Assembly: GCF_020514115.1 (NCBI RefSeq)
Contig: NZ_VTKZ01000006.1
Location: forward strand, 62,001 to 126,000
Reading direction: 5' to 3'
DNA: 64,000 bases
From: Synechococcus sp. MU1642
GTDB lineage: Bacteria > Cyanobacteriota > Cyanobacteriia > PCC-6307 > Cyanobiaceae
Each line of letters begins with the position of its first letter. Positions within the stretch are counted from its first letter, which is position 1. Positions 1 to 64,000 of this stretch are shown here, one piece after another. A program made the translations under genes and the position numbers. Under the pieces are notes generated by a model. That model ran no database searches and was not told the origin of the DNA. It saw nothing but the letters and a program-made list of their open reading frames with translations.

Positions 1-467
1 GCGGCCGTTCTGCCTAAGCGCACGATCTCTGCGCTGAGAAAGGAGGCGTCCTGGGGCAGGGTCACCGTCAGCTGCTGCTCGAATAAGGCATCGGCGTACA
101 GCACCAGTTCCTGCGGCAGCCATTCGAGATCACTGCCGCTGGCTAGCGAGCAGCGCACCTGTTGATGGGCAAAGCAACCCTCGGGTTGCAGGCGGCTGCG
201 GCCGATCGACCCGTACACCTTCTGCGCCGCCACGCTGGTGATCAGGCCGCAGCTGTTCGCTTCAAGTTTGATGTCCAGGCTGAGTTGATCGCCGCCCACC
301 AGGCCTCCAGCGGTATGCAGCACCGGCAGCTCACAGCGTCCGTCATCACCGCGTTCACTGCGGAGCAACTTGAACGGAGCTGTGCAGCCCCCCTGGTGTC
401 GGGTGCTGCCGTTGGTGGCATGAAACTGCAGGTCGCAGCGGCCGTGCCAGGGATCAAGACGTTGCAT
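1..467 (-). CDS. ureD: Urease accessory protein UreD (partial, C-terminus outside window)
   Basis: UreD is part of the UreD-UreF-UreG chaperone complex that loads nickel into apo-urease. The reverse-strand translation from the ATG at 467 begins MQRLDPWHGRCDLQFHATNG and continues with the family-typical AGGLVGGDQLSLDI stretch, followed by a stretch beginning SVAAQKVYGS. The reading frame runs off the left edge, so only about 155 N-terminal residues are visible. A GGAG lies about 9 bases upstream of this ATG; an in-frame GTG at 488 is an alternative start. The gene is divergent from ureE with about 105 bases between them. The structural urease genes probably lie further left (inference). Confidence 0.88.
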   Translation of the reverse strand, partial: MQRLDPWHGRCDLQFHATNGSTRHQGGCTAPFKLLRSERGDDGRCELPVLHTAGGLVGGDQLSLDIKLEANSCGLITSVAAQKVYGSIGRSRLQPEGCFAHQQVRCSLASGSDLEWLPQELVLYADALFEQQLTVTLPQDASFLSAEIVRLGRTA

Positions 468-572
468 GGCCTCACGCTCCGCCGCCACCGGCTTCGACTA
501 TGTAGCAATGCACACCAAAGAGTGGGTGATTGATCGGCACGCTTTCTTAAAGGAACTGGACAGGAGGCGCAG

Positions 573-1025
573 GTGACGGATGTGGTTGTCGTGCTGGGGC
601 AGCGCCTGCAGAGCAGCAGTGTCAAGGCAACCCTGCAGTTGCCGTTAACGGCCGAGGAGCGCACGGTGCTGCGTGGTCGTCGCACCACTTCCTGTGGTCG
701 TCCGGTGCTGCTGCAGTTGCCCCGTGAGGGATCGCTGCAGCCTGGTGATTTGCTGGGGGATCAGTCCGGTTCGACCGTTGTGGAGGTGACGGCAGCGCCG
801 GAAGCATTGCTGCGGGTGCAGGGGTCGCATCCCCTGGAGCTGTTGCAGGCGGCTTATCACCTGGGCAATCGCCATGTCGCTCTGGAGCTGCATGAGCAAG
901 AGCTGTTGCTCCCTGAGGATTCTGTTCTCGCCACGATGCTGGAAGGGCGTGGATTGACGGTCAGCCGTTGTCTGCAGCCGTTTGCCCCCGAGGGCGGCGC
1001 CTACGGAGGCCATGAGCACGGATGA
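573..1025 (+). CDS. ureE: Urease accessory protein UreE (nickel chaperone)
   Basis: UreE is a cytoplasmic nickel metallochaperone that delivers Ni to the urease activation complex. The 150-residue product has the usual UreE length and domain layout, including LPREGSLQPGDLL and an ESGRG-like turn region. It ends in a short His-bearing tail (GGHEHG), as expected for metal binding. The start is GTG at 573 with a strong AGGAGG at 563-568. Its end overlaps the ureF start (ATGA-type junction at 1022-1025), so ureE-ureF-ureG are translationally coupled. Confidence 0.9.
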   Translation: MTDVVVVLGQRLQSSSVKATLQLPLTAEERTVLRGRRTTSCGRPVLLQLPREGSLQPGDLLGDQSGSTVVEVTAAPEALLRVQGSHPLELLQAAYHLGNRHVALELHEQELLLPEDSVLATMLEGRGLTVSRCLQPFAPEGGAYGGHEHG

Positions 1026-1693
1026 CTTCCCTCGCGTTGTTGCAACTGGTTAGCCCGGCCCTGCCTGTGGGTGCATTCAGTTATTCAGAGGGCCTGGAGG
1101 TGTTGATTCAGGCGGGATCCATCGCCGATGAGCAGGCCATTCAAGCTTGGTTGGAGGCTGAACTGCAACGGGGTGCGGTACGGCTGGAAGCTGCGGCGTT
1201 AAGGCCTTTTGCGGAGGCTTTGGTGGGGTGGTCAACCCAGGCTGATGTTGCGGCCAAGGCGCGTTTGATCGATCTGGATGGTTGGCTGTTGGCCACCCGT
1301 GAAGCCGCGGAGTTGCGAGCTCAGCAGCGTCAGATGGGGATGTCGCTGCTGCAGTTGATGTCTGATATGGGTCAGGACCTGCCTGAACCTGTGGCCCTTA
1401 GCTGGCCAGCGGCCTGGGCCTGGGCCGCTGTGGGCTTGTCGGTTCCAGCGGGAGACATGGTGGAGGGGTACCTCTACGGCTGGGTTGCCAATCAGCTCAG
1501 TGCCTCGGTGCGGCTGCTGCCGTTGGGTCCATCTCGAGCACAGGTGCTGCAACAACAGCTGCTGCCGCTGATTGCCTCGCAAGCGCAGCTGCTTCAGGCG
1601 GCCGATCCGCAGCAGCTCTGGAGCAGCGGTGTGGGTGCGGGCATGGCTCAGCTTGCCCATGCTGAGCTGTATTCACGCCTGTTTCGAAGCTGA
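1022..1693 (+). CDS. ureF: Urease accessory protein UreF
   Basis: UreF bridges UreD and the GTPase UreG in the urease maturation complex. The 223-residue protein opens with [21 protein letters not shown], the most conserved UreF signature, which supports the start at 1022. It is alpha-helical throughout and ends with [11 protein letters not shown], also typical of the family. It overlaps ureE by 4 bases and its TGA shares one base with the ureG ATG, so the three genes form one transcriptional unit. Confidence 0.93.
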
Positions 1694-2298
1694 TGAGCAG
1701 CAAACTACGCCTGGGGGTGGCGGGTCCTGTGGGATCTGGCAAGACCGCACTGGTGGAGGCGCTCTGTCGCCGCTTACGCGACGACCTGCAGCTCGCGGTG
1801 GTCACCAATGACATCTTCACCCAAGAGGATGCCCAGTTCCTTACCCGTGCCGGTGCCCTGGATCCAGAGCGGATCCGTGGGGTGGAGACCGGTGGTTGCC
1901 CTCACACGGCGATCCGCGAAGACTGCTCGATCAACAGAGCCGCCGTGGCAGAGCTGGAGGCGCAATTCCCTGATCTGGATCTTGTTCTGGTTGAAAGCGG
2001 TGGCGACAACCTGGCGGCGAGCTTCAGCCCGGAACTGGTGGATCTCTGCATTTATGTGATCGACGTGGCAGCTGGCGACAAGATCCCTCGCAAGGGAGGC
2101 CCAGGCATCACCCGCTCTGATCTGCTGGTGATCAACAAGATTGATCTTGCTCCCCAGGTCGGTGCCGATCTTTCGGTGATGGAACAGGACACCCTGCGGA
2201 TGCGTGGCGAGCGGCCCTGGTGTTTCACCAATCTCCACAGCGGTGAAGGTCTGGAGCAGGTGGTGGTGTTCTTGTTGCAACAGCTACCAAAATCATGA
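1693..2298 (+). CDS. ureG: Urease accessory GTPase UreG
   Basis: UreG is a SIMIBI-class GTPase that powers nickel insertion into urease. The 201-residue product carries the P-loop GPVGSGKT at residues 11-18, the ESGGDN motif, the CPHTAIRED metal-binding CPH motif and the NKIDLA guanine-specificity motif. Length and order match the family. The ATG at 1693 overlaps the last base of the ureF stop. It is followed by about 118 non-coding bases before urtA. Confidence 0.97.
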
Positions 2299-2324
2299 AA
2301 ACACAAGCTTTTGGGGTCAAAAGT

Positions 2325-2338
2325 GTTCTCGTTGCGAC
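2325..2338 (+). promoter_or_regulatory. Possible weak NtcA-like site upstream of urtA
   Basis: NtcA is the cyanobacterial nitrogen regulator and binds GTA-N8-TAC with a GT-N10-AC core. At 2325-2338 the sequence has the GT-N10-AC core (GTT, eight bases, GAC), about 80 bases before the urtA ATG. The third and twelfth positions do not match the full consensus and no clean TAN3T box sits at the expected distance downstream. It is recorded as a weak candidate because urt genes are commonly under NtcA control. Confidence 0.2.
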
Positions 2339-2416
2339 ATTTCAAATCCCCTCCTGTAGCGATGGTCGAATTTCAGGACGTTTCGTACGTCCAAGCTTTA
2401 AGTGCCCCTTCATTTC

Positions 2417-3712
2417 ATGAGCACCCCTCTTTCCAAGCGTCTGTTTGCTGGCATGGCCGCGGCATCGCTGGGTCTTGCAGTGACCGCATGCGGTGGCGAT
2501 GACAAGGCTGCCAACGTTGACTACGACGACAGCGTCACCGTCGGAATCCTGCACTCTCTGTCAGGCACCATGGCGATCTCCGAGACCACCTTGGCGGAGA
2601 CCGAAAAAATGGCGATCGCTGAGATCAATGCCGCTGGTGGCGTCGAGGTCGACGGCAAGAGCTACAAGATTGAGTACATCGTCGAAGACGGTGCTTCCGA
2701 TTGGCCCACCTTTGCTGAGAAGTCCAAGAAGCTGATTGATCAGGATCAGGTTCCTGTGGTGTTCGGTGGATGGACCTCCGCCAGCCGCAAGGCCATGCTG
2801 CCTGTCTACGAGTCGAAGAACGCCTTCCTCTACTACCCGATTCAGTACGAGGGTCAGGAGTGTTCCAACAACATCTTCTACACCGGTGCAACTCCGAACC
2901 AGCAGTCGGAGCCTGCCACCAAGTTCATGTATGAGAAGTCGCCTGCCGCTGGCAAGCCATTCTTCCTCGTGGGTTCTGACTACGTCTTCCCCCGCACCTC
3001 CAACACCATCACCAAGGAACAGCTCAAGTCCTTGGGTGGTGAAGTGGTCGGTGAGGACTATCTGCCCCTGGGCAACACTGAGGTTGCTCCCATCATTGCG
3101 AAGATCAAGAAGGCTCTGCCCGACGGCGGTGTGATCGTCAACACCCTGAACGGCGACCAGAACGTTGCCTTCTTTAAGCAGATCCAGGACGCCGGCATCA
3201 CCCCTGATAATGGCTACTTCGTGATGAGTTACTCCATCGCGGAAAGTGAGATTAAGGACATCGGAACTGAGTTCCTTGAGGGCCATTACGGTGCTTGGAA
3301 CTACATGATGTCGATCGATACGCCTGCTTCCAAGACTTTCGCTGAGAACTACAAGAAGTTCACAAAGGATCCTGGAGCTGTTGTCGCAGACCCACAGGAG
3401 TCTGCTTACAACATGGTTTATCTGTGGAAGGCTGCTGTTGAGAAGGCAGGCACTTTTGATGACGACAAGGTTCGTGAAGCCTTGGTTGGAATTGAATTTG
3501 ATGCTCCTCAGGGTCCTGTGAAGGTGATGCCCAACCATCACCTTTCTCAGACAGTTTTGATTGGAGAAATCGGTACCGATGGTCAGTTCAAGATTCTTGA
3601 ATCCACTGACGGTCCCGTTGCTCCTCAGGCCTGGAACCAGTTCGAGCCCAGCTCCAAGGGCTTTGCTTGCGATTGGACCGACGCTGCAAAAGGCGAGAAA
3701 TACAAGCTCTGA
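2417..3712 (+). CDS. urtA: Urea ABC transporter substrate-binding lipoprotein UrtA
   Basis: UrtA is the periplasmic urea-binding component of the UrtABCDE ABC transporter. From the ATG at 2417 the N-terminus is a lipoprotein signal with lipobox LAVTAC, placing the lipidated Cys at about residue 25 and followed by GGDDKAAN. The mature part is a type I periplasmic-binding fold of the amide/branched-chain amino-acid family (VTVGILHSLSGTMAISE, then YPIQYEGQECSNNIFYTGA). A GTG at 2402 could extend it by five residues, but the signal peptide favours 2417. A strong hairpin follows before urtB. Confidence 0.95.
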   Translation: MSTPLSKRLFAGMAAASLGLAVTACGGDDKAANVDYDDSVTVGILHSLSGTMAISETTLAETEKMAIAEINAAGGVEVDGKSYKIEYIVEDGASDWPTFAEKSKKLIDQDQVPVVFGGWTSASRKAMLPVYESKNAFLYYPIQYEGQECSNNIFYTGATPNQQSEPATKFMYEKSPAAGKPFFLVGSDYVFPRTSNTITKEQLKSLGGEVVGEDYLPLGNTEVAPIIAKIKKALPDGGVIVNTLNGDQNVAFFKQIQDAGITPDNGYFVMSYSIAESEIKDIGTEFLEGHYGAWNYMMSIDTPASKTFAENYKKFTKDPGAVVADPQESAYNMVYLWKAAVEKAGTFDDDKVREALVGIEFDAPQGPVKVMPNHHLSQTVLIGEIGTDGQFKILESTDGPVAPQAWNQFEPSSKGFACDWTDAAKGEKYKL

Positions 3713-3742
3713 TCCTTTGATCACAGCCTGATTGCTCTTCAG

Positions 3743-3771
3743 GGAGGAGCCCGGTGACGGGCTCCTCCTTT
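3743..3771 (+). terminator. Hairpin with short T-run between urtA and urtB (probable attenuating terminator)
   Basis: An 11-bp perfect stem, GGAGGAGCCCG at 3743-3753 pairing with CGGGCTCCTCC at 3758-3768, encloses a GTGA loop and is followed by TTT. It lies 30 bases after the urtA stop and just before the urtB start region. A partial terminator or mRNA-stabilising hairpin here would give more binding protein than permease, a common arrangement in ABC operons (inference). Confidence 0.75.
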
Positions 3772-3781
3772 CGTCGTTTCA

Positions 3782-4960
3782 TTGATCGCCTCGTTTCACA
3801 CGTCCGTGCAACTGCTTCTCGAAAGCCTGTTCAACGGTGTTGCCATCGGCTCGGTGCTGCTGATGGCCGCCCTCGGACTGGCCATTGTCTTCGGCCTCAT
3901 GGGCGTGATCAACCTCGCCCATGGCGAGCTGATCATGCTTGGGGCCTACACCACCTACGTGGTACAGCTGATCTTCAAGCTGCCTGCGCTGCAGCCGGTT
4001 TACAACGCCTACGTGCTGGTCGCGCTTCCTCTGGCCTTCATCGTTAGTGGTGTGGTCGGCATCCTGCTGGAACGCACCGTGATTCGCCGGCTCTACGGCA
4101 ACCCGCTGGAGACGTTGCTTGCGACCTGGGGTGTCAGCTTGATTCTTCAGCAGTTTGTGCGGAGTGTTCCCCTGGCCCATGCCGCCGGCCTGATCCTGGC
4201 GCTGGTGCTGGGCTTTGGCCTCCCGCTGTTGCTTCCCTCCTCTCTGCTGGCGGGGCCTCGAGCACGCTTGGTGCGTGCGGGGAGTTGGGCTATTTCAGCC
4301 CTGGGAGGCGTGCTGCTGGCGGGGGGCCTGGCCTCACAAATCACTCGCATCGCCCGAGCCACATCACGCAACGTGGATGTGACGGCACCCAAATGGATGC
4401 GTGGTGGGATCGAATTCATAGACATCACCTTTCCTGTGCCGCGTCTGGTGATCATCGTGATCACGATCGTTGCTGTGGTTGGGGTGACGTGGTTCCTCAA
4501 CAAAAGCGTGTGGGGCATGCGCATTCGTGCCGTCACCCAGAACCGTTCGATGAGTGATTGCCTGGGCATCCCCACCGACACCGTTGATGTGCTCACCTTC
4601 GGCATCGGCTCCGGTTTGGCCGGGGTGGCGGGGGTTGCTGTTTCCCTGCTGGGATCGGTGGGCCCCAATGTGGGCGGGTCTTACATCGTGGGCTGCTTCA
4701 TGGTGGTGGTGCTTGGCGGCGTCGGAAACCTGTTGGGCACTGTGCTTGCCTCCTTCGCCATCGGCATGCTCACCGACCTGATCGGCGCTGGTCGCCTGCT
4801 GACGATTTGGCCTGACATGCCGGCTCCTCTGGCCGGTGCGGTGAATTTCTTCGCCACCACGAGCATGGCTCAAGTGATGGTGTTTGCTCTGATCGTGGTG
4901 TTCCTTCAATTCCGTCCCGCGGGTCTCTTTCCGCAGAAGGGACGCATGGTGGAGGCTTGA
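3782..4960 (+). CDS. urtB: Urea ABC transporter permease UrtB
   Basis: UrtB is one of two inner-membrane permeases of the urea transporter and belongs to the LivH family. The core motif GLAIVFGLMGVINLAHGELIM lies near residues 38-58, followed by multiple hydrophobic helices and the permease loop VTQNRSMSDCLGI. The longest frame starts at TTG 3782. An in-frame GTG at 3806 would give an N-terminus beginning VQLLLESLFNGVAIGS, which resembles other UrtB starts, and may be the true start. The stop is 4 bases before urtC. Confidence 0.93.
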   Translation: MIASFHTSVQLLLESLFNGVAIGSVLLMAALGLAIVFGLMGVINLAHGELIMLGAYTTYVVQLIFKLPALQPVYNAYVLVALPLAFIVSGVVGILLERTVIRRLYGNPLETLLATWGVSLILQQFVRSVPLAHAAGLILALVLGFGLPLLLPSSLLAGPRARLVRAGSWAISALGGVLLAGGLASQITRIARATSRNVDVTAPKWMRGGIEFIDITFPVPRLVIIVITIVAVVGVTWFLNKSVWGMRIRAVTQNRSMSDCLGIPTDTVDVLTFGIGSGLAGVAGVAVSLLGSVGPNVGGSYIVGCFMVVVLGGVGNLLGTVLASFAIGMLTDLIGAGRLLTIWPDMPAPLAGAVNFFATTSMAQVMVFALIVVFLQFRPAGLFPQKGRMVEA

Positions 4961-4964
4961 TCTG

Positions 4965-6092
4965 ATGTTCCAAGCATTTCAACAACGCCGTTGGCCTTTG
5001 ATCATCCTTTGGGTGGTGATCGTTGCGGCCATCGTTGCTGCGCCTGCTGTTCTGCCGGTGTTTCGGCTGAATTTGTTGGGTCGCTTTCTCTCCCTGGCGA
5101 TCGTTGCCCTGGGCATCGACTTGATCTGGGGCTTCACCGGTCTGCTCAGCCTCGGCCAGGGCATCTTTTTTGCCCTTGGCGGCTACGTGGCAGCCATGTA
5201 CCTGCAGTTGAACAGCTCGGGTGATCTTCCCAACGGCATTCCCGAGTTCTTCAGCCTTTATGGCGTGAATCGGTTGCCCGCGTTCTGGGAGCCCTTCCAT
5301 TCCCCGTTGTTCACCCTGGTGGCGATTTGGCTGGTTCCAGCTGTCCTGGCCGCTGTGCTCGGCAACCTCGTGTTCCGCAACCGGATCAAGGGGGTCTACT
5401 TCTCGATCCTCACCCAGGCCGCACTGCTCGTTTTCTTCAATTTCTTCAACGGACAGCAGAAGCTGATTAATGGCACCAACGGTCTTAAAACCGATGTGAC
5501 CCAGTTGTTCGGTCAGATGGTGGGTTCCCCCGAGATGCAGCGGGGCTTCTTCTGGTTGACCTCTGTGGTGGTAATCCTGGCATGGCTGCTTCTGCGCTGG
5601 GTGGTGCGGGGACGGTTCGGTGATGTGTTGATCGCCATTCGCGATGACGAACCCCGGCTGCGCTTTGCGGGTTACAACCCAACTCTGTTCAAGACGATCG
5701 TCTTCGCTATTGCTGGTGGTTTGGCAGGAATCGGTGGTGCGCTTTACACCGTTCAGTCGGGCATTGTTTCGCCGCAGTACATGACTGTTCCCTTCTCGAT
5801 TGAGATGGTGATCTGGGTTGCGGTTGGTGGTCGAGGCACGCTTGTGGGAGCCATTCTTGGCGCCGTGGTCATCAACTACGCCAAGAGTTTGGTGAGCGAA
5901 GCGCTCCCCCAGAGTTGGTTGTTCATCCAAGGGGGCCTGTTCATCCTCGTGGTGACCGCCTTGCCTGAGGGCGTCATTGGTTGGTTCCGAGGTGATGGCC
6001 CTCGCAATTGGCTCAACCGATTTGGCATTTCCCGTCGGAGTGAGACCTATCCACGTCTCGATCTTGAAGGTCAGGAAGAGGTTCAGTCATGA
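4965..6092 (+). CDS. urtC: Urea ABC transporter permease UrtC
   Basis: UrtC is the second permease (LivM family) of the urea transporter. The 375-residue hydrophobic protein has GIDLIWGFTGLLSLGQGIFF near residues 45-65. The cytoplasmic loop contacting the ATPases reads IAIRDDEPRLRFAGYN. It begins 4 bases after urtB and its stop overlaps the urtD ATG (ATGA at 6089-6092), consistent with coupled translation. Confidence 0.94.
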   Translation: MFQAFQQRRWPLIILWVVIVAAIVAAPAVLPVFRLNLLGRFLSLAIVALGIDLIWGFTGLLSLGQGIFFALGGYVAAMYLQLNSSGDLPNGIPEFFSLYGVNRLPAFWEPFHSPLFTLVAIWLVPAVLAAVLGNLVFRNRIKGVYFSILTQAALLVFFNFFNGQQKLINGTNGLKTDVTQLFGQMVGSPEMQRGFFWLTSVVVILAWLLLRWVVRGRFGDVLIAIRDDEPRLRFAGYNPTLFKTIVFAIAGGLAGIGGALYTVQSGIVSPQYMTVPFSIEMVIWVAVGGRGTLVGAILGAVVINYAKSLVSEALPQSWLFIQGGLFILVVTALPEGVIGWFRGDGPRNWLNRFGISRRSETYPRLDLEGQEEVQS

Positions 6093-6844
6093 GTATGGCT
6101 TTATTGGAATTGCGCCAAATCACCGTCAGTTTTGATGGCTTTTTGGCGCTCCGCGATCTCAACCTCAGCCTTCAGCCAGGGGAGCTGCGCGCGGTGATCG
6201 GCCCGAATGGCGCTGGTAAGACCACCTTCCTCGATGTGATCACCGGCAAGACCGCTCCGACTGAGGGGGATGTGGTGTTCAAGGGACGCTCTCTGGTGGG
6301 AACGCGCGAGCACCGCATCGCGCGCTTCGGCATCGGCCGCAAGTTTCAGAGCCCTCGTGTTTTTGAGAAGCTCAGCGTTCAGGAGAATTTGGCTCTGGCC
6401 GTGAGCCAGCCGAAGCAGCCCTGGTCATTGCTGGTAGGGGGCCTGAATGGGCAGCAGCGAGACCGTGTTCAGCACTTGATGAGCATCGTTAACCTGCAGA
6501 ATCGTTCCGATTGGGCTGCTGGGTCGTTGTCCCACGGCCAGAAGCAGTGGCTTGAGATCGCCATGCTGGTGGGTCAGGATCCCGACCTGTTGCTGGTGGA
6601 TGAGCCGGTGGCTGGGCTTACGGATGAGGAGACTGATCTAACGGCAGATCTGCTCAAGTCGTTGGCGGGGGATCACACCGTGTTGGTGATTGAGCACGAC
6701 ATGGAATTCATTCGGCGACTTGAAAGTCCGGTGACGGTGCTGCACCAGGGTCATGTTCTCTGTGAGGGCACGATGGATCAGGTGCAGGCCGATCCTCGTG
6801 TGATTGAGGTTTATCTCGGCACCACTGAGGAGGAGAACCCATGA
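6089..6844 (+). CDS. urtD: Urea ABC transporter ATP-binding protein UrtD
   Basis: UrtD is a LivG-type ATPase subunit. The 251-residue protein has Walker A GPNGAGKTT (residues 38-46), the signature LSHGQKQWLEIAM, Walker B LLLVDEPVAGL and the switch His in VIEHDMEF. An alternative start two codons in (MALLELRQ) is possible. It overlaps urtC by 4 bases and urtE by 4 bases. Confidence 0.95.
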   Translation: MSMALLELRQITVSFDGFLALRDLNLSLQPGELRAVIGPNGAGKTTFLDVITGKTAPTEGDVVFKGRSLVGTREHRIARFGIGRKFQSPRVFEKLSVQENLALAVSQPKQPWSLLVGGLNGQQRDRVQHLMSIVNLQNRSDWAAGSLSHGQKQWLEIAMLVGQDPDLLLVDEPVAGLTDEETDLTADLLKSLAGDHTVLVIEHDMEFIRRLESPVTVLHQGHVLCEGTMDQVQADPRVIEVYLGTTEEENP

Positions 6845-7551
6845 CGAATTTGCTGGAGATCCAAGGCCTCAACACCTTTTACGGTGAGAGTCACATTCTT
6901 CGGGATGTTGATCTCAGCGTGAAGTCGGGCGAGATGGTGTGTTTGATCGGCCGCAATGGTGTGGGCAAAACCACCCTGCTGAAATCACTGATCGGTTTGT
7001 TACGCCCCCGCTCCGGATCCATGGCGTTCGATGGAGCTCAACTGGAGCGTCAGCCCCCCCATCAGCGCGCTCGGGCCGGGATTGGCTATGTGCCCCAAGG
7101 TCGAGAGATCATTCCCCAGCTCACGGTGGAAGAAAACTTGCTTTTGGGGATGGAGGCGTTGCCGGGTGGATTGGCGCGGCATCGCCACATCGATCCGTTT
7201 GTTTATGAGCTGTTCCCGATTCTTCAGGAGTTTCTACCGCGCAAGGGCGGGGATTTGAGTGGGGGTCAGCAACAACAATTGGCTATTGCCCGTGCCTTGC
7301 TCGGCAAACCAAAGCTATTGCTGTTGGACGAGCCCACCGAGGGTATTCAGCCCAATATCGTTCAGGATATTGAAGCTGCTGTTCGGCGGATCATCGCCGA
7401 CACCGGGATTGGGGTGTTGTTGGTGGAGCAACATCTCCATTTCGTTCGCCAGGCGGAGCGCTATTACGCCATGCAACGGGGCGGGATTGTCGCCAGTGGG
7501 TCAACCAGCGAACTCAGTCAGGCGGTTGTCGACCAGTTCTTGAGCGTTTAG
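6841..7551 (+). CDS. urtE: Urea ABC transporter ATP-binding protein UrtE
   Basis: UrtE is a LivF-type ATPase subunit pairing with UrtD. Walker A is GRNGVGKTT (residues 37-45), the signature is LSGGQQQQLAIAR, Walker B is LLLLDEPTEGIQP and the switch region is LLVEQHLHFV. At 236 residues the length is normal. It is the last gene of the urea transport operon. A hairpin starts 23 bases past the stop. Confidence 0.95.
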   Translation: MTNLLEIQGLNTFYGESHILRDVDLSVKSGEMVCLIGRNGVGKTTLLKSLIGLLRPRSGSMAFDGAQLERQPPHQRARAGIGYVPQGREIIPQLTVEENLLLGMEALPGGLARHRHIDPFVYELFPILQEFLPRKGGDLSGGQQQQLAIARALLGKPKLLLLDEPTEGIQPNIVQDIEAAVRRIIADTGIGVLLVEQHLHFVRQAERYYAMQRGGIVASGSTSELSQAVVDQFLSV

Positions 7552-7573
7552 AGCTTCGCTTTGTAGGTTGCTA

Positions 7574-7596
7574 CTGGGTCAGTTCAGCTGGCCCAG
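7574..7596. terminator. Hairpin between convergent urtE and the DUF1830 gene
   Basis: CTGGGTCAG (7574-7582) pairs with CTGGCCCAG (7588-7596) through nine pairs with one wobble around a 5-base loop. It overlaps the 3' end of the minus-strand DUF1830 gene and lies 22 bases after urtE, so it could end transcription from either side. The T-run after it on the plus strand is short and interrupted. Confidence 0.45.
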
Positions 7597-7838
7597 AGTG
7601 ATTCTTTTGCAGGTTCATCAGCCATGGCGTAGTCGCTCACATCAGCACGCACATGGAGCATTTGTCCTGTCATCGACATTTTCCAGATTTCCAAGCGTGC
7701 ATCTTGAGGTGCTTCGAACCAAAAGACCTCTGTGGGCATCACCACCTTCTCTCGATAGAAGTGGTCGGAGCCAATGCATTTAACGATCACCATCCGACTG
7801 GTGTCGTTTTGATAGACACACTCAATCATTTTGAGCAT
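7584..7838 (-). CDS. DUF1830-type small cyanobacterial protein
   Basis: The 84-residue product (MLKMIECVYQND, then CIGSDHFYREKVVMPTEVFWFEAP) matches my memory of the DUF1830 family, which is found almost only in cyanobacteria and has no known function. The visible hallmarks are an early Cys-Tyr-x-Asn/Asp stretch and an aromatic-rich beta segment. No membrane segment or signal peptide is visible. It is convergent with urtE; an internal Met four codons in is an alternative start. Confidence 0.7.
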   Translation of the reverse strand: MLKMIECVYQNDTSRMVIVKCIGSDHFYREKVVMPTEVFWFEAPQDARLEIWKMSMTGQMLHVRADVSDYAMADEPAKESLWAS

Positions 7839-7918
7839 TTGAAATCATGTCAATCTCGTGTTCTCTAGGCAAGCGGAGTGTTTGATTGGTCACCGAATCA
7901 GCACGCCTTTAGATTTGG

Positions 7919-8058
7919 TATAGATGAGTTGATACAGAGCGGATAGCTTTTGTAGCTACGACCACTTTTTTCCAGAGCCTTGGACCACGACCAGTGGGCC
8001 GAGGTTTGGGTGGTCGCATATGGCGGCGTTTCCGTTTCAGTTGAAACAGTTCTTTTTT
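7919..8058 (+). ncRNA. Candidate small RNA in the gap between the DUF1830 gene and the 62-residue protein gene
   Basis: The 257-base gap 7839-8095 contains, in order on the plus strand, a TATAGAT box at 7919-7925 and three hairpins. The first is TAGCT/AGCTA at 7944-7948/7954-7958. The second is GACCAC/GTGGTC at 7983-7988/8010-8015. The third is GTTTCA/TGAAAC at 8034-8039/8042-8047, followed by AGTTC and six T residues. This order of promoter-like box, stems, and hairpin plus T-run is what a roughly 120-base sRNA would show. No clear -35 box is present and there is no known-family match, so this is a prediction only. Confidence 0.35.
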
Positions 8059-8095
8059 GCCGCTTTTGCATGATTGATATGTCGATATTGGTGGA

Positions 8096-8284
8096 TTGAG
8101 AATTGAAAAATCAGTCAGCCTGAGTGTTGCTCAGCAATTTGATGTTGAGCGGATGAATCGGGCTATCGAATCAACACTCGATTCACAGACATTGCAGGTG
8201 ATAGCCAAACAATTGCTTGAGGCATGGCATTCTCAGCGTGCCGCAACAGTTTGGGTAATGCGTCAGCGGCAGCAGTTGGGCTGA
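8096..8284 (+). CDS. Small conserved-type picocyanobacterial protein, function unknown
   Basis: A 62-residue frame starts at TTG 8096 and translates to MRIEKSVSLSVAQQFDVERM and onward to RAATVWVMRQRQQLG. It looks like two amphipathic helices. The opening SLSVAQQFDVERM loosely recalls the start of NblA-type phycobilisome-degradation proteins, but the rest does not match, so I do not assign that function. The start codon is uncertain. It is convergent with gpgS, 18 bases away. Confidence 0.55.
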   Translation: MRIEKSVSLSVAQQFDVERMNRAIESTLDSQTLQVIAKQLLEAWHSQRAATVWVMRQRQQLG

Positions 8285-8302
8285 GACTTGATCTCGTTCG
8301 CT

Positions 8303-9553
8303 TTATGCAGCGAGCTCAGAGGTCAAGCGCTGTGGGTTGTGATTCGGCCGTTTCAGAGATGTGCGATCTGCCTGTCCTGCTGCTGCCAGATCAGCTTGAA
8401 GTGCTGAATTGCAGCTGCGTAGTCGTGACCAGCTAGGCAGTTGATGGGCAATCGGCGCTTGCATCAGTTTTGCCAAGCCGGGGCGTAGAAGGCCGGCGAA
8501 GTTTTGAACAGCCAGTTCTTCGCCATGGCGGTCGTAAGGCAACCGATTGATCGCTGAATCAAGGCCGAATTGCCGCACGCGATCCTCGCCAACCCGCCGG
8601 TACAGCACTTCTAGTGTTGGTAGTTGATCCATTGACATCACGCAGCCTTCATGTTCCATCAGACCGCGTAAGACCGTGCCGAAAATTTCGCCCGCCATAC
8701 GCTGCAGGCCTTCGCTGGGTTGCTGGCCCAGCTCCTTGTGTTTGTGATCGAACAAGCCCAAATCCACTTGAGCGATTCGGCTGGAGGCCACATGGCGATA
8801 CACCTCAGAAAGCAGGCCAACTTCCAGTCCCCAGTCTGACGGGATCCGCAGATTCATCGCTAGATCGGTGGTGAAGGCGAATTCGCCAGCCAGGGGGTAG
8901 CGGAATGACTGAAGATATGCCAAGTAGGGCAGGGGGCCGAAAACCTGTTCCAGGCTGGCTAACAATGGGCCGACAAACAGACGGGTCGCCCGGCCCTGAA
9001 GCGCTTGGGTTTCAAGGGATAGCCGGCTGTAGAACGCCTTTACGTAGGCAATGCCGTGGGAGCGATCGAGCAGGGGACGGAGCATGCGCTCTGGGTACGC
9101 CGATCCAAAGGTTCTGATGTCGGCATCGAACAGGCCAACCACCTCAGCGTCCTGGCAAGCCACCCCGAGCCCCTGCCAAACGGCCCAGCCCTTGCCCGGT
9201 GGTCCGGTCACGTCGAGCCCCAGTTCACCAACGGATTCGAGTAAGTCCCGAACCGCAGGCCCGTTGGTCCAGTGCACCCGAACGGGGAAGGGCATCCCTT
9301 CGAAAAACTTTTCTGCCGCTTTGACGTCCTCGGCGCTGGTGGCTGCCAACGCCACCACCAGCTCGTTGAGCCCCTTTAGGCCTGAGAGTGTGTCTCGAAT
9401 CAGGCCTAAGGCTGGTCGGCTGAATTCCTCCATCAGGCAGGGGATCAGCAGGGTGGTGGGTCGCTGATTCAGCTCCCGGTTAAAGGCAACTGCATCGAGA
9501 TTGCCCAAGCTGTAGTCATGGACTGTGCTGATCAGGCCCTGCTGAAAATCCAT
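8303..9553 (-). CDS. gpgS: Glucosyl-3-phosphoglycerate synthase (GT81 family)
   Basis: The enzyme transfers glucose from an NDP-glucose donor to 3-phosphoglycerate, the first step of glucosylglycerate synthesis, a compatible solute of marine picocyanobacteria. From the ATG at 9553 the protein (416 residues) starts MDFQQGLISTVHDYSLG, the usual GpgS beginning. It carries TTLLIPCLMEEF, the GKGWAVWQGL segment, and FDADIRTF with the metal-binding DAD. The same frame extends upstream to 9715 but that part lacks family similarity. It is divergent from the phosphorylase gene with about 70 bases between starts. Confidence 0.88.
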   Translation of the reverse strand: MDFQQGLISTVHDYSLGNLDAVAFNRELNQRPTTLLIPCLMEEFSRPALGLIRDTLSGLKGLNELVVALAATSAEDVKAAEKFFEGMPFPVRVHWTNGPAVRDLLESVGELGLDVTGPPGKGWAVWQGLGVACQDAEVVGLFDADIRTFGSAYPERMLRPLLDRSHGIAYVKAFYSRLSLETQALQGRATRLFVGPLLASLEQVFGPLPYLAYLQSFRYPLAGEFAFTTDLAMNLRIPSDWGLEVGLLSEVYRHVASSRIAQVDLGLFDHKHKELGQQPSEGLQRMAGEIFGTVLRGLMEHEGCVMSMDQLPTLEVLYRRVGEDRVRQFGLDSAINRLPYDRHGEELAVQNFAGLLRPGLAKLMQAPIAHQLPSWSRLRSCNSALQADLAAAGQADRTSLKRPNHNPQRLTSELAA

Positions 9554-9622
9554 GTGGTGTTCGATGCAACAACAGAGGTCAGAGTCCTGCCCCATACCTG
9601 AACGGTGTTGAGGAGGAAAGCG

Positions 9623-11350
9623 ATGCAGCCCCCGCGCGACGAAACGCTGCGGACTCTGCTTGGCAATTTGTACCCAAATGATTCTTCCGGGGATGGCCAG
9701 GAGTTGTCGTCGCAATTGCTGCAGATCTTGAGCGAAGCGTCAGGAGATGGCGATATGGCAGAACCCATGGACCGCTGGGCAGGCAGCGACGTGGTCTTGA
9801 TCACCTACGCCGACACCATTGGTGACGAGGGTGTGCCTGGTCTTCAAGCGCTGAAGTCGTTTGTGAATCGCCATCTGCAAGCCTTCGCAGAGGTAGTTCA
9901 TGTGCTGCCGTTCTTGCAATCCACCAGTGATGGTGGTTTTGCGGTTGCCAGCCATACCAAGCTCGAGCCGCGTTGCGGCGATTGGAGCGACCTCGCTGCT
10001 TTGGCTCAGGGCCGACGGCTGATGGCCGACCTCGTTCTTAATCATGTGTCGGCGTCTCACCCCTGGGTGCAGCAGTTCATGCGGGATGACCAGCCGGGTC
10101 GCTCCTGTGTGCTGGCGGCAGCACCTGATCCCTGCTGGGCGGATGTTGTTCGTCCGCGCAGTTCCAGTCTGTTCACGCAATTGAGGGGGCCCAAGGGCGC
10201 GCGCCAGGTCTGGACCACCTTTGGTCCCGATCAGGTGGATCTGAACTGGCGCAGCGTGGAGGTGCTGTTGGGTTTTGCCCGTTTGATGCAGCGCATGGCC
10301 CAGCATGGAGTGCGCTGGATCCGTCTGGATGCAGTGGGTTTCGTCTGGAAGGAACCCCACACCTCATGCATCCATCTGCCGCAGGCGCATCAATTGGTGA
10401 AGGTGCTGCGCCTGCTGCTCGATCAGGTGGCACCCGATGGCGTTGTGGTCACTGAAACCAACGTGCCGGAGCAGGAAAACCTCTCCTATCTGAGGAGCGG
10501 TGATGAAGCGCATCTTGCTTACAACTTTCCCCTGCCGCCCTTGCTGCTGGAGGCCAGCGTCGGTGGTCGGGCCGATCTTCTCAATGCCTGGCTGAGTCGT
10601 TGGCCCGACTTGCCACCGCAGACGGGGTTGCTCAATTTCACCGCCTGTCATGACGGCATTGGCTTAAGGCCCCTGGAGGGCCTGATGTCCCAGAAGCGCT
10701 TGCTGCAGCTGTTGATCGGTTGTGAACAACGGGGTGGTCTGGTCAGTCACAGGATGCTCAGTTCCGGTGAGGAGGTTCCCTACGAGATCAACATCAGCTG
10801 GTGGAGTGCCATGGCGGATGGGGGGATTGATCCCACCTACTTCCAACGCGAGCGGTTCCTGCTCACCCAACTAATGATCCTGGCCTTGCCTGGGGTTCCC
10901 GCTTTTTATCTGCCGGCCTTGCTGGCGGCTCCCAACGACCTGACCCGCTTTCGTCGCACGGGCCATCGCCGCGATCTGAATCGGCCCCAGTTCACGGTCC
11001 AGGCTTTGGAGCGACGCATGGCGGATCCTGATGCCGATGTCTCCGCGCTGCTGCCGGTGTTGCGGCGGGCTCTGGCCGAACGGGCTGTTCATCCGGCTTT
11101 GCACCCGGATGCCCCGATGACGGTGTTGAGTACCGACCGGAGTGATTGCGTCATTCTGCATCGGTCCTTCGGTGGAGAAACGCTTGTGGCCGTGCACAAC
11201 ATGACGGCAGCGCGCCTGAGTTTTCGACTCAGTGGCTTGGGAGGTGATCTGAACCAGCCCTGGGCCGATTGCCTGAGCGGTCATGTGTTCGCACCAGATC
11301 AGTTGCATTCGCTAGAGCCTTATGCGGTGCATTGGTTGGCTCAGCCATGA
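9623..11350 (+). CDS. GH13 sucrose-phosphorylase-like sugar phosphorylase, possibly glucosylglycerate phosphorylase
   Basis: The 575-residue protein has the GH13 catalytic set: nucleophile Asp in RWIRLDAVG, acid/base Glu in VVVTETNVP, and the third Asp in NFTACHDGIGLRP. This is the pattern of the GH13_18 sucrose phosphorylase group. Lying between gpgS and gpgP, it may phosphorolyse glucosylglycerate rather than sucrose (inference from context; GH13_18 members differ in substrate). The ATG at 9623 has AGGAGG at 9611-9616; an in-frame GTG at 9605 is less likely. It overlaps gpgP by ATGA. Confidence 0.85.
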   Translation: MQPPRDETLRTLLGNLYPNDSSGDGQELSSQLLQILSEASGDGDMAEPMDRWAGSDVVLITYADTIGDEGVPGLQALKSFVNRHLQAFAEVVHVLPFLQSTSDGGFAVASHTKLEPRCGDWSDLAALAQGRRLMADLVLNHVSASHPWVQQFMRDDQPGRSCVLAAAPDPCWADVVRPRSSSLFTQLRGPKGARQVWTTFGPDQVDLNWRSVEVLLGFARLMQRMAQHGVRWIRLDAVGFVWKEPHTSCIHLPQAHQLVKVLRLLLDQVAPDGVVVTETNVPEQENLSYLRSGDEAHLAYNFPLPPLLLEASVGGRADLLNAWLSRWPDLPPQTGLLNFTACHDGIGLRPLEGLMSQKRLLQLLIGCEQRGGLVSHRMLSSGEEVPYEINISWWSAMADGGIDPTYFQRERFLLTQLMILALPGVPAFYLPALLAAPNDLTRFRRTGHRRDLNRPQFTVQALERRMADPDADVSALLPVLRRALAERAVHPALHPDAPMTVLSTDRSDCVILHRSFGGETLVAVHNMTAARLSFRLSGLGGDLNQPWADCLSGHVFAPDQLHSLEPYAVHWLAQP

Positions 11351-12138
11351 CCGCAAGTGTCGAGACCTCGTGGTGGGTGGTAACCGATCTCGACGGCACG
11401 TTGTTGGATCACAGCTACGACTGGTCGCCTGCCAAGGATCTGATCGGTCAGCTTCAACAGCAACGGATTCCGGTGATTCCGTGCACCAGCAAAACGGCGG
11501 AGGAAGTGCGCGGCTTTCGCGCCCAGGCGGGGCTTCATGATCCGTACATCGTTGAAAATGGTGGCGCCGTGCACGGGGAAACTCCGGCAGGGGAGCCCTG
11601 GGGGCTGTCTTTGGGACCGGATTGGACGGAGCTGAAACCTCAGTTGCAGCGTCTTCAGGCCGAGTTGGGCGAGCCCCTGCGCCCGTTGGATGAACTCAGT
11701 GAGGCTGAGGGGCAGCGGTTGTTGGGGCTTGGCGGTGAAGCCTTGCGCCAGGCGCAGCGGCGGTGCTGCAGCGTGCCTTTTGTTCCGCCCTCGGCGGAGG
11801 GGCGTCGCCGGCTTGAGGCCCTGGTGCAGCTGATGGGCCTGACGGTGGTGCAGGGCAACCGCATGGGTCATCTGCTGGGCCCAGGAATCAGCAAAGGCAA
11901 GGCCTTGGCCACCCTGAAGCGTCATCTGGATGCTGAGCACGTGAAGGTCTTGGCCTTGGGGGATTCCCCCAACGATCTGCCTTTGCTCGAGGTGGCCGAC
12001 ATCGCTGTCGTTGTGCCCGGACCCGACGGTCCCCATCCCGAGTTGAGTTCAGGGATTGCTGCCGGGCGTTTCCAGCTGGCGGCAGCCCCCCATGCCAACG
12101 GTTGGGATGAGGCTGTGCGCCGGATTCTTCGGATCTAG
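11347..12138 (+). CDS. gpgP: Glucosyl-3-phosphoglycerate/mannosyl-3-phosphoglycerate phosphatase family (HAD)
   Basis: The product removes the phosphate from glucosyl-3-phosphoglycerate, the second step of glucosylglycerate synthesis. HAD motifs are visible: DLDGTLLDHSYDW (motif I with the nucleophile Asp), TSKTAEEV (motif II), and GDSPNDLPLL (motif IV). The ENGGAVHGE segment is typical of the MPGP subgroup. The start is ATG 11347, inside the ATGA overlap with the phosphorylase. At 263 residues the size is normal for MPGP phosphatases. Confidence 0.85.
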   Translation: MTASVETSWWVVTDLDGTLLDHSYDWSPAKDLIGQLQQQRIPVIPCTSKTAEEVRGFRAQAGLHDPYIVENGGAVHGETPAGEPWGLSLGPDWTELKPQLQRLQAELGEPLRPLDELSEAEGQRLLGLGGEALRQAQRRCCSVPFVPPSAEGRRRLEALVQLMGLTVVQGNRMGHLLGPGISKGKALATLKRHLDAEHVKVLALGDSPNDLPLLEVADIAVVVPGPDGPHPELSSGIAAGRFQLAAAPHANGWDEAVRRILRI

Positions 12139-12152
12139 GCCATCGCTGGCCT
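12137..12152. terminator. Short hairpin between convergent gpgP and pabC
   Basis: AGGCCA (12137-12142) pairs with TGGCCT (12147-12152) across a TCGC loop, followed by TT on the plus strand. It occupies the 19-base space between the two convergent stop codons, so it may serve both genes. The stem is only 6 bp. Confidence 0.4.
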
Positions 12153-12157
12153 TTGGC

Positions 12158-12970
12158 TCAATGGAGTAGGGATTGCCATAGCTCCAATGCACCAGTCATT
12201 GCAGCCATGGATTTGCCGTTATGGAATGCGATCGGTCGACAGCTCAAGCTGTTGATCAGAACGGCCTGATCGTCGGCTTCGAACTCGGCCGCCAGCTCGG
12301 TTTCCACCGCGATGCCCTGGGCCAGTGCACGGCTTCGCATCACTCCTGGAAGACAGCCGCTGCTTAGGGCTGGCGTCAGCCACTGTCCGCGACGCCGGAC
12401 CAGCAGATTGGCCGCTGTGCCGCAGCACAGGACCCCCGTCGTGTTTAAAAGCAAAGCGTCGTCGGCTCCTTGCTCCTGCGCTTCCCGGCGGGCTTGGATG
12501 GCTTGCCCGTAGGCGAAAGTCTTGCAACGGCTCAGTAGGCTGGAGTCATTGCGGCGCTCATGGCAACTGGTGATGGTGGTGACGGGCGAAAACGTTGGTG
12601 CGCAGGCCTGGAGCGTGAGCCAAAAGCGGTGATGGCCTGAGGCCGGAAGCCCGATTCCGCGTTGGGATGTGCTGCCACGGCTCCAGTTGAGGCGCAGGGC
12701 TCCATCGGCTTCGCTCAGCTGGCTCCGCTGAATTGCGCCTGCAATCAGAGGCCCCAGCGCATCTCGCTGCGGTGGCGGGTCCATGCCCAGCAGGGCCGCA
12801 CCGTCGCTCCATCGCTGCAGGTGCTCCTGCAGGAGTTGCGGCTCACCGTTGTGAATCAGCATGGTTTCAAAGATGCCATCGGCAAGGAGCAGGGACCGGT
12901 CGTCGAGGGGGAGCTGCAGGCTTGCTGCTGTTCCCCACTGGCCGTTGATCCAGGCGACTGAGGCGGTCAT
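12158..12970 (-). CDS. pabC: Class IV PLP aminotransferase, likely 4-amino-4-deoxychorismate lyase
   Basis: PabC cleaves aminodeoxychorismate to p-aminobenzoate and pyruvate for folate synthesis. The 270-residue product shows the class IV aminotransferase pattern: DDRSLLLADGIFETMLI near the N-terminus, RCKTFAYGQAIQARREA containing the probable PLP lysine, and LLLNTTGVLCCGTAANLLV. The ATG at 12970 overlaps the pabB stop (ATGA), which supports both this start and the PabC assignment over a branched-chain aminotransferase. Confidence 0.82.
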   Translation of the reverse strand: MTASVAWINGQWGTAASLQLPLDDRSLLLADGIFETMLIHNGEPQLLQEHLQRWSDGAALLGMDPPPQRDALGPLIAGAIQRSQLSEADGALRLNWSRGSTSQRGIGLPASGHHRFWLTLQACAPTFSPVTTITSCHERRNDSSLLSRCKTFAYGQAIQARREAQEQGADDALLLNTTGVLCCGTAANLLVRRRGQWLTPALSSGCLPGVMRSRALAQGIAVETELAAEFEADDQAVLINSLSCRPIAFHNGKSMAAMTGALELWQSLLH

Positions 12971-14265
12971 GTCAGCGCCTCCAGCAACGGCTGCAGCTTC
13001 CACATCAACTCCTCCGTTTCGCCGAGGGGATCCGAGTCGGCGACAATTCCGCAGCCGGCATGGGCTCGCAGGGTGTCACCTTGGCGCAGCAAAGAGCGGA
13101 TCAAGATGTTGCTGTCGAAGCTGCCATCCCAGTCGATCCGCAGCAGTGATCCGCAGTAAGGACCGCGGCTGGTGGGCTCGAGCTCATGCAGACGTTGGCA
13201 GGCCCGCAGTTTCGGTGCCCCGCTGATCGACCCCCCAGGCCAACTGGCTTCCAGGAGATCGACCCAGCTCAATCCGGCCTGCAGCTGTCCCTCCACGACC
13301 GAGGTGAGGTGATGCACGGAGGCATAACTTTCGAGTCCCACCAGTTGGGGGACTTTGATCGAACCCGGTTGGCAGGCACGGCCGAGGTCATTCCGCAACA
13401 GGTCGACGATCATCACGTTCTCGGCCCGGTCCTTGTCGCTGCAAACGAGTTCCGCGGCGAGGCTCGCATCCTGTTCAGGGTCGTCATGGCGTGGTCTGGT
13501 GCCTTTGATCGGCCTGGTTTGTACGGTTCCCTGGGCACTCACCTGCAGAAACCGCTCCGGGGACGATGACAACAACGCCTCGTTCTGGTCGCTGATGATC
13601 AGCCCTGCAAAGGGAGCAGGACAGGCATCTCTAAGGGTGAGAAACAGCTCCAAAGCACTGTTTTTCTGGGGCCAGGCTGTGCTGCAACAGGCCGTGAGAT
13701 TGGCTTGGAAGAGATCGCCTGCTGCGATCAGATCTCGGATGCGTTGCACACCTCCGGCGTATTGGTCTGCTGAGGTGTGGTGATGCCAAGCCCCCAAGGG
13801 GATCGATGGGAGCTCTCTTTTGGGCTGCTCAGTGATGGAGGCCAGCTGTTGGTTTAGGCGTTCCAGAGCAGCCGTGCTGCTGGCTTCGATCCACAGCTTG
13901 CGCTTTTGGAGATCAAAGCGAAGCACCGGATCGTGGCGGGCGATCCAAAGCGTGGCCATGCCATCGCTGGCCCAGGGGTTTCCGGGTTCCACCCAAGCGG
14001 CGGCTTCATAGCTCAGCCAGCCGCACCAATGGCCTGGTGCAAGCCCCCGCAGTGCCTCGAACGGATTGCTGGCTCCTGTCTCTTCAGGGAGACCACGGCA
14101 GCAAACGATCTCCTGGGGCGCTACCGCGAGGGTGGCCCATCGGCCCAGGCTGCTGCCGTCGCCATCCAGCCAGACCAGGCCTTCCTCGCCGTAGGCATGG
14201 GTCAGTTGGTGGGCGAGTGCTTGGGGCTCCTGCCAGGCCAGTTCAAGCCGTTGTGGGCGGATCAT
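12967..14265 (-). CDS. pabB: Aminodeoxychorismate synthase component I (chorismate-binding)
   Basis: PabB converts chorismate and ammonia to 4-amino-4-deoxychorismate, working with a PabA/TrpG glutaminase. The 432-residue protein has the chorismate-binding domain with [10 protein letters not shown]. The Lys in PIKGT distinguishes PabB from anthranilate synthase, which has [18 protein letters not shown] and [17 protein letters not shown] are also present. It overlaps queC upstream and pabC downstream by 4 bases each. Confidence 0.9.
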
Positions 14266-14942
14266 GCCTGCTTGGCACTGGAGAGTTCAGGCCGTCCTGC
14301 CTCGCGGAGTGCTGCATCACGGATGCGGCAGCTGTCGCAGACGCCGCAGGGGTGTGTGCCGCCGCTGTAACAGCTCCAGGTTGTTTCGATCGGAACACCC
14401 AGGCGAAGGGCTTCTTCAACGATGTGCACCTTGCTCCACTGCACCAGGGGTGCCCAGAGTTGGGCGCCATGGCCCTCACGACCAGACTTGCTGGCTAGGT
14501 CGGCCAGGGTCTGAAAGGCGTTGAGGTAGTCGGGCCGGCAGTCGGGATACCCCGAGTAGTCGACAGCATTCACCCCCAGCACCAACCGCTCGGCCCCGCG
14601 TGCTTCCGCCAGGCTGAGGCCCACGGAGATGAACACGGTGTTGCGCCCGGGTACGTAGGTGGGAGGGATGCTGCCCTCCTCAACGCCATGGGTTGGGATT
14701 GAGATCCTGGCGTCGGTGAGGGCTGAGCCCCCCCAGCTGGCCAGATTCACGGCGATGCAGTGATGCTCGGCCAAGCCGAGCTGCCGGGCGACGGCAGCGG
14801 CGGCGTCCAATTCGCGGCGATGGCGCTGGCCATAGTCGAAGGACAGGCCGATGACGCGGTCACCTTGCTCAAGGGCAAGGGCCGCAGCGGTGGCGGAATC
14901 CAAACCGCCGGAGAGCAGCGCGATGGAAGTGCGTTGACTCAT
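14262..14942 (-). CDS. queC: 7-cyano-7-deazaguanine (preQ0) synthase QueC
   Basis: QueC makes preQ0 from 7-carboxy-7-deazaguanine with ATP and ammonia in queuosine biosynthesis. The 226-residue product has the PP-loop [13 protein letters not shown] (residues 11-23) and the C-terminal zinc site [15 protein letters not shown]. It is encoded in the same run as queE, with one oxidoreductase gene between them. It overlaps both neighbours by 4 bases. Confidence 0.95.
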
Positions 14943-15793
14943 TTCAGGACTGTGAGTTCATGCAGGGCGCAGTAGTCCTGCTCATCCAGGTCGGTGCCCT
15001 CTGCTTGTTCAAGCAGGGACAGCAAACCGCTCAGCCCCTGATCTTGGAGCCCAGCCGTTGTCGCTTCCTCCAGGAACAGGCGCAGGTCTTTGCGCAGTAG
15101 GGCGGTGCTGAAGTTGGGATCGGCGTACGTGTGATCCAGCATCCGCTGCAACTTCTTGTCGAAGGTGGGGGCATAAAGCGCTGACGGCCGCAGGATGGCC
15201 ATGAACGTTTCCACAGGCACGCCGGCCCGCTGAATCAGTTGCAGGGAGACGGAGAAGCTGTGGGTGAGGCTGGCGATCAACTGATTGAGGGCCAGCTTGG
15301 TGGCAGCTCCGCTGCCGACGGGGCCCACGAGCAGGGGCTCTTGGCAGAGGTGGGAGAGGAGTGGCCGTTGTTCCTCGAAGACCTCTGCTTCGCCGCCGGC
15401 CATCACCAGCAGAGATCCATTCAGTGCTTGCGGTTTGCTGCCGAGCACCGGGGCTTCCAGATACTGCCCTCCTTGGTCCGCAACCTGTGTGGCGAGCTTC
15501 CGGCTTTCCTCCACGCCCATGGTTCCCATCGGGACCACCGTTGAGCTCTGCAGATCCCCAAGCGTGCCGATCACGGATGCCGTTGCTGCCCCATCACGCA
15601 AAACGGAGATCAAAACTCGGTTGTTTTTTGCGGCTTGCCCCAGATCGTCGATCGCTGTTGCACCTTTCTCCACGAGCGAGACGATGCGGGAGGGGTTGCG
15701 ATTCCAGATGTGGACGTTGAGACCCTGCTCCAGCAATCGCGTTGCGATCGCCGTTCCGAGGAGGCCTGTGCCCAGAACGGCCACTGAGGTCAT
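14939..15793 (-). CDS. NAD(P)-dependent beta-hydroxyacid dehydrogenase family oxidoreductase
   Basis: The 284-residue product belongs to the 3-hydroxyisobutyrate dehydrogenase/6-phosphogluconate dehydrogenase-like superfamily. It has an N-terminal Rossmann motif [12 protein letters not shown] with WNRNPSR after beta-2 (suggesting NADPH preference). It also has [13 protein letters not shown] with the conserved catalytic Lys and Asn. The substrate cannot be told from sequence. It overlaps queC by 4 bases but no known step of deazaguanine synthesis needs this enzyme. Confidence 0.85.
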
Positions 15794-15860
15794 GGCTCAG
15801 GCGATCAAATTCTGTTCAACCTCAACGTAGTGGAGCAGATCATGACCTCAACGGCATCTT

Positions 15861-16478
15861 TCAGCGGATTCCTAGCCATTTGTGGCTTTGCAGGCTGAGG
15901 CGCCATTGGGCGTGTCGACGCACATGATCCACAGCCAGGTCTTCTCCGATGCTGCTCTCCCATCCTGGCTGAAGCAGTCGTTCTGTGTCGTCCCCGCACT
16001 GGGACGCCATTGCTGCAGCGAAGCTGATGTCTTCCGCTCCATGCACCACAACTTTCAGCTCATGGCAGGCCTGCAAAAGCTCTTGCCGTGGGGGCTGGTG
16101 GCGTTTTGGTGAGAGGGTGATCCAGTCGAAGCGTCCGCTCAGCGGATCCACCCCGCTGGTTTCCAGATGCAGGGGGAGACCGCATCGCGCATCGAGGGCC
16201 TGGGTGAGGGGCTGCAGATCGTTATGCAACGGTTCTCCACCGGTGATCACAACGAAGCTGGCCCCGGCATCAGCCGCCATCTGGGCAGCGTCAGCCAAGG
16301 CATCGATCGGATGCTCAGGGTGCCCCTGGCTGGGCCATGAGTGTTTCGTGTCACACCAGGGACAACCCACCGTGCAGCCCGCGAGGCGAATGAAAAACGC
16401 ACTGCGTCCGGCATGGTGGCCTTCTCCCTGAAGGGAATGGAACGTTTCCACCACCGGGAGACGCTGGGAGTCAACCAT
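15861..16478 (-). CDS. queE: 7-carboxy-7-deazaguanine synthase QueE (radical SAM)
   Basis: QueE converts 6-carboxytetrahydropterin to 7-carboxy-7-deazaguanine. The 205-residue protein starts with the typical VVETFHSLQGEGHHAGRSAFF and carries the cluster-binding CTVGCPWCDT (CxxxCxxC), plus VVITGGEPL for SAM binding. The gene ends 68 bases before the oxidoreductase gene and starts 10 bases after pyrG. Confidence 0.95.
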   Translation of the reverse strand: MVDSQRLPVVETFHSLQGEGHHAGRSAFFIRLAGCTVGCPWCDTKHSWPSQGHPEHPIDALADAAQMAADAGASFVVITGGEPLHNDLQPLTQALDARCGLPLHLETSGVDPLSGRFDWITLSPKRHQPPRQELLQACHELKVVVHGAEDISFAAAMASQCGDDTERLLQPGWESSIGEDLAVDHVRRHAQWRLSLQSHKWLGIR

Positions 16479-16487
16479 CGATGCGGT

Positions 16488-18155
<1,668 letters not shown>

Positions 18156-18206
18156 TCAAATTAGCTGGCGTCGGTCATGGTCTCCAGGGCCCACGCGCGT
18201 GATGCG

Positions 18207-18673
18207 TCAGTTCTCGAGCAGGCTGCGCAACAACCAGGGGGGGTCATGCACCTGGAGGCGTTGGGTCAAGAGATCTGAACTGGGTTGATCGTCGGCCGCA
18301 TCAGCCAGGGAGAACATGCTGCGCGCTGTTCGTGCCACCGCTTCAGGGTCGGCCACCAGCTCCCGCACTATGTCCAAGGCCGGAGCATTTCGCTCGGCTT
18401 CCGGGATGGAGGACAAGCACGCCAGGGTGCTGCCGCCATGGGGGGCCGTCAGGCCGAGGGGTCGGATCCCTTCGGCAATTTCATCCAGTGCGGTCCAAAG
18501 CTCGGTGTACTGCGTCATCAATATCAGGTGCAGCGTGTTGAACATCGGCCCGGGGACATTCCAGTGAAAACCGTGGGTTTTCCTGTACAGCACGTAGGTG
18601 TCCGCCAAAAGTCGCCGAGTCCATCGGCGATGGTGTCGCGCTGCTCTTGGGAACGACCGATGTCAATGTCCAT
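18207..18673 (-). pseudogene. dps: Dps-family ferritin-like protein, interrupted by a one-base frameshift
   Basis: Dps oxidises and stores iron and protects DNA in stress. Reading from the ATG at 18673 gives MDIDIGRSQEQRDTIADGLGDF. The frame then changes, and the rest (ADTYVLYRKTHGFHWNVPGP, onward to the C-terminus at 18207) is read one base out. The break is at the four-A run 18607-18610 (TTTT on the coding strand), where a fifth base would restore DFLADTYV. Ferroxidase residues (HGFHW and the DEIAEGIRPLG region) are intact in the second part. Either a real mutation or a homopolymer sequencing error. Confidence 0.85.
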
Positions 18674-18702
18674 GGCGTGGTGGTGAGAGTTGGACGGTTG
18701 GT

Positions 18703-19836
18703 TCAGGAATCAAGGCTCTGGATGTAATCCCGGACTTTGCTGCGTCGTTGGGGTTGTCGCAGTTTGAGCAGGGCGCGGGTTTCGATCTGACGAACACGCT
18801 CTCTGGAGAGTTTCAGTTCTTCCCCGATTTGGGCCAGGGTCTGGGGAGTGTCGTCCTCCAAGCCAAAGCGTCTTCGCAGGACAGCGGCCTCTCTGCTGGT
18901 GAGTTCGTCCAGGAGATCCTCCAGATCGTTGTGGAGTTCGTCGATGGTCAGGGTTTGCTCGGGGGTGGCATGGCCGTCTTCGATTAGGTCCCCGAGCTGG
19001 GTGTCTTGGTCACGGCCGACACGGGTGTCGAGTGAGACTGATCGCGGCACCCTGGCCAGGGTCTGGCGCACGGTCTCCTCACTGATGCCCAGCTCGCGCG
19101 AGAGGTCTGCGATTGAGGCGATGCGTCCTTCGTTGCTCGCAATCTCTTGCTGGACCCGTTTGATCCGGTTCAGTTTTTCGGTCACGTGGACAGGCAAGCG
19201 AATGGTTCGGCTCTGCGTGGCGATGGCCCGCGTGATGCCCTGACGGATCCACCAGTAGGCGTAGGTGCTGAAGCGGAAGCCTCGGGTGGGATCGAATTTC
19301 TCTACAGCCCGTTCCAGCCCGAGCGTTCCTTCTTGGACCAGGTCGAGGATTTCCATGCCCCGTTGCTGATATTTCTTCGCCACCGCCACCACCAGGCGCA
19401 GGTTGGCCTGAATCATGTGGTTCTTGGCTCGCCGACCATTGCGGAGAGCCAATCTCAGCTCTTTGGCTTCCAGTTGGGCCTGTTCAGCCCAGGCTTGGTA
19501 GCCCAGATCGATCCGCTCCTGTAACGCCTCCAACGGCAGTCCGGCCGCCCGGGCCCATTCCTGCTTAGTTGGCCAGTGGCTGTGCTGGTTGGCCTCGCGG
19601 CGTTGTAGTTCTTCGAGACGGTGCAGCTCTGCGATTGCAGCATCGCTCTCGGCTAACTCTCGTTGTTGCAGCAGCAGCGCTTCGCGGCGCTGTACCAGAC
19701 GGGCCAGGGTGACCTCCTCTTCATTGGTGAGCAGGTCGACCCGGCCAATGTCCTGGAGATAAAGTCGCAGCAGATCCGTCGTGCCGCTGCTGCGGCGCTC
19801 ACGGGTTCCCCCTGTCCGTCGGGGCTTGCTGGGCAA
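18703..19836 (-). CDS. RNA polymerase sigma-70 family factor, group 2 (non-essential SigA paralogue type)
   Basis: The 377-residue protein has sigma region 1.2 (DLLRLYLQDIGRVDLL). Region 2 spans MIQANLRLVVAVAKKYQQRG to DLVQEGTLGLERAVEKF and FRFSTYAYWWIRQGI. Region 4 has a helix-turn-helix near ELKLSRERVRQIETRAL. It lacks the long acidic N-terminus of the primary sigma factor and is short, as in cyanobacterial group 2 factors that answer to stress or nutrients. It is encoded just upstream of dps on the same strand, 29 bases apart. Confidence 0.92.
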   Translation of the reverse strand: MPSKPRRTGGTRERRSSGTTDLLRLYLQDIGRVDLLTNEEEVTLARLVQRREALLLQQRELAESDAAIAELHRLEELQRREANQHSHWPTKQEWARAAGLPLEALQERIDLGYQAWAEQAQLEAKELRLALRNGRRAKNHMIQANLRLVVAVAKKYQQRGMEILDLVQEGTLGLERAVEKFDPTRGFRFSTYAYWWIRQGITRAIATQSRTIRLPVHVTEKLNRIKRVQQEIASNEGRIASIADLSRELGISEETVRQTLARVPRSVSLDTRVGRDQDTQLGDLIEDGHATPEQTLTIDELHNDLEDLLDELTSREAAVLRRRFGLEDDTPQTLAQIGEELKLSRERVRQIETRALLKLRQPQRRSKVRDYIQSLDS

Positions 19837-20240
19837 AAGCTGGCCGTGGTGAAGTCCAACTTCAGGGTTCCTCGTCGTTGACTGCGGTGCTCAAAAAGCG
19901 CTGAATCCCTTCGGGATCTGGTTAAGCCCCTAGGTCATGCCATTCGTTTCTGGGGAGCTGGGCATCACAACGCTTGGGAGTCATTGTGGGCACGTCAAGT
20001 CCGTCGTTCTGACTGGGTCAGCGATTGATCGTTCTGGCTCTCCTGACGGGAACTTGGCTTGTTCTGCGTCAGCAGTTTCAGAAACCTCGATCGTCGAGCC
20101 CCTTCCGTCTGGAGTGACATACGCTCCGATCCAGCTGGCTGGTTTGCCGGATTTTTTGGAAATCGGTGTCGCGAATCAACGCTTGGTTCTTGACGTGCGT
20201 GCCCAAAACGACCGCCAGTGGCAGCCGCGCTTGGTTGTGA
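19837..20240. other. 404-base stretch with no convincing gene
   Basis: Open frames exist on both strands (for example 19937-20257 plus and 20078-20401 minus) but none shows recognisable motifs or consistent codon use. It lies between the sigma factor start and a broken gene. It may contain the sigma factor promoter and decayed sequence belonging to the broken gene downstream. Confidence 0.4.
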
Positions 20241-20708
20241 ATGACAAAGGTCGTTAGGAATACACCCACCGGCAGAGGCCCGGTGCTCCGGAGTTGCCTT
20301 TGCGAGACATTCAAGCCTTGTTGCGCTCTCCACCGGATTACGCAAAGCGACGTTGCGTCAATCAAAAACCTCTTGGCCGCGTTGGATCGAAATGGCGTCA
20401 CCGTGGTGATCGCAGAACCGAATCGCCTTGGTGCGTCAGGTGAGTGGAATCCATGACGTGGCGAAATGCGGATTAGTCACTCCGTTGTAGGCAGGGGAAC
20501 CCAAGCATTTCGGCGCGTTCTTAACCATGAAGCCATCCACACAGCACAAAGCTTCGCTGAAGGATCGATTCGCAGTTTTCCCAAACCGTTGGGGTTGTCC
20601 CGACGCATCGATCGGCAAGCGTTGCGGCACCTTGAAGGACAGGTCTATGCCAATCAAGACGATCCAGAGACCGGGGCTTTGCTGCTAAAGGTTCACTGTC
20701 GGAGCTGA
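20241..20708 (+). pseudogene. Conserved-type cyanobacterial protein with HEAIH motif, interrupted by an in-frame stop
   Basis: One frame reads LLAALDRNGVTVVIAEPNRL and GASGEWNP, then a TGA at 20454-20456, then RGEMRISHSVVGRGTQAFRR and VLNHEAIHTAQSF to the stop at 20708. Both halves lie in the same frame and read as one protein, so a single nonsense codon breaks it. The HEAIH motif recalls a zinc metallohydrolase-like H-E-x-x-H. I recall a related cyanobacterial family from memory but cannot name it. The true start is not clear and the N-terminus before about 20340 looks poor. Confidence 0.6.
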
Positions 20709-20719
20709 GTCAGCTCGAC

Positions 20720-22552
20720 TCAGACGTCCTCGTCGCTGGGCTCGACCCAGGTGCTGGCCACATGCAGTTCCTCCAGCTGCTTGTCGGCCACGCCCCCTGG
20801 GGCATTGGTCATCAGGCAGCGGGCCTGCTGGGTCTTGGGGAAGGCAATGGTGTCGCGGATGGATTCTTCGCCGGCCAGCAGCATCACCATCCGGTCCACA
20901 CCGAAGGCCAAGCCGCCGTGGGGAGGTGCGCCTAAATCGAGAGCGTCCATGAGGAAGCCGAATTGCTCCTGGGCCTCCTCGAGGGGCAAGCCAACCGTCT
21001 GCAACACCTGGCGCTGCAAGGCGGAGTCATGGATGCGCAGGGAGCCGCCGCCGAGCTCAAGGCCATTGAGCACAAGGTCGTAGGCCTGGGCCCGGGCTGC
21101 TGGCAGGGTGTCAGCCCATTTCGACGCATTGCTGCCGAGATCTTCAGCATTGGGAGCGCAGAATGGGTGGTGCAGGGCCTCGTAACGGTTCTCGTCGCTG
21201 TTGAACTCGAACATCGGGAAGTCCACCACCCAGAGGAAGTTCCACTGGTTGTTGTCCCGGTCGGCCTTAACCATGCCCAGCTCCTTGGCCAGGTATTGGC
21301 GCACCCGGTCGAGGGCCTTGTTCACCGTGGCGGTGTCGCCGGCGCCGAACAGCAGCAGGGTGCCGGGTTCCGCGCCGGTGCGGCTGAGCAGCTCCTGCTT
21401 CTGCTCATCGCTGAGGTTGTCCTTGATGGCGCCGATCGTGTCGATTTCGCCGCCGTCGCGCACGCGGATGAAGGCCAAGCCACCGGCACCGGCTTTCTGG
21501 GCTTCACTGAACACATCGCCGCCGGGCTTGATCCGCACGTTGCTCACCGCATCGTTGCCGTTGGGTACTGCGATGCACTTCACCGCGCCGCCGGATTTCA
21601 CGGCACCGCTGAACACCTTGAAGCCCATGTCCTTGACGATGTCGCTCACGTTGGTGAGCTCCATGCCGTAGCGGGTGTCGGGCCGGTCGGTGCCATACCG
21701 CTCCATGGCGTCATGCCAGGTCATGCGGGGGAAGGGCCGCGGCAGTTCGATGCCCTTTATGGCCTTCCAGATGGCGCAAATCAGGGATTCGTTCAGCTCC
21801 AGGATCTGCTCCTGATCCATGAAGCTCATCTCGATGTCCAGCTGGGTGAATTCCGGCTGGCGGTCGGCGCGTAGGTCTTCGTCGCGGAAACAGCGGGCCA
21901 CCTGGTAGTAGCGCTCGATGCCGCCTACCATCAGCAGCTGTTTGAACAACTGGGGGGACTGGGGCAGGGCAAACCACTCGCCGCCGCAGACCCGGCTGGG
22001 CAGCACGTAGTCGCGGGCACCTTCCGGTGTGGAGCGGGTCAGCACCGGGGTCTCCACTTCGATGAAGCCGGCATCCTCCAGGAAGCGTCGAGCGGCCTGG
22101 ATGGTCTGGGCCCGCATCCGCAGGTTGTCGTTCATGCGCTTGCGGCGCAGATCGAGATAGCGGTGGCGCAGCCGCAGCTCTTCGCGGGTGTTCTCTTCGT
22201 CGTGCACCGACACGGGGAAGGGCAGGTTGCCCTTCACGTTGTTCAGCACGGTGATGCCGCTGGCCAGAACTTCCACGGCCCCCGTGGCCAGCTTCTCGTT
22301 CAGGGATTCGCCCGGCCGGGCCCGCACTTTCCCCTCAACCTGCAACACGGTTTCGCTGCGCAGATGCTCGGCAACGGCGAAGGCGTCGGCGCCCAGATCC
22401 GGATCCACCGTGATCTGCACCGTGCCGCTGCGGTCCCGCAGGTCGATGAAAATCACCCCACCGTGATCACGGCGTCGATCTACCCAGCCGCACAGTTGCA
22501 CCTTCTGATCGATGTTCTGTTCGCGCAGGTCACCGCAACCGTTGCTGCGCAT
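20720..22552 (-). CDS. aspS: Aspartyl-tRNA synthetase
   Basis: AspS charges tRNA-Asp (or Asp/Asn). From the ATG at 22552 the 610-residue protein begins [20 protein letters not shown], leading into the OB-fold anticodon domain ([20 protein letters not shown]). Class II motifs are visible: [18 protein letters not shown] (motif 1), [20 protein letters not shown] (motif 2) and [16 protein letters not shown] (motif 3). The frame extends to 22669 but the extra residues are not family-like. Confidence 0.96.
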
Positions 22553-22601
22553 GGGATGTCTCAACTGGAGAAGAGCGAGTTTCCCACAGCAGCGGTGAGC
22601 T

Positions 22602-23705
22602 TCAGGCGCGCTTGTAGAAGGGCTTGCGAACGACCGTTGCCGGTTGGGCCTTGCCGCGGATCTCAACACTCAGTTCGGTGCCGAGCTTGGCGAGGGATGG
22701 GGGCACGTAGGCCAGGGCGATTCCTTCTTCCAGGGTGGGGGACCAGGTGCCGCTGGTGACGATGCCAACTGTCTCCCCGTTGTGCATGACGGAATAGTCG
22801 TGGCGGGCGATGGCGCGGCCCTGCAGCTTGAGCCCCACTAGGCGTTTGGCGGGGCCGGATTCCGCCGCCTGCTCCAGTGCCTTTCGGCCGACAAAATCCA
22901 TGGGCATTTCCAGGTGCACGAGCCAACCCAACCCCGCCTCGAAGGGGTTGGTTTCATCGTTCATGTCCTGCCCGTAGAGGTGCATGGCGGCCTCCAGCCG
23001 CAAGGTGTCCCGCGCCCCCAGGCCGCAGGGGGCGACACCGCGATCCAATAAAATTTGCCAGAGCTTTTGTCCGTCGTCGGCGTTGAGCAGCAGTTCTGCA
23101 CCGTCTTCGCCGGTGTAGCCCGTGCGAGCACTGAACACCGGTTGGCTCAGGCTGTTGAGACTGAGCATCCTGTGGCCGAAACGGGGCAAGCCGCTGAGGT
23201 CTTCACCACTCAGCTCCTGCAGCAATCCCATGGCGTCAGGGCCCTGGAGAGCGAGCAGCACCCCGCCGTTTTTGATGTCGGTCACCGTGAGGCCGGCAGG
23301 TTCCATCTGTGAACGGATCCAGGCGGTGTCGCTGTCGGCACAGGCGGCATTGATCACCAGCACCAGCGCGCCCCGTTCGGCATCGATGGCACCGCAGTCG
23401 TAAACGATGAGGTCGTCGCGAATGCCGCCGCGCTCGTTCAGCAGAACGGAGTAGCAGGCTTCGCCGGGACCGATGCGGTGCAGGTCGCTGGGGATCAGCC
23501 CTTGCAGCGCGTCCTTGGGATTGGCGCCTTCGAGGCGCAGCACACCCATGTGGGAGATGTCGAACATGCCGACCCGTTCGCGTACGGCCTTGTGTTCTTG
23601 GATCAGGCCGCTGAACTGAACTGGCATCTCCCAGCCGGCAAACGGCACCATGCGGCCCCCGGCGTTGCGGCAGGACTCGAACAGGGGAGTGCGCTGCAGA
23701 GACAT
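22602..23705 (-). CDS. gcvT: Glycine cleavage system T protein (aminomethyltransferase)
   Basis: GcvT releases ammonia and transfers the methylene group from the aminomethyl-lipoyl H protein to tetrahydrofolate. The 367-residue protein from the ATG at 23705 starts [20 protein letters not shown] and contains [24 protein letters not shown] and [13 protein letters not shown]. It sits apart from gcvH-gcvP, which lie 30 kb away in this window, so the photorespiratory glycine cleavage genes are split. I looked for a glycine riboswitch upstream and did not see its consensus. Confidence 0.95.
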
Positions 23706-23835
23706 GGGGGCGGCGGATGGGAAGCGCATTCTTATGGAGGGCTTCACGATCCGGAAGGGAACCCGGAAATTTGCCCCTCTCCATGGTCTTTTTTGTAGGA
23801 CGTCACTAGCTTGAGCGCGTTTCCGGGGCGCTTGT

Positions 23836-24048
23836 TTGGCCACCAGCTCCTGCTGTCGCAGTTGTCAGTACTGCACTCTGCCGGCAAGTGCGAAGGGGTG
23901 GTGCCGACTGCGACGGTTGGAGGTGCATGCAGAGCTGGCGGATCTGATGGTCTGTCACCACTGGACCCCCCGTTCCCCCAAGCTTCCGGCTCTGCAGAGC
24001 AGCGGCGTTGGTGAGCGTCAGCTGGAACTGGATCGCAGCTTGACGTGA
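23836..24048 (+). CDS. Small Cys-rich protein, function unknown
   Basis: A 70-residue frame from TTG 23836 carries a Cys pattern CCRSCQYCTLPASAKGWC with a further VCHHW downstream, compatible with a small zinc or iron-sulfur site. Similar short Cys-x2-Cys proteins are common in picocyanobacteria, from memory. The start codon and reality of the gene are uncertain. It fills most of the 427-base gap between gcvT and the CNB-domain gene. Confidence 0.4.
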   Translation: MATSSCCRSCQYCTLPASAKGWCRLRRLEVHAELADLMVCHHWTPRSPKLPALQSSGVGERQLELDRSLT

Positions 24049-24132
24049 GCCTGGATCCATCCATGGCTCCGCCCTTGCTGATGGCCTCCACCTGCTGATC
24101 GCGGGATACTGCAGCCAACCCACGTTGTTGCC

Positions 24133-24521
24133 TTGTCCGCCTCAGCTCCGCTGACTCCTCTGGAACTCATCCAGGAACAGCCTGAGGTGGATCGCCTGAC
24201 CCTTCCCACCGGCACAACCGTGTTCCGCGCCGGCGAGACTGTGCAGTACATCCATGTGATTGAACGGGGATGGGTGGAACTGAGCAGCGGTCCGTTGAAC
24301 CGCATCCGCTTCGGTCCCAGTGAGTTGTTTTTCTATGAGGATTTAATTGATACGACCGAGTGTCATAGCCGTGATGCCACAGCGGTGACGCCCGTTTCGC
24401 TGTTCCGCCTGAGCCGCACCAATTTTTTGGCGCTCATTCACCGGCACCCAACGCTGGTGCTGCAATTGCTCAGCAAACAGCACAACCGATTGCGGCAGCA
24501 GCGCACTGATGCGCGTCACTT

Positions 24522-24528
<7 letters not shown>
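24133..24528 (+). CDS. Stand-alone cyclic-nucleotide-binding-like (Crp/Fnr N-terminal) domain protein
   Basis: The 131-residue product has a cupin-type beta barrel pattern (RLTLPTGTTVFRAGETVQYI, HVIERGWVEL, then SLFRLSRTNFLALIHRHPTL) as in the effector domain of Crp/Fnr regulators. No DNA-binding helix-turn-helix follows: the protein ends in a short helix with KQHNRLRQQR. It may therefore act as a sensor or partner protein rather than a transcription factor (inference). The start codon is TTG; its end overlaps the speB end by 7 bases on the opposite strand. Confidence 0.7.
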
Positions 24529-26263
<1,735 letters not shown>

Positions 26264-26355
26264 CTAAGGACCCGGGGGGCCTGTTCTCAAACACCAGATG
26301 TAGTGCTTTAGGGATTGACGAACGCAATTTGTGGAGGTCAAAAGTGTTTGGTTGG

Positions 26356-26410
26356 GGAGCTGCTGTGGAAGAGGGCAGCTCCAAAGCCTTACTCGTCAGA
26401 TCAAGGCTTT
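26356..26410. ncRNA. Candidate structured RNA element (two tandem perfect hairpins) between speE and arfB
   Basis: GGAGCTGC (26356-26363) pairs with GCAGCTCC (26375-26382). The next eight bases, AAAGCCTT (26383-26390), pair with AAGGCTTT (26403-26410). Two adjacent 8-bp perfect stems with 11- and 12-base loops in a 269-base non-coding gap suggest a structured RNA. It could be the 5' leader of speE (117 bases upstream, minus strand), a leader of arfB (about 100 bases upstream, plus strand) or a separate sRNA. No known family is recognised. Confidence 0.35.
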
Positions 26411-26508
26411 CGTAGTGCGGCTAGATCACAGGTTCGAAGCACGTCTCTCCTCTTCCGACACATCACCGTGGCGGATCATCCTGTTGTCCTTGGTCCAGGA
26501 GAACGGCG

Positions 26509-26940
26509 GTGCAAGACCTGGTCGTGAACGAGCGGTTGACTATTCCATCTAAGGAGCTGCGTTGGCGGTTCAGCCGTTCATCCGGTCCTGGTGGGCAGGG
26601 AGTCAACACCACCGATTCCCGCGTCGAGTTGTTGCTGGACGTGGCGAACTGCACTTGTCTGGGTCCATTTCGCCGCGCCCGACTGCTGGAACATTTCCAG
26701 CCCCGGTTGGTGGATGGTTGTTTGCGGGTTGTGGTCGCTGAAGAACGCTCCCAGTGGCAGAACCGTCAGAAGGCACTACATCGCATGGGGGAGCTGCTGA
26801 GGGAGGGCTTACAGCCACCGCCTCGTTCCCGCAAAGCCACCCGGCCGGGTCGCGGTGCGGTGAAGCGGCGATTGGACACGAAGAAAAAGCGTGGTGACCT
26901 AAAGCGTCAACGGCGCAGCCGGCCATACCCGGAAGATTAA
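26509..26940 (+). CDS. arfB: Peptidyl-tRNA hydrolase ArfB (YaeJ-type ribosome rescue factor)
   Basis: ArfB enters stalled ribosomes without a stop codon and hydrolyses the peptidyl-tRNA. The 143-residue protein has the catalytic GGQ in SSGPGGQGVNTTDSRVELLL near residue 28. It ends in a basic tail rich in K/R (KATRPGRGAVKRRLDTKKKR) that inserts in the mRNA channel. The start is GTG 26509. It is convergent with mazG. Confidence 0.9.
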   Translation: MQDLVVNERLTIPSKELRWRFSRSSGPGGQGVNTTDSRVELLLDVANCTCLGPFRRARLLEHFQPRLVDGCLRVVVAEERSQWQNRQKALHRMGELLREGLQPPPRSRKATRPGRGAVKRRLDTKKKRGDLKRQRRSRPYPED

Positions 26941-26953
26941 TGACGTAAGACGA

Positions 26954-27769
26954 TCAGGATTGTTCCGCCCGGATCGCCGCCTTGGCCTGCTTCCAGAGGG
27001 TTTCCAATTCGTCGATGCTGTGGCCCTGCAGATCTCCACCCAGGGCGGCTTCAACGCGAGAGAAACGGTCGAGGAAGCGCTGATTCGTGCCGGCGAGGCC
27101 TTCTTCGGGCTCGATTTGGCACCAACGGGCCACGTTCACCAAGGTGAACAGCAGATCGCCCAGTTCCTCCTGGGCATGGCCTTGGTTGCCGCTGGCCACC
27201 GCCTCCATGAGTTCGTCCAGCTCCTCATGGACTTTCTCCCAGACGCCGGCCATGTCATCCCACTCGAAGCCGGCCTTGGCTGCTTTCTTTGAGATGGTCA
27301 TCGCTCCAGCCAGCGCCGGTAGGCAGCGCACCTTGGTGCTGAGCTGGTCGCTGAGGGGACTGGTGGAGCAAGCCAGTGCCTCTGCCTGCTCCTTCAGCTT
27401 GATGGCCTCCCAGCTGCGTCGCACCTCGTCACTGGTGCTGGTGTGGGCATCGCCGAACACATGCGGGTGACGCCGGATCAGCTTTTCGCTGATGCCATCG
27501 GCAATCGCATTGAGATCGAAGCGTTGCTCTTCTCCAGCGATCTGTGCATGAAGCACTACCTGGAGGAGAAGGTCGCCGAGTTCCTCCTTGAGGTGGTGGT
27601 CATCGCCATGACGGATCGCATCAGCCACCTCGTGGGCCTCTTCCAGCACGTAGGGCACCAGGGATGCATGGGTTTGTTCCAGATCCCATGGGCAACCCGT
27701 TGTTGGATCCCTGAGTTGTGCCACAACATCGACCAAACGTTCTATGGCATCAGACGGAGCGTTGGCCAT
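26954..27769 (-). CDS. mazG: MazG nucleoside triphosphate pyrophosphohydrolase
   Basis: MazG hydrolyses NTPs or dNTPs to monophosphates and pyrophosphate. The 271-residue protein has two MazG repeats. The first has LEEAHEVADAI with EELGDLLLQVVLHAQ. The second has VHEELDELMEAV with EELGDLLFTLVNVARW. The GCPWD motif sits at the N-terminus. Two-domain length is normal for bacterial MazG. Confidence 0.94.
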   Translation of the reverse strand: MANAPSDAIERLVDVVAQLRDPTTGCPWDLEQTHASLVPYVLEEAHEVADAIRHGDDHHLKEELGDLLLQVVLHAQIAGEEQRFDLNAIADGISEKLIRRHPHVFGDAHTSTSDEVRRSWEAIKLKEQAEALACSTSPLSDQLSTKVRCLPALAGAMTISKKAAKAGFEWDDMAGVWEKVHEELDELMEAVASGNQGHAQEELGDLLFTLVNVARWCQIEPEEGLAGTNQRFLDRFSRVEAALGGDLQGHSIDELETLWKQAKAAIRAEQS

Positions 27770-27802
27770 GCAGGGTCAACAACTGGGGCAAGGTCCACCT
27801 TC

Positions 27803-28312
27803 TCACCGCTGTCGTTTTTTCGACCATTCTTGGGGCCATGGGTCGCCATCGAGGACTAGGTGGATCCATGCGCTGCCCTCCAAGCCCACCAGCAGAGCGA
27901 TTAACTCTTGTGGGTGCTGATGCATCAGCTGCTGCAGCGCCGCCAGGAGCATCGCTGGCGAGAGCGTAGGAACCGCCAGGGTGACGATTAAGCACCAGGT
28001 GAGCAGTACCCCTAGGCGCGCGGTCGTTCCCAGCACCGGGCCATGGGACCAGAGCGAGCGATGGGGAATCAGGAGGCGATAGGGCCACCAGAGAAAGCCG
28101 AGGGCTCCCCACCGTCGCAGCGCATTGGAGCGGGTGTCGAGATCGGGGGACAGCCACAGACCACCGGCCCAACAGCTGGCTGCGGCGATCAAACCTTCCG
28201 CCCATCCCAGCACCAATCCAACGGCGATGCCGAGCGGCAGGCTCAGAATCCAGATGCTTTGGTCGTGGCGGCGACCCCTTGCCAAGTCTCTAGAGCTTCC
28301 TTGCGCCCCCAA
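27803..28312 (-). CDS. DUF2227-type putative metal-binding membrane protein
   Basis: The 169-residue product has an N-terminal GRRHDQS and then a membrane segment (LPLGIAVGLVLGWAEGLIAA). It also has GGLWLSPDLDTRSNALRRWG, and IPHRSLWSHGPVLGTTARL before a second hydrophobic region. The conserved His/Asp residues (RHD, PDLD, PHR, SHGP) match my memory of the cyanobacterial DUF2227 group, annotated as putative metal-binding. The start could be a few codons in, at the LARGRRHD Leu (TTG). The gene ends 33 bases before the mazG start. Confidence 0.75.
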   Translation of the reverse strand: MGAQGSSRDLARGRRHDQSIWILSLPLGIAVGLVLGWAEGLIAAASCWAGGLWLSPDLDTRSNALRRWGALGFLWWPYRLLIPHRSLWSHGPVLGTTARLGVLLTWCLIVTLAVPTLSPAMLLAALQQLMHQHPQELIALLVGLEGSAWIHLVLDGDPWPQEWSKKRQR

Positions 28313-28343
28313 CCTGACGCGTTAGGGCAGAATCTGCCCGGTG

Positions 28344-28415
28344 GGGCGATTAGCTCAGAGGTAGAGCACCTCCCTTACAAGGAGATTGTCACTGGTTCGA
28401 TCCCAGTATCGCCCA
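28344..28415 (+). tRNA. tRNA-Val (anticodon TAC)
   Basis: The cloverleaf is clear: acceptor GGGCGAT with ATCGCCC, D-arm AGCTCAGAGGTAGAGCA, anticodon loop CTTACAA with anticodon TAC (reads GTA/GTG valine codons), T-arm ACTGGTTCGATCCCAGT, and discriminator A. No CCA is encoded. The outermost anticodon-stem pair is a mismatch (C-A). Confidence 0.95.
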
Positions 28416-28423
28416 TTCCCCCA

Positions 28424-28448
28424 AAGCAACCACCAGCATTGGCTTTTT
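28424..28448 (+). terminator. Possible terminator after tRNA-Val
   Basis: AAAGC at 28424-28428 can pair with GCTTT at 28442-28446, and the T-run continues to 28448. The stem is weak (5 bp with a long loop), but its position 9 bases after the tRNA and the six T residues fit a tRNA terminator. Confidence 0.35.
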
Positions 28449-28536
28449 TGCTCTGAGAAGGGAGGTGTGCAAAGGTGGGAGTACGCCAAAGAGCCTGATT
28501 GAAGGCCCACTGCGCGAGATCCGATAACTCGATTCC

Positions 28537-28689
28537 ATGAACCGAAGATCCAGCACTCCCTCAAGGGAGTGGCGAAAGGTTGGCAGTAATGCCAGCCGAA
28601 TTGACCTCAGCGGCTATGCATCGGCCCAACATCGTCGTTTCTTGAAAGAGGAAGCAGATCAGGCTCGAAGAGAGCAGATTCGCCGCTGA
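28537..28689 (+). CDS. Small basic protein, 50 residues, function unknown
   Basis: The ATG at 28537 opens MNRRSSTPSREWRKVGSNAS, continues with ASAQHRRFLKEEADQARREQ and stops at 28689. It is strongly basic, with a predicted amphipathic helix in the second half. Such charged composition and steady codon use fit a short real gene, but no family is recognised and no strong ribosome-binding site is seen. Confidence 0.4.
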   Translation: MNRRSSTPSREWRKVGSNASRIDLSGYASAQHRRFLKEEADQARREQIRR

Positions 28690-28800
28690 CGATTTCTCAA
28701 ACAGCTCAGCCGCGGCTGGGTCAACCCAAATGCAGGGGTGAGGCTTCTCCCCTATTCCCATTAAGGGGGCAGCAGACCTAGATCAGATGCAGGAGGTCTC

Positions 28801-28911
28801 ATGTTGTTTGACCTGTACGCCCTGCTGATCGTGGCGACAATCACTGATGCGATCGTTGGTGTGATGACGTTGCTCGACGCCGAAGTCACAAGCCTCCGGC
28901 GGATGGCATGA
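28801..28911 (+). CDS. Very small single-pass membrane peptide, 36 residues
   Basis: The ATG at 28801 has an excellent AGGAGG at 28791-28796. The product starts MLFDLYALLIVATITDAIVG, continues VMTLLDAEVTSLRR and ends at 28911. One hydrophobic helix is followed by a short charged tail, a layout like many tiny thylakoid or plasma-membrane proteins. No known photosystem small subunit matches. Confidence 0.5.
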   Translation: MLFDLYALLIVATITDAIVGVMTLLDAEVTSLRRMA

Positions 28912-28972
28912 GCGGTTGCTTTTAAAGCAGCCACTGTTGGCGATCGAGTTCAAAGGTTGCCGACCCTCCCAG

Positions 28973-29095
28973 TCAGGCCGCTGCAGCGATTAATCCTGCC
29001 AAGGGAGGCACCGGCAGAGGCAGCTTCAGGGCTGAGAACACAAATCCGAGAAGGAAGCCGCCCGTCAGGATTGAGATCAAGATGCCGATGGACAT
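28973..29095 (-). CDS. XapX-domain small membrane protein, 40 residues
   Basis: The reverse-strand ATG at 29095 gives MSIGILISILTGGFLLGFVF followed by SALKLPLPVPPLAGLIAAAA and a stop at 28973. The pattern of a glycine-rich hydrophobic helix, a K-L-P-x-P-x-P-P segment, then LAG matches the XapX/DUF1427 small-protein domain. Its function is unknown; XapX proteins are thought to be membrane-inserted. Confidence 0.6.
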   Translation of the reverse strand: MSIGILISILTGGFLLGFVFSALKLPLPVPPLAGLIAAAA

Positions 29096-29145
29096 GACTC
29101 ATGGGTGTCTGCGCGGATCTTGATGTTGTTCGTCGTTGTGCGCTT

Positions 29146-29241
29146 TCAACCGTTGCCGCCGTCATCCATGCCGCTTCGGATCAGGTTCTGCGTCAACCAG
29201 AGCAGACCGATGAAACCGGCTGTGACGATCAGCAAATACAA
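29146..29241 (-). CDS. Possible 31-residue membrane peptide
   Basis: A TTG-start frame on the reverse strand at 29241 gives a product whose hydrophobic core is YLLIVTAGFIGLLWLTQNLI followed by RSGMDDGGNG and a stop. One transmembrane helix is evident. There is no clear ribosome-binding site, so this is tentative. It lies just upstream of the XapX gene in the same direction. Confidence 0.25.
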   Translation of the reverse strand: MYLLIVTAGFIGLLWLTQNLIRSGMDDGGNG

Positions 29242-29321
29242 GATTCAAGCTGTGAGTCGGGAGTTAAAAACTACTCAGCGCGCGAACGAGCCATCTTTGA
29301 ACTGTTGGCCTCTGAAGGCAT

Positions 29322-29513
29322 GTGCTGATGCAACTGCTCCTGGCTGTAGTGGTCCCTGTGGTTTTGCTGGTGGGTCTCACCGCACTTCTGTCGATCGGCC
29401 GGCTGTCGTTCTCCCGCAACGCTGCATGGTTGTTGACACGCCAGAACAGCATTTGGATGACTGGAATCGTTGCCCTCGCTGTCGCTGCGGCGGTGGTTTC
29501 TTCGCGGCGTTGA
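29322..29513 (+). CDS. Small two-helix membrane protein, 63 residues
   Basis: The GTG at 29322 (or ATG at 29328) starts a product with two hydrophobic segments, LLLAVVVPVVLLVGLTALLS and WMTGIVALAVAAAVV. They are separated by a polar linker with RLSFSRNAAWLLTRQN. No family is recognised. It is one of several very small membrane-protein genes packed between the tRNA and the HLIP gene. Confidence 0.5.
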   Translation: MLMQLLLAVVVPVVLLVGLTALLSIGRLSFSRNAAWLLTRQNSIWMTGIVALAVAAAVVSSRR

Positions 29514-29673
29514 GCCGCCTTTCTTATGCGGGTTCGCAGGCCTCGCCCATCACGTTGCCTTGGAATTGTTCAGGTCCGTGACCTTGGCGGACTTTCTGAG
29601 CACACGCCCTAAGACCAAGAGCAAAAAACCAAGCAGCGAGAGCAGCCACGGTGCGGAGTTTCAATGCGAAAGG

Positions 29674-29709
29674 AGCCATTACCCGTTCAGGATGGAGCGG
29701 GTAATGGCT
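29674..29709. repeat. Perfect 12-bp inverted repeat
   Basis: AGCCATTACCCG (29674-29685) is followed after 12 bases by its exact reverse complement CGGGTAATGGCT (29698-29709). It lies about 55 bases past the end of the minus-strand hypothetical gene at 29765-30070, so it may be its terminator, but no T-run follows directly on either strand. It could instead be a protein-binding palindrome. Confidence 0.6.
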
Positions 29710-29764
29710 GCCTGTCAGTTGGAGGCGTCCTTTTCGTTTCGCCTGCTTCAGATCTCGGTCTGAA

Positions 29765-30070
29765 TCAGCGGCTGCTGGAGCGTTTGCGAACCACCCGGGG
29801 GGTTTCACGCTCTGTTTTGGCATCCTCTTCAGACACCGTCTTGTCTTCGCCGGCCGCTTCTCCTTGCAGGGGCTCGTCGTCGGGTTCCTGCGCTTCAATC
29901 ACCCCGAGCACCATGGCGGCTTCTAGCTGATCGCTCATGTCACCGATGGTGAGCAGTGCTTTCAAGACCAGCTGGGACCGAGGCGCTTTGGGCAGGCCGG
30001 GACGGAGCTTCTTGGTGGTGTTCCAAAGCTCTAGGGCCACTTCCTTCAGTAGTTCCTTGTCAGCAGCCAT
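29765..30070 (-). CDS. Hypothetical protein, 101 residues
   Basis: The product starts MAADKELLKEVALELWNTTK, has a helical N-terminal half with LVLKALLTIGDMSDQLEAAM, and an acidic low-complexity C-terminal half (EAQEPDDEPLQGEAAGEDK) ending in a basic RKRSSSR. Helical core plus disordered tail is visible; I do not recognise a family. It is encoded 57 bases downstream of the HLIP gene on the same strand. Confidence 0.65.
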   Translation of the reverse strand: MAADKELLKEVALELWNTTKKLRPGLPKAPRSQLVLKALLTIGDMSDQLEAAMVLGVIEAQEPDDEPLQGEAAGEDKTVSEEDAKTERETPRVVRKRSSSR

Positions 30071-30127
30071 TCGATTCGAACGTGAATCGCCCCATTCTCG
30101 TCATCGGGGGGTGATCCCCCTCAAAAA

Positions 30128-30364
30128 TCAGAAGCAGAAGGGCAGGAATTGGGTGCGGCAGGCGGCATAGCCATCCACCAGGGGGCCCAGCCCGATCTGG
30201 TGAACGATGCCTGCACCGGTAAGCCCTTCGGTGATGATTCCGATCACGATGCCGAGCATGGCGGCACGGCCGTTGAAGCGTTCTGCCTTTTTGAGCTGCT
30301 CCATGTGGATGTCGCGGGCGGCGACGCCCTGGAACCAAGAATCGTTGGCTTGCGGAGATTTCAT
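30128..30364 (-). CDS. High-light-inducible protein (HLIP, CAB/ELIP family)
   Basis: HLIPs are single-helix chlorophyll-binding-type thylakoid proteins that protect photosystems under high light. The 78-residue product has the hallmark EQLKKAERFNGRAAMLGIVI, in which E-x-x-N-G-R-x-A-M is the chlorophyll-binding signature. The remainder of the helix (IGIITEGLTGAG) and a hydrophobic tail follow. Expression is probably light- or stress-induced by family analogy. Confidence 0.9.
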   Translation of the reverse strand: MKSPQANDSWFQGVAARDIHMEQLKKAERFNGRAAMLGIVIGIITEGLTGAGIVHQIGLGPLVDGYAACRTQFLPFCF

Positions 30365-30401
30365 CGAACTGAATCTGCTGTTACAAAGCTTAATCCGAAA
30401 A

Positions 30402-31139
30402 TCAGTTTTTCAGCAGCAGACGCTCCCCCGGTGTTGGATCGGTCCAGCTGCAGCTGGCCGGCAGCTGGGCTCCAGTGCTGGCAACAGATCCTTTCATTTG
30501 CAGGGCCCGACTCAGGACGCCGCCAAAGTGCACATCGCCGCCGGAGGTGCTGGCGAGGACCGTGGTGGGTTGGAAGCGTTCCACCAGTTGCGGCACCACC
30601 GAACAGCCTTTGACAAACGCCCCAAGCGCGGGCAACCCCAGATCCACCATCGGCGTGATCACGGCATCCAGCGGTTGCGGCTCCAGGGCTGGATCGAGAA
30701 AACCGTGGGGTTCCAGATAGAGCGATCCGGCCGGATGCTCAAGCAGATAGCCGTTTTCCACAGTCGGCACTGGTGCACCGGTGCTGGCTCGCACCTGTAG
30801 GCCCTGGCGGGTGGTGCTCTCTCCAGGGGAGAGAGCTTGCACGCTGGTGAAGCCCAAGCGTTCCACCACCGTTGCTGCGGCCACCGATCCAATGACGGGC
30901 AGATCCTTGGGCAGCAACGCCAAGGTCTCCGGATGGGCGTGGTCTGCGAGCCCCTGGGTGAGCAACAGCAGGTTTAGCTTCTCGGGCACGTTGCGCTCGC
31001 AGGGAAGCTCCCCCTTCAGCAGCCATTCTCCCGGGGGGAAACTCAGGCTGCCGCGCAGCCAGGGATCCACCAGAACGCAGAGATCATCGAATTCGAGCAA
31101 CCAGCCATTGGCTCCGTAGTAAGTGGCGGCCAGGGTCAT
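30402..31139 (-). CDS. MBL-fold metallo-hydrolase-like protein with altered metal motif
   Basis: The 245-residue protein has the metallo-beta-lactamase fold start (ATYYGANGWLLEFDDLCVLVDPWL). Where H-x-H-x-D-H is expected it has LLLTQGLADHAHPETLALLP, so the first two His are Gln and Leu while Asp-His remain. I recall the same SQGL-x-DH-H form in plant and cyanobacterial relatives, so it may be a family trait. The activity is unknown. It overlaps the Fur-family gene by 4 bases. Confidence 0.75.
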   Translation of the reverse strand: MTLAATYYGANGWLLEFDDLCVLVDPWLRGSLSFPPGEWLLKGELPCERNVPEKLNLLLLTQGLADHAHPETLALLPKDLPVIGSVAAATVVERLGFTSVQALSPGESTTRQGLQVRASTGAPVPTVENGYLLEHPAGSLYLEPHGFLDPALEPQPLDAVITPMVDLGLPALGAFVKGCSVVPQLVERFQPTTVLASTSGGDVHFGGVLSRALQMKGSVASTGAQLPASCSWTDPTPGERLLLKN

Positions 31140-31543
31140 GACGGACTTTGCTGCCGCTCGCGGCAGTCGCTACAGAGACCGAAGAATTCAAGCGTGTGAA
31201 ACAGGAGATCGAAGCCTTTGCGCCCGTCTTCGGGCACCTCCAGGTCGTGAATTGGGCAGTGGTCGAGCGCTTGTGTCTTGCCGCAATCGACGCAGGTGAG
31301 GTGGTGGCGATCCCGCTCCAGCGGCGCGTAGAGCGCTTCGCCATTGGGCAGGTGACGGCAGCGCAACAGCCCCCGTTGCTGCAGCTGCCGCAGATTGCGA
31401 TACACCGTGGCCAGGCCCATGGCTTGGTCGGGCTCCAGGCTGCGGTGAAGTTGCTGTCCGCTCATCTCATCACCACAGGCCTGGAGGCTCGTCAGCAAAA
31501 CCTTCTGGCGTGCATTGATCTGGGTTGAAGGGCGAGTGGCCAT
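31136..31543 (-). CDS. Fur-family metal-responsive regulator (Fur/Zur/PerR type)
   Basis: From the ATG at 31543 the 135-residue protein begins MATRPSTQINARQKVLLTSL. It has the winged-helix recognition segment GLATVYRNLRQLQQRGLL, the metal-site stretch ERDRHHLTCVDCGKTQALDHC and a second CxxC (CSDCRE). The two CxxC pairs indicate a structural zinc site. Zur is likely from the HHLTCVDCGK form, but Fur or PerR cannot be excluded. The upstream extension to 31573 is not family-like. It is coupled to the MBL-fold gene. Confidence 0.88.
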   Translation of the reverse strand: MATRPSTQINARQKVLLTSLQACGDEMSGQQLHRSLEPDQAMGLATVYRNLRQLQQRGLLRCRHLPNGEALYAPLERDRHHLTCVDCGKTQALDHCPIHDLEVPEDGRKGFDLLFHTLEFFGLCSDCRERQQSPS

Positions 31544-31593
31544 GGTTTTAAAGGGCGACCAACCTGCAGCCACTCAACATCACAGCGCTGGCT

Positions 31594-32502
31594 TCAGCCA
31601 CCGATCAGCTGCTCGCTCAAGCTCCAGAGCCGCTGCCGTTCGGCGGGTTGGCTTGCTGCTGGGGCAACTCGGCAGAGTGTCGGTGCCCCCCGCAATCCGC
31701 CTAACTGCTCAGGGCCGTAGTGCTCGCCACCCTGCGCCGTTGCCGCGGTGGCGGCATGCAGTTGCGGCAGAGCACCCATGCTGGCGCTCTGAAAAAGGGG
31801 ATCCATCAGCCGGTAGACCAGGGCTTCGAAGCGGTTGCCCACGCTGGCGATCGCGGTGGGTTGGAGTTCCGTGCGCGCGACTCCGGGATGGGCCGCCAGG
31901 GAGCGGATGGGGCTGTCCTGCTCGCGCAGGCGTGCATCCAGCTCGAGGGCAAACATCACGTTGGCAAGTTTGCTTTGGCCATAGGCCCTATAGCGGTCGT
32001 AGCCCTTGCTCCAACTGGGGTCATCCCAGCGGATCTTGCCGAAGTACTGCGCCCCGGAGGTCACCGTCACTATGCGGGGATCGGGCCGGTTCTGCAGCAG
32101 CGGCAGCAGGGCCTGGGTCAGGGCCATGTGCCCCAGGTGATTCACCCCGAACTGCAGTTCATGCCCCTGGGCGGTGGTGCGACGCGGCGGTGCCATCACA
32201 CCTGCGTTGTTGATCAGCAGGTCAAGGCAGCCGTAGCGCTCGCCAACGGTGGCCGCCGCCCTTTGCACGCTGGTCAGGTCCGCCAGATCCAGGTCCACCA
32301 GATCCACCGCTCCCCCGTTCCGGTCTTGCAGCAAGTCTTGTTTGGCCGTCTCGGCTTTGCGGGGGCTGCGGCACGCCAGCACCACAGTGGCCCCGCAGCG
32401 TTTCAAGGCGCGCGCGGTTTCAAGGCCCAAACCGCTGTTGCCCCCAGTGATCAGCGCAGTGCGCCCTTGCTGGTTCGGGATGTCAGCTGCGGACCAACCC
32501 AT
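31594..32502 (-). CDS. Short-chain dehydrogenase/reductase (retinol-dehydrogenase/POR-like)
   Basis: The 302-residue SDR has the cofactor motif TALITGGNSGLGLETARAL, the NNAGVM motif, the active site YRAYGQSKLANVMFALEL (Tyr-x3-Lys) and the Ser in VTVTSGAQYFG. CRSPRKAE after beta-2 suggests NADPH. The layout resembles retinol-dehydrogenase and protochlorophyllide-reductase-like SDRs; substrate unknown. The gene ends 50 bases from the Fur-family gene start, same strand. Confidence 0.88.
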   Translation of the reverse strand: MGWSAADIPNQQGRTALITGGNSGLGLETARALKRCGATVVLACRSPRKAETAKQDLLQDRNGGAVDLVDLDLADLTSVQRAAATVGERYGCLDLLINNAGVMAPPRRTTAQGHELQFGVNHLGHMALTQALLPLLQNRPDPRIVTVTSGAQYFGKIRWDDPSWSKGYDRYRAYGQSKLANVMFALELDARLREQDSPIRSLAAHPGVARTELQPTAIASVGNRFEALVYRLMDPLFQSASMGALPQLHAATAATAQGGEHYGPEQLGGLRGAPTLCRVAPAASQPAERQRLWSLSEQLIGG

Positions 32503-32541
32503 GGATCGAGGAAGCGTGACGCCATTGTGCCGAGTTTGCTT

Positions 32542-33354
32542 TCAGGGGCGTCGTGCCAGGACCTCCAGCACGGTTGGTCCAACCCAGTAGCAACCAGGAT
32601 CAGCGTGGGCGCGGGCGATTTCGTCCTGAGCCTCCAGTGCGTCGTCCGCATTCCAGTGGCCGAGCTGTTGGAGTTGCTGGCCGAACACCAGAACAAACCG
32701 CTCCATCCATTGCCCGGCCATGGAGGCGGCATCACCCAACACGGGGATTGGCTTCAGGTGCTCGATCTGCCATCCGCCCTGGTGCAGCAAACCGGGCAGT
32801 TTCCGGTTCACGTCGGGATCGCCCCCGTCCTGACGAAAACTCGTTTGACAGGCCTTGCCAAACCGCTGAATCGCCCGCCCGTGGGGATGCAGCCCGAACG
32901 TGTCCCAGTGAACGTATTCATGGAGGAGCCAACGGCCGCCCGGTGCGATGCATTGGGCCACACCAGTAAGGAGGGGCTCCAATTGGGGCAAGAACATGGC
33001 CACCCAGCGGCACCAGATCAGATCGAAGGATTCTTCCGGCCAGGGATCGCTGAGTAGATCCTGTAAACGGAGCTCCAGTTGATGCAAGCCGGCCTGCTCT
33101 GCCATGTGGCGACCCGATACCACGTAAGCCTCGCTGCGCTCCAACCCCAGGACGCGACCTTGGGCACCCACAACGTCGGCCAAATCTGCTGCAGCGAAAC
33201 CTGGCCCCGCCCCCAGGTCGAGGACGGACTGACCCTTTTGGAGCCCGGCGCGCTGCCAGGCGGCTTGTGCAATCGGGCGCCAGAGCGTGTGCTGAAAGCG
33301 CAGGCGTTCCAGCTCCTCGGTGTGCGTTCCGAGCAGATAAGGGGTCTCCGGCAT
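32542..33354 (-). CDS. Class I SAM-dependent methyltransferase
   Basis: The 270-residue product has SAM-binding motif I VLDLGAGPGFAAADLA, the acidic loop in VLGLERSEAYV, and FDLIWCRWVAMFLPQLEP with the post-II segment. The N-terminus (GTHTEELERLRFQHTLWRP) is seen in UbiE-like methyltransferases. The substrate cannot be assigned. It lies 39 bases upstream of the SDR gene on the same strand. Confidence 0.85.
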   Translation of the reverse strand: MPETPYLLGTHTEELERLRFQHTLWRPIAQAAWQRAGLQKGQSVLDLGAGPGFAAADLADVVGAQGRVLGLERSEAYVVSGRHMAEQAGLHQLELRLQDLLSDPWPEESFDLIWCRWVAMFLPQLEPLLTGVAQCIAPGGRWLLHEYVHWDTFGLHPHGRAIQRFGKACQTSFRQDGGDPDVNRKLPGLLHQGGWQIEHLKPIPVLGDAASMAGQWMERFVLVFGQQLQQLGHWNADDALEAQDEIARAHADPGCYWVGPTVLEVLARRP

Positions 33355-33374
33355 TGCGGCCCGTGAGCCTGGGC

Positions 33375-33632
33375 TCAGTCCTCTGGGAAGAGCAGCTCGG
33401 CCAGTTCGTCGGCGTCCACGTCGTAGACGCGGGCCAGGCTGGTTTCGATGGCGCTGGTCACCTCACCGGGGAGAAACCGCATGGAGTTCAGTGCGTCCTC
33501 GGCAATGTCATCGGTGAGCAGCTTGTCGTCGCTGTCCAGCTTTTCGTCATTGATCACCGCCATCACCCAGCTCTGATAGGCGTAGACCAGATCTGAGAAC
33601 TCGAGTTCGGGATCGTTCAGGTCCAGGGCCAT
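33375..33632 (-). CDS. Small acidic conserved-type cyanobacterial protein
   Basis: The 85-residue product starts MALDLNDPELEFSDLVYAYQ, continues SWVMAVINDEKL and ends DVDADELAELLFPED. It is strongly acidic and helical, without Cys or membrane segments. Such short proteins recur in picocyanobacteria in my memory, but I know no function. It lies 20 bases upstream of the methyltransferase gene and is divergent from the gene at 33678. Confidence 0.65.
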   Translation of the reverse strand: MALDLNDPELEFSDLVYAYQSWVMAVINDEKLDSDDKLLTDDIAEDALNSMRFLPGEVTSAIETSLARVYDVDADELAELLFPED

Positions 33633-33677
33633 GGTGCGAATAGCCAGTCATCCCATTTTGACCTTTCGCAGGAGAGG

Positions 33678-34139
33678 ATGAACAGCATGGATTCCGCTGA
33701 TGCCACTGGCCTGCAGGCCACGCTGTTTGATTTTTCAATCGCTGAGCTGGTGCGGCAACACCGGGAGAGCTTCCAACCCCTGTGGACGGCAGAAAGTTGG
33801 GTGAAACTGTTGATTTGGTTGTCGCTGAATTGCGGCAGCTCCGGGGATGAAGCTGGCATGGCCCGTTTCGTCGAGGCGCTTGGACCAAGCCTCACCACCC
33901 GGATGCGGCGGGTGTTCTTTGAGCGGGAGCTGGAGGCCCTCGATCTTCAGGTGATGGCCGATCCGGCTGAGCAGCAGGTGCTGGTGCTGCCGATGGGCCC
34001 GGGTGTTCCCCTTGATCTGGAGCGTGCTGCCACGGTGATTGAGCAAGTGCAGTTGCAGGGCCATGTGGTGGCTGACCAGGTGCGTTGGCAGCAGCTCGAT
34101 GCTGTGGTGGCGATTCCTCGTTTGGAGGCTGCGGCATGA
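33678..34139 (+). CDS. Hypothetical protein, 153 residues
   Basis: The ATG at 33678 follows GGAGAGG at 33671-33677; an internal ATG three codons in (MDSADATGLQ) is possible and would have better spacing. The product has a Trp-rich middle (LWTAESWVKLLIWLSLNCGS) and an ELEALDLQVMADPAEQ helix; no family is recognised. Its TGA overlaps the ATG of the oxygenase gene (34136-34139), so the two are co-translated and may share a task. Confidence 0.7.
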   Translation: MNSMDSADATGLQATLFDFSIAELVRQHRESFQPLWTAESWVKLLIWLSLNCGSSGDEAGMARFVEALGPSLTTRMRRVFFERELEALDLQVMADPAEQQVLVLPMGPGVPLDLERAATVIEQVQLQGHVVADQVRWQQLDAVVAIPRLEAAA

Positions 34140-34759
34140 ACCTGATCGGGCGCTACACCAATCCCGGTTACGTCTCGGTGGCGGATGCGGTGCGTGAATT
34201 CTTCGACCGCCGGGTGGATTTGCAGCGGCCTGGCGTGGCCTTCGGGCCCGAGGGTGAGGGGGAACCGGCGAAGCAGAGCACCGACATCAGCCTGGTGGCG
34301 ATTGATCGCTCAGAACCCGAATCCTTTGCCCTGTCGCAACTGATCCTGCGTGGGGTGACGGCCGGCTTGGAGCGTTATCTGCAGGACCGGCCGCTGTTCC
34401 GGCAGTGCTGCCCCCAGCAGAGTCTGTTTGTGAATCCGATCTTCAACCTCCAGCACTACGCCCCGGGGGAAGGGTTCAAGCGGTGGCACTGCGATTGGAC
34501 CATCAGCGATGAGGCCACCGAACCGGTCCACCGGGTGCTGGCCTGGATTCTCTATTGCAACGACGTGGATGAGGCCGGCACCGAGTTCCACTGGCAGGAC
34601 CACCACGAACCGGCTGAGCGAGGCAAGTTGGTGATCTTTCCCGCTGGTCCGTCCCACATTCACCGCGGACGGGTGAACGAGAGAGCCACCAAGTTGATCG
34701 CCACCGGTTGGATCAATGCCGGAGGCCAGGAGGACTACCTACGACGTCTCGCCAGTTAA
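34136..34759 (+). CDS. 2-oxoglutarate/Fe(II)-dependent oxygenase family protein
   Basis: From the ATG at 34136 the 207-residue protein opens MNLIGRYTNPGYVSVADAVR. It carries the iron-binding H-x-D in FKRWHCDWTISDE and the distal His in GPSHIHRGRVNERATKLIAT, whose Arg/Lys may bind 2-oxoglutarate. The double-stranded beta-helix pattern is typical of prolyl-hydroxylase-like enzymes (P4Hc). Substrate unknown. It overlaps the preceding hypothetical by 4 bases. Confidence 0.85.
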   Translation: MNLIGRYTNPGYVSVADAVREFFDRRVDLQRPGVAFGPEGEGEPAKQSTDISLVAIDRSEPESFALSQLILRGVTAGLERYLQDRPLFRQCCPQQSLFVNPIFNLQHYAPGEGFKRWHCDWTISDEATEPVHRVLAWILYCNDVDEAGTEFHWQDHHEPAERGKLVIFPAGPSHIHRGRVNERATKLIATGWINAGGQEDYLRRLAS

Positions 34760-35255
34760 ATCGTTGGCTGCATCGCTTTTTGCTTCGGCCTGGAGCTGAT
34801 TGGAGGGGCTGCCGAACCGGTGGGTTTGCTCCTTGGATGGGGGCCATTCCATCGGATGAAAGCTCCATTGGATCCACAAAGTTGCGCCTGTACAGCTCAA
34901 GGGCTGTGTCGCTGTCGGTGATCAGCAGATCCGGGCCAAAACCGCTGCGGGTTTGATCTGCGATTTCATCAACGAAGTTTTTCCGGGCAGACAGGGTCAG
35001 TTGCGGGCGGATGTGGGGATCCACGCTTCTGATGTGATCGATGGCTTCTTCGGTCACCTCCCGCAGCCGTTCGTAGTCCTTGCTGGAAATGGTTTCCGTG
35101 TTGTTGATCGTGCGCACCACCTTCACCACCACCGGTGGCCTCCAGGAGCTGCAGCCTGCGCTGGTCACGGCGAGTGCGATGCCCAGGCCAGATGCTGGAT
35201 CCCGATCGCGGCCATGCCATCGCTTCGATAGGTCGACGGTAGGGACGTTGGCCAT
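34713..35255 (-). pseudogene. Truncated ABC-type substrate-binding lipoprotein gene (N-terminal remnant)
   Basis: The reverse strand from the ATG at 35255 reads MANVPTVDLSKRWHGRDRDP, then a lipobox-like ALAVTSAGC, then helices with TLSARKNFVDEIADQTRSGF and GPDLLITDSDTALELYRRNF. This looks like the start of an extracellular sugar-binding protein, which would normally be about 350-400 residues. The recognisable part ends near VDPMELSSD (about 34850) and the open frame runs into the convergent oxygenase gene. The signal peptide is also poor. Likely a remnant; the family assignment is from memory. Confidence 0.5.
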
Positions 35256-35303
35256 TGCGGGCAGGGCTTTGCGAGCATGGCCGGCTGAACCGCTGAGCTT
35301 TCC

Positions 35304-38048
35304 GTGCCCGAACTGGCCAAGACCTATGACCCGGTTGGCACGGAGGCCCGCTGGCAGCAGGCCTGGGAAGACCGGGGAGCGTTTCATCCCGACCCGAAGG
35401 CCCCCGGTGAACCGTTCTCCGTGGTGATCCCGCCGCCGAACGTTACCGGCAGCTTGCACATGGGCCATGCCTTCAACACGGCCCTGATCGACACGATCGT
35501 GCGCTACCAGCGCCTGGCGGGGAAAAACGTGCTCTGCCTTCCCGGTACCGACCACGCCTCGATCGCGGTGCAGACGATCCTCGAGAAGCAGCTCCACCAG
35601 GAGGGCAAGACCCGCCATGATCTCGGCCGTGAGGCATTCCTCGAGCGGGCCTGGCAGTGGAAGGCCGAAAGCGGTGGCCGCATCGTGGGCCAGCTTCGGC
35701 GGTTGGGGTATTCCGTTGATTGGAAGCGCCAGCGCTTTACCCTTGATGAGGGCCTGAGTGAGGCGGTGAAGGAGGCCTTTGTGCGCTTGCACGAGCAGGG
35801 GCTCATTTACCGCGGTGAGTACCTGGTGAACTGGTGCCCCGCTTCCGGTTCGGCGGTGAGCGATCTGGAGGTGGAGATGAAGGAGGTGGACGGCCACCTC
35901 TGGCATTTCCGCTATCCGCTCAGCAGCGGCGACGGCCACCTGGAGGTGGCCACCACACGGCCCGAAACGATGTTGGGCGACACGGCGGTAGCGGTGAACC
36001 CCACCGACGAGCGCTATGCCCATCTGGTGGGTCAGACCCTCACGCTGCCGTTCGTGGGGCGGGAGATTCCGATCGTGGCCGACGACCATGTGGAGAAGGA
36101 TTTCGGCACCGGCTGCGTCAAGGTGACGCCGGCCCACGACCCCAACGATTTCGCCATCGGACAGCGCCACGGTCTTCCCCAGATCACGGTGATGCGTAAG
36201 AACGGCACGATGAACAAGGAGGCCGGCCAGTTCGAGGGGCTGGATCGCTTCGAGGCGCGCAAGGCCGTGGTGGCTGGCTTGGAGGAGCTGGGGCTGCTTG
36301 TGAAGGTGGAGGACTACCGCCACAGTGTTCCCTATTCCGACCGCGGCAAGGTGCCGGTGGAGCCGCTGCTCTCCACCCAGTGGTTTGTCAAAACCGAACC
36401 CCTGGCAGCTCGCTGCCGCGAGGCATTGGAGAAGCAGGATCCCCGCTTCATCCCCGAGCGCTGGGAGAAGGTTTATCGCGACTGGCTCACCGACATCCGC
36501 GACTGGTGCATCAGCCGCCAGCTCTGGTGGGGCCATCGCATCCCCGCTTGGTTCGTGATCAGCGAGACCGGCGGCAAGTACATCGACACCACGCCTTACG
36601 TGGTGGCCCGCAACGAAGCTGAAGCCTTGGAAAAAGCCAAGGCGGAGTACGGCGCGGCGGCGGAGATCGAGCAGGACGAAGACGTGCTCGACACCTGGTT
36701 CTCTAGTGGCTTGTGGCCCTTCTCCACCCTGGGTTGGCCTGATGCCGATAGCGCGGACCTGCAGCGCTGGTACCCCACCAGCACCCTGGTGACGGGCTTC
36801 GACATCATCTTTTTCTGGGTGGCCCGGATGACGATGATGGCCGGCGCCTTCACCGGCGAGATGCCCTTCCAAGACGTCTACATCCACGGTCTGGTGCGGG
36901 ATGAGCAGAACCGCAAGATGAGCAAGAGCGCCGGCAACGGCATCGATCCGCTGCTGCTGATCGAGCGCTACGGCACCGATGCTTTGCGCTTCGCCTTGGT
37001 GCGGGAGGTGGCCGGTGCGGGGCAGGACATCCGTCTGGACTACGACCGCAAAAGGGACACCTCCGCCACGGTGGAGGCCTCGCGCAACTTTGCCAACAAG
37101 CTCTGGAACGCCACCCGCTTCGCCCTGATGAACCTGGGCGGCGAAACGCCGGACCAACTCGGCGACCCCGACCCCGCAGCACTGCAGTTGGCGGACCGTT
37201 GGATTCTCTCCCGCCTGGCCCGGGTGAACCGGGAGACGGCCGAGCGCTACAGCAGCTATGCCCTGGGTGAAGCGGCCAAGGGGCTTTACGAGTTCGCCTG
37301 GAACGACGTCTGCGATTGGTATCTGGAACTGAGCAAGCGCCGGCTCAATCCCGGTGAGGACCCCTCGGCCGAGGCCCTTGCTGATCAGCGGGTGGCCAAG
37401 CAGGTGCTGGCCAAGGTGATCAGCCAGATGCACCTGATGCTGCATCCGCTGATGCCCCACCTCACAGAAGAGCTCTGGCACAGCGTCACCGGCGAGCCGG
37501 AGACCACCTTCCTGGCGTTGCAGCCCTGGCCCGCGATGGATGAAAGCGCTCTGGATGATGCCTTGGAAGCCTCTTTCGCTGAGCTGATTAGTGCCATCCG
37601 TGTGGTGCGCAACCTGCGCGCGGTGGCGGGTCTCAAGCCCTCCCAATCAGTGCCGGTGCGTTTCGTTACCGGCCGTGGCGAGCTGGCGGCGGTGCTGAGC
37701 AAGGGCATGGCTGACATCACGGCGTTGACGCGGGCGGAGTCGGTGGCGGTGATGGCGCCGCAGGAGGCCGATGCGGCTCCGGTGGCCAAGGCCCTGGCGG
37801 GGGTGAGCGGTGAGCTGCAGGTGCTGCTTCCGATCGAAGGCCTGGTCGATCTCGATGCGCTCAAGGGCCGTCTGGAGAAAGACATCGCCAAGGCTGAGAA
37901 GGAGATCAAGGGCCTGGCGGGCCGGCTGGGGAATCCCAATTTCGCCGACAAGGCCCCGCCGGAGGTTGTGGCGGAATGCCAGGCCAACCTCGATGAGAAG
38001 CAGGCCCAGGCCGATCTGGCACGCAAGCGCTTGGCGGATCTGAGCTGA
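35304..38048 (+). CDS. valS: Valyl-tRNA synthetase
   Basis: ValS charges tRNA-Val; the only tRNA in this window is also tRNA-Val. The 914-residue class I enzyme has the HIGH-type motif [15 protein letters not shown], an editing domain with [15 protein letters not shown], the KMSKS motif in [16 protein letters not shown], and a C-terminal coiled coil ([19 protein letters not shown]). The start is GTG 35304. The very long open frame on its opposite strand is a GC-driven shadow. Confidence 0.97.
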
Positions 38049-38052
38049 TTCG

Positions 38053-39027
38053 GTGATTCAGGTTGAGGGGCTGAGCAAGATCTATCGGGTTGCCGAGAAG
38101 CAGCCCGGGTTGGCTGGCACCCTGCGCCATTTCGTCCGCCGTCGCACGCGGGATGTGACGGCGGTGCAGGACGTCTCCTTTCGGATCGAGCCCGGCGAGA
38201 TGGTGGGCTTTCTCGGTGCCAACGGAGCCGGCAAAACCACCACCTTGAAGATGCTCTGCGGCTTGATCCACCCCAGCGCCGGGGAGGTGCATGTGGCGGG
38301 GCACCGGCCCCAGCGCCGTCAGGCGGAGTTCCTGCGCCGGATCACCCTGGTAATGGGTCAGAAGCAGCAGCTGCTCTGGGACCTGCCGCCGATGGATTCG
38401 CTGCGGGTGAATGCTGCCGTGTATGGCATCCCGGATGGTGTAGCCCAACGGCGGATCAACGAGCTGGCCGATCTGCTGGAGCTTGGCGAGGAACTCACCC
38501 GGCCGGTGCGCAAGCTTTCCCTGGGTCAGCGGATGAAGGCCGAACTCTTGGCGGCGCTGCTGCACGAGCCGGAGGTGTTGTTCCTTGATGAACCGACCCT
38601 GGGGCTGGATGTGAATGCCCAGGCCCGGGTGCGCCAGTTTTTGGCGCAGTACAACCGCCGCACGGGGGCAACGGTGCTGCTCACCAGCCACTACATGGCT
38701 GACATCACGGCCCTGTGCCCCCGGGTGCTGCTGATCCACCAGGGGCGGTTGTTCCATGACGGCCCCCTTGAGGTGCTGGCCGATCAATTGGCACCGGAGC
38801 GCGAGGTGCGGCTCGAGTTGGAGTCGCCCGTTGAAGCCGATGCCTTGGCGGGGTTGGGGCGCCTGGAGCAGTTGGAGGGCTGTGATGTGCGGCTGCTGGT
38901 GCCCCGCGATCAGCTCACCGCCGTGGTGGCGCAGTTGCTGGATCGCTTCCCGGTACGCGATCTGGATGTGACCGATCCGCCGATCGAGGAGCTGATCGGT
39001 GGGTTGTTCCGCCAGGGGCGCGTCTGA
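38053..39027 (+). CDS. ABC transporter ATP-binding protein (ABC-2 exporter type)
   Basis: The 324-residue ATPase starts at GTG 38053 and has Walker A GANGAGKTTTLK, the Q-loop region ITLVMGQKQQLLWDLP, the signature KLSLGQRMKAELLAALL and Walker B VLFLDEPTLGLD. A C-terminal extension follows. It is the first gene of a three-gene exporter with two ABC-2-type permeases (39027-40612), joined by one-base overlaps. The substrate is unknown; similar sets are annotated as uncharacterised (DUF990-type) exporters. Confidence 0.92.
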   Translation: MIQVEGLSKIYRVAEKQPGLAGTLRHFVRRRTRDVTAVQDVSFRIEPGEMVGFLGANGAGKTTTLKMLCGLIHPSAGEVHVAGHRPQRRQAEFLRRITLVMGQKQQLLWDLPPMDSLRVNAAVYGIPDGVAQRRINELADLLELGEELTRPVRKLSLGQRMKAELLAALLHEPEVLFLDEPTLGLDVNAQARVRQFLAQYNRRTGATVLLTSHYMADITALCPRVLLIHQGRLFHDGPLEVLADQLAPEREVRLELESPVEADALAGLGRLEQLEGCDVRLLVPRDQLTAVVAQLLDRFPVRDLDVTDPPIEELIGGLFRQGRV

Positions 39028-39824
39028 TGCGGGTATTCGGGCTGAACCGGCGGATCATCCGGGTGCTTCTTGGCTCCCAGTACGCCCACATGCTCGAGTA
39101 CCGCGCCGAGATTGCCCTTTGGGCCCTCTCTGGGGTGCTGCCCTTCATCATGCTCAGCGTTTGGAGCGGCAGTGACGCGCGATCGGGGTTGGGGCTGGAT
39201 GGTTCGGCCCTGGATCGCTATTTCCTCAGCGCTTTTCTGGTGCGCCAGTTCTCGGTGGTGTGGGTGGTGTATGCCTTCGAGGAAGACGCTCTTCTCGGCC
39301 GGCTCTCGCCCTACCTGCTGCAACCGCTTCATCCGCTTTGGCGATATGTGGCGGCCCACCTCGGTGAGCAGCTCACCCGTCTGCCCTTCGCAGCCCTAAT
39401 AGCAGCTGTGTTCTTTGCGGTGCAACCCCAGGCCTTCTGGGTGCCGTCGTTGGGGGGCTTTCTGCTGGCCTGGCTGGCCACCTGGATGGCCTTTGCCATC
39501 GCCTTCCTGTTCCAGAGCCTGATTGCGGCCCTCTGCTTCTGGAGTGAGAAGGCCAGTGCCTTGGAGCGGCTCCAGTTCATTCCATTCCTGTTCCTTTCAG
39601 GCTTACTGGCGCCGCTCACGGCGTTCCCGCCGGCGGTGCGGGCTGTAGCCCAATGGACGCCTTTCCCATATCTGATCGACTTCCCGGCCCGGGTGCTGGC
39701 GGGCCAGCCGGTGGATCTTTTGGCAGGCTTCGGGGCGCAACTGGCTTGGATCGTCCTGCTGTTGCCGCTGGTGCTGCTGCTCTGGCGGGCCGGCGTGCGG
39801 CGCTACAGCGCCATGGGGGCCTGA
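39027..39824 (+). CDS. ABC-2-type permease (first of two)
   Basis: The 265-residue protein has about six hydrophobic segments (for example IALWALSGVLPFIMLSVWSG and LLPLVLLLWRAGVRRYS). It has the LERLQFIPFLFLSGLLAPLT segment typical of ABC-2 permeases of the DUF990 type. It starts on the last base of the ATPase stop and its stop shares a base with the next start, so the cassette is translationally coupled. Confidence 0.85.
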   Translation: MRVFGLNRRIIRVLLGSQYAHMLEYRAEIALWALSGVLPFIMLSVWSGSDARSGLGLDGSALDRYFLSAFLVRQFSVVWVVYAFEEDALLGRLSPYLLQPLHPLWRYVAAHLGEQLTRLPFAALIAAVFFAVQPQAFWVPSLGGFLLAWLATWMAFAIAFLFQSLIAALCFWSEKASALERLQFIPFLFLSGLLAPLTAFPPAVRAVAQWTPFPYLIDFPARVLAGQPVDLLAGFGAQLAWIVLLLPLVLLLWRAGVRRYSAMGA

Positions 39825-40612
39825 TGGGGAGGTACTGGCGAACTCTGCGTCGCTTCTGGGGCACGGCCGTGGCGGTGCAGCTGGAATATCAGGCCAACGT
39901 GTTGATTGAGCTGCTGGCGGTGGCAATGAGCCTCAGCGGCAGCCTGTTTTTGCTCTCGCTGTTCTATGGCCCCGATCAGACGTTGGGGGGTTGGAGCTGG
40001 GCCCAGGCCCTGATGGTGCAGGGGCTCTATACGGTGTTCGATGGCATGGCCACCACCTGGTTGCGCCCGAACCTCGGGGCGATCGTTACCCACGTGCGCG
40101 AGGGCACCCTGGATTTCGTGCTGCTCAAGCCGATCGACAGCCAGTTCTGGTTGTCGCTGCGCACGCTCTCGCCGGCGGGGCTGCCGGAGATCGGCTTGGG
40201 GCTGGGGCTCTTGGCCTGGGGCAGCCATCAGGCCGGCGTAGTGCTCACTTTGTCCTCACTGCTCACCGTGCTGGTGATGCTGTTGGCCGGTGGCTTGATC
40301 CTCTATTCGCTCTGGTTTCTGATCGCCGCCACCAGCATCTGGTTCGTCAAAACCTGGAATGCCACCGAGGTGTTGCGGGCCCTGCTGGCCTCCGGCCGTT
40401 ATCCCCTCAACGCCTATCCGCCCGCCTTGCGCCTGCTGTTCACCCTGGTGCTGCCCGTGGCGTTCCTCACCACGGTTCCGGCTCAAGTGCTGCTCGGTGA
40501 AGCCGCGGCACCAATGTTGCTCGCAGGTTTGGGGTTGGCGGTGCTGTTTTTTGCGGCGGCGCGGGCCTTTTGGCTTTTTGCCCTTCGCTTCTACACCTCG
40601 GCATCGAGTTAA
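39824..40612 (+). CDS. ABC-2-type permease (second of two)
   Basis: From the ATG at 39824 the 262-residue protein starts MGRYWRTLRRFWGTAVAVQL. It has multiple membrane helices and the characteristic permease segments LREGTLDFVLLKP-like (REGTLDFVLLKPIDSQFW) and ALLASGRYPLNAYPPALRL. Together with the first permease and the ATPase it should form a heterodimeric exporter. The frame is open upstream to 39653 but that part overlaps the first permease. Confidence 0.85.
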   Translation: MGRYWRTLRRFWGTAVAVQLEYQANVLIELLAVAMSLSGSLFLLSLFYGPDQTLGGWSWAQALMVQGLYTVFDGMATTWLRPNLGAIVTHVREGTLDFVLLKPIDSQFWLSLRTLSPAGLPEIGLGLGLLAWGSHQAGVVLTLSSLLTVLVMLLAGGLILYSLWFLIAATSIWFVKTWNATEVLRALLASGRYPLNAYPPALRLLFTLVLPVAFLTTVPAQVLLGEAAAPMLLAGLGLAVLFFAAARAFWLFALRFYTSASS

Positions 40613-40647
40613 GTGCAATGCTCCACGCCATGCGTGGGTGATTCCGC

Positions 40648-41246
40648 TTGATCTCCTTGGTTCAGCATTGGCTGCCGGATGTGTTGGAGCTGCTGCGCTC
40701 CCCCGCTGGGGCGTTGCTGTTCATGCCGCTCTACGCCCTCTGGGTGACGCTGCTGCTGCCGGGGGTGTGGGCCTCGATGTTGGCCGGGGTGCTTTACGGC
40801 ACCTGGCTCGGCAGTGCCCTTGTGTTTGTGGGGGCCTGCCTGGGGGCAGTGGTGGTGTTCCTGCTGGGGCGTTCGGTGCTGCGCGACTGGGCCCGGCGCC
40901 GGTTGGAGCAGCTCCCCAAGCTGCAGGCGGTGGAGCGGGCCGTCAGCAAAGAGGGGCTGAGGTTGGTGTTGCTGACGCGTCTCTCGCCCGCCTTTCCTTT
41001 TTCTCTGCTCAACCTGGCCTATGGCCTCAGTGAGGTGAGCCTGCGGGACTACAGCATCGGCTTGATCGGCATCCTCCCCGGCACGGTGTTGTTTTGCGGG
41101 TTGGGGGCGCTGGCCGGCGATGTGGCCCGTTTCGGGGAGGTGCTGGGGGGTGAGGCCGATGCCAGCACCTGGGCGCTGCGGGTGATTGGCGTGCTCGCCA
41201 CGCTGGCGGTGGTCTGGCTGGTGAGCCGGGCGGCCAGGCGGGCCCT

Positions 41247-41271
<25 letters not shown>
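40648..41271 (+). CDS. TVP38/TMEM64 (DedA-like, SNARE-associated) membrane protein
   Basis: The 207-residue membrane protein has several hydrophobic helices, the domain core GVLYGTWLGSALVFVGACLG, and LTRLSPAFPFSLLNLAYGLS, the conserved R-x-S/x-P-x-x-P-F segment of the VTT domain. These proteins are linked to lipid scrambling or envelope functions. The start is a TTG (40648). Its 3' end overlaps the minus-strand small gene by 25 bases. Confidence 0.85.
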
Positions 41272-43883
<2,612 letters not shown>

Positions 43884-43927
43884 CACCAGCTGTCAAAGCA
43901 GGGCCGAGTCTGACTGACCACGGCAAG

Positions 43928-44503
43928 ATGGCGCTGATTCGGATCTCCTCCCCCCGTTCTGTGCCTTTGCAGCCCCTGCTGCCGTTGTTTCACCGCCTCA
44001 ATCGGGAACACTTTGGCGGTGCGCTGGTGGATGGGGGCCAGCCGTTAACGGCGGTGCGCTGGAGCGATGGGCGGATGAGCCGTACTGCTGGTTTTTATCG
44101 TCGTGGCCCTGGGGTGGGTGAAGGTCGCGGTAGTGAAATCGTGCTGTCGCGGCCGGTGCTTGAGCCGCTGCCGCAGAGCGCAATGGAAAGCACGCTCTGC
44201 CACGAGATGATCCACGCCTGGGTTGATCTGGTGCAGCGTCGCCGCGAAAGCCATGGCCCGCTGTTCCGGGCCCGGATGGCCGCCATCAATGCGGCCCAGA
44301 CCCGCTTTCAGGTGAGCATCCGCCACAGCTATCCGGTGCCGCCCCGGCCGGCCCGCTGGTTGGCGGTCTGTCCCCGTTGCGGCCGTCGTACCCCCTGCCG
44401 GAGACGCACGCGCAATGCCGCTTGCCGTGCCTGTTGCGTCGAGCACTTTCACGGCCGCTGGGATTCCAGTTGTGTGCTCAGTTACGTGGAGGCGGAGGGT
44501 TAG
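43928..44503 (+). CDS. SprT-like zinc metalloprotease-family protein
   Basis: The 191-residue protein has the SprT-family zinc motif in MESTLCHEMIHAWVDLVQRR (HEMIH), followed by SHGPLFRARMAAIN. A C-terminal zinc ribbon has CPRCGRRTPCRRR and CRACCVEHF. This matches the SprT/Spartan-like fold; bacterial SprT function is not well defined. The next small frame begins right after the stop. Confidence 0.88.
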   Translation: MALIRISSPRSVPLQPLLPLFHRLNREHFGGALVDGGQPLTAVRWSDGRMSRTAGFYRRGPGVGEGRGSEIVLSRPVLEPLPQSAMESTLCHEMIHAWVDLVQRRRESHGPLFRARMAAINAAQTRFQVSIRHSYPVPPRPARWLAVCPRCGRRTPCRRRTRNAACRACCVEHFHGRWDSSCVLSYVEAEG

Positions 44504-44599
44504 GTGGAGGTGTTCTGGTTGTCATTGGAGTGCGGCGGTGTGGTGATTGTGTTGCTGGGATTGCGGCGGGAACAGTGGTTGCGCCGCCGCCGTCGGTAA
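44504..44599 (+). CDS. Possible 31-residue membrane peptide after the SprT-like gene
   Basis: The GTG at 44504 directly follows the SprT-like TAG. The product starts MEVFWLSLECGGVVIVLLGL and ends with an Arg-rich REQWLRRRRR before TAA at 44597-44599, nine bases before the next ATG. A hydrophobic helix plus a positively charged tail and tight packing support a real gene; no family is recognised. Confidence 0.4.
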   Translation: MEVFWLSLECGGVVIVLLGLRREQWLRRRRR

Positions 44600-44608
44600 C
44601 GTCGGGGT

Positions 44609-45142
44609 ATGGAGGAGCGTTTTGATCGGTTGGATCGGTTCCGTGATCAACGGGATCGTCGTCTCGACCAGTTCTTGGAAACCGGACGTCAGTTCGTGGA
44701 TGGGGTGTCCGGCCGTCGACCAGGACAACGGCCCGGAGTGCGGCGCTCCGGTTTGGATCTTGATTCAGTTGGCCGCTGGGTCGGCGAGAAAGTCGAGTGG
44801 CTTCTGGAGGAGGACGACGATTGGCAGGAGCCTTGGCAAGAAGCTGGCCGTGGCCGCCCGGAGCCTGCGCGTTCGATGCGCTCAGCCCGGCGACCCCTCG
44901 ATGCGATCTCACGACGAAGCCGCCGCGGAACAGCAGCTCAAGCTCCAGCGCCCACGGCAACACCGCCTGTGGCTCAGGAGTTCAACGCAGACCAGGGGGA
45001 GTGGCCGGAAGACGAGAGCTTCCGGCTGCAGCGCTGGTCGCGCTCAGCCCAGCCGGCAAACCGTCCGGAGCCCGAAGCCGCTCCTAATCCCGCTGGCTCT
45101 CGCAGGGCCTTGCCGCGCTCTAGCCGTCGCCGGGCCGACTAA
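44609..45142 (+). CDS. Low-complexity, highly charged hypothetical protein
   Basis: The 177-residue product opens MEERFDRLDRFRDQRDRRLD, has an ordered middle (GRWVGEKVEWLLEEDDDWQE) and a Pro/Ala/Arg-rich disordered C-terminal half. I recognise no domain. Convergent overlap of 4 bases with the following minus-strand gene. Its strong Arg/Asp content may reflect a scaffolding or nucleic-acid role, but nothing specific can be claimed. Confidence 0.6.
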   Translation: MEERFDRLDRFRDQRDRRLDQFLETGRQFVDGVSGRRPGQRPGVRRSGLDLDSVGRWVGEKVEWLLEEDDDWQEPWQEAGRGRPEPARSMRSARRPLDAISRRSRRGTAAQAPAPTATPPVAQEFNADQGEWPEDESFRLQRWSRSAQPANRPEPEAAPNPAGSRRALPRSSRRRAD

Positions 45143-45576
45143 CGGCTGGGGTGCAATGAGCGTGGGCTGACCCGGTAGCGGCAGCCCCGTGCTTCTAGCT
45201 GGTGATTCACATCCTCGAGCAGCTCTCCGGGCATCTCTTCCGCCATCTGGTCTGCGGTGGCAGTGATCGATGGGGATCCCACCTGGAGGGCCTCCAGCAG
45301 TTGGGTCCACTGCTCCACCTGCAGGCTGCGGCTCATGGGCTCATAGCCCTTGCGCTCCAGCAGCTGACTGCAAACCGAGCGGTTCCAGAGCACGGTGCGT
45401 CCCTGGCCATGGGGGCCTGTCTGCATGGCGGCATTGGCGTCGAGGGCGCTTTGGGTGGGGCGACCGCGACGGTCACGCCAGCCTTGATGCTCGAGAGTCT
45501 TGCCGCAGTGAATCGCCGAAATGCCGTAGATCCGACCGAGGTCGGTGAGGCTGAGCCAGGAGGTGGTGGCAGCCAT
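45139..45576 (-). CDS. Hypothetical protein with possible helix-turn-helix-like N-terminus
   Basis: From the ATG at 45576 the 145-residue protein starts MAATTSWLSLTDLGRIYGIS, continues AIHCGKTLEHQGWRDRRGRP, and then a helical region VCSQLLERKGYEP. The N-terminal part (SLTDLGRIYGISAIHCGKTL) has the spacing of a helix-turn-helix, so DNA binding is conceivable but unproven. The frame is open to 45642; the upstream residues look non-coding. Confidence 0.6.
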   Translation of the reverse strand: MAATTSWLSLTDLGRIYGISAIHCGKTLEHQGWRDRRGRPTQSALDANAAMQTGPHGQGRTVLWNRSVCSQLLERKGYEPMSRSLQVEQWTQLLEALQVGSPSITATADQMAEEMPGELLEDVNHQLEARGCRYRVSPRSLHPSR

Positions 45577-45666
45577 GACACGGTGAACCGAAGTGCTCAC
45601 ATCTTCCTGAATGCACAGGGGATAGCAAGTTGTCAAGAGCAAATCCCAACAAACCCGCAGGTTTGT

Positions 45667-46203
45667 TCATGAATTTTGTTGAAACTCCTGGCGCAGCGTT
45701 GGTCCGAGCCAGGTTTCGAGTTGCGGGCTGAACACTTCGCGAATCACGGTGAGGGCCTTGCCCTGGCGGAAGAAGCGGTAATGGCGGCTCCAGTAGGGGC
45801 CGCGATGGCCAAAGGTCTGGTCCAGCCAATCCCCCTCCACCAGTGCCAAGCCGTCCACCTCGCGGAACAGCTCGGAACGCCCTTCGGTGAGGCTTTTCCA
45901 AATCGGCTGGTTGCGGTCCCGCAGGTGCCAATCCGCTTCGGCTTGGTTCCACCAGCTTTCGGCCCAGGCCAGCGGGGTGCCGCCGCAGGTCAGCCACACC
46001 TGGCGCCGCAGCAGCGGTGCCATCAATTCATTCACCTCCATAGGTGCCCCGGGGTGGTCGGTCTGGTCGGCCTCCATGGCGATCAGATCCACGGCAACGG
46101 GCGAACCGGTGAGCAAGCGCAGGTGGCGGGTCGGGCTGCCATCACCCAGCAGCATCAGCCGCCAGGGGCCGGGCAGTTGACGCGGTCCGTCCGCTGACAG
46201 CAC
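45667..46203 (-). CDS. Chorismate-lyase-like (DUF98/UbiC-related) protein
   Basis: The core (GPWRLMLLGDGSPTRHLRLL, then PVAVDLIAMEAD and RRQVWLTCGGTPLAWAESWW) matches the chorismate pyruvate-lyase-like family, which makes 4-hydroxybenzoate for plastoquinone or related quinones in cyanobacteria. The nearest standard start is the GTG at 46203 (178 residues). Family-like sequence seems to extend upstream (LWQAP) toward a CTG at 46266 that has a GGGAGG six bases before it, so the true start may be that unusual codon. Confidence 0.75.
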   Translation of the reverse strand: MLSADGPRQLPGPWRLMLLGDGSPTRHLRLLTGSPVAVDLIAMEADQTDHPGAPMEVNELMAPLLRRQVWLTCGGTPLAWAESWWNQAEADWHLRDRNQPIWKSLTEGRSELFREVDGLALVEGDWLDQTFGHRGPYWSRHYRFFRQGKALTVIREVFSPQLETWLGPTLRQEFQQNS

Positions 46204-46262
46204 GGCATTGGTTGGGGCTTGCCAGAGCTGGTGCGGTGATGGGTGAAGACGGGGGGCGTGGT

Positions 46263-46613
46263 TCAGAACAGTCCTCCCGCCGAGAGGGCTTGGCGTTGGC
46301 CGTTGCGGCTGATCACGGCACTTTGCTGCCGTTCCAGCTCCAGGCGGGAGGGCCGCAGGCTGCTCACCAGCCAGGCGCTGCAGATAACCCCGGTCACGGC
46401 GATGCCACTGATCAGCGGCAGCAGCCAAGCGGAGGGGGAGCGGCGCTTGCTTGGTTCGGCTGGTTTGGTTGTTGGTTCGTGTACTGCCACATGCACCGGC
46501 ACCAGGTTCGGTTGGCTTGGGGCGGTTGCCATCTCACGCTCGAACACGTTGTCCATCACCTGCTCGGCCCGCAGGTTCCAGTAGGCACGTGAGGTGGAAA
46601 CCCGGGCTGACAC
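46263..46613 (-). CDS. Membrane-anchored hypothetical protein, 116 residues
   Basis: The GTG at 46613 starts MSARVSTSRAYWNLRAEQVM, followed by a polar Pro-rich region, one membrane helix (WLLPLISGIAVTGVICSAWL) and a short helical tail. An internal ATG at 46556 (MDNVFERE) is an alternative start. No family is recognised. It lies directly upstream of the chorismate-lyase-like gene on the same strand and just after mnmG. Confidence 0.55.
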   Translation of the reverse strand: MSARVSTSRAYWNLRAEQVMDNVFEREMATAPSQPNLVPVHVAVHEPTTKPAEPSKRRSPSAWLLPLISGIAVTGVICSAWLVSSLRPSRLELERQQSAVISRNGQRQALSAGGLF

Positions 46614-46638
46614 GGCCAGACGTTTCAGGACGTCAACG

Positions 46639-48570
46639 CTATCGAGCTTCTGCCGTTGGGGCGAGGGTTTGGCGTTCCCTTTGCTGCAGTTCCAGCCACA
46701 TCAACAGGGCGGTGATGTCGGCTTTGCTGACGCCGGGGATGCGGCTGGCTTGCCCCAGGGTGCTGGGTTGAATGGCCATGAGCTTTTCGCGGGCTTCATT
46801 GGAGAGGGTGCCGATGCCGGCGTAGTTGAGATCGGCTGGAAGCTTGCGCTGGCTCTGGCGTTTCACCTGATCGATCTGCTGCTGCTGGCGTTGCAGGTAG
46901 CCGCTGTATTTGATGTCGATCTCAGCGCCTTCGCGCACCGGCAGGGGCAGATCTGCGTCGGCCAAGCCATGGCGTACCAGATCGGCGGCGTGCATGCCGG
47001 GCCGGCGCAGCAGGTCTGCCAGGGTGATCGAGCCTTTGATCACTGCACCGGTTTCCTCTTCCACCGCTGGGGCCGCCGGATCGCTCACCTTGAGCCGCAC
47101 GGTTTCCAGCCGCTGCTTTTCGCCCTCCATCGCCTGGAATTTGTCTTTGAACAGCTGCCAGCGGCGGTCGTCGATCAGGCCCAGCTCTCGCCCCAACGGT
47201 GTGAGACGGCGGTCGGCGTTGTCACCCCGCAGGATCAGGCGGTATTCGCTGCGGCTGGTGAGCACCCGGTAGGGCTCGCGCAGGTCTTTGCTCACCAAAT
47301 CGTCGATCATCGTGCCGATGTAGCTGCCCTCACGGGGGAAGTGCACCGGCTCCTGGCCGCCAATCAGCCGGGCCGCGTTGACGCCGGCCACCAGGCCCTG
47401 GGCGGCGGCTTCCTCATAGCCCGTGGTGCCATTGAGCTGGCCGGCACTGAATAGGCCGCGCACCCGCTTGGTTTCCAGGGAGGGTTTGAGTTGGGTGGCG
47501 GGCAAGTAGTCGTAATCCACTGAATAGGCCGGCCGCAGCATCACGGCCTTCTCCAGGCCTGGCAGGCTGCGCAGCAATTGCAGCTGGATCGGTTCTGGTA
47601 GGCCGGTGGAGAAGCCCTGCACATAGATCTCCGGCGTGTCGCGCCCCTCCGGCTCGAGGAAGATTTGGTGGCTGTTCTTGTCCGCGAAGCGAACGATCTT
47701 GTCCTCGATTGAGGGGCAGTAACGCGGGCCCTTGCTGTCGATCACTCCGCCGTAGATGGCGGTGAGGTGCAGGTTGTCGCGAATCAGCTGATGGGTTTCG
47801 GCGGTGGTGCGGGTGATGTGGCAGCTCATCTGCTCACCGCTCACCCAGGCGGCCGGGTCGAAGGAGAAGAAGCGATCGGCTGCATCGCTGGGCTGCTCTT
47901 CCAGTTGATCGAGGGCGATGCTGCGCCGGTCCACCCGGGCGGGGGTGCCGGTTTTGAGCCGGTCGGTCTGGAAGCCGAGTTGCTGCAGCGATTCGGTGAG
48001 CCCTTCGGCGGCCTGTTCACCAGCGCGGCCGGCGGCCATCGATTGATGCCCCACCCAGATGCGGCCCCCCAGGAAGGTGCCGGCGGTGAGGATCACCGCT
48101 TCAGCGCCATAAACGCTGCCGAAATAGGTGTGGATGCCGCTCATGCGTTGTTGATCGCCTTCACCGGTGGTTTCCAGGCCGGTCACCATCGCTTCGCGCA
48201 GGGCGAGGTTGGGGGTGTGCTGCAGCAGCTGCAGCATCTGGCGGGAATAGAGCCGCTTGTCGGTTTGGGCGCGCAGGGCCCAAACCGCCGGGCCGCGGCT
48301 GGCGTTAAGGATGCGCTTTTGGATGGCGGTGGCATCGGCCAGGCGACCGATTACCCCACCGAGGGCATCCACTTCATGGACGAGCTGGCTCTTGGCGGGG
48401 CCACCAACGGCCGGGTTGCAGGGCTGCCAGGCGATGCGATCGAGATTGAGGCTGAACAGGGCGGTGTTCAGGCCCAGCCTGGCGGCGGTGATCGCCGCTT
48501 CACAACCGGCATGGCCGCCGCCGACCACGATCACGTCGAAGGATTCGGTGGGGGCGGCGGAGCTACTCAT
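46639..48570 (-). CDS. mnmG: tRNA uridine-5-carboxymethylaminomethyl modification enzyme MnmG (GidA)
   Basis: MnmG with MnmE modifies the wobble uridine of several tRNAs. The 643-residue FAD protein has the Rossmann start [20 protein letters not shown], the [20 protein letters not shown] signature, the [11 protein letters not shown] segment and the C-terminal [15 protein letters not shown] region. Length is normal. Confidence 0.96.
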
Positions 48571-48591
48571 GGCTCCATTATCTGAGTTGGC

Positions 48592-49998
48592 TCAGGCCGC
48601 CAGGTTGCGGAAGCGGGTGAACTGCGGCTCGAACAGCAACTTCACCGTGCCCACTGGCCCGTTGCGGTGCTTGGTCACGATCACTTCGGTAATGCCGCGG
48701 TCCGGTGTTTCCGGGTTGTAGTACTCGTCGCGGTAGATCATCAGCACCAGGTCGGCGTCCTGTTCGATTGAGCCCGATTCCCGCAGGTCGCTCAGCATCG
48801 GGCGCTTGTTGGTTCGTGCTTCCACACCCCGGCTTAGCTGGGAGAGGGCAATCACCGGCACGTTCAGTTCCCGGGCCATCTGCTTCAGGCCTCGGGTGAT
48901 GCGCGACAGCTCCTGCACCCGGTTGTCCGAGCCCGAGCCTTCCATCAGCTGCAGGTAGTCGATCATCACCAGCCCCAGCTCCTTGCCCTGTTCGGCCATC
49001 AGCCGCCGGCAGAGCGAGCGCATCTCCAGCACGCCGGAGTTGGGTTTGTCGTCGATGAACATCGGCAGTTGCCCCAGGCTGTTGATGCCCTGGCCCAGCA
49101 GCGGCCATTCCTCCTGCTGCAGGCGGCCGGTGCGTAGGCGGCCCGCTTCGATGCCCACTTCCATCGAGAGCAAGCGGTAGGTGAGCTGTTCCTTGCTCAT
49201 CTCCAGGGAGAACAAGCACACCGGCATGTCGTGCAGCTGGGCCACGTTCTTGGCCAGGTTCAGCGCGATTGAGGTTTTGCCCATGGCCGGCCGGCCCGCC
49301 ACGATGATCAGGTCGCTTCGCTGCAGGCCCTGGGTCATCGCATCCAGGTCGTAGAAGTTCACAGGGATGCCGGCCACCGAGGTGCCCAGCGAGCGGCTCT
49401 CGATCTCCTCAAAGGTCTGGGTGAGGATCTCGGCTGTGGGGGTGAGTCCCTTGGAAGGTTTCTCCTGGCTGATGGCAAAGATCTTCTGCTCCGCCTGGTC
49501 CAGCACCTGCTCCATTGGCAGGCTCTGATCAAAGCCCAGCTTGATCACCTCGTTGCCTGAGCGGATTAGCTGGCGGCGAAGGAACTTGTCCATGACCAGC
49601 CGGGCCACCTGCTCGATCGAGGCGGTGGACGGAACCCGCTCCACCAGCTCCACCAGTCGGTTGTTGCCGCCCACCTTCTCGAGGGCGCCGGTGTCGGCCA
49701 GCCAGGCGCTCATGGCGGTGAGATCTGTCGGCTTGCCCTGGCCGTGCAGCATCAGGGCGGTCCGGAAGATCTCCCGGTGGGCGTTCAGATAAAACGCTTC
49801 AGGCTGCAGCACATCAGCGACACGCCCGATCGCATCGGGATCCAGCAGGATGCCGCCCAGAACCGCTTCCTCTGCCTCAAGGTTTTGGGGCGGAAGCGAA
49901 TCGGGCAGAGCCTCAAAATTGGGCTCATCGTCGCGATAGCCCTGCCCAAAACCACGGCGTCCCCCATCGTTGTTTTCTGGTAGGGGGGCGCTCACCAT
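48592..49998 (-). CDS. dnaB: Replicative DNA helicase DnaB
   Basis: DnaB unwinds DNA at the fork. The 468-residue protein has the N-terminal domain (PPQNLEAEEAVLGGILLDPD), Walker A GRPAMGKTSIALNLA and the motif DLIIVAGRPAMG. It also has LVMIDYLQLMEGSGSDN (Walker B), and SQLSRGVEARTNKRPMLSDL with the Arg finger. It is uninterrupted; unlike some cyanobacterial DnaB genes it carries no intein. It lies just upstream of mnmG. Confidence 0.96.
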   Translation of the reverse strand: MVSAPLPENNDGGRRGFGQGYRDDEPNFEALPDSLPPQNLEAEEAVLGGILLDPDAIGRVADVLQPEAFYLNAHREIFRTALMLHGQGKPTDLTAMSAWLADTGALEKVGGNNRLVELVERVPSTASIEQVARLVMDKFLRRQLIRSGNEVIKLGFDQSLPMEQVLDQAEQKIFAISQEKPSKGLTPTAEILTQTFEEIESRSLGTSVAGIPVNFYDLDAMTQGLQRSDLIIVAGRPAMGKTSIALNLAKNVAQLHDMPVCLFSLEMSKEQLTYRLLSMEVGIEAGRLRTGRLQQEEWPLLGQGINSLGQLPMFIDDKPNSGVLEMRSLCRRLMAEQGKELGLVMIDYLQLMEGSGSDNRVQELSRITRGLKQMARELNVPVIALSQLSRGVEARTNKRPMLSDLRESGSIEQDADLVLMIYRDEYYNPETPDRGITEVIVTKHRNGPVGTVKLLFEPQFTRFRNLAA

Positions 49999-50069
49999 GG
50001 CGGCAGGGCCTGAAGCGAAGGGATCACACTCTGGCTCGAATGAGCGGTTTGAGTGTCAATTGACAGCGA

Positions 50070-50528
50070 TCAGTAGCCGACCACTTCCAAGTTGATCTCA
50101 GCTATGACTTCGGTGTGCAGCTTCACCGTCACGGTGTACTTACCGGTGCGATGGATTTCAGGCACCAGGATGTCGCGGCGGTCGATCTCTTTCTTGGTGG
50201 CGGTTTCGATGGCTTCTGCCACGTCGCCGTTGGTGACTGTGCCGAACAGCACATTGTCTTCACCGGTCTGCTTCTTCACTGTGAAGCGACCAATGGTGGA
50301 GAGGGCAGTCTTGAAGTCGATGGCTTCCTGCTTCAGGGCAGCCTGACGCTCAGCTTCTTTGGCCCGGCGGTGCTCTACCTGCTTCATCACCGCAGGGGTG
50401 AGAGGGACAGCTTTACCAAAGGGCAGCAGGAAGTTGCGGGCATAACCGGGAGCCACTTCGACCAGGTCTCCGTCCTTGCCCAGGCTGAGGATGTCCTCAT
50501 TCAGAACTATTTGTACACGCTTAGGCAT
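50070..50528 (-). CDS. rplI: 50S ribosomal protein L9
   Basis: The 152-residue protein has the L9 N-terminal domain ([20 protein letters not shown], then [16 protein letters not shown]), the long connecting helix rich in K/E/Q ([19 protein letters not shown]) and a C-terminal domain ending in [11 protein letters not shown]. It is followed by dnaB on the same strand, the common bacterial rplI-dnaB pairing. Confidence 0.97.
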
Positions 50529-50606
50529 GGGACCGGTACGAAGGTTGGAGGCGGGTGCGATCGACCACGTTACGACGTGGCCTGTTGTTGAAGAAAGTTT
50601 CGAGCC

Positions 50607-51518
50607 TCAGGAGGCTCCCTCGACATAACGGGCTGTGCGGATCCGGCTGGCCAGTCCAAGCCGCTTGAGCAGGCGGACATGCTGCCAGGTGAGATCAAAT
50701 TCAAACCAGCGCAAACCATGGCGCGCACTGGCCGGATGGGCGTGGTGGTTGTTGTGCCAGCCCTCGCCGAAGGAGAGCAGCGCCACCCACCAGCAATTGC
50801 GAGACAGGTCGGGGCAATCGAAATTGCGGTAGCCGAAGGCGTGGGTGGCGGAATTCACCAGCCATGTCACGTGGTAGACGACCACAAGGCGCAGAGGGAT
50901 GGCCCAAAGCACCAGGCCAATGCCACCGCCATAAACCTGGATGGCTTCACCGAACCAGTAGAGCCCCAGGCCCAGGGGGATCTGCAGCAGCAGGAACCAG
51001 CGGTCGAGCCAGCGATAGAAGGGGTCGCATTGAAGGTCGCCGGCGTAGCGGTCGAGTTCCTTCAGGGCAGGGATGTCATGCAGCATCCATTCGCTGTGGG
51101 CCCACCACAGGCCACGCCCAGCGTCGTGGTGATCTGTGGGCTGATCCGAAAAACGGTGGTGATGGCGATGCAGCCCCACCCATTCGATCGGTCCGCTCTG
51201 GCAGGCGAGGGTGCCCATCAGCACCAGGATGCGCTCAACCCACACCGGCACCACCAGGCTGCGGTGCGCCACCAGACGGTGCAGGCCCAGGGTGACGCCC
51301 AGCACCGTCATCCAATAGAGGACGCCGAAGGCCACAACGCCCTGCCAGCTCCAGAAGCGCGGAAGCAGCGCCACGGTGGCGAGCACGTGCATCACAAGCA
51401 TGAAGCTGGTGGTTCCCGTCTTGAATTTGCGCTGACGCGCCGGCAGGGGATCGCGCGGTGCCATCACCGCGGCCCGTTGCCGAAGCTCGCGGGTGTCAGC
51501 TGTTTGCGAGGAAACCAA
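50607..51518 (-). CDS. desC: Acyl-lipid/acyl-CoA desaturase (DesC-like delta-9)
   Basis: The enzyme introduces a double bond into saturated fatty acids of membrane lipids. The 303-residue membrane protein has the three His boxes: HRLVAHRS, GLHRHHHRF and GEGWHNNHHAHP. Membrane helices flank them. The first Met (MVSSQT at 51518) is used, but a later Met (MAPRDPL) is possible. Regulation by temperature or light is common in this family but not visible here. Confidence 0.88.
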   Translation of the reverse strand: MVSSQTADTRELRQRAAVMAPRDPLPARQRKFKTGTTSFMLVMHVLATVALLPRFWSWQGVVAFGVLYWMTVLGVTLGLHRLVAHRSLVVPVWVERILVLMGTLACQSGPIEWVGLHRHHHRFSDQPTDHHDAGRGLWWAHSEWMLHDIPALKELDRYAGDLQCDPFYRWLDRWFLLLQIPLGLGLYWFGEAIQVYGGGIGLVLWAIPLRLVVVYHVTWLVNSATHAFGYRNFDCPDLSRNCWWVALLSFGEGWHNNHHAHPASARHGLRWFEFDLTWQHVRLLKRLGLASRIRTARYVEGAS

Positions 51519-51666
51519 GCGGATTCTCCTTGGATTGACAAAGCCGCTCAGACAGGAAAACCAGGGAGCGGATGGTGCCGTTAGTGACAGAAATCTAAAG
51601 GAGTTGTCGAGCAGCAGAGGTTCGGTCGGGTTGTGAATCCTGGCTTTGGTCAGGGTTTAGGAAGGC

Positions 51667-52959
51667 ATGACGTCTGTCAGGCAAGTGGTGATCAGTGCGT
51701 TTGCAGAGGAACTGATCGACGCGGTGGCGCAGGATCAGGCCGACTTGGCTGCAGCAAGGACGGCAGCGGTAGGGCAACGCTTGCAGCTCGTGTTGGAGGC
51801 CCTGGCGGCCGAGCGCGTTGGAACCCAGCACTTTGCGTCGCTCACTGGTTATGGCCACGGGGATCAGGGCCGTGAGGTGGTGGATCGGGTCTTTGCCCGG
51901 GTGCTTGGGGCTGAAGCCGCCGCGGTGCGCCTGCAATTTGTCAGCGGCACCCATGCCATCGCCGCAGCGCTGTTCGGGGTGTTGCGGCCCGGTGATCGTC
52001 TGCTCTCAATCACGGGCCGTCCCTACGACACCCTTGAGGAGGTGATCGGTCTGCGAGGCAAGGGCCAGGGATCCCTGGCGGAATTCGGGGTTGCCTACGA
52101 CGAAATTGATCTGCAGCCGGATGGGGCGGTCGATCAGGCGGCGTTGAGACAAGCCCTGGAGCAGCCCTGTCGGATGGTGCTGATCCAGCGCAGCTGTGGC
52201 TACAGCTGGCGTCCGTCGGTCACGGTTGAGCAGATCGCCGGGTTGTGTGAGCGCATCCATGCCTGCCAGCCCGAATGCGTTGTCTTTGTTGACAACTGCT
52301 ATGGCGAGTTGGTGCAGGAGCAGGAGCCAACGGCGGTTGGTGCGGATCTGATCGCTGGATCGTTGATCAAGAACCTCGGCGGCACCATCGCCCCGACTGG
52401 CGGCTACATCGCAGGACGGGCCGATCTGGTGGAGCAGTCTTGCTGCCGGCTGACGGCGCCGGGGATCGGCAGTGAGGGCGGCACGGGATTTGACCTTCAG
52501 CGGCTGGTGCTGCAGGGGCTGTTCCTGGCGCCGCAGATGGTGTCGGAGGCCTTGATTGGCGCGGATCTGGTGGCGGGCGTGTTTGAGCGGTTGGGCTTCT
52601 CCGTGAACCCGCTGCCAGGTGCGGTCCGCAGCGATTTGATCCAGGCGGTGCGGCTGGGCAGTCCGGACGCTCTCAAAGTCGTGTGCCGTGCCTTCCAGGC
52701 GATGTCGCCGATCGGGGCCTACCTCGATCCTGTGCCTGCCTCGATGCCGGGCTATGCCTCTGATCTGGTGATGGCTGGTGGAACCTTTATCGACGGCTCC
52801 ACCAGTGAATTTTCGGCTGATGCGCCGCTGCGGGAACCTTTCAACCTTTATGTGCAGGGCGGCACCCATCGCGCCCATATCCGCTTGGCCCTGTCCCGTG
52901 CGTTGTGTGACCTCAATGCGGCAGGACTGATCAATCTCCCGCAGACTGGGATCACCTGA
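51667..52959 (+). CDS. PLP-dependent methionine gamma-lyase/aluminum-resistance family protein
   Basis: The 430-residue protein is a fold-type I PLP enzyme: FVSGTHAIAAALFGVLRPGD binds the cofactor phosphate, VVFVDNCYGELVQEQEP holds the ring-stacking Asp, and GSLIKNLGGTIAPTGGYIAG contains the PLP Lys. This combination and C-terminal QGGTHRAHIRLAL match proteins labelled methionine gamma-lyase family or aluminium resistance. The true substrate is not known. gcvH follows 10 bases after its stop. Confidence 0.85.
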   Translation: MTSVRQVVISAFAEELIDAVAQDQADLAAARTAAVGQRLQLVLEALAAERVGTQHFASLTGYGHGDQGREVVDRVFARVLGAEAAAVRLQFVSGTHAIAAALFGVLRPGDRLLSITGRPYDTLEEVIGLRGKGQGSLAEFGVAYDEIDLQPDGAVDQAALRQALEQPCRMVLIQRSCGYSWRPSVTVEQIAGLCERIHACQPECVVFVDNCYGELVQEQEPTAVGADLIAGSLIKNLGGTIAPTGGYIAGRADLVEQSCCRLTAPGIGSEGGTGFDLQRLVLQGLFLAPQMVSEALIGADLVAGVFERLGFSVNPLPGAVRSDLIQAVRLGSPDALKVVCRAFQAMSPIGAYLDPVPASMPGYASDLVMAGGTFIDGSTSEFSADAPLREPFNLYVQGGTHRAHIRLALSRALCDLNAAGLINLPQTGIT

Positions 52960-52969
52960 AACTGCGTCG

Positions 52970-53359
52970 ATGGCGTTCGCGTTCCCCGACTCTTTTCGCT
53001 TCGCCGACAGCCACGAGTACGCCAATGCCGACGGTGAGCTGGTGCGGGTGGGCATCAGTGCATTCGCTGTTGATCAGCTGGGCGACATCGTTTTTGTGGA
53101 CCTCCCGGATGTAGGCGCCAATCTGGCGAAGGGCACCAGCTTTGGATCGGTGGAGTCGGTGAAGGCTGTGGAAGACATGTATGCACCGATTGCCGGTGAG
53201 GTTGTGCAACGCAATGAAGCGGTGCTGGCTAGTCCTGAGGAACTGCAGAACGACCCCCACGGCGAGGGGTGGTTGCTGGTGCTGCGTCCGGCGGATCCCT
53301 CTGAGCTCGACACCTTGATGACCGCCGACGCCTATAGCGCCAAGGTCAACGCCGGCTGA
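52970..53359 (+). CDS. gcvH: Glycine cleavage system H protein
   Basis: The 129-residue lipoyl carrier has the lipoylation Lys in [20 protein letters not shown] and the N-terminal [20 protein letters not shown]. It shuttles the aminomethyl group between GcvP and GcvT. Followed by gcvP after 55 bases; gcvT is elsewhere in this window on the other strand. Confidence 0.96.
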
Positions 53360-53414
53360 CATCAGCGCCGGAACGTCGCTTCTACGATCACCGCGTGGGC
53401 TGCTGCATTCGACG

Positions 53415-56285
53415 TTGATTTCTCCTTTTTCGCAGCGGCACATCGGCCCGAGCGAGGCTGAACAATTCCGCATGCTGAATGCCCTCGGCTACAGCGATCT
53501 AAAGGAGTTCGTCGCTGATGTCGTGCCCGCCGAAATCCTCGACCCAGCACCGCCGGTCGAGGCGTTGCCGGGGGGCTGTGGGGAGGCGGAGGCCCTGCAG
53601 CAGCTCAAGCAGCTGAGCGAGACCAACACGCTGCGCCGCTCTTTGATCGGGCTGGGTTACTACGGCACGGCAACCCCCGCCCTGATCCAGCGCCACGTTT
53701 TTGAAAATCCGGCCTGGTATACCGCCTACACCCCGTACCAGGCGGAAATCGCCCAGGGGCGTCTGGAGGCCCTGCTCAATTTTCAAACCTTGATCAGTGA
53801 GCTCACGGGCTTGCCGATCGCAAACGCGTCGCTGCTGGATGAAGCCACCGCAGCTGCGGAGGCTATGAGCCTCAGCTTCGGGGTGTGTAGTCGCCCTGAG
53901 GCGACCCGGTTTTTGGTGGATGCCAACGTGCTGCCGCAAACCTGGGCAGTGCTGCAGACCCGCGCCGAACCCCTTGGCATCAGCCTTGAGCGGATCGACC
54001 CGGCTACGGCCCCGATTGATGCGTCCGTGTTCGGAGTGCTGTTGCAGTTGCCCGGAGCCGATGGACGCCTCTGGGATCCATCCGCCGTGATCGACGCGGC
54101 CCATGCCGCCGGTGCCTTGGCCACCGTGGCCATCGATCCCTTGGCGCAGACCCTGATGGCGCCCGTGGGATCCCTGGGGGCTGACATTGCCGTGGGCAGC
54201 GCCCAACGCCTTGGGGTGCCGATGGGTTTCGGTGGCCCCCATGCCGCCTTCTTCGCCACTGTTGAGGCCTACAAGCGCCAGATTCCCGGCCGTTTGGTGG
54301 GGCAATCCAAGGATGCAGAAGGCTGCTCGGCCTTGCGTTTGGCGCTGCAAACCCGCGAACAGCACATCCGCCGCGACAAGGCCACCAGCAACATCTGCAC
54401 GGCCCAGGTGCTGCTCGCCGTGATGGCCTCGTTTTATGCCGTGCATCACGGGCCCGACGGTTTGCAGGCCATAGCCCAGCGCATTGTTGGTCTGCGCTGC
54501 CAGTTGGAGCAGGGCCTGCGAGTCCTTGGCTATCCGCTGGAGGTCGCCGATCGCTTCGATACCATCACCGTGCACTGTGCGTCTGCACCGGCTGTGCACC
54601 GCGCTGCAGCAGCGGCAGGTTTCAATCTGCGGGTTCTGCCCGATGGCGCAGCGCCGGCGGATGCCACCGGATTCGGCATCAGCCTGGATGAGCTCTCGGA
54701 TCAACGGGAGCTGCAAGCCCTCCTCGCACTGCTGGCTGAGGCCTGCGGCCAGGCGTTGCCGGAGCTTGTGGCTGAACAGCCCCCGGCCCTCTCCCTGCCG
54801 TCACGCAGCCAACCCTGGCTGAGTCAGCCGGTCTTTCACCAGTACCGCAGCGAATCAGAGCTGATGCGCTATATCCAGCGGTTGGTGAGCCGTGATCTGT
54901 CGTTGGTGCACGGGATGATCCCGTTGGGCAGCTGCACCATGAAGCTCAATGCCGCCGCTGAGCTGCAGCCTGTGAGCTGGCCTGCGTTTGCGGCGTTGCA
55001 TCCCTTTGCTCCAGTCGATCAGGCCCACGGCTATCGCCGTCTGGCTGATGATCTGGAGCAATGGCTGGCTGCCCTGACGGGCTTTGCTGCCGTGTCGTTG
55101 CAGCCCAATGCCGGTTCCCAGGGGGAATATGCGGGGCTGCTGGTGATTCGCGCCTGGCATCGCTCTCGCGGTGAGGCCCATCGCGACATCTGTCTGATCC
55201 CCACCAGCGCCCATGGCACCAACCCTGCCAGTGCCGTGATGGCCGGCCTCAAGGTGGTGGCCGTGGCCTGCGATGGCGAGGGCAACATCGATCAACAGGA
55301 TCTGGCGGTCAAGGCTGCCCAGCATGCCGATCGGCTGGCGGCGCTCATGGTCACCTACCCCTCCACCCACGGCGTGTTCGAGACCGGCATCCGTGAGATC
55401 TGCTCGGTGGTGCATCAGCACGGCGGCCAGGTGTACCTCGATGGGGCCAACCTCAATGCCCAGGTGGGGCTGTGCCGTCCCGGTGCTTTCGGTGCCGATG
55501 TCTGCCACCTCAACCTGCACAAGACCTTCTGTATTCCCCATGGGGGTGGTGGTCCTGGAGTGGGGCCGATTGGTGTGGCGGCGCATCTGGCGCCCTTTCG
55601 GCCGGGGCATCCCTTGCAGGCTGGCGCCTCATCGGCCATCGGTCCTGTGTCCGCAGCAGCGCTCGGCAGCGCCAGCATCCTGCCGATCAGCTGGATGTAC
55701 CTCCGGATGATGGGGGCGGAGGCCCTGCGGCAGGCCAGTGCCGTGGCGCTGTTGTCGGCCAACTACCTCGCCCATCGGCTCGACGCTTCGTACCCCGTGC
55801 TGTTTCGAGGCAGCACGGGGCGGGTGGCCCATGAATGCATCCTTGACTTGCGCCCGCTCAAACGCGATGCGGGGATCGATGTGGATGACATCGCCAAGCG
55901 TTTGATGGACTACGGCTTCCATGCGCCCACCGTCAGCTGGCCGGTGGCAGGGACGGTGATGGTGGAGCCCACCGAAAGCGAAAGCCTGGCAGAGCTGGAT
56001 CGTTTTGCCGATGCCCTGGTGGCGATCCGCGAGGAGATTCGCGCCATTGAAACCGGCTCCAGCGATCCTGCGAACAACCCGCTCAAGCGTGCTCCGCACA
56101 CCCTGGCTGCCGTCACAGCGGATAACTGGGACCGTCCCTATAGCCGTCAGCAGGCTGCTTTCCCGATGGAGGGGCAGCAGGAGAGCAAGGTCTGGCCGGC
56201 CGTGGCTCGGATTGACAACGCCTTTGGTGATCGCAACCTGGTATGCACCTGTCCTTCGGTAGAAGCGGTGGCTGTGACGGCCTGA
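53415..56285 (+). CDS. gcvP: Glycine dehydrogenase (decarboxylating) GcvP
   Basis: GcvP decarboxylates glycine and passes the aminomethyl group to GcvH, central to photorespiration. The 956-residue protein is the fused dimeric form (GcvPA plus GcvPB) with [20 protein letters not shown] at the start and the PLP Lys in [20 protein letters not shown]. The start is a TTG (53415), which is the only candidate near the conserved N-terminus. Confidence 0.96.
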
Positions 56286-56414
56286 AGCACTGGTGCAAGG
56301 GGTTCAGAGCGTGTAAATTTTCACTGAAAACGGAAAAATTGGTTTGATTCCTTTCATCGCCCTTGCGAGTTCGGTCAAACTGTTCGACAACTGATTCGTC
56401 TGTCGGGGGACACC

Positions 56415-56669
56415 ATGGATCGGGACAACAACAAGAAATCTGCGCTCAGCAGCATTGAAGGGCCTGCCCTTCCTCAACTTCCGGAAGGTCTGGAATCAGC
56501 CTTTAATCGCGGCCACACCTTGTCGATTGAAGGAACCAATGTGGTTCGGGTTCCATTCGGTACCCGCCGTTCCCGTCGCAGCCGCCCTGAGAGGCCCGAT
56601 CACTGGGCCACCTTGGTGATTCCTTTTCAACCGGTTGGCGATCCCACCCCACCACCGGCGGCGGCCTGA
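56415..56669 (+). CDS. Small hypothetical protein, 84 residues
   Basis: The product starts MDRDNNKKSALSSIEGPALP and has a basic cluster (RRSRRSRPERPDHWATLVIP) and a Pro/Ala-rich end. No domain is recognised. Its 129-base leader after gcvP can fold into an outer stem GCAAGGG/CCCTTGC (56295-56301 with 56360-56366) around an inner A/T stem, which may affect expression. Confidence 0.55.
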   Translation: MDRDNNKKSALSSIEGPALPQLPEGLESAFNRGHTLSIEGTNVVRVPFGTRRSRRSRPERPDHWATLVIPFQPVGDPTPPPAAA

Positions 56670-56671
56670 GT

Positions 56672-56878
56672 TCAGGCCACGCCGATTTCAGATTTTTCCT
56701 GGGCAAGACGCCAGTCAAGAAGTGCTTTGACGTCAGCCAGTGAGCAAGTTGGTGTGCGGAATGGCAGCAATCTCATCGGGCTGCGTTCTGGCCGCACCAG
56801 CCAGCTCCGGTTGGTTTGAGGCATCAAAAGGAACCCGCGGTATCGAACCGAGGCCTCTTGGCCGTTGATGAATCCCAT
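56672..56878 (-). CDS. Small hypothetical protein, 68 residues
   Basis: The product starts MGFINGQEASVRYRGFLLMP and continues QTNRSWLVRPERSPMRLLPF, then a helical RTPTCSLADVKALLDWRLAQ. A beta-rich half followed by a helix is apparent. Similar small proteins occur across picocyanobacteria in my memory, but no function is known. Convergent with the gene at 56415. Confidence 0.6.
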   Translation of the reverse strand: MGFINGQEASVRYRGFLLMPQTNRSWLVRPERSPMRLLPFRTPTCSLADVKALLDWRLAQEKSEIGVA

Positions 56879-56978
56879 CGCTCTAGGGATTATTTGTAAG
56901 TGACTCAGCTATTTCAGGGCACAAGCTCTGGTGTCTCGCGCTTGCACCAGATCTTTTCCGGATTGCTTCACGCCAGGG

Positions 56979-57494
56979 TCAGAGCTCGAGCAGTGACATC
57001 TGCAGCAGCCGCTGCACCAGGTCGTTGATGCTGTCGTCCTGCGCTGGTTTGGCGTGGTTGCTCAGCAGCTGACGCCCCACCACCTGAGCCCCGAGGTGGC
57101 TGAGCTGGATTCGGAGCGATACCAGCAGTTCCATGCCGCCACCGCCGGAGAAGGTGGCCATGGCAATTGCCCGCCCATTGAACAAGGATCGGAAGTCGTC
57201 GTCCGTCACCGAGAGCCATGCAATGGCATTGGTGAGCGACGGTGGAATCGAGCCGTTGTACTCCGGCGCGCAGATCACCCAGCGTGGTGTTTGGTGCAGC
57301 TGGTCGTGCAGGGTCGCCAGGTCAGGACCTGGGCCTGCTGCCTTCACGCGCGGCGTGAACAAAGGCAGGTTGAGCTCTGTGAGGTCGATCAGTTCGGCGC
57401 TGGCGTTCTGGGCCGCTGCGGCCTGCACGAAGCGTTCCGCCAGCTTGAGGTTCTCGCCATTGCTCGCTGTCAGAACGATGAGATCAGAGGGCAT
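56979..57494 (-). CDS. NAD(P)H-dependent FMN reductase family protein
   Basis: The 171-residue flavodoxin-fold protein (IVLTASNGENLKLAERF at the phosphate-binding loop, CAPEYNGSIPPSLTNAIAWL) matches NADPH-dependent FMN reductase/quinone reductase proteins. It could supply electrons to the neighbouring flavodiiron or rubrerythrin proteins (inference). It is encoded on the same strand as rubrerythrin, 75 bases away. Confidence 0.85.
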   Translation of the reverse strand: MPSDLIVLTASNGENLKLAERFVQAAAAQNASAELIDLTELNLPLFTPRVKAAGPGPDLATLHDQLHQTPRWVICAPEYNGSIPPSLTNAIAWLSVTDDDFRSLFNGRAIAMATFSGGGGMELLVSLRIQLSHLGAQVVGRQLLSNHAKPAQDDSINDLVQRLLQMSLLEL

Positions 57495-57569
57495 GGAGAA
57501 GAAGGCTCTTGATGGAATCGTGCAAGGCCTCGTCTGTTTTCACAACGAGACCTGCCAGCTGCCAGGGCG

Positions 57570-58283
57570 TCAGGCCGCTTTTAACTCGGCTTTGAGGTCA
57601 CCGCAGATCGGGCACTGCCAATCGTCGGGAATGGCCTTGAAGGGGGTGCCCGCGGCGATGGTGGAATCCTGATCCCCCTCGGTGGGTTCGTAAATCATCG
57701 AGCACACCTTGCAGATCCACTTGCCCGGGATTGGTTGGTCGGCCTGGCCTGCGGTGTCCTTGCCTTGCAGGGCCTTAAGGGCAACGCAATAGGTTTCGGC
57801 GTGATGCTGCTCGATTGGGGTCAGCCGGCCGAAGTTCTTGGCGGCGGTGCGGAATTGGCCGGCATGCTCTTTGGACTCGCTGCTTTGCTCGGCGAATTCC
57901 GCTTCGGCTCCGCTGTCCCGGTCTTGCCGGGCCTGGGCGGCGAACTCCGGATACATCGTTGTGTACTCATAGGTTGCGCCCTCAATGGCGAGTTTCAGGC
58001 AGCGGATCAGGATGGACTGCTTCTCCTCGTCGCTGAGCTGCTCGGGATGGCTCACCACCAACTCAGGGTGCAGCAGACGGAAGTGGGCAAAGGCGTGTTC
58101 CGTTTCCTGCGCTGCGGTGTCACGAAATCACTTGGCCAGGTCTTTATGGCCGAGTTGTTTGGCCACCTCTGAAAAGAACAGGTATTTGCGGTTGGCCATG
58201 CTCTCGCCACCGAAAGCAGCCTCGAGGTTGGCGTGGATGGAAGGCTTGGAAATGTCCATCGACGGCACTAGGGATCGTTCCAT
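57570..58283 (-). pseudogene. Rubrerythrin, interrupted by an in-frame TGA
   Basis: Rubrerythrin is a diiron peroxidase with a rubredoxin domain. The frame from the ATG at 58283 reads MERSLVPSMDISKPSIHANL and on to VAKQLGHKDLAK, then a TGA at 58128-58130. It continues in the same frame with FRDTAAQETEHAFAHFRLLH to a rubredoxin domain (CKVCSMIYEP and CPICGD). Relatives have Leu-like residues at this position in LAK-x-FRDTA. The downstream part from about 58061 could still be made on its own start (163 residues), lacking the first helix. Confidence 0.85.
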
Positions 58284-58355
58284 CAGCCTGGCCCTAACTA
58301 AATAGTGGGCATGAGTTAGTCGAGGGGTTTGGGTTGCCAGCTCCAGGGTGCTAGC

Positions 58356-60158
58356 TCAGTAGTTGGCGCCGCTGCGGCGTTGGTGCACTGCGGTGCTGCC
58401 CTCTGCATCCAGCACGCCGCCGTGATCCACTTCGGCGTAGATCAGCCAGTGGTCGCCGCATTCCATCCGCTGGCTCACCTTCCCGTCCAGCCAGGCCAGG
58501 GCACCCGGCAGCAATGGCTGTTCGGAAGGGCTGCTCTCCAGCTCAAGGCCTTCAAAGCGATCGGCACCGGGTTCGAACGGTTGCAGGAACTGCTTCATCA
58601 GGGCGGTTTCGCGCCCTTCGGCCAGCACGTTCAAGGCGAAGCGATCGCCCTTGTGCAGCAGTGCTTCCACGGCACGGTCCTTGGCGACGGCCACGGTGAT
58701 GCCGGGGGGATTGAAGCTGGCTTGGCTCACCCAGCTGGCCACCATGGCCCCGCTCAGATCGGCTTTGCGTGTGGTGAGCACGCAGAGGGAGCCGATCACG
58801 CGGCCCAGCGCTAGCACCGCTGGATCGCTGCGGCTTTCGCTCAAGCCCCCCGCACTGCGCCGTTGCGCCCGTCTCTGGCTTTGCAGCAGCTGGCGGGCGA
58901 AACGGGTACCGGTTTCCTCCAGCTCCTTCACCCGGGCAACATCCGGACTGAACTTCACCCGGATCGGCTTGAAGCCAAAGCTGAAGCCGCCATCCCGCAG
59001 CTTCGTTTCCAGCAGATCCACCGCCTCGCCGCTCCAGCCGAAGCTGCCGAAAACCCCCACGGGCTTGCTGCGATCTCCTTCCGCCAATAGCGTGCCCAGG
59101 GCCGAGACGATCGGTGTGGGGGCATGGCCCCCCAGGGTTGGTGAGCCGATCAAGAAGGCGTCGGCCTGTTGGATCGTGCTCACCAGTTCATCGGCGGGCG
59201 TGAATTCGCAGTTCAAGCTGCTCACCCGGATGCCGGTTCGGCTGACCCCGCGGGCCAGGGCATCGGCAATGGCTGCGGTGTTGCCGTAGGCGCTGGCGAA
59301 CAGCAGGGCCACCGTCAGGCTGGCGTTCTGCTGGCCTTCGCCCCAGCGGCGGTAGTCATTCAGCAGGCTGCGCCAACTGGCTTCGATCGCCGGCCCATGG
59401 CCCGGTGCGATGGTACGAATGTCGAGCTCTTCGAGCCGTTCCACCAGGGCATCTACCTGACGGGCCATGGGGGCCATCAGACAGTCATAGAAGTGACGGC
59501 GCTCTTCTTCGGTGCTGCTGCGGTTGCTTTCGGCCCAGCTGTCCGTGCAGAGGTGAGCACTGAAGAACTTGTCGCTTATCAGCAGGCCCAGGCTTTCCTC
59601 GAAGGCCAGCAATCCGCCTGGCCAGCGAGGAGTTGGGGCCGGCAGCAGTATCAAACTGTGCTGATGGCTGAGGGGAAGTGTTTGCTCCTGGCGGATGACC
59701 CTAAGGGGTGGCAGATCTGGTAGCGGTGATTGTTCGCTCGTTTCGCCGGGAGGGGCGGGCTTGCGTTGGCTCCACAGCTCCTCGATCAACTTGGCGCCGG
59801 GGTTGGAGACGATCAGTTCCAGGCCGGCATAGGCCTTCGCTAGATCCCGCAGCAGGGCAACGCGGTTGGGGTTGACATGGCCCACCACCACCAGCAGCGG
59901 TGCGTCGCTGCTGGGCAGGGCTTCGGCAAGCACCGGCAGAAAGGCTGCGCTGTAGGCCACCCCCGGGGGGTGGACCAGCACAGCAGGGGCGCCATCTCCG
60001 GCCTCGAACAACACACTGTTGGCGGTGCTGCCCCTCTCCAGGGCGTACTCCAGTTCGAAGCGGTGCCTTTGAGGGCTCAGACCCCGCAGACCAACGACCC
60101 CATCGTCGATCGGCAGCTGGATCGTGCGACGCGTGGTTGCGGTGCTGGTCACGCTCAT
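58356..60158 (-). CDS. flv1: Flavodiiron protein, Flv1-type
   Basis: Flv1 with Flv3 forms a heterodimer that reduces O2 to water at photosystem I. The 600-residue protein has a lactamase-like domain, a flavodoxin domain (LLFASAYGNTAAIADALARG) and a C-terminal flavin-reductase domain (AMVASWVSQASFNPPGITVA). Where Flv3 has HTEPDHS, this protein has VVGHVNPNRVALL, so the diiron ligands are not canonical, as known for Flv1/Flv2-class proteins. It lies downstream of flv3, with a decayed gene between. Confidence 0.9.
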   Translation of the reverse strand: MSVTSTATTRRTIQLPIDDGVVGLRGLSPQRHRFELEYALERGSTANSVLFEAGDGAPAVLVHPPGVAYSAAFLPVLAEALPSSDAPLLVVVGHVNPNRVALLRDLAKAYAGLELIVSNPGAKLIEELWSQRKPAPPGETSEQSPLPDLPPLRVIRQEQTLPLSHQHSLILLPAPTPRWPGGLLAFEESLGLLISDKFFSAHLCTDSWAESNRSSTEEERRHFYDCLMAPMARQVDALVERLEELDIRTIAPGHGPAIEASWRSLLNDYRRWGEGQQNASLTVALLFASAYGNTAAIADALARGVSRTGIRVSSLNCEFTPADELVSTIQQADAFLIGSPTLGGHAPTPIVSALGTLLAEGDRSKPVGVFGSFGWSGEAVDLLETKLRDGGFSFGFKPIRVKFSPDVARVKELEETGTRFARQLLQSQRRAQRRSAGGLSESRSDPAVLALGRVIGSLCVLTTRKADLSGAMVASWVSQASFNPPGITVAVAKDRAVEALLHKGDRFALNVLAEGRETALMKQFLQPFEPGADRFEGLELESSPSEQPLLPGALAWLDGKVSQRMECGDHWLIYAEVDHGGVLDAEGSTAVHQRRSGANY

Positions 60159-60208
60159 CTTCGAAGCCAGTTGAATTTAGGCGCGTTGTTGATGGGAGCA
60201 GAAGGGCT

Positions 60209-61306
60209 GTGGCGCAGAGCGCTGTTGTTCTTTCCTCCCAGCTGATCACCACAATTTCGGCACTGGCCTGTCTGCGCTGGAGAGAGATCCGGGGCACCCG
60301 GCTCGAGGTCGTATCGTGCTGTCGCGATGACCTCAGCCCTTCAGCCAAGGGCTTCAAGCCGTTTCTGTAGGACCTTGCGGCCCAGGATGGGCATGACTGT
60401 CGGGTCATCCTGGCGATAGTGCGTTGATCGAGCCGGAGCCCAGGGCCTGCAGCCTGCTGATGCTGCCGCGCTTGGACGATCGCGAAGGCCATCAGATGCT
60501 GCGCGCTTATCTGGCCTCAGAGGTGGTGGAGCTGGGGGAATCGATTGGGGTGGAAACACGTCTGTATTCAGAGCACAAGCCCAGCGCAATCGGATCAGGG
60601 CGCTCGAGTTGGTGCTTCGTTACCAAGCCATGGCTTCAGTCCATTTGGATCCGCTGGTGCCGTTTGATCGTCCGGTGGAGCCGTTGGGGCTTCAGGAATT
60701 GCTCGAAATCTGCGCCAGTTTCCGGAGGGCTGTCGTCGATGCCGAAGCGACCTTCGGGCCGCAGACAGGGAGCGCTGCTCTGCTTGCACTATTTGAGAGT
60801 GCCCCAATGGCACATGCGCTGGCGGCTCTTGGGTCGATCGTTTGGCTGGCGCCCGGTGCCAGAGATCGAGAACCGGACCTATTTCAAGAGCGCTATCTGT
60901 GCTGCGTTACGACCTTTGCCCGTCAATGCGCCGTTGTGGGTCCAAGCCCATCCCAAGAGCGAAACACCGTGGCTTGAACGAACGGCTGTTGGCTTCGCTG
61001 CGGCCAGGCAGATCCTGGGAGCTGCTCCCCGCTGATGAACTCTTGGAGGTGCGGTTGTTGCATGGATGGTCTGATGAAGTGATCGGGCGTTGGAACGTGC
61101 TGGGTTTCGGCGCCAATCTCTTGGCTGCAGCGGTGTTCCTCTCGCCCAATCACCGTGGGGTTGGTCTTTGCCAGCCGGCGGGACAGGGTTGGTGGCGCCG
61201 CTGCATAGATCCTTGGCTCAACCGCCGTGAATGGCAGAGGAGCCAGCACGTGGGCCCTTTGCTGATGAACCTGTTGGATGCTTTGGACCAGTTGCAGGCT
61301 CAGTAG
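60209..61306 (+). pseudogene. Decayed gene between flv1 and flv3 with a stop and several frameshifts
   Basis: Protein-like sequence runs along the plus strand but jumps frames. A GTG at 60209 starts MAQSAVVLSSQLITTISALA, with an in-frame TAG at 60368-60370. Frame 1 gives SLLMLPRLDDREGHQML (from 60424). Frame 0 gives LELVLRYQAMASVHLDPLVP. Frame 1 again gives FGWRPVPEIENRTYFKSAIC. Frame 2 gives LLPADELLEVRLLHGWSDEV to the TAG at 61306. At least three shifts and one stop indicate a gene of about 360 codons that has decayed. I recognise no family. Confidence 0.65.
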
Positions 61307-63048
61307 TGGTTGCCCACTTTGCGGTGGTGCACCGCGGTGCTGGCCTCGGCATCGGCCACGTTGCCCTGCTCCACCACGGCATAGATGATCCAGTGGTCGG
61401 GGCCCTCCATCCGTTGCTCCACCCGGCAGCCCAGAAACGCCAGGGCATCGGTAAGCACTGGGCCGCCATCGGCGGTCCCCTCAAGCACGTTCACCCCAGC
61501 AAAACGATCGGCACCGGGGGGGAAACGCTTGAGGAAATGACGCATCAGTTCCTGATGGTTGTCCTGCCGTAGAACATTCAGCACGAAGCGATCTCCCACC
61601 TGCATCAGGGCTTCGATTGCACGGTCTTTGGCGACGGCGATGGTGAGGCCCGGTGGGGTGAAGCTGGCCTGGCTCACCCAGCTGGCCACCATGGCGCTGC
61701 GGCGCTGCGACTCGCCCTCCCCCTGGCTGGCAGTCACCACGTAGAGGCCACCGCTGATGCGACCAAGGGCCTTGTCGAGGTCGCCATCGAGGCTTTTCAT
61801 CGCTGCGATCGTCTTCTCTTTGGTCAGCAGCTGGCCGAGGTCAGTGCCGGACTCCTCACAGCGTTGGTAGTCGCTGCCCTGCGGCAGCTGTTTGATCCGC
61901 AGCGGGTTGAACGCTTGTTTTTGCCCCTGGCTGCGCAGTTGATCGGCGACGGCATCGATCGGTTCGTCGTTGCCGCCAAAGGCGTCGTAGACCCCCACCA
62001 GTTGCTTGGGATGTAGGGCCGCCAGCAGGGTCCCGATGGAGGCCTGGAGATCCGGCTCCGGCTCCGCGGGCCAGGTCGGCACCACAACGGCCTTGGCATC
62101 GCCGATCAGGGCGGTGAGTTCCTGGGGGTCGGTGGCCCGCAGATCCACCAGCTGCACTTGGGTATCCGCTTTGCCAATGCCGTGGGCAATGGCCTGGCTG
62201 ATCCGATCGGAGAAGCCGTACTGGCTGAGGTAACAGACGGCGGCATAGCTCTCGCCTTTGCTGCGCTGGCCGCTCCACTCGCGGTAGTCGCTGATCCAGT
62301 GACTGAGGTGATGCCGCAACAGCGGCCCATGACCCACAGCGATGGTGTTGATCTCCGGTAGGCCATCCATGCGCTTGAGGGCCTGCAGCACGCTGCGGGC
62401 ATTGGGGCCCATCAGGCAGTCGTAATAGAAGCGGAAATCGGGAGCAATGGCTCCGGGATCGGCATCGAAGACGTCGTCGGAGCAGTAGTGCAGACCGAAG
62501 GCGTCGCAGGTGTAGAGAATGCCTGTGCCGTGATCAAAGGAAAAGATCGTGTCCGGCCAGTGCAGGTTCGGAGCACTAAGGAATTCGAAGCGGTGCTGGA
62601 TGCCGCTGTCGGGGTTGGTGCCGAGATCCAGTTCCTCGCCGGACTTCACCGCACGGGAATTGAACGGCCTGTGCACCTGGTCCTGCAGGAACTGCAGCGC
62701 CACCTTCGAGCCCACGATTTCGATCTCTGGATTGAGATCGATCAGGTCACCGATCAAACCGGAGTGGTCGGGTTCGGTGTGGCTCACGATCAACACATCG
62801 ATCGCGGTTGGAACGATCTGCTTCTTGAGCAGGGGGATCCAGGTGTCGCGGAACTTGGCGTGGCTGGTGTCGATCAGGGCGGTGCGTTCTCCCCGCACCA
62901 GAAAGGCGTTGTAGGTGGTGCCGTTGCGCAGGCCGAATTCGATGTCGAAGCGGCTGCGGTCCCAGTCGAGGGAGCGAATCGTGCTGGTGTCGGCAGCGAT
63001 GGCCTCGCACTGCAGCGACAGCTTCGGAGCAGCAGGAGCAACGACCAT
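61300..63048 (-). CDS. flv3: Flavodiiron protein, Flv3-type
   Basis: The 582-residue protein has the canonical diiron motif VSHTEPDHSGLIGDL, then DTIFSFDHGTGILYTCDAFG, a flavodoxin domain and the C-terminal reductase domain (AMVASWVSQASFTPPGLTIA). It pairs with Flv1. Its start codon at 63048 overlaps the start of the divergent Nramp-type gene (63047) by two bases, so each gene's upstream control sits in the other's coding sequence. Confidence 0.93.
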   Translation of the reverse strand: MVVAPAAPKLSLQCEAIAADTSTIRSLDWDRSRFDIEFGLRNGTTYNAFLVRGERTALIDTSHAKFRDTWIPLLKKQIVPTAIDVLIVSHTEPDHSGLIGDLIDLNPEIEIVGSKVALQFLQDQVHRPFNSRAVKSGEELDLGTNPDSGIQHRFEFLSAPNLHWPDTIFSFDHGTGILYTCDAFGLHYCSDDVFDADPGAIAPDFRFYYDCLMGPNARSVLQALKRMDGLPEINTIAVGHGPLLRHHLSHWISDYREWSGQRSKGESYAAVCYLSQYGFSDRISQAIAHGIGKADTQVQLVDLRATDPQELTALIGDAKAVVVPTWPAEPEPDLQASIGTLLAALHPKQLVGVYDAFGGNDEPIDAVADQLRSQGQKQAFNPLRIKQLPQGSDYQRCEESGTDLGQLLTKEKTIAAMKSLDGDLDKALGRISGGLYVVTASQGEGESQRRSAMVASWVSQASFTPPGLTIAVAKDRAIEALMQVGDRFVLNVLRQDNHQELMRHFLKRFPPGADRFAGVNVLEGTADGGPVLTDALAFLGCRVEQRMEGPDHWIIYAVVEQGNVADAEASTAVHHRKVGNHY

Positions 63049-64000
63049 GAAACCGACCGTGACGGATGTCGACTTTACGGAGATTCAGCGGGGAAAGGCG
63101 GCGGAGACTGGTCGCAACCGCAACCTTGTGATGGCGTCATCGACTCTGCGACGCAGCATTGGGCCTGGGATCCTCTTGGCCGGTGCCTGCATCGGTGGAT
63201 CCCATTTGATGTCGTCCACTACGGCGGGAGCCCGTTTCGGCTTTGCCCTGGTCGGCCTGATTCTGCTGACCAATCTGATCAAGTACCCGTTCCTGCGTGT
63301 GGGCACCCGCTTTACAGCGGCCACCGGACTTTCGCTGCTGGAGGGTTTCCAGAAACGCAATCCCCTCTACCTGCCGCTGTATCTGGTGGTGAGCCTGGTG
63401 ACGGGCACCTTCACCATTGCGGCGGTGAGCTTTGTGGCGGGGCTGCTGCTCACCAACATTCCTCTGCTGGCTGGACTGGACCCCTATGGACTGTCCATCG
63501 CCGTGCTGGTGGTAAGTGGCCTGGTGCTGTTGCTGGGGCACTACCGGGCGCTCGACCGTCTCTCCAAATTGTTGGTGGTGCTGCTCACCCTGCTTACGGG
63601 GGTCGCGGCCGCATCGCTGCTGATCCGGGGCCCTGTCGGGGATGTGGCGGCGAGTTGGGTCAGTACTGATCCCAGTCCCTGGACCCTGGCCAACCTGGCC
63701 TTCCTGATTCCCCTGATGGGCTGGATGCCCGGACCGGTGGAGATGTGCGTGTGGCCATCGTTGTGGATGTTTTCGCGCGCGCGCGACACCGACCACACCG
63801 CAACGCCGAAGGAGGCCGAGTTCGATTTCAACCTCGGCTACAGCGTCACTGTGGTGACGGCCATGTTCTTCGTGATCCTGGGCGCCTACACGATGTACGG
63901 CAGTGGGGAAGGAATGCTGGCTGGCAGTGGCGTGTCCTTCGCCCAGAAGCTGATCAAGCTCTACACCGCCGCCATGGGGGGTTGGGCGGCCTGGGTGATC
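63047..64000 (+). CDS. Nramp-type divalent metal transporter (partial, C-terminus outside window)
   Basis: From the ATG at 63047, with AGGAG about 8 bases upstream, the product starts MKPTVTDVDFTEIQRGKAAE. After a polar N-terminus it has membrane helices beginning RRSIGPGILLAGACIGGSHL, which resembles the Nramp G-P-G/DPxN-like first helix. Further helices include LIKYPFLRVGTRFTAATGLS and FLIPLMGWMPGPVEMCVWPS. The metal substrate (Mn, Fe or other) is not decided. An ATG at 63131 is an alternative start but lacks a ribosome-binding site. Confidence 0.7.
   Translation, partial: MKPTVTDVDFTEIQRGKAAETGRNRNLVMASSTLRRSIGPGILLAGACIGGSHLMSSTTAGARFGFALVGLILLTNLIKYPFLRVGTRFTAATGLSLLEGFQKRNPLYLPLYLVVSLVTGTFTIAAVSFVAGLLLTNIPLLAGLDPYGLSIAVLVVSGLVLLLGHYRALDRLSKLLVVLLTLLTGVAAASLLIRGPVGDVAASWVSTDPSPWTLANLAFLIPLMGWMPGPVEMCVWPSLWMFSRARDTDHTATPKEAEFDFNLGYSVTVVTAMFFVILGAYTMYGSGEGMLAGSGVSFAQKLIKLYTAAMGGWAAWVI

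Follow-up and report, generated by a model that had tools for sequence, protein, structure and literature searches.

A probable young pseudogene of cyanobacterial-type rubrerythrin in Synechococcus sp. MU1642

An interrupted rubrerythrin frame and its surroundings

The minus strand of a 64,000-nucleotide stretch of DNA from Synechococcus sp. MU1642 (contig NZ_VTKZ01000006.1; the whole stretch is referred to as the window) carries a frame of 229 codons, which runs from an ATG at 58259 to a TGA at 57570–57572 and contains one internal stop. The genome from which the window is taken, labelled G000, comprises 2,116,729 bases in 22 contigs and is 99.98% complete. The frame matches the Pfam families Rubrerythrin (residues 11–138, 60.7 bits against a cut-off of 22.8) and Rubredoxin (residues 180–223, 66.7 bits against a cut-off of 23), and full-length unbroken orthologues elsewhere in the genus show 73–90% identity. 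A spacing of 27–32 residues between the two CxxC motifs defines the “cyanobacterial” rubrerythrins, or group 5, in PMC5114695; the frame contains both domains and has a spacing of 29 residues, which places it in this type as a gene lineage. An intact relative (L004, from genome G022) scored 81.2 bits against the NCBIfam equivalog model for classical rubrerythrin (NF045767), below the cut-off of 200, in agreement with the cyanobacterial rather than the classical type. The arrangement is that of cyanobacterial-type rubrerythrins such as Anabaena RbrA, in which a di-iron ferritin-like domain is followed by a rubredoxin domain with this CxxC spacing, but the window copy differs from them in having a stop at codon 44, an alanine in place of the glutamate at codon 95 (E95A) and a 24-bp deletion, and would not be a working member of the type. 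Two intact neighbours, a flavodiiron-type protein gene presumed to be flv and a glycine dehydrogenase gene taken from its sequence to be gcvP, served as controls (Table 1). A scan of 57500–58400 for promoters and terminators returned none of either kind and was uninformative.

Table 1. Positions of the rubrerythrin frame, its lesions and the control genes in the window
Feature	Position	Strand	Basis
Probable pseudogene of a cyanobacterial-type rubrerythrin (di-iron ferritin-like domain, then long-spaced rubredoxin domain)	57570..58259	-	Frame, Pfam, CxxC spacing
In-frame TGA, codon 44 (Leu in relatives)	58128..58130	-	Frame and alignment with relatives
Codon 95 GCA (Ala), within the di-iron E-x-x-E motif; all 91 distinct intact relatives have Glu	57975..57977	-	Alignment, including sulerythrin
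Codon 200 Thr, Gly in 91 of 91 relatives (rubredoxin domain)	57660..57662	-	Alignment
Junction of an in-frame deletion of 24 bp that removes 8 codons from the rubredoxin C-terminus	57588..57594	-	Alignment with relatives
Open frame of 163 aa remaining after the stop, with a TTG start and without E19, E52 and H55	57570..58061	-	ORF and alignment
Intact neighbour, 600-aa flavodiiron-type protein (presumably flv), control	58356..60158	-	ORF; matches below NCBIfam cut-offs
Intact neighbour, 956-aa glycine dehydrogenase (presumably gcvP), control	53415..56285	+	ORF

The plus-strand TCA at the interruption reads as TGA on the minus strand. An earlier note, made from the letters of the window, had described the reading frame as intact on both sides of this codon, and this was borne out, since both flanks are homologous to rubrerythrin by Pfam. 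Of the 91 distinct intact relatives, 90 have Leu at codon 44. Among the best 80 of 311 loci in the genome collection, 78 showed an unbroken match, with Leu at this position in 77 and Val in one; the other two loci were a broken copy described below (G015) and a match ended by the end of a contig. Comparison with sister strains, which the note had proposed as a means of finding the ancestral codon, showed that all 12 other genomes of the 13-genome clade to which the window belongs encode Leu here, by TTG or CTG. The codon is TTG in G028 and CTG in G022. G028 is placed as the sister of the window genome, with an SH-aLRT value of 87 in the flv tree and a bootstrap value of 100 for the split in the tree of flv and gcvP combined; raw gcvP distances place G022 just as close as G028 (dS 0.177 vs 0.181). 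Since G028 has TTG, two adjacent bases differ at the TGA of the window. The description of the lesion as a substitution-type change therefore stands in that no base has been gained or lost at the site in net terms, and needs amendment in that two neighbouring bases differ from the TTG of G028. The TGA could have arisen by two substitutions via TTA (Leu), by one double-base mutation or by a compensated deletion and insertion. The double-base mutation and the single-base path through TTA are equally possible; TTA is present at codon 44 in two of the 78 copies read from the best 80 of 311 loci, and such an intermediate keeps Leu before the stop arises.

Compared with its intact orthologues, the window copy bears disabling mutations in addition to the stop (Table 1). 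Residues E19, E52, H55, E98, E128 and H132 and both CxxC motifs are kept, and position 131 is variable among the relatives (Glu in 51 of 91). The glutamate replaced at codon 95 presumably occupies a di-iron ligand position; which of E19, E52, H55, E95, E98, E128 and H132 are ligands is assumed here from Desulfovibrio rubrerythrin. In sulerythrin, E53 and E126 are named in a PDB title, and E53 aligns with E52 of the window frame. With Ala at codon 95, the window copy does not retain every one of the conserved carboxylates and histidines of the di-iron site that a working enzyme has, and with the TGA at codon 44 it does not have the uninterrupted reading frame either. Conservation reaches 95% or more in 121 columns, and the window copy deviates at eight of these, the stop being one of them. 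A leave-one-out control on the 91 intact proteins gave a median deviation of one, with at least four deviations in three proteins (4, 4 and 8); the intact-looking relative L111 deviates at eight conserved columns, as many as the window copy. In G022, the stretch corresponding to the 24-bp deletion is bordered by short AAGCC repeats, as expected of replication slippage.

The remainder of the window was screened with coding-like ORFs defined on 100 kb of G022, 75 in number with a minimum length of 100 aa, of which 44 reached 200 aa; the screen covered genes with a good G022 counterpart, and a stop was disregarded if it fell within the initial tenth plus ten residues. Three of the 44 longer ORFs were flagged, and a stop well inside the frame was found only in rubrerythrin; in the flagged ORF at 26948–27802, the stop lies at position 283 of 288. 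Five shorter ORFs were also flagged, of which those at 24883, 44692 and 49793 overlap longer ORFs on the opposite strand, and those at 8054 and 33378 have the stop upstream of a conserved Met, so that they may start there and be intact. The third flagged ORF of the longer set, at 30086–30717, is a 211-aa ORF of G022 that is split across frames in the window; about half of it overlaps an opposite-strand ORF, and it may not be a gene.

The window genome yielded no second rubrerythrin; its sole other match to the Rubrerythrin domain is the Mg-protoporphyrin cyclase AcsF. The second protein match, considered as a rescue copy, was rejected, as it was only rubredoxin-like, with 33% identity over 55 residues.

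Lesions and substitution rates in related genomes

Rubrerythrin is present in 21 of the 34 genomes of the genus and is broken in four of these. In addition to the TGA of the window, a 1-bp insertion leading to a TAG was identified in G028 (L023), a 1-bp deletion in G004 (L022), which is a single-contig genome, and a 7-bp tandem duplication in G015 (L021). The four broken copies have no lesion in common, and G028, G004 and G015 all belong to the 13-genome clade of the window. G015 is presumably a single-cell genome, and its duplication may be an artefact. In these three relatives, flv and gcvP are uninterrupted, and the best match was uninterrupted in 30 of 30 genomes with a near-full-length one for flv and in 30 of 30 genomes for gcvP. 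The excess of lesions per kilobase in rubrerythrin is significant (p ~8e-5), with p of 8e-4 when G015 is left out and 4e-4 when a split flv copy in G012 is counted; by copies alone, the difference between 4 of 21 broken rubrerythrin copies and 1 of 31 flv copies is not significant (p 0.14).

The split copy of flv lies at G012:C63:5404-7648, where a second flv is divided between frames, with a partial match to rubrerythrin after it (residues 1–122, 80% identity). G012 is a draft genome, 75% complete, which also contains full copies of both flv and rubrerythrin, and is perhaps a mixed bin.

The rates of substitution were compared between rubrerythrin and its neighbours and between broken and intact copies. 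The window copy and that of G028, both broken, differ by 29 nonsynonymous and 20 synonymous changes (dN/dS 0.41), whereas flv and gcvP compared between the same genomes give dN/dS values of 0.079 and 0.100, respectively. Three chosen pairs of intact rubrerythrins gave 0.069, 0.083 and 0.123, and the difference between the window–G028 pair and these three pairs pooled is significant (Fisher p ~5e-5); the mixed pair of G004 and G013 gave 0.176. When dN/dS was assigned to individual tips by a three-point method, the window copy (0.281) and G028 (0.285) lay above the range of nine intact tips (0.050–0.225), the upper end of which is the intact and likewise raised G013 (0.225). The broken tips of G004 (0.151) and G015 (0.140) lie within the intact range, so that the rate signal comes from the window genome and G028; relaxed constraint relative to functional orthologues and to the neighbouring genes is thus seen in two genomes. 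Because the tip value of the window copy is well below 1, most of its divergence arose under constraint, and either the decay is recent or the constraint is not wholly gone.

In nine of 30 flv loci, rubrerythrin is absent from the 1.5 kb downstream of flv, G011 being left unjudged because its contig ends there. A search of the wider family, for which 90% completeness was required, returned a rubrerythrin match at E 1e-15 in 108 of 271 genomes. Among the 92 matched genomes outside the genus, none yielded a match that was split or interrupted by a stop at this threshold, which weaker relics would escape; the match in one of them, G223, is ended by the end of the contig. One genome from a different genus of the family, the single-contig G262, retains just 44 residues of rubrerythrin (192–235 of the query) at G262:C1:2418331-2418462, a relic that perhaps reflects an older loss.

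Gene decay and its alternatives

Taken on its sequence, the gene is very probably a recently inactivated rubrerythrin, in a Synechococcus lineage in which the peroxidase became dispensable. This reading is based on the internal TGA, E95A, the 24-bp deletion, the raised dN/dS, the lack of a second copy and the unshared lesions in three relatives. Translation would stop after 43 residues, ahead of most of the di-iron ligands, and would yield no enzyme. Selection on the gene would have been relaxed before or around the time at which the stop arose, because other defences against H2O2 would suffice, with thiol peroxidases or other systems as putative substitutes for rubrerythrin. Most probably this is a young pseudogene, and the absence of its product is predicted. 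The two adjacent base changes from TTG to TGA are less simple than a single change and count against a pseudogene. The earlier note had offered three readings, a dead gene, one that is read through and one from which a shorter C-terminal protein is translated; the first is favoured here and the other two are disfavoured. E95A, the 24-bp deletion and the lesions that arose independently in sister genomes were absent from that note, and all support a dead gene. The differing lesions in sister genomes and the clean loss elsewhere resemble ordinary bacterial pseudogene formation and the repeated gene loss of picocyanobacteria, from which nothing distinguishing was found; the window case is possibly at an early stage of such a loss.

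An error of sequencing or assembly at 58128–58130, with the gene intact in the living cell, would account for a two-base difference that is unusual for one mutation, and the assembly is a draft in 22 contigs. However, E95A, the 24-bp deletion and the raised dN/dS in the same gene would stay unexplained, three relatives carry other lesions in rubrerythrin while the best matches of flv and gcvP are clean throughout, and the screen of the window found a stop well inside none of the other coding-like ORFs that reach 200 aa, so that an error is very unlikely. It is also highly improbable that a functional shorter C-terminal protein, for example a rubredoxin donor, is produced from the TTG at 58061 or from another start. 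An open frame does remain downstream of the stop, and both CxxC motifs survive in it, but its rubredoxin end lacks eight codons and an invariant Gly, and without E19, E52 and H55 the product should not form a di-iron site. Furthermore, the breaks in the relatives lie elsewhere in the gene, and thus no such fragment is common to them.

Readthrough or recoding of the TGA, by a suppressor tRNA or as selenocysteine, would restore a full-length protein, and this is compatible with both the open frame that flanks the TGA and the tip dN/dS below 1. The gene resembles those of selenoproteins and other TGA-readthrough genes in having an in-frame TGA flanked by homologous sequence, but differs from them in the lack of a Sec tRNA above the cut-off, in the residue replaced and in its other defects. 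No tRNA-Sec exceeded the family cut-off in the window genome among the 150 of 411 first-look candidates scored; of 11 matches below the threshold, eight were examined and proved to be ordinary Ser, Leu, Gly and Tyr tRNAs. No Rfam match was obtained across 57400–58500. The residue replaced is Leu rather than Cys or Trp, and the product would still lack E95 and the eight C-terminal codons. In addition, the sister lesions are frameshifts at other places, which indicates that no recoding site is held in common. A protein made across the TGA is accordingly extremely improbable, and the different breaks in close relatives point to ordinary gene decay rather than to an unusual reading of the genetic code, views on which need no change.

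Peroxide defence and genome size

Rubrerythrins reduce H2O2, and Anabaena RbrA is an NADPH-dependent peroxidase working with FNR (PMC6616624); in marine Synechococcus WH8102, a rubrerythrin-like protein makes up 2.9% of the exoproteome (PMC4949707). Since no other copy was found, an annotation of “rubrerythrin present” is wrong for the window genome if the gene is a pseudogene as proposed. No published report joining Synechococcus, rubrerythrin and pseudogene was found in the searches made, a search combining rubrerythrin, Synechococcus and gene loss returned nothing on such a loss among the matches listed, and a term search of the main text of PMC7522525 gave no mention of rubrerythrin or of “pseudogen”. 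The loss of rubrerythrin looks recurrent and ordinary in kind, and its youth and repetition make it mildly useful: the clade contains intact and broken versions of the gene in close genomes, in which the worth of the enzyme to a phototroph in oxic water can be asked.

Eleven genomes of the clade are at least 98% complete. Rubrerythrin is broken in three of the four of about 2.1 Mb (G000, G004, G013 and G028) and in none of the seven larger ones (G002, G008, G022, G023, G024, G030 and G033), a difference with a Fisher p of 0.024 in a post hoc test on related genomes that are not independent. Against a link with size, G015, which is 87% complete and lies outside the eleven, is broken yet already amounts to 2.3 Mb. 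The proposal that rubrerythrin is now being lost in parallel within one Synechococcus clade, along with genome shrinkage, is thus tentative and somewhat doubtful. A known trait of streamlined picocyanobacteria is that they have lost defences against peroxide; if the link with genome size holds, this clade would be a late and ongoing case of such a loss.
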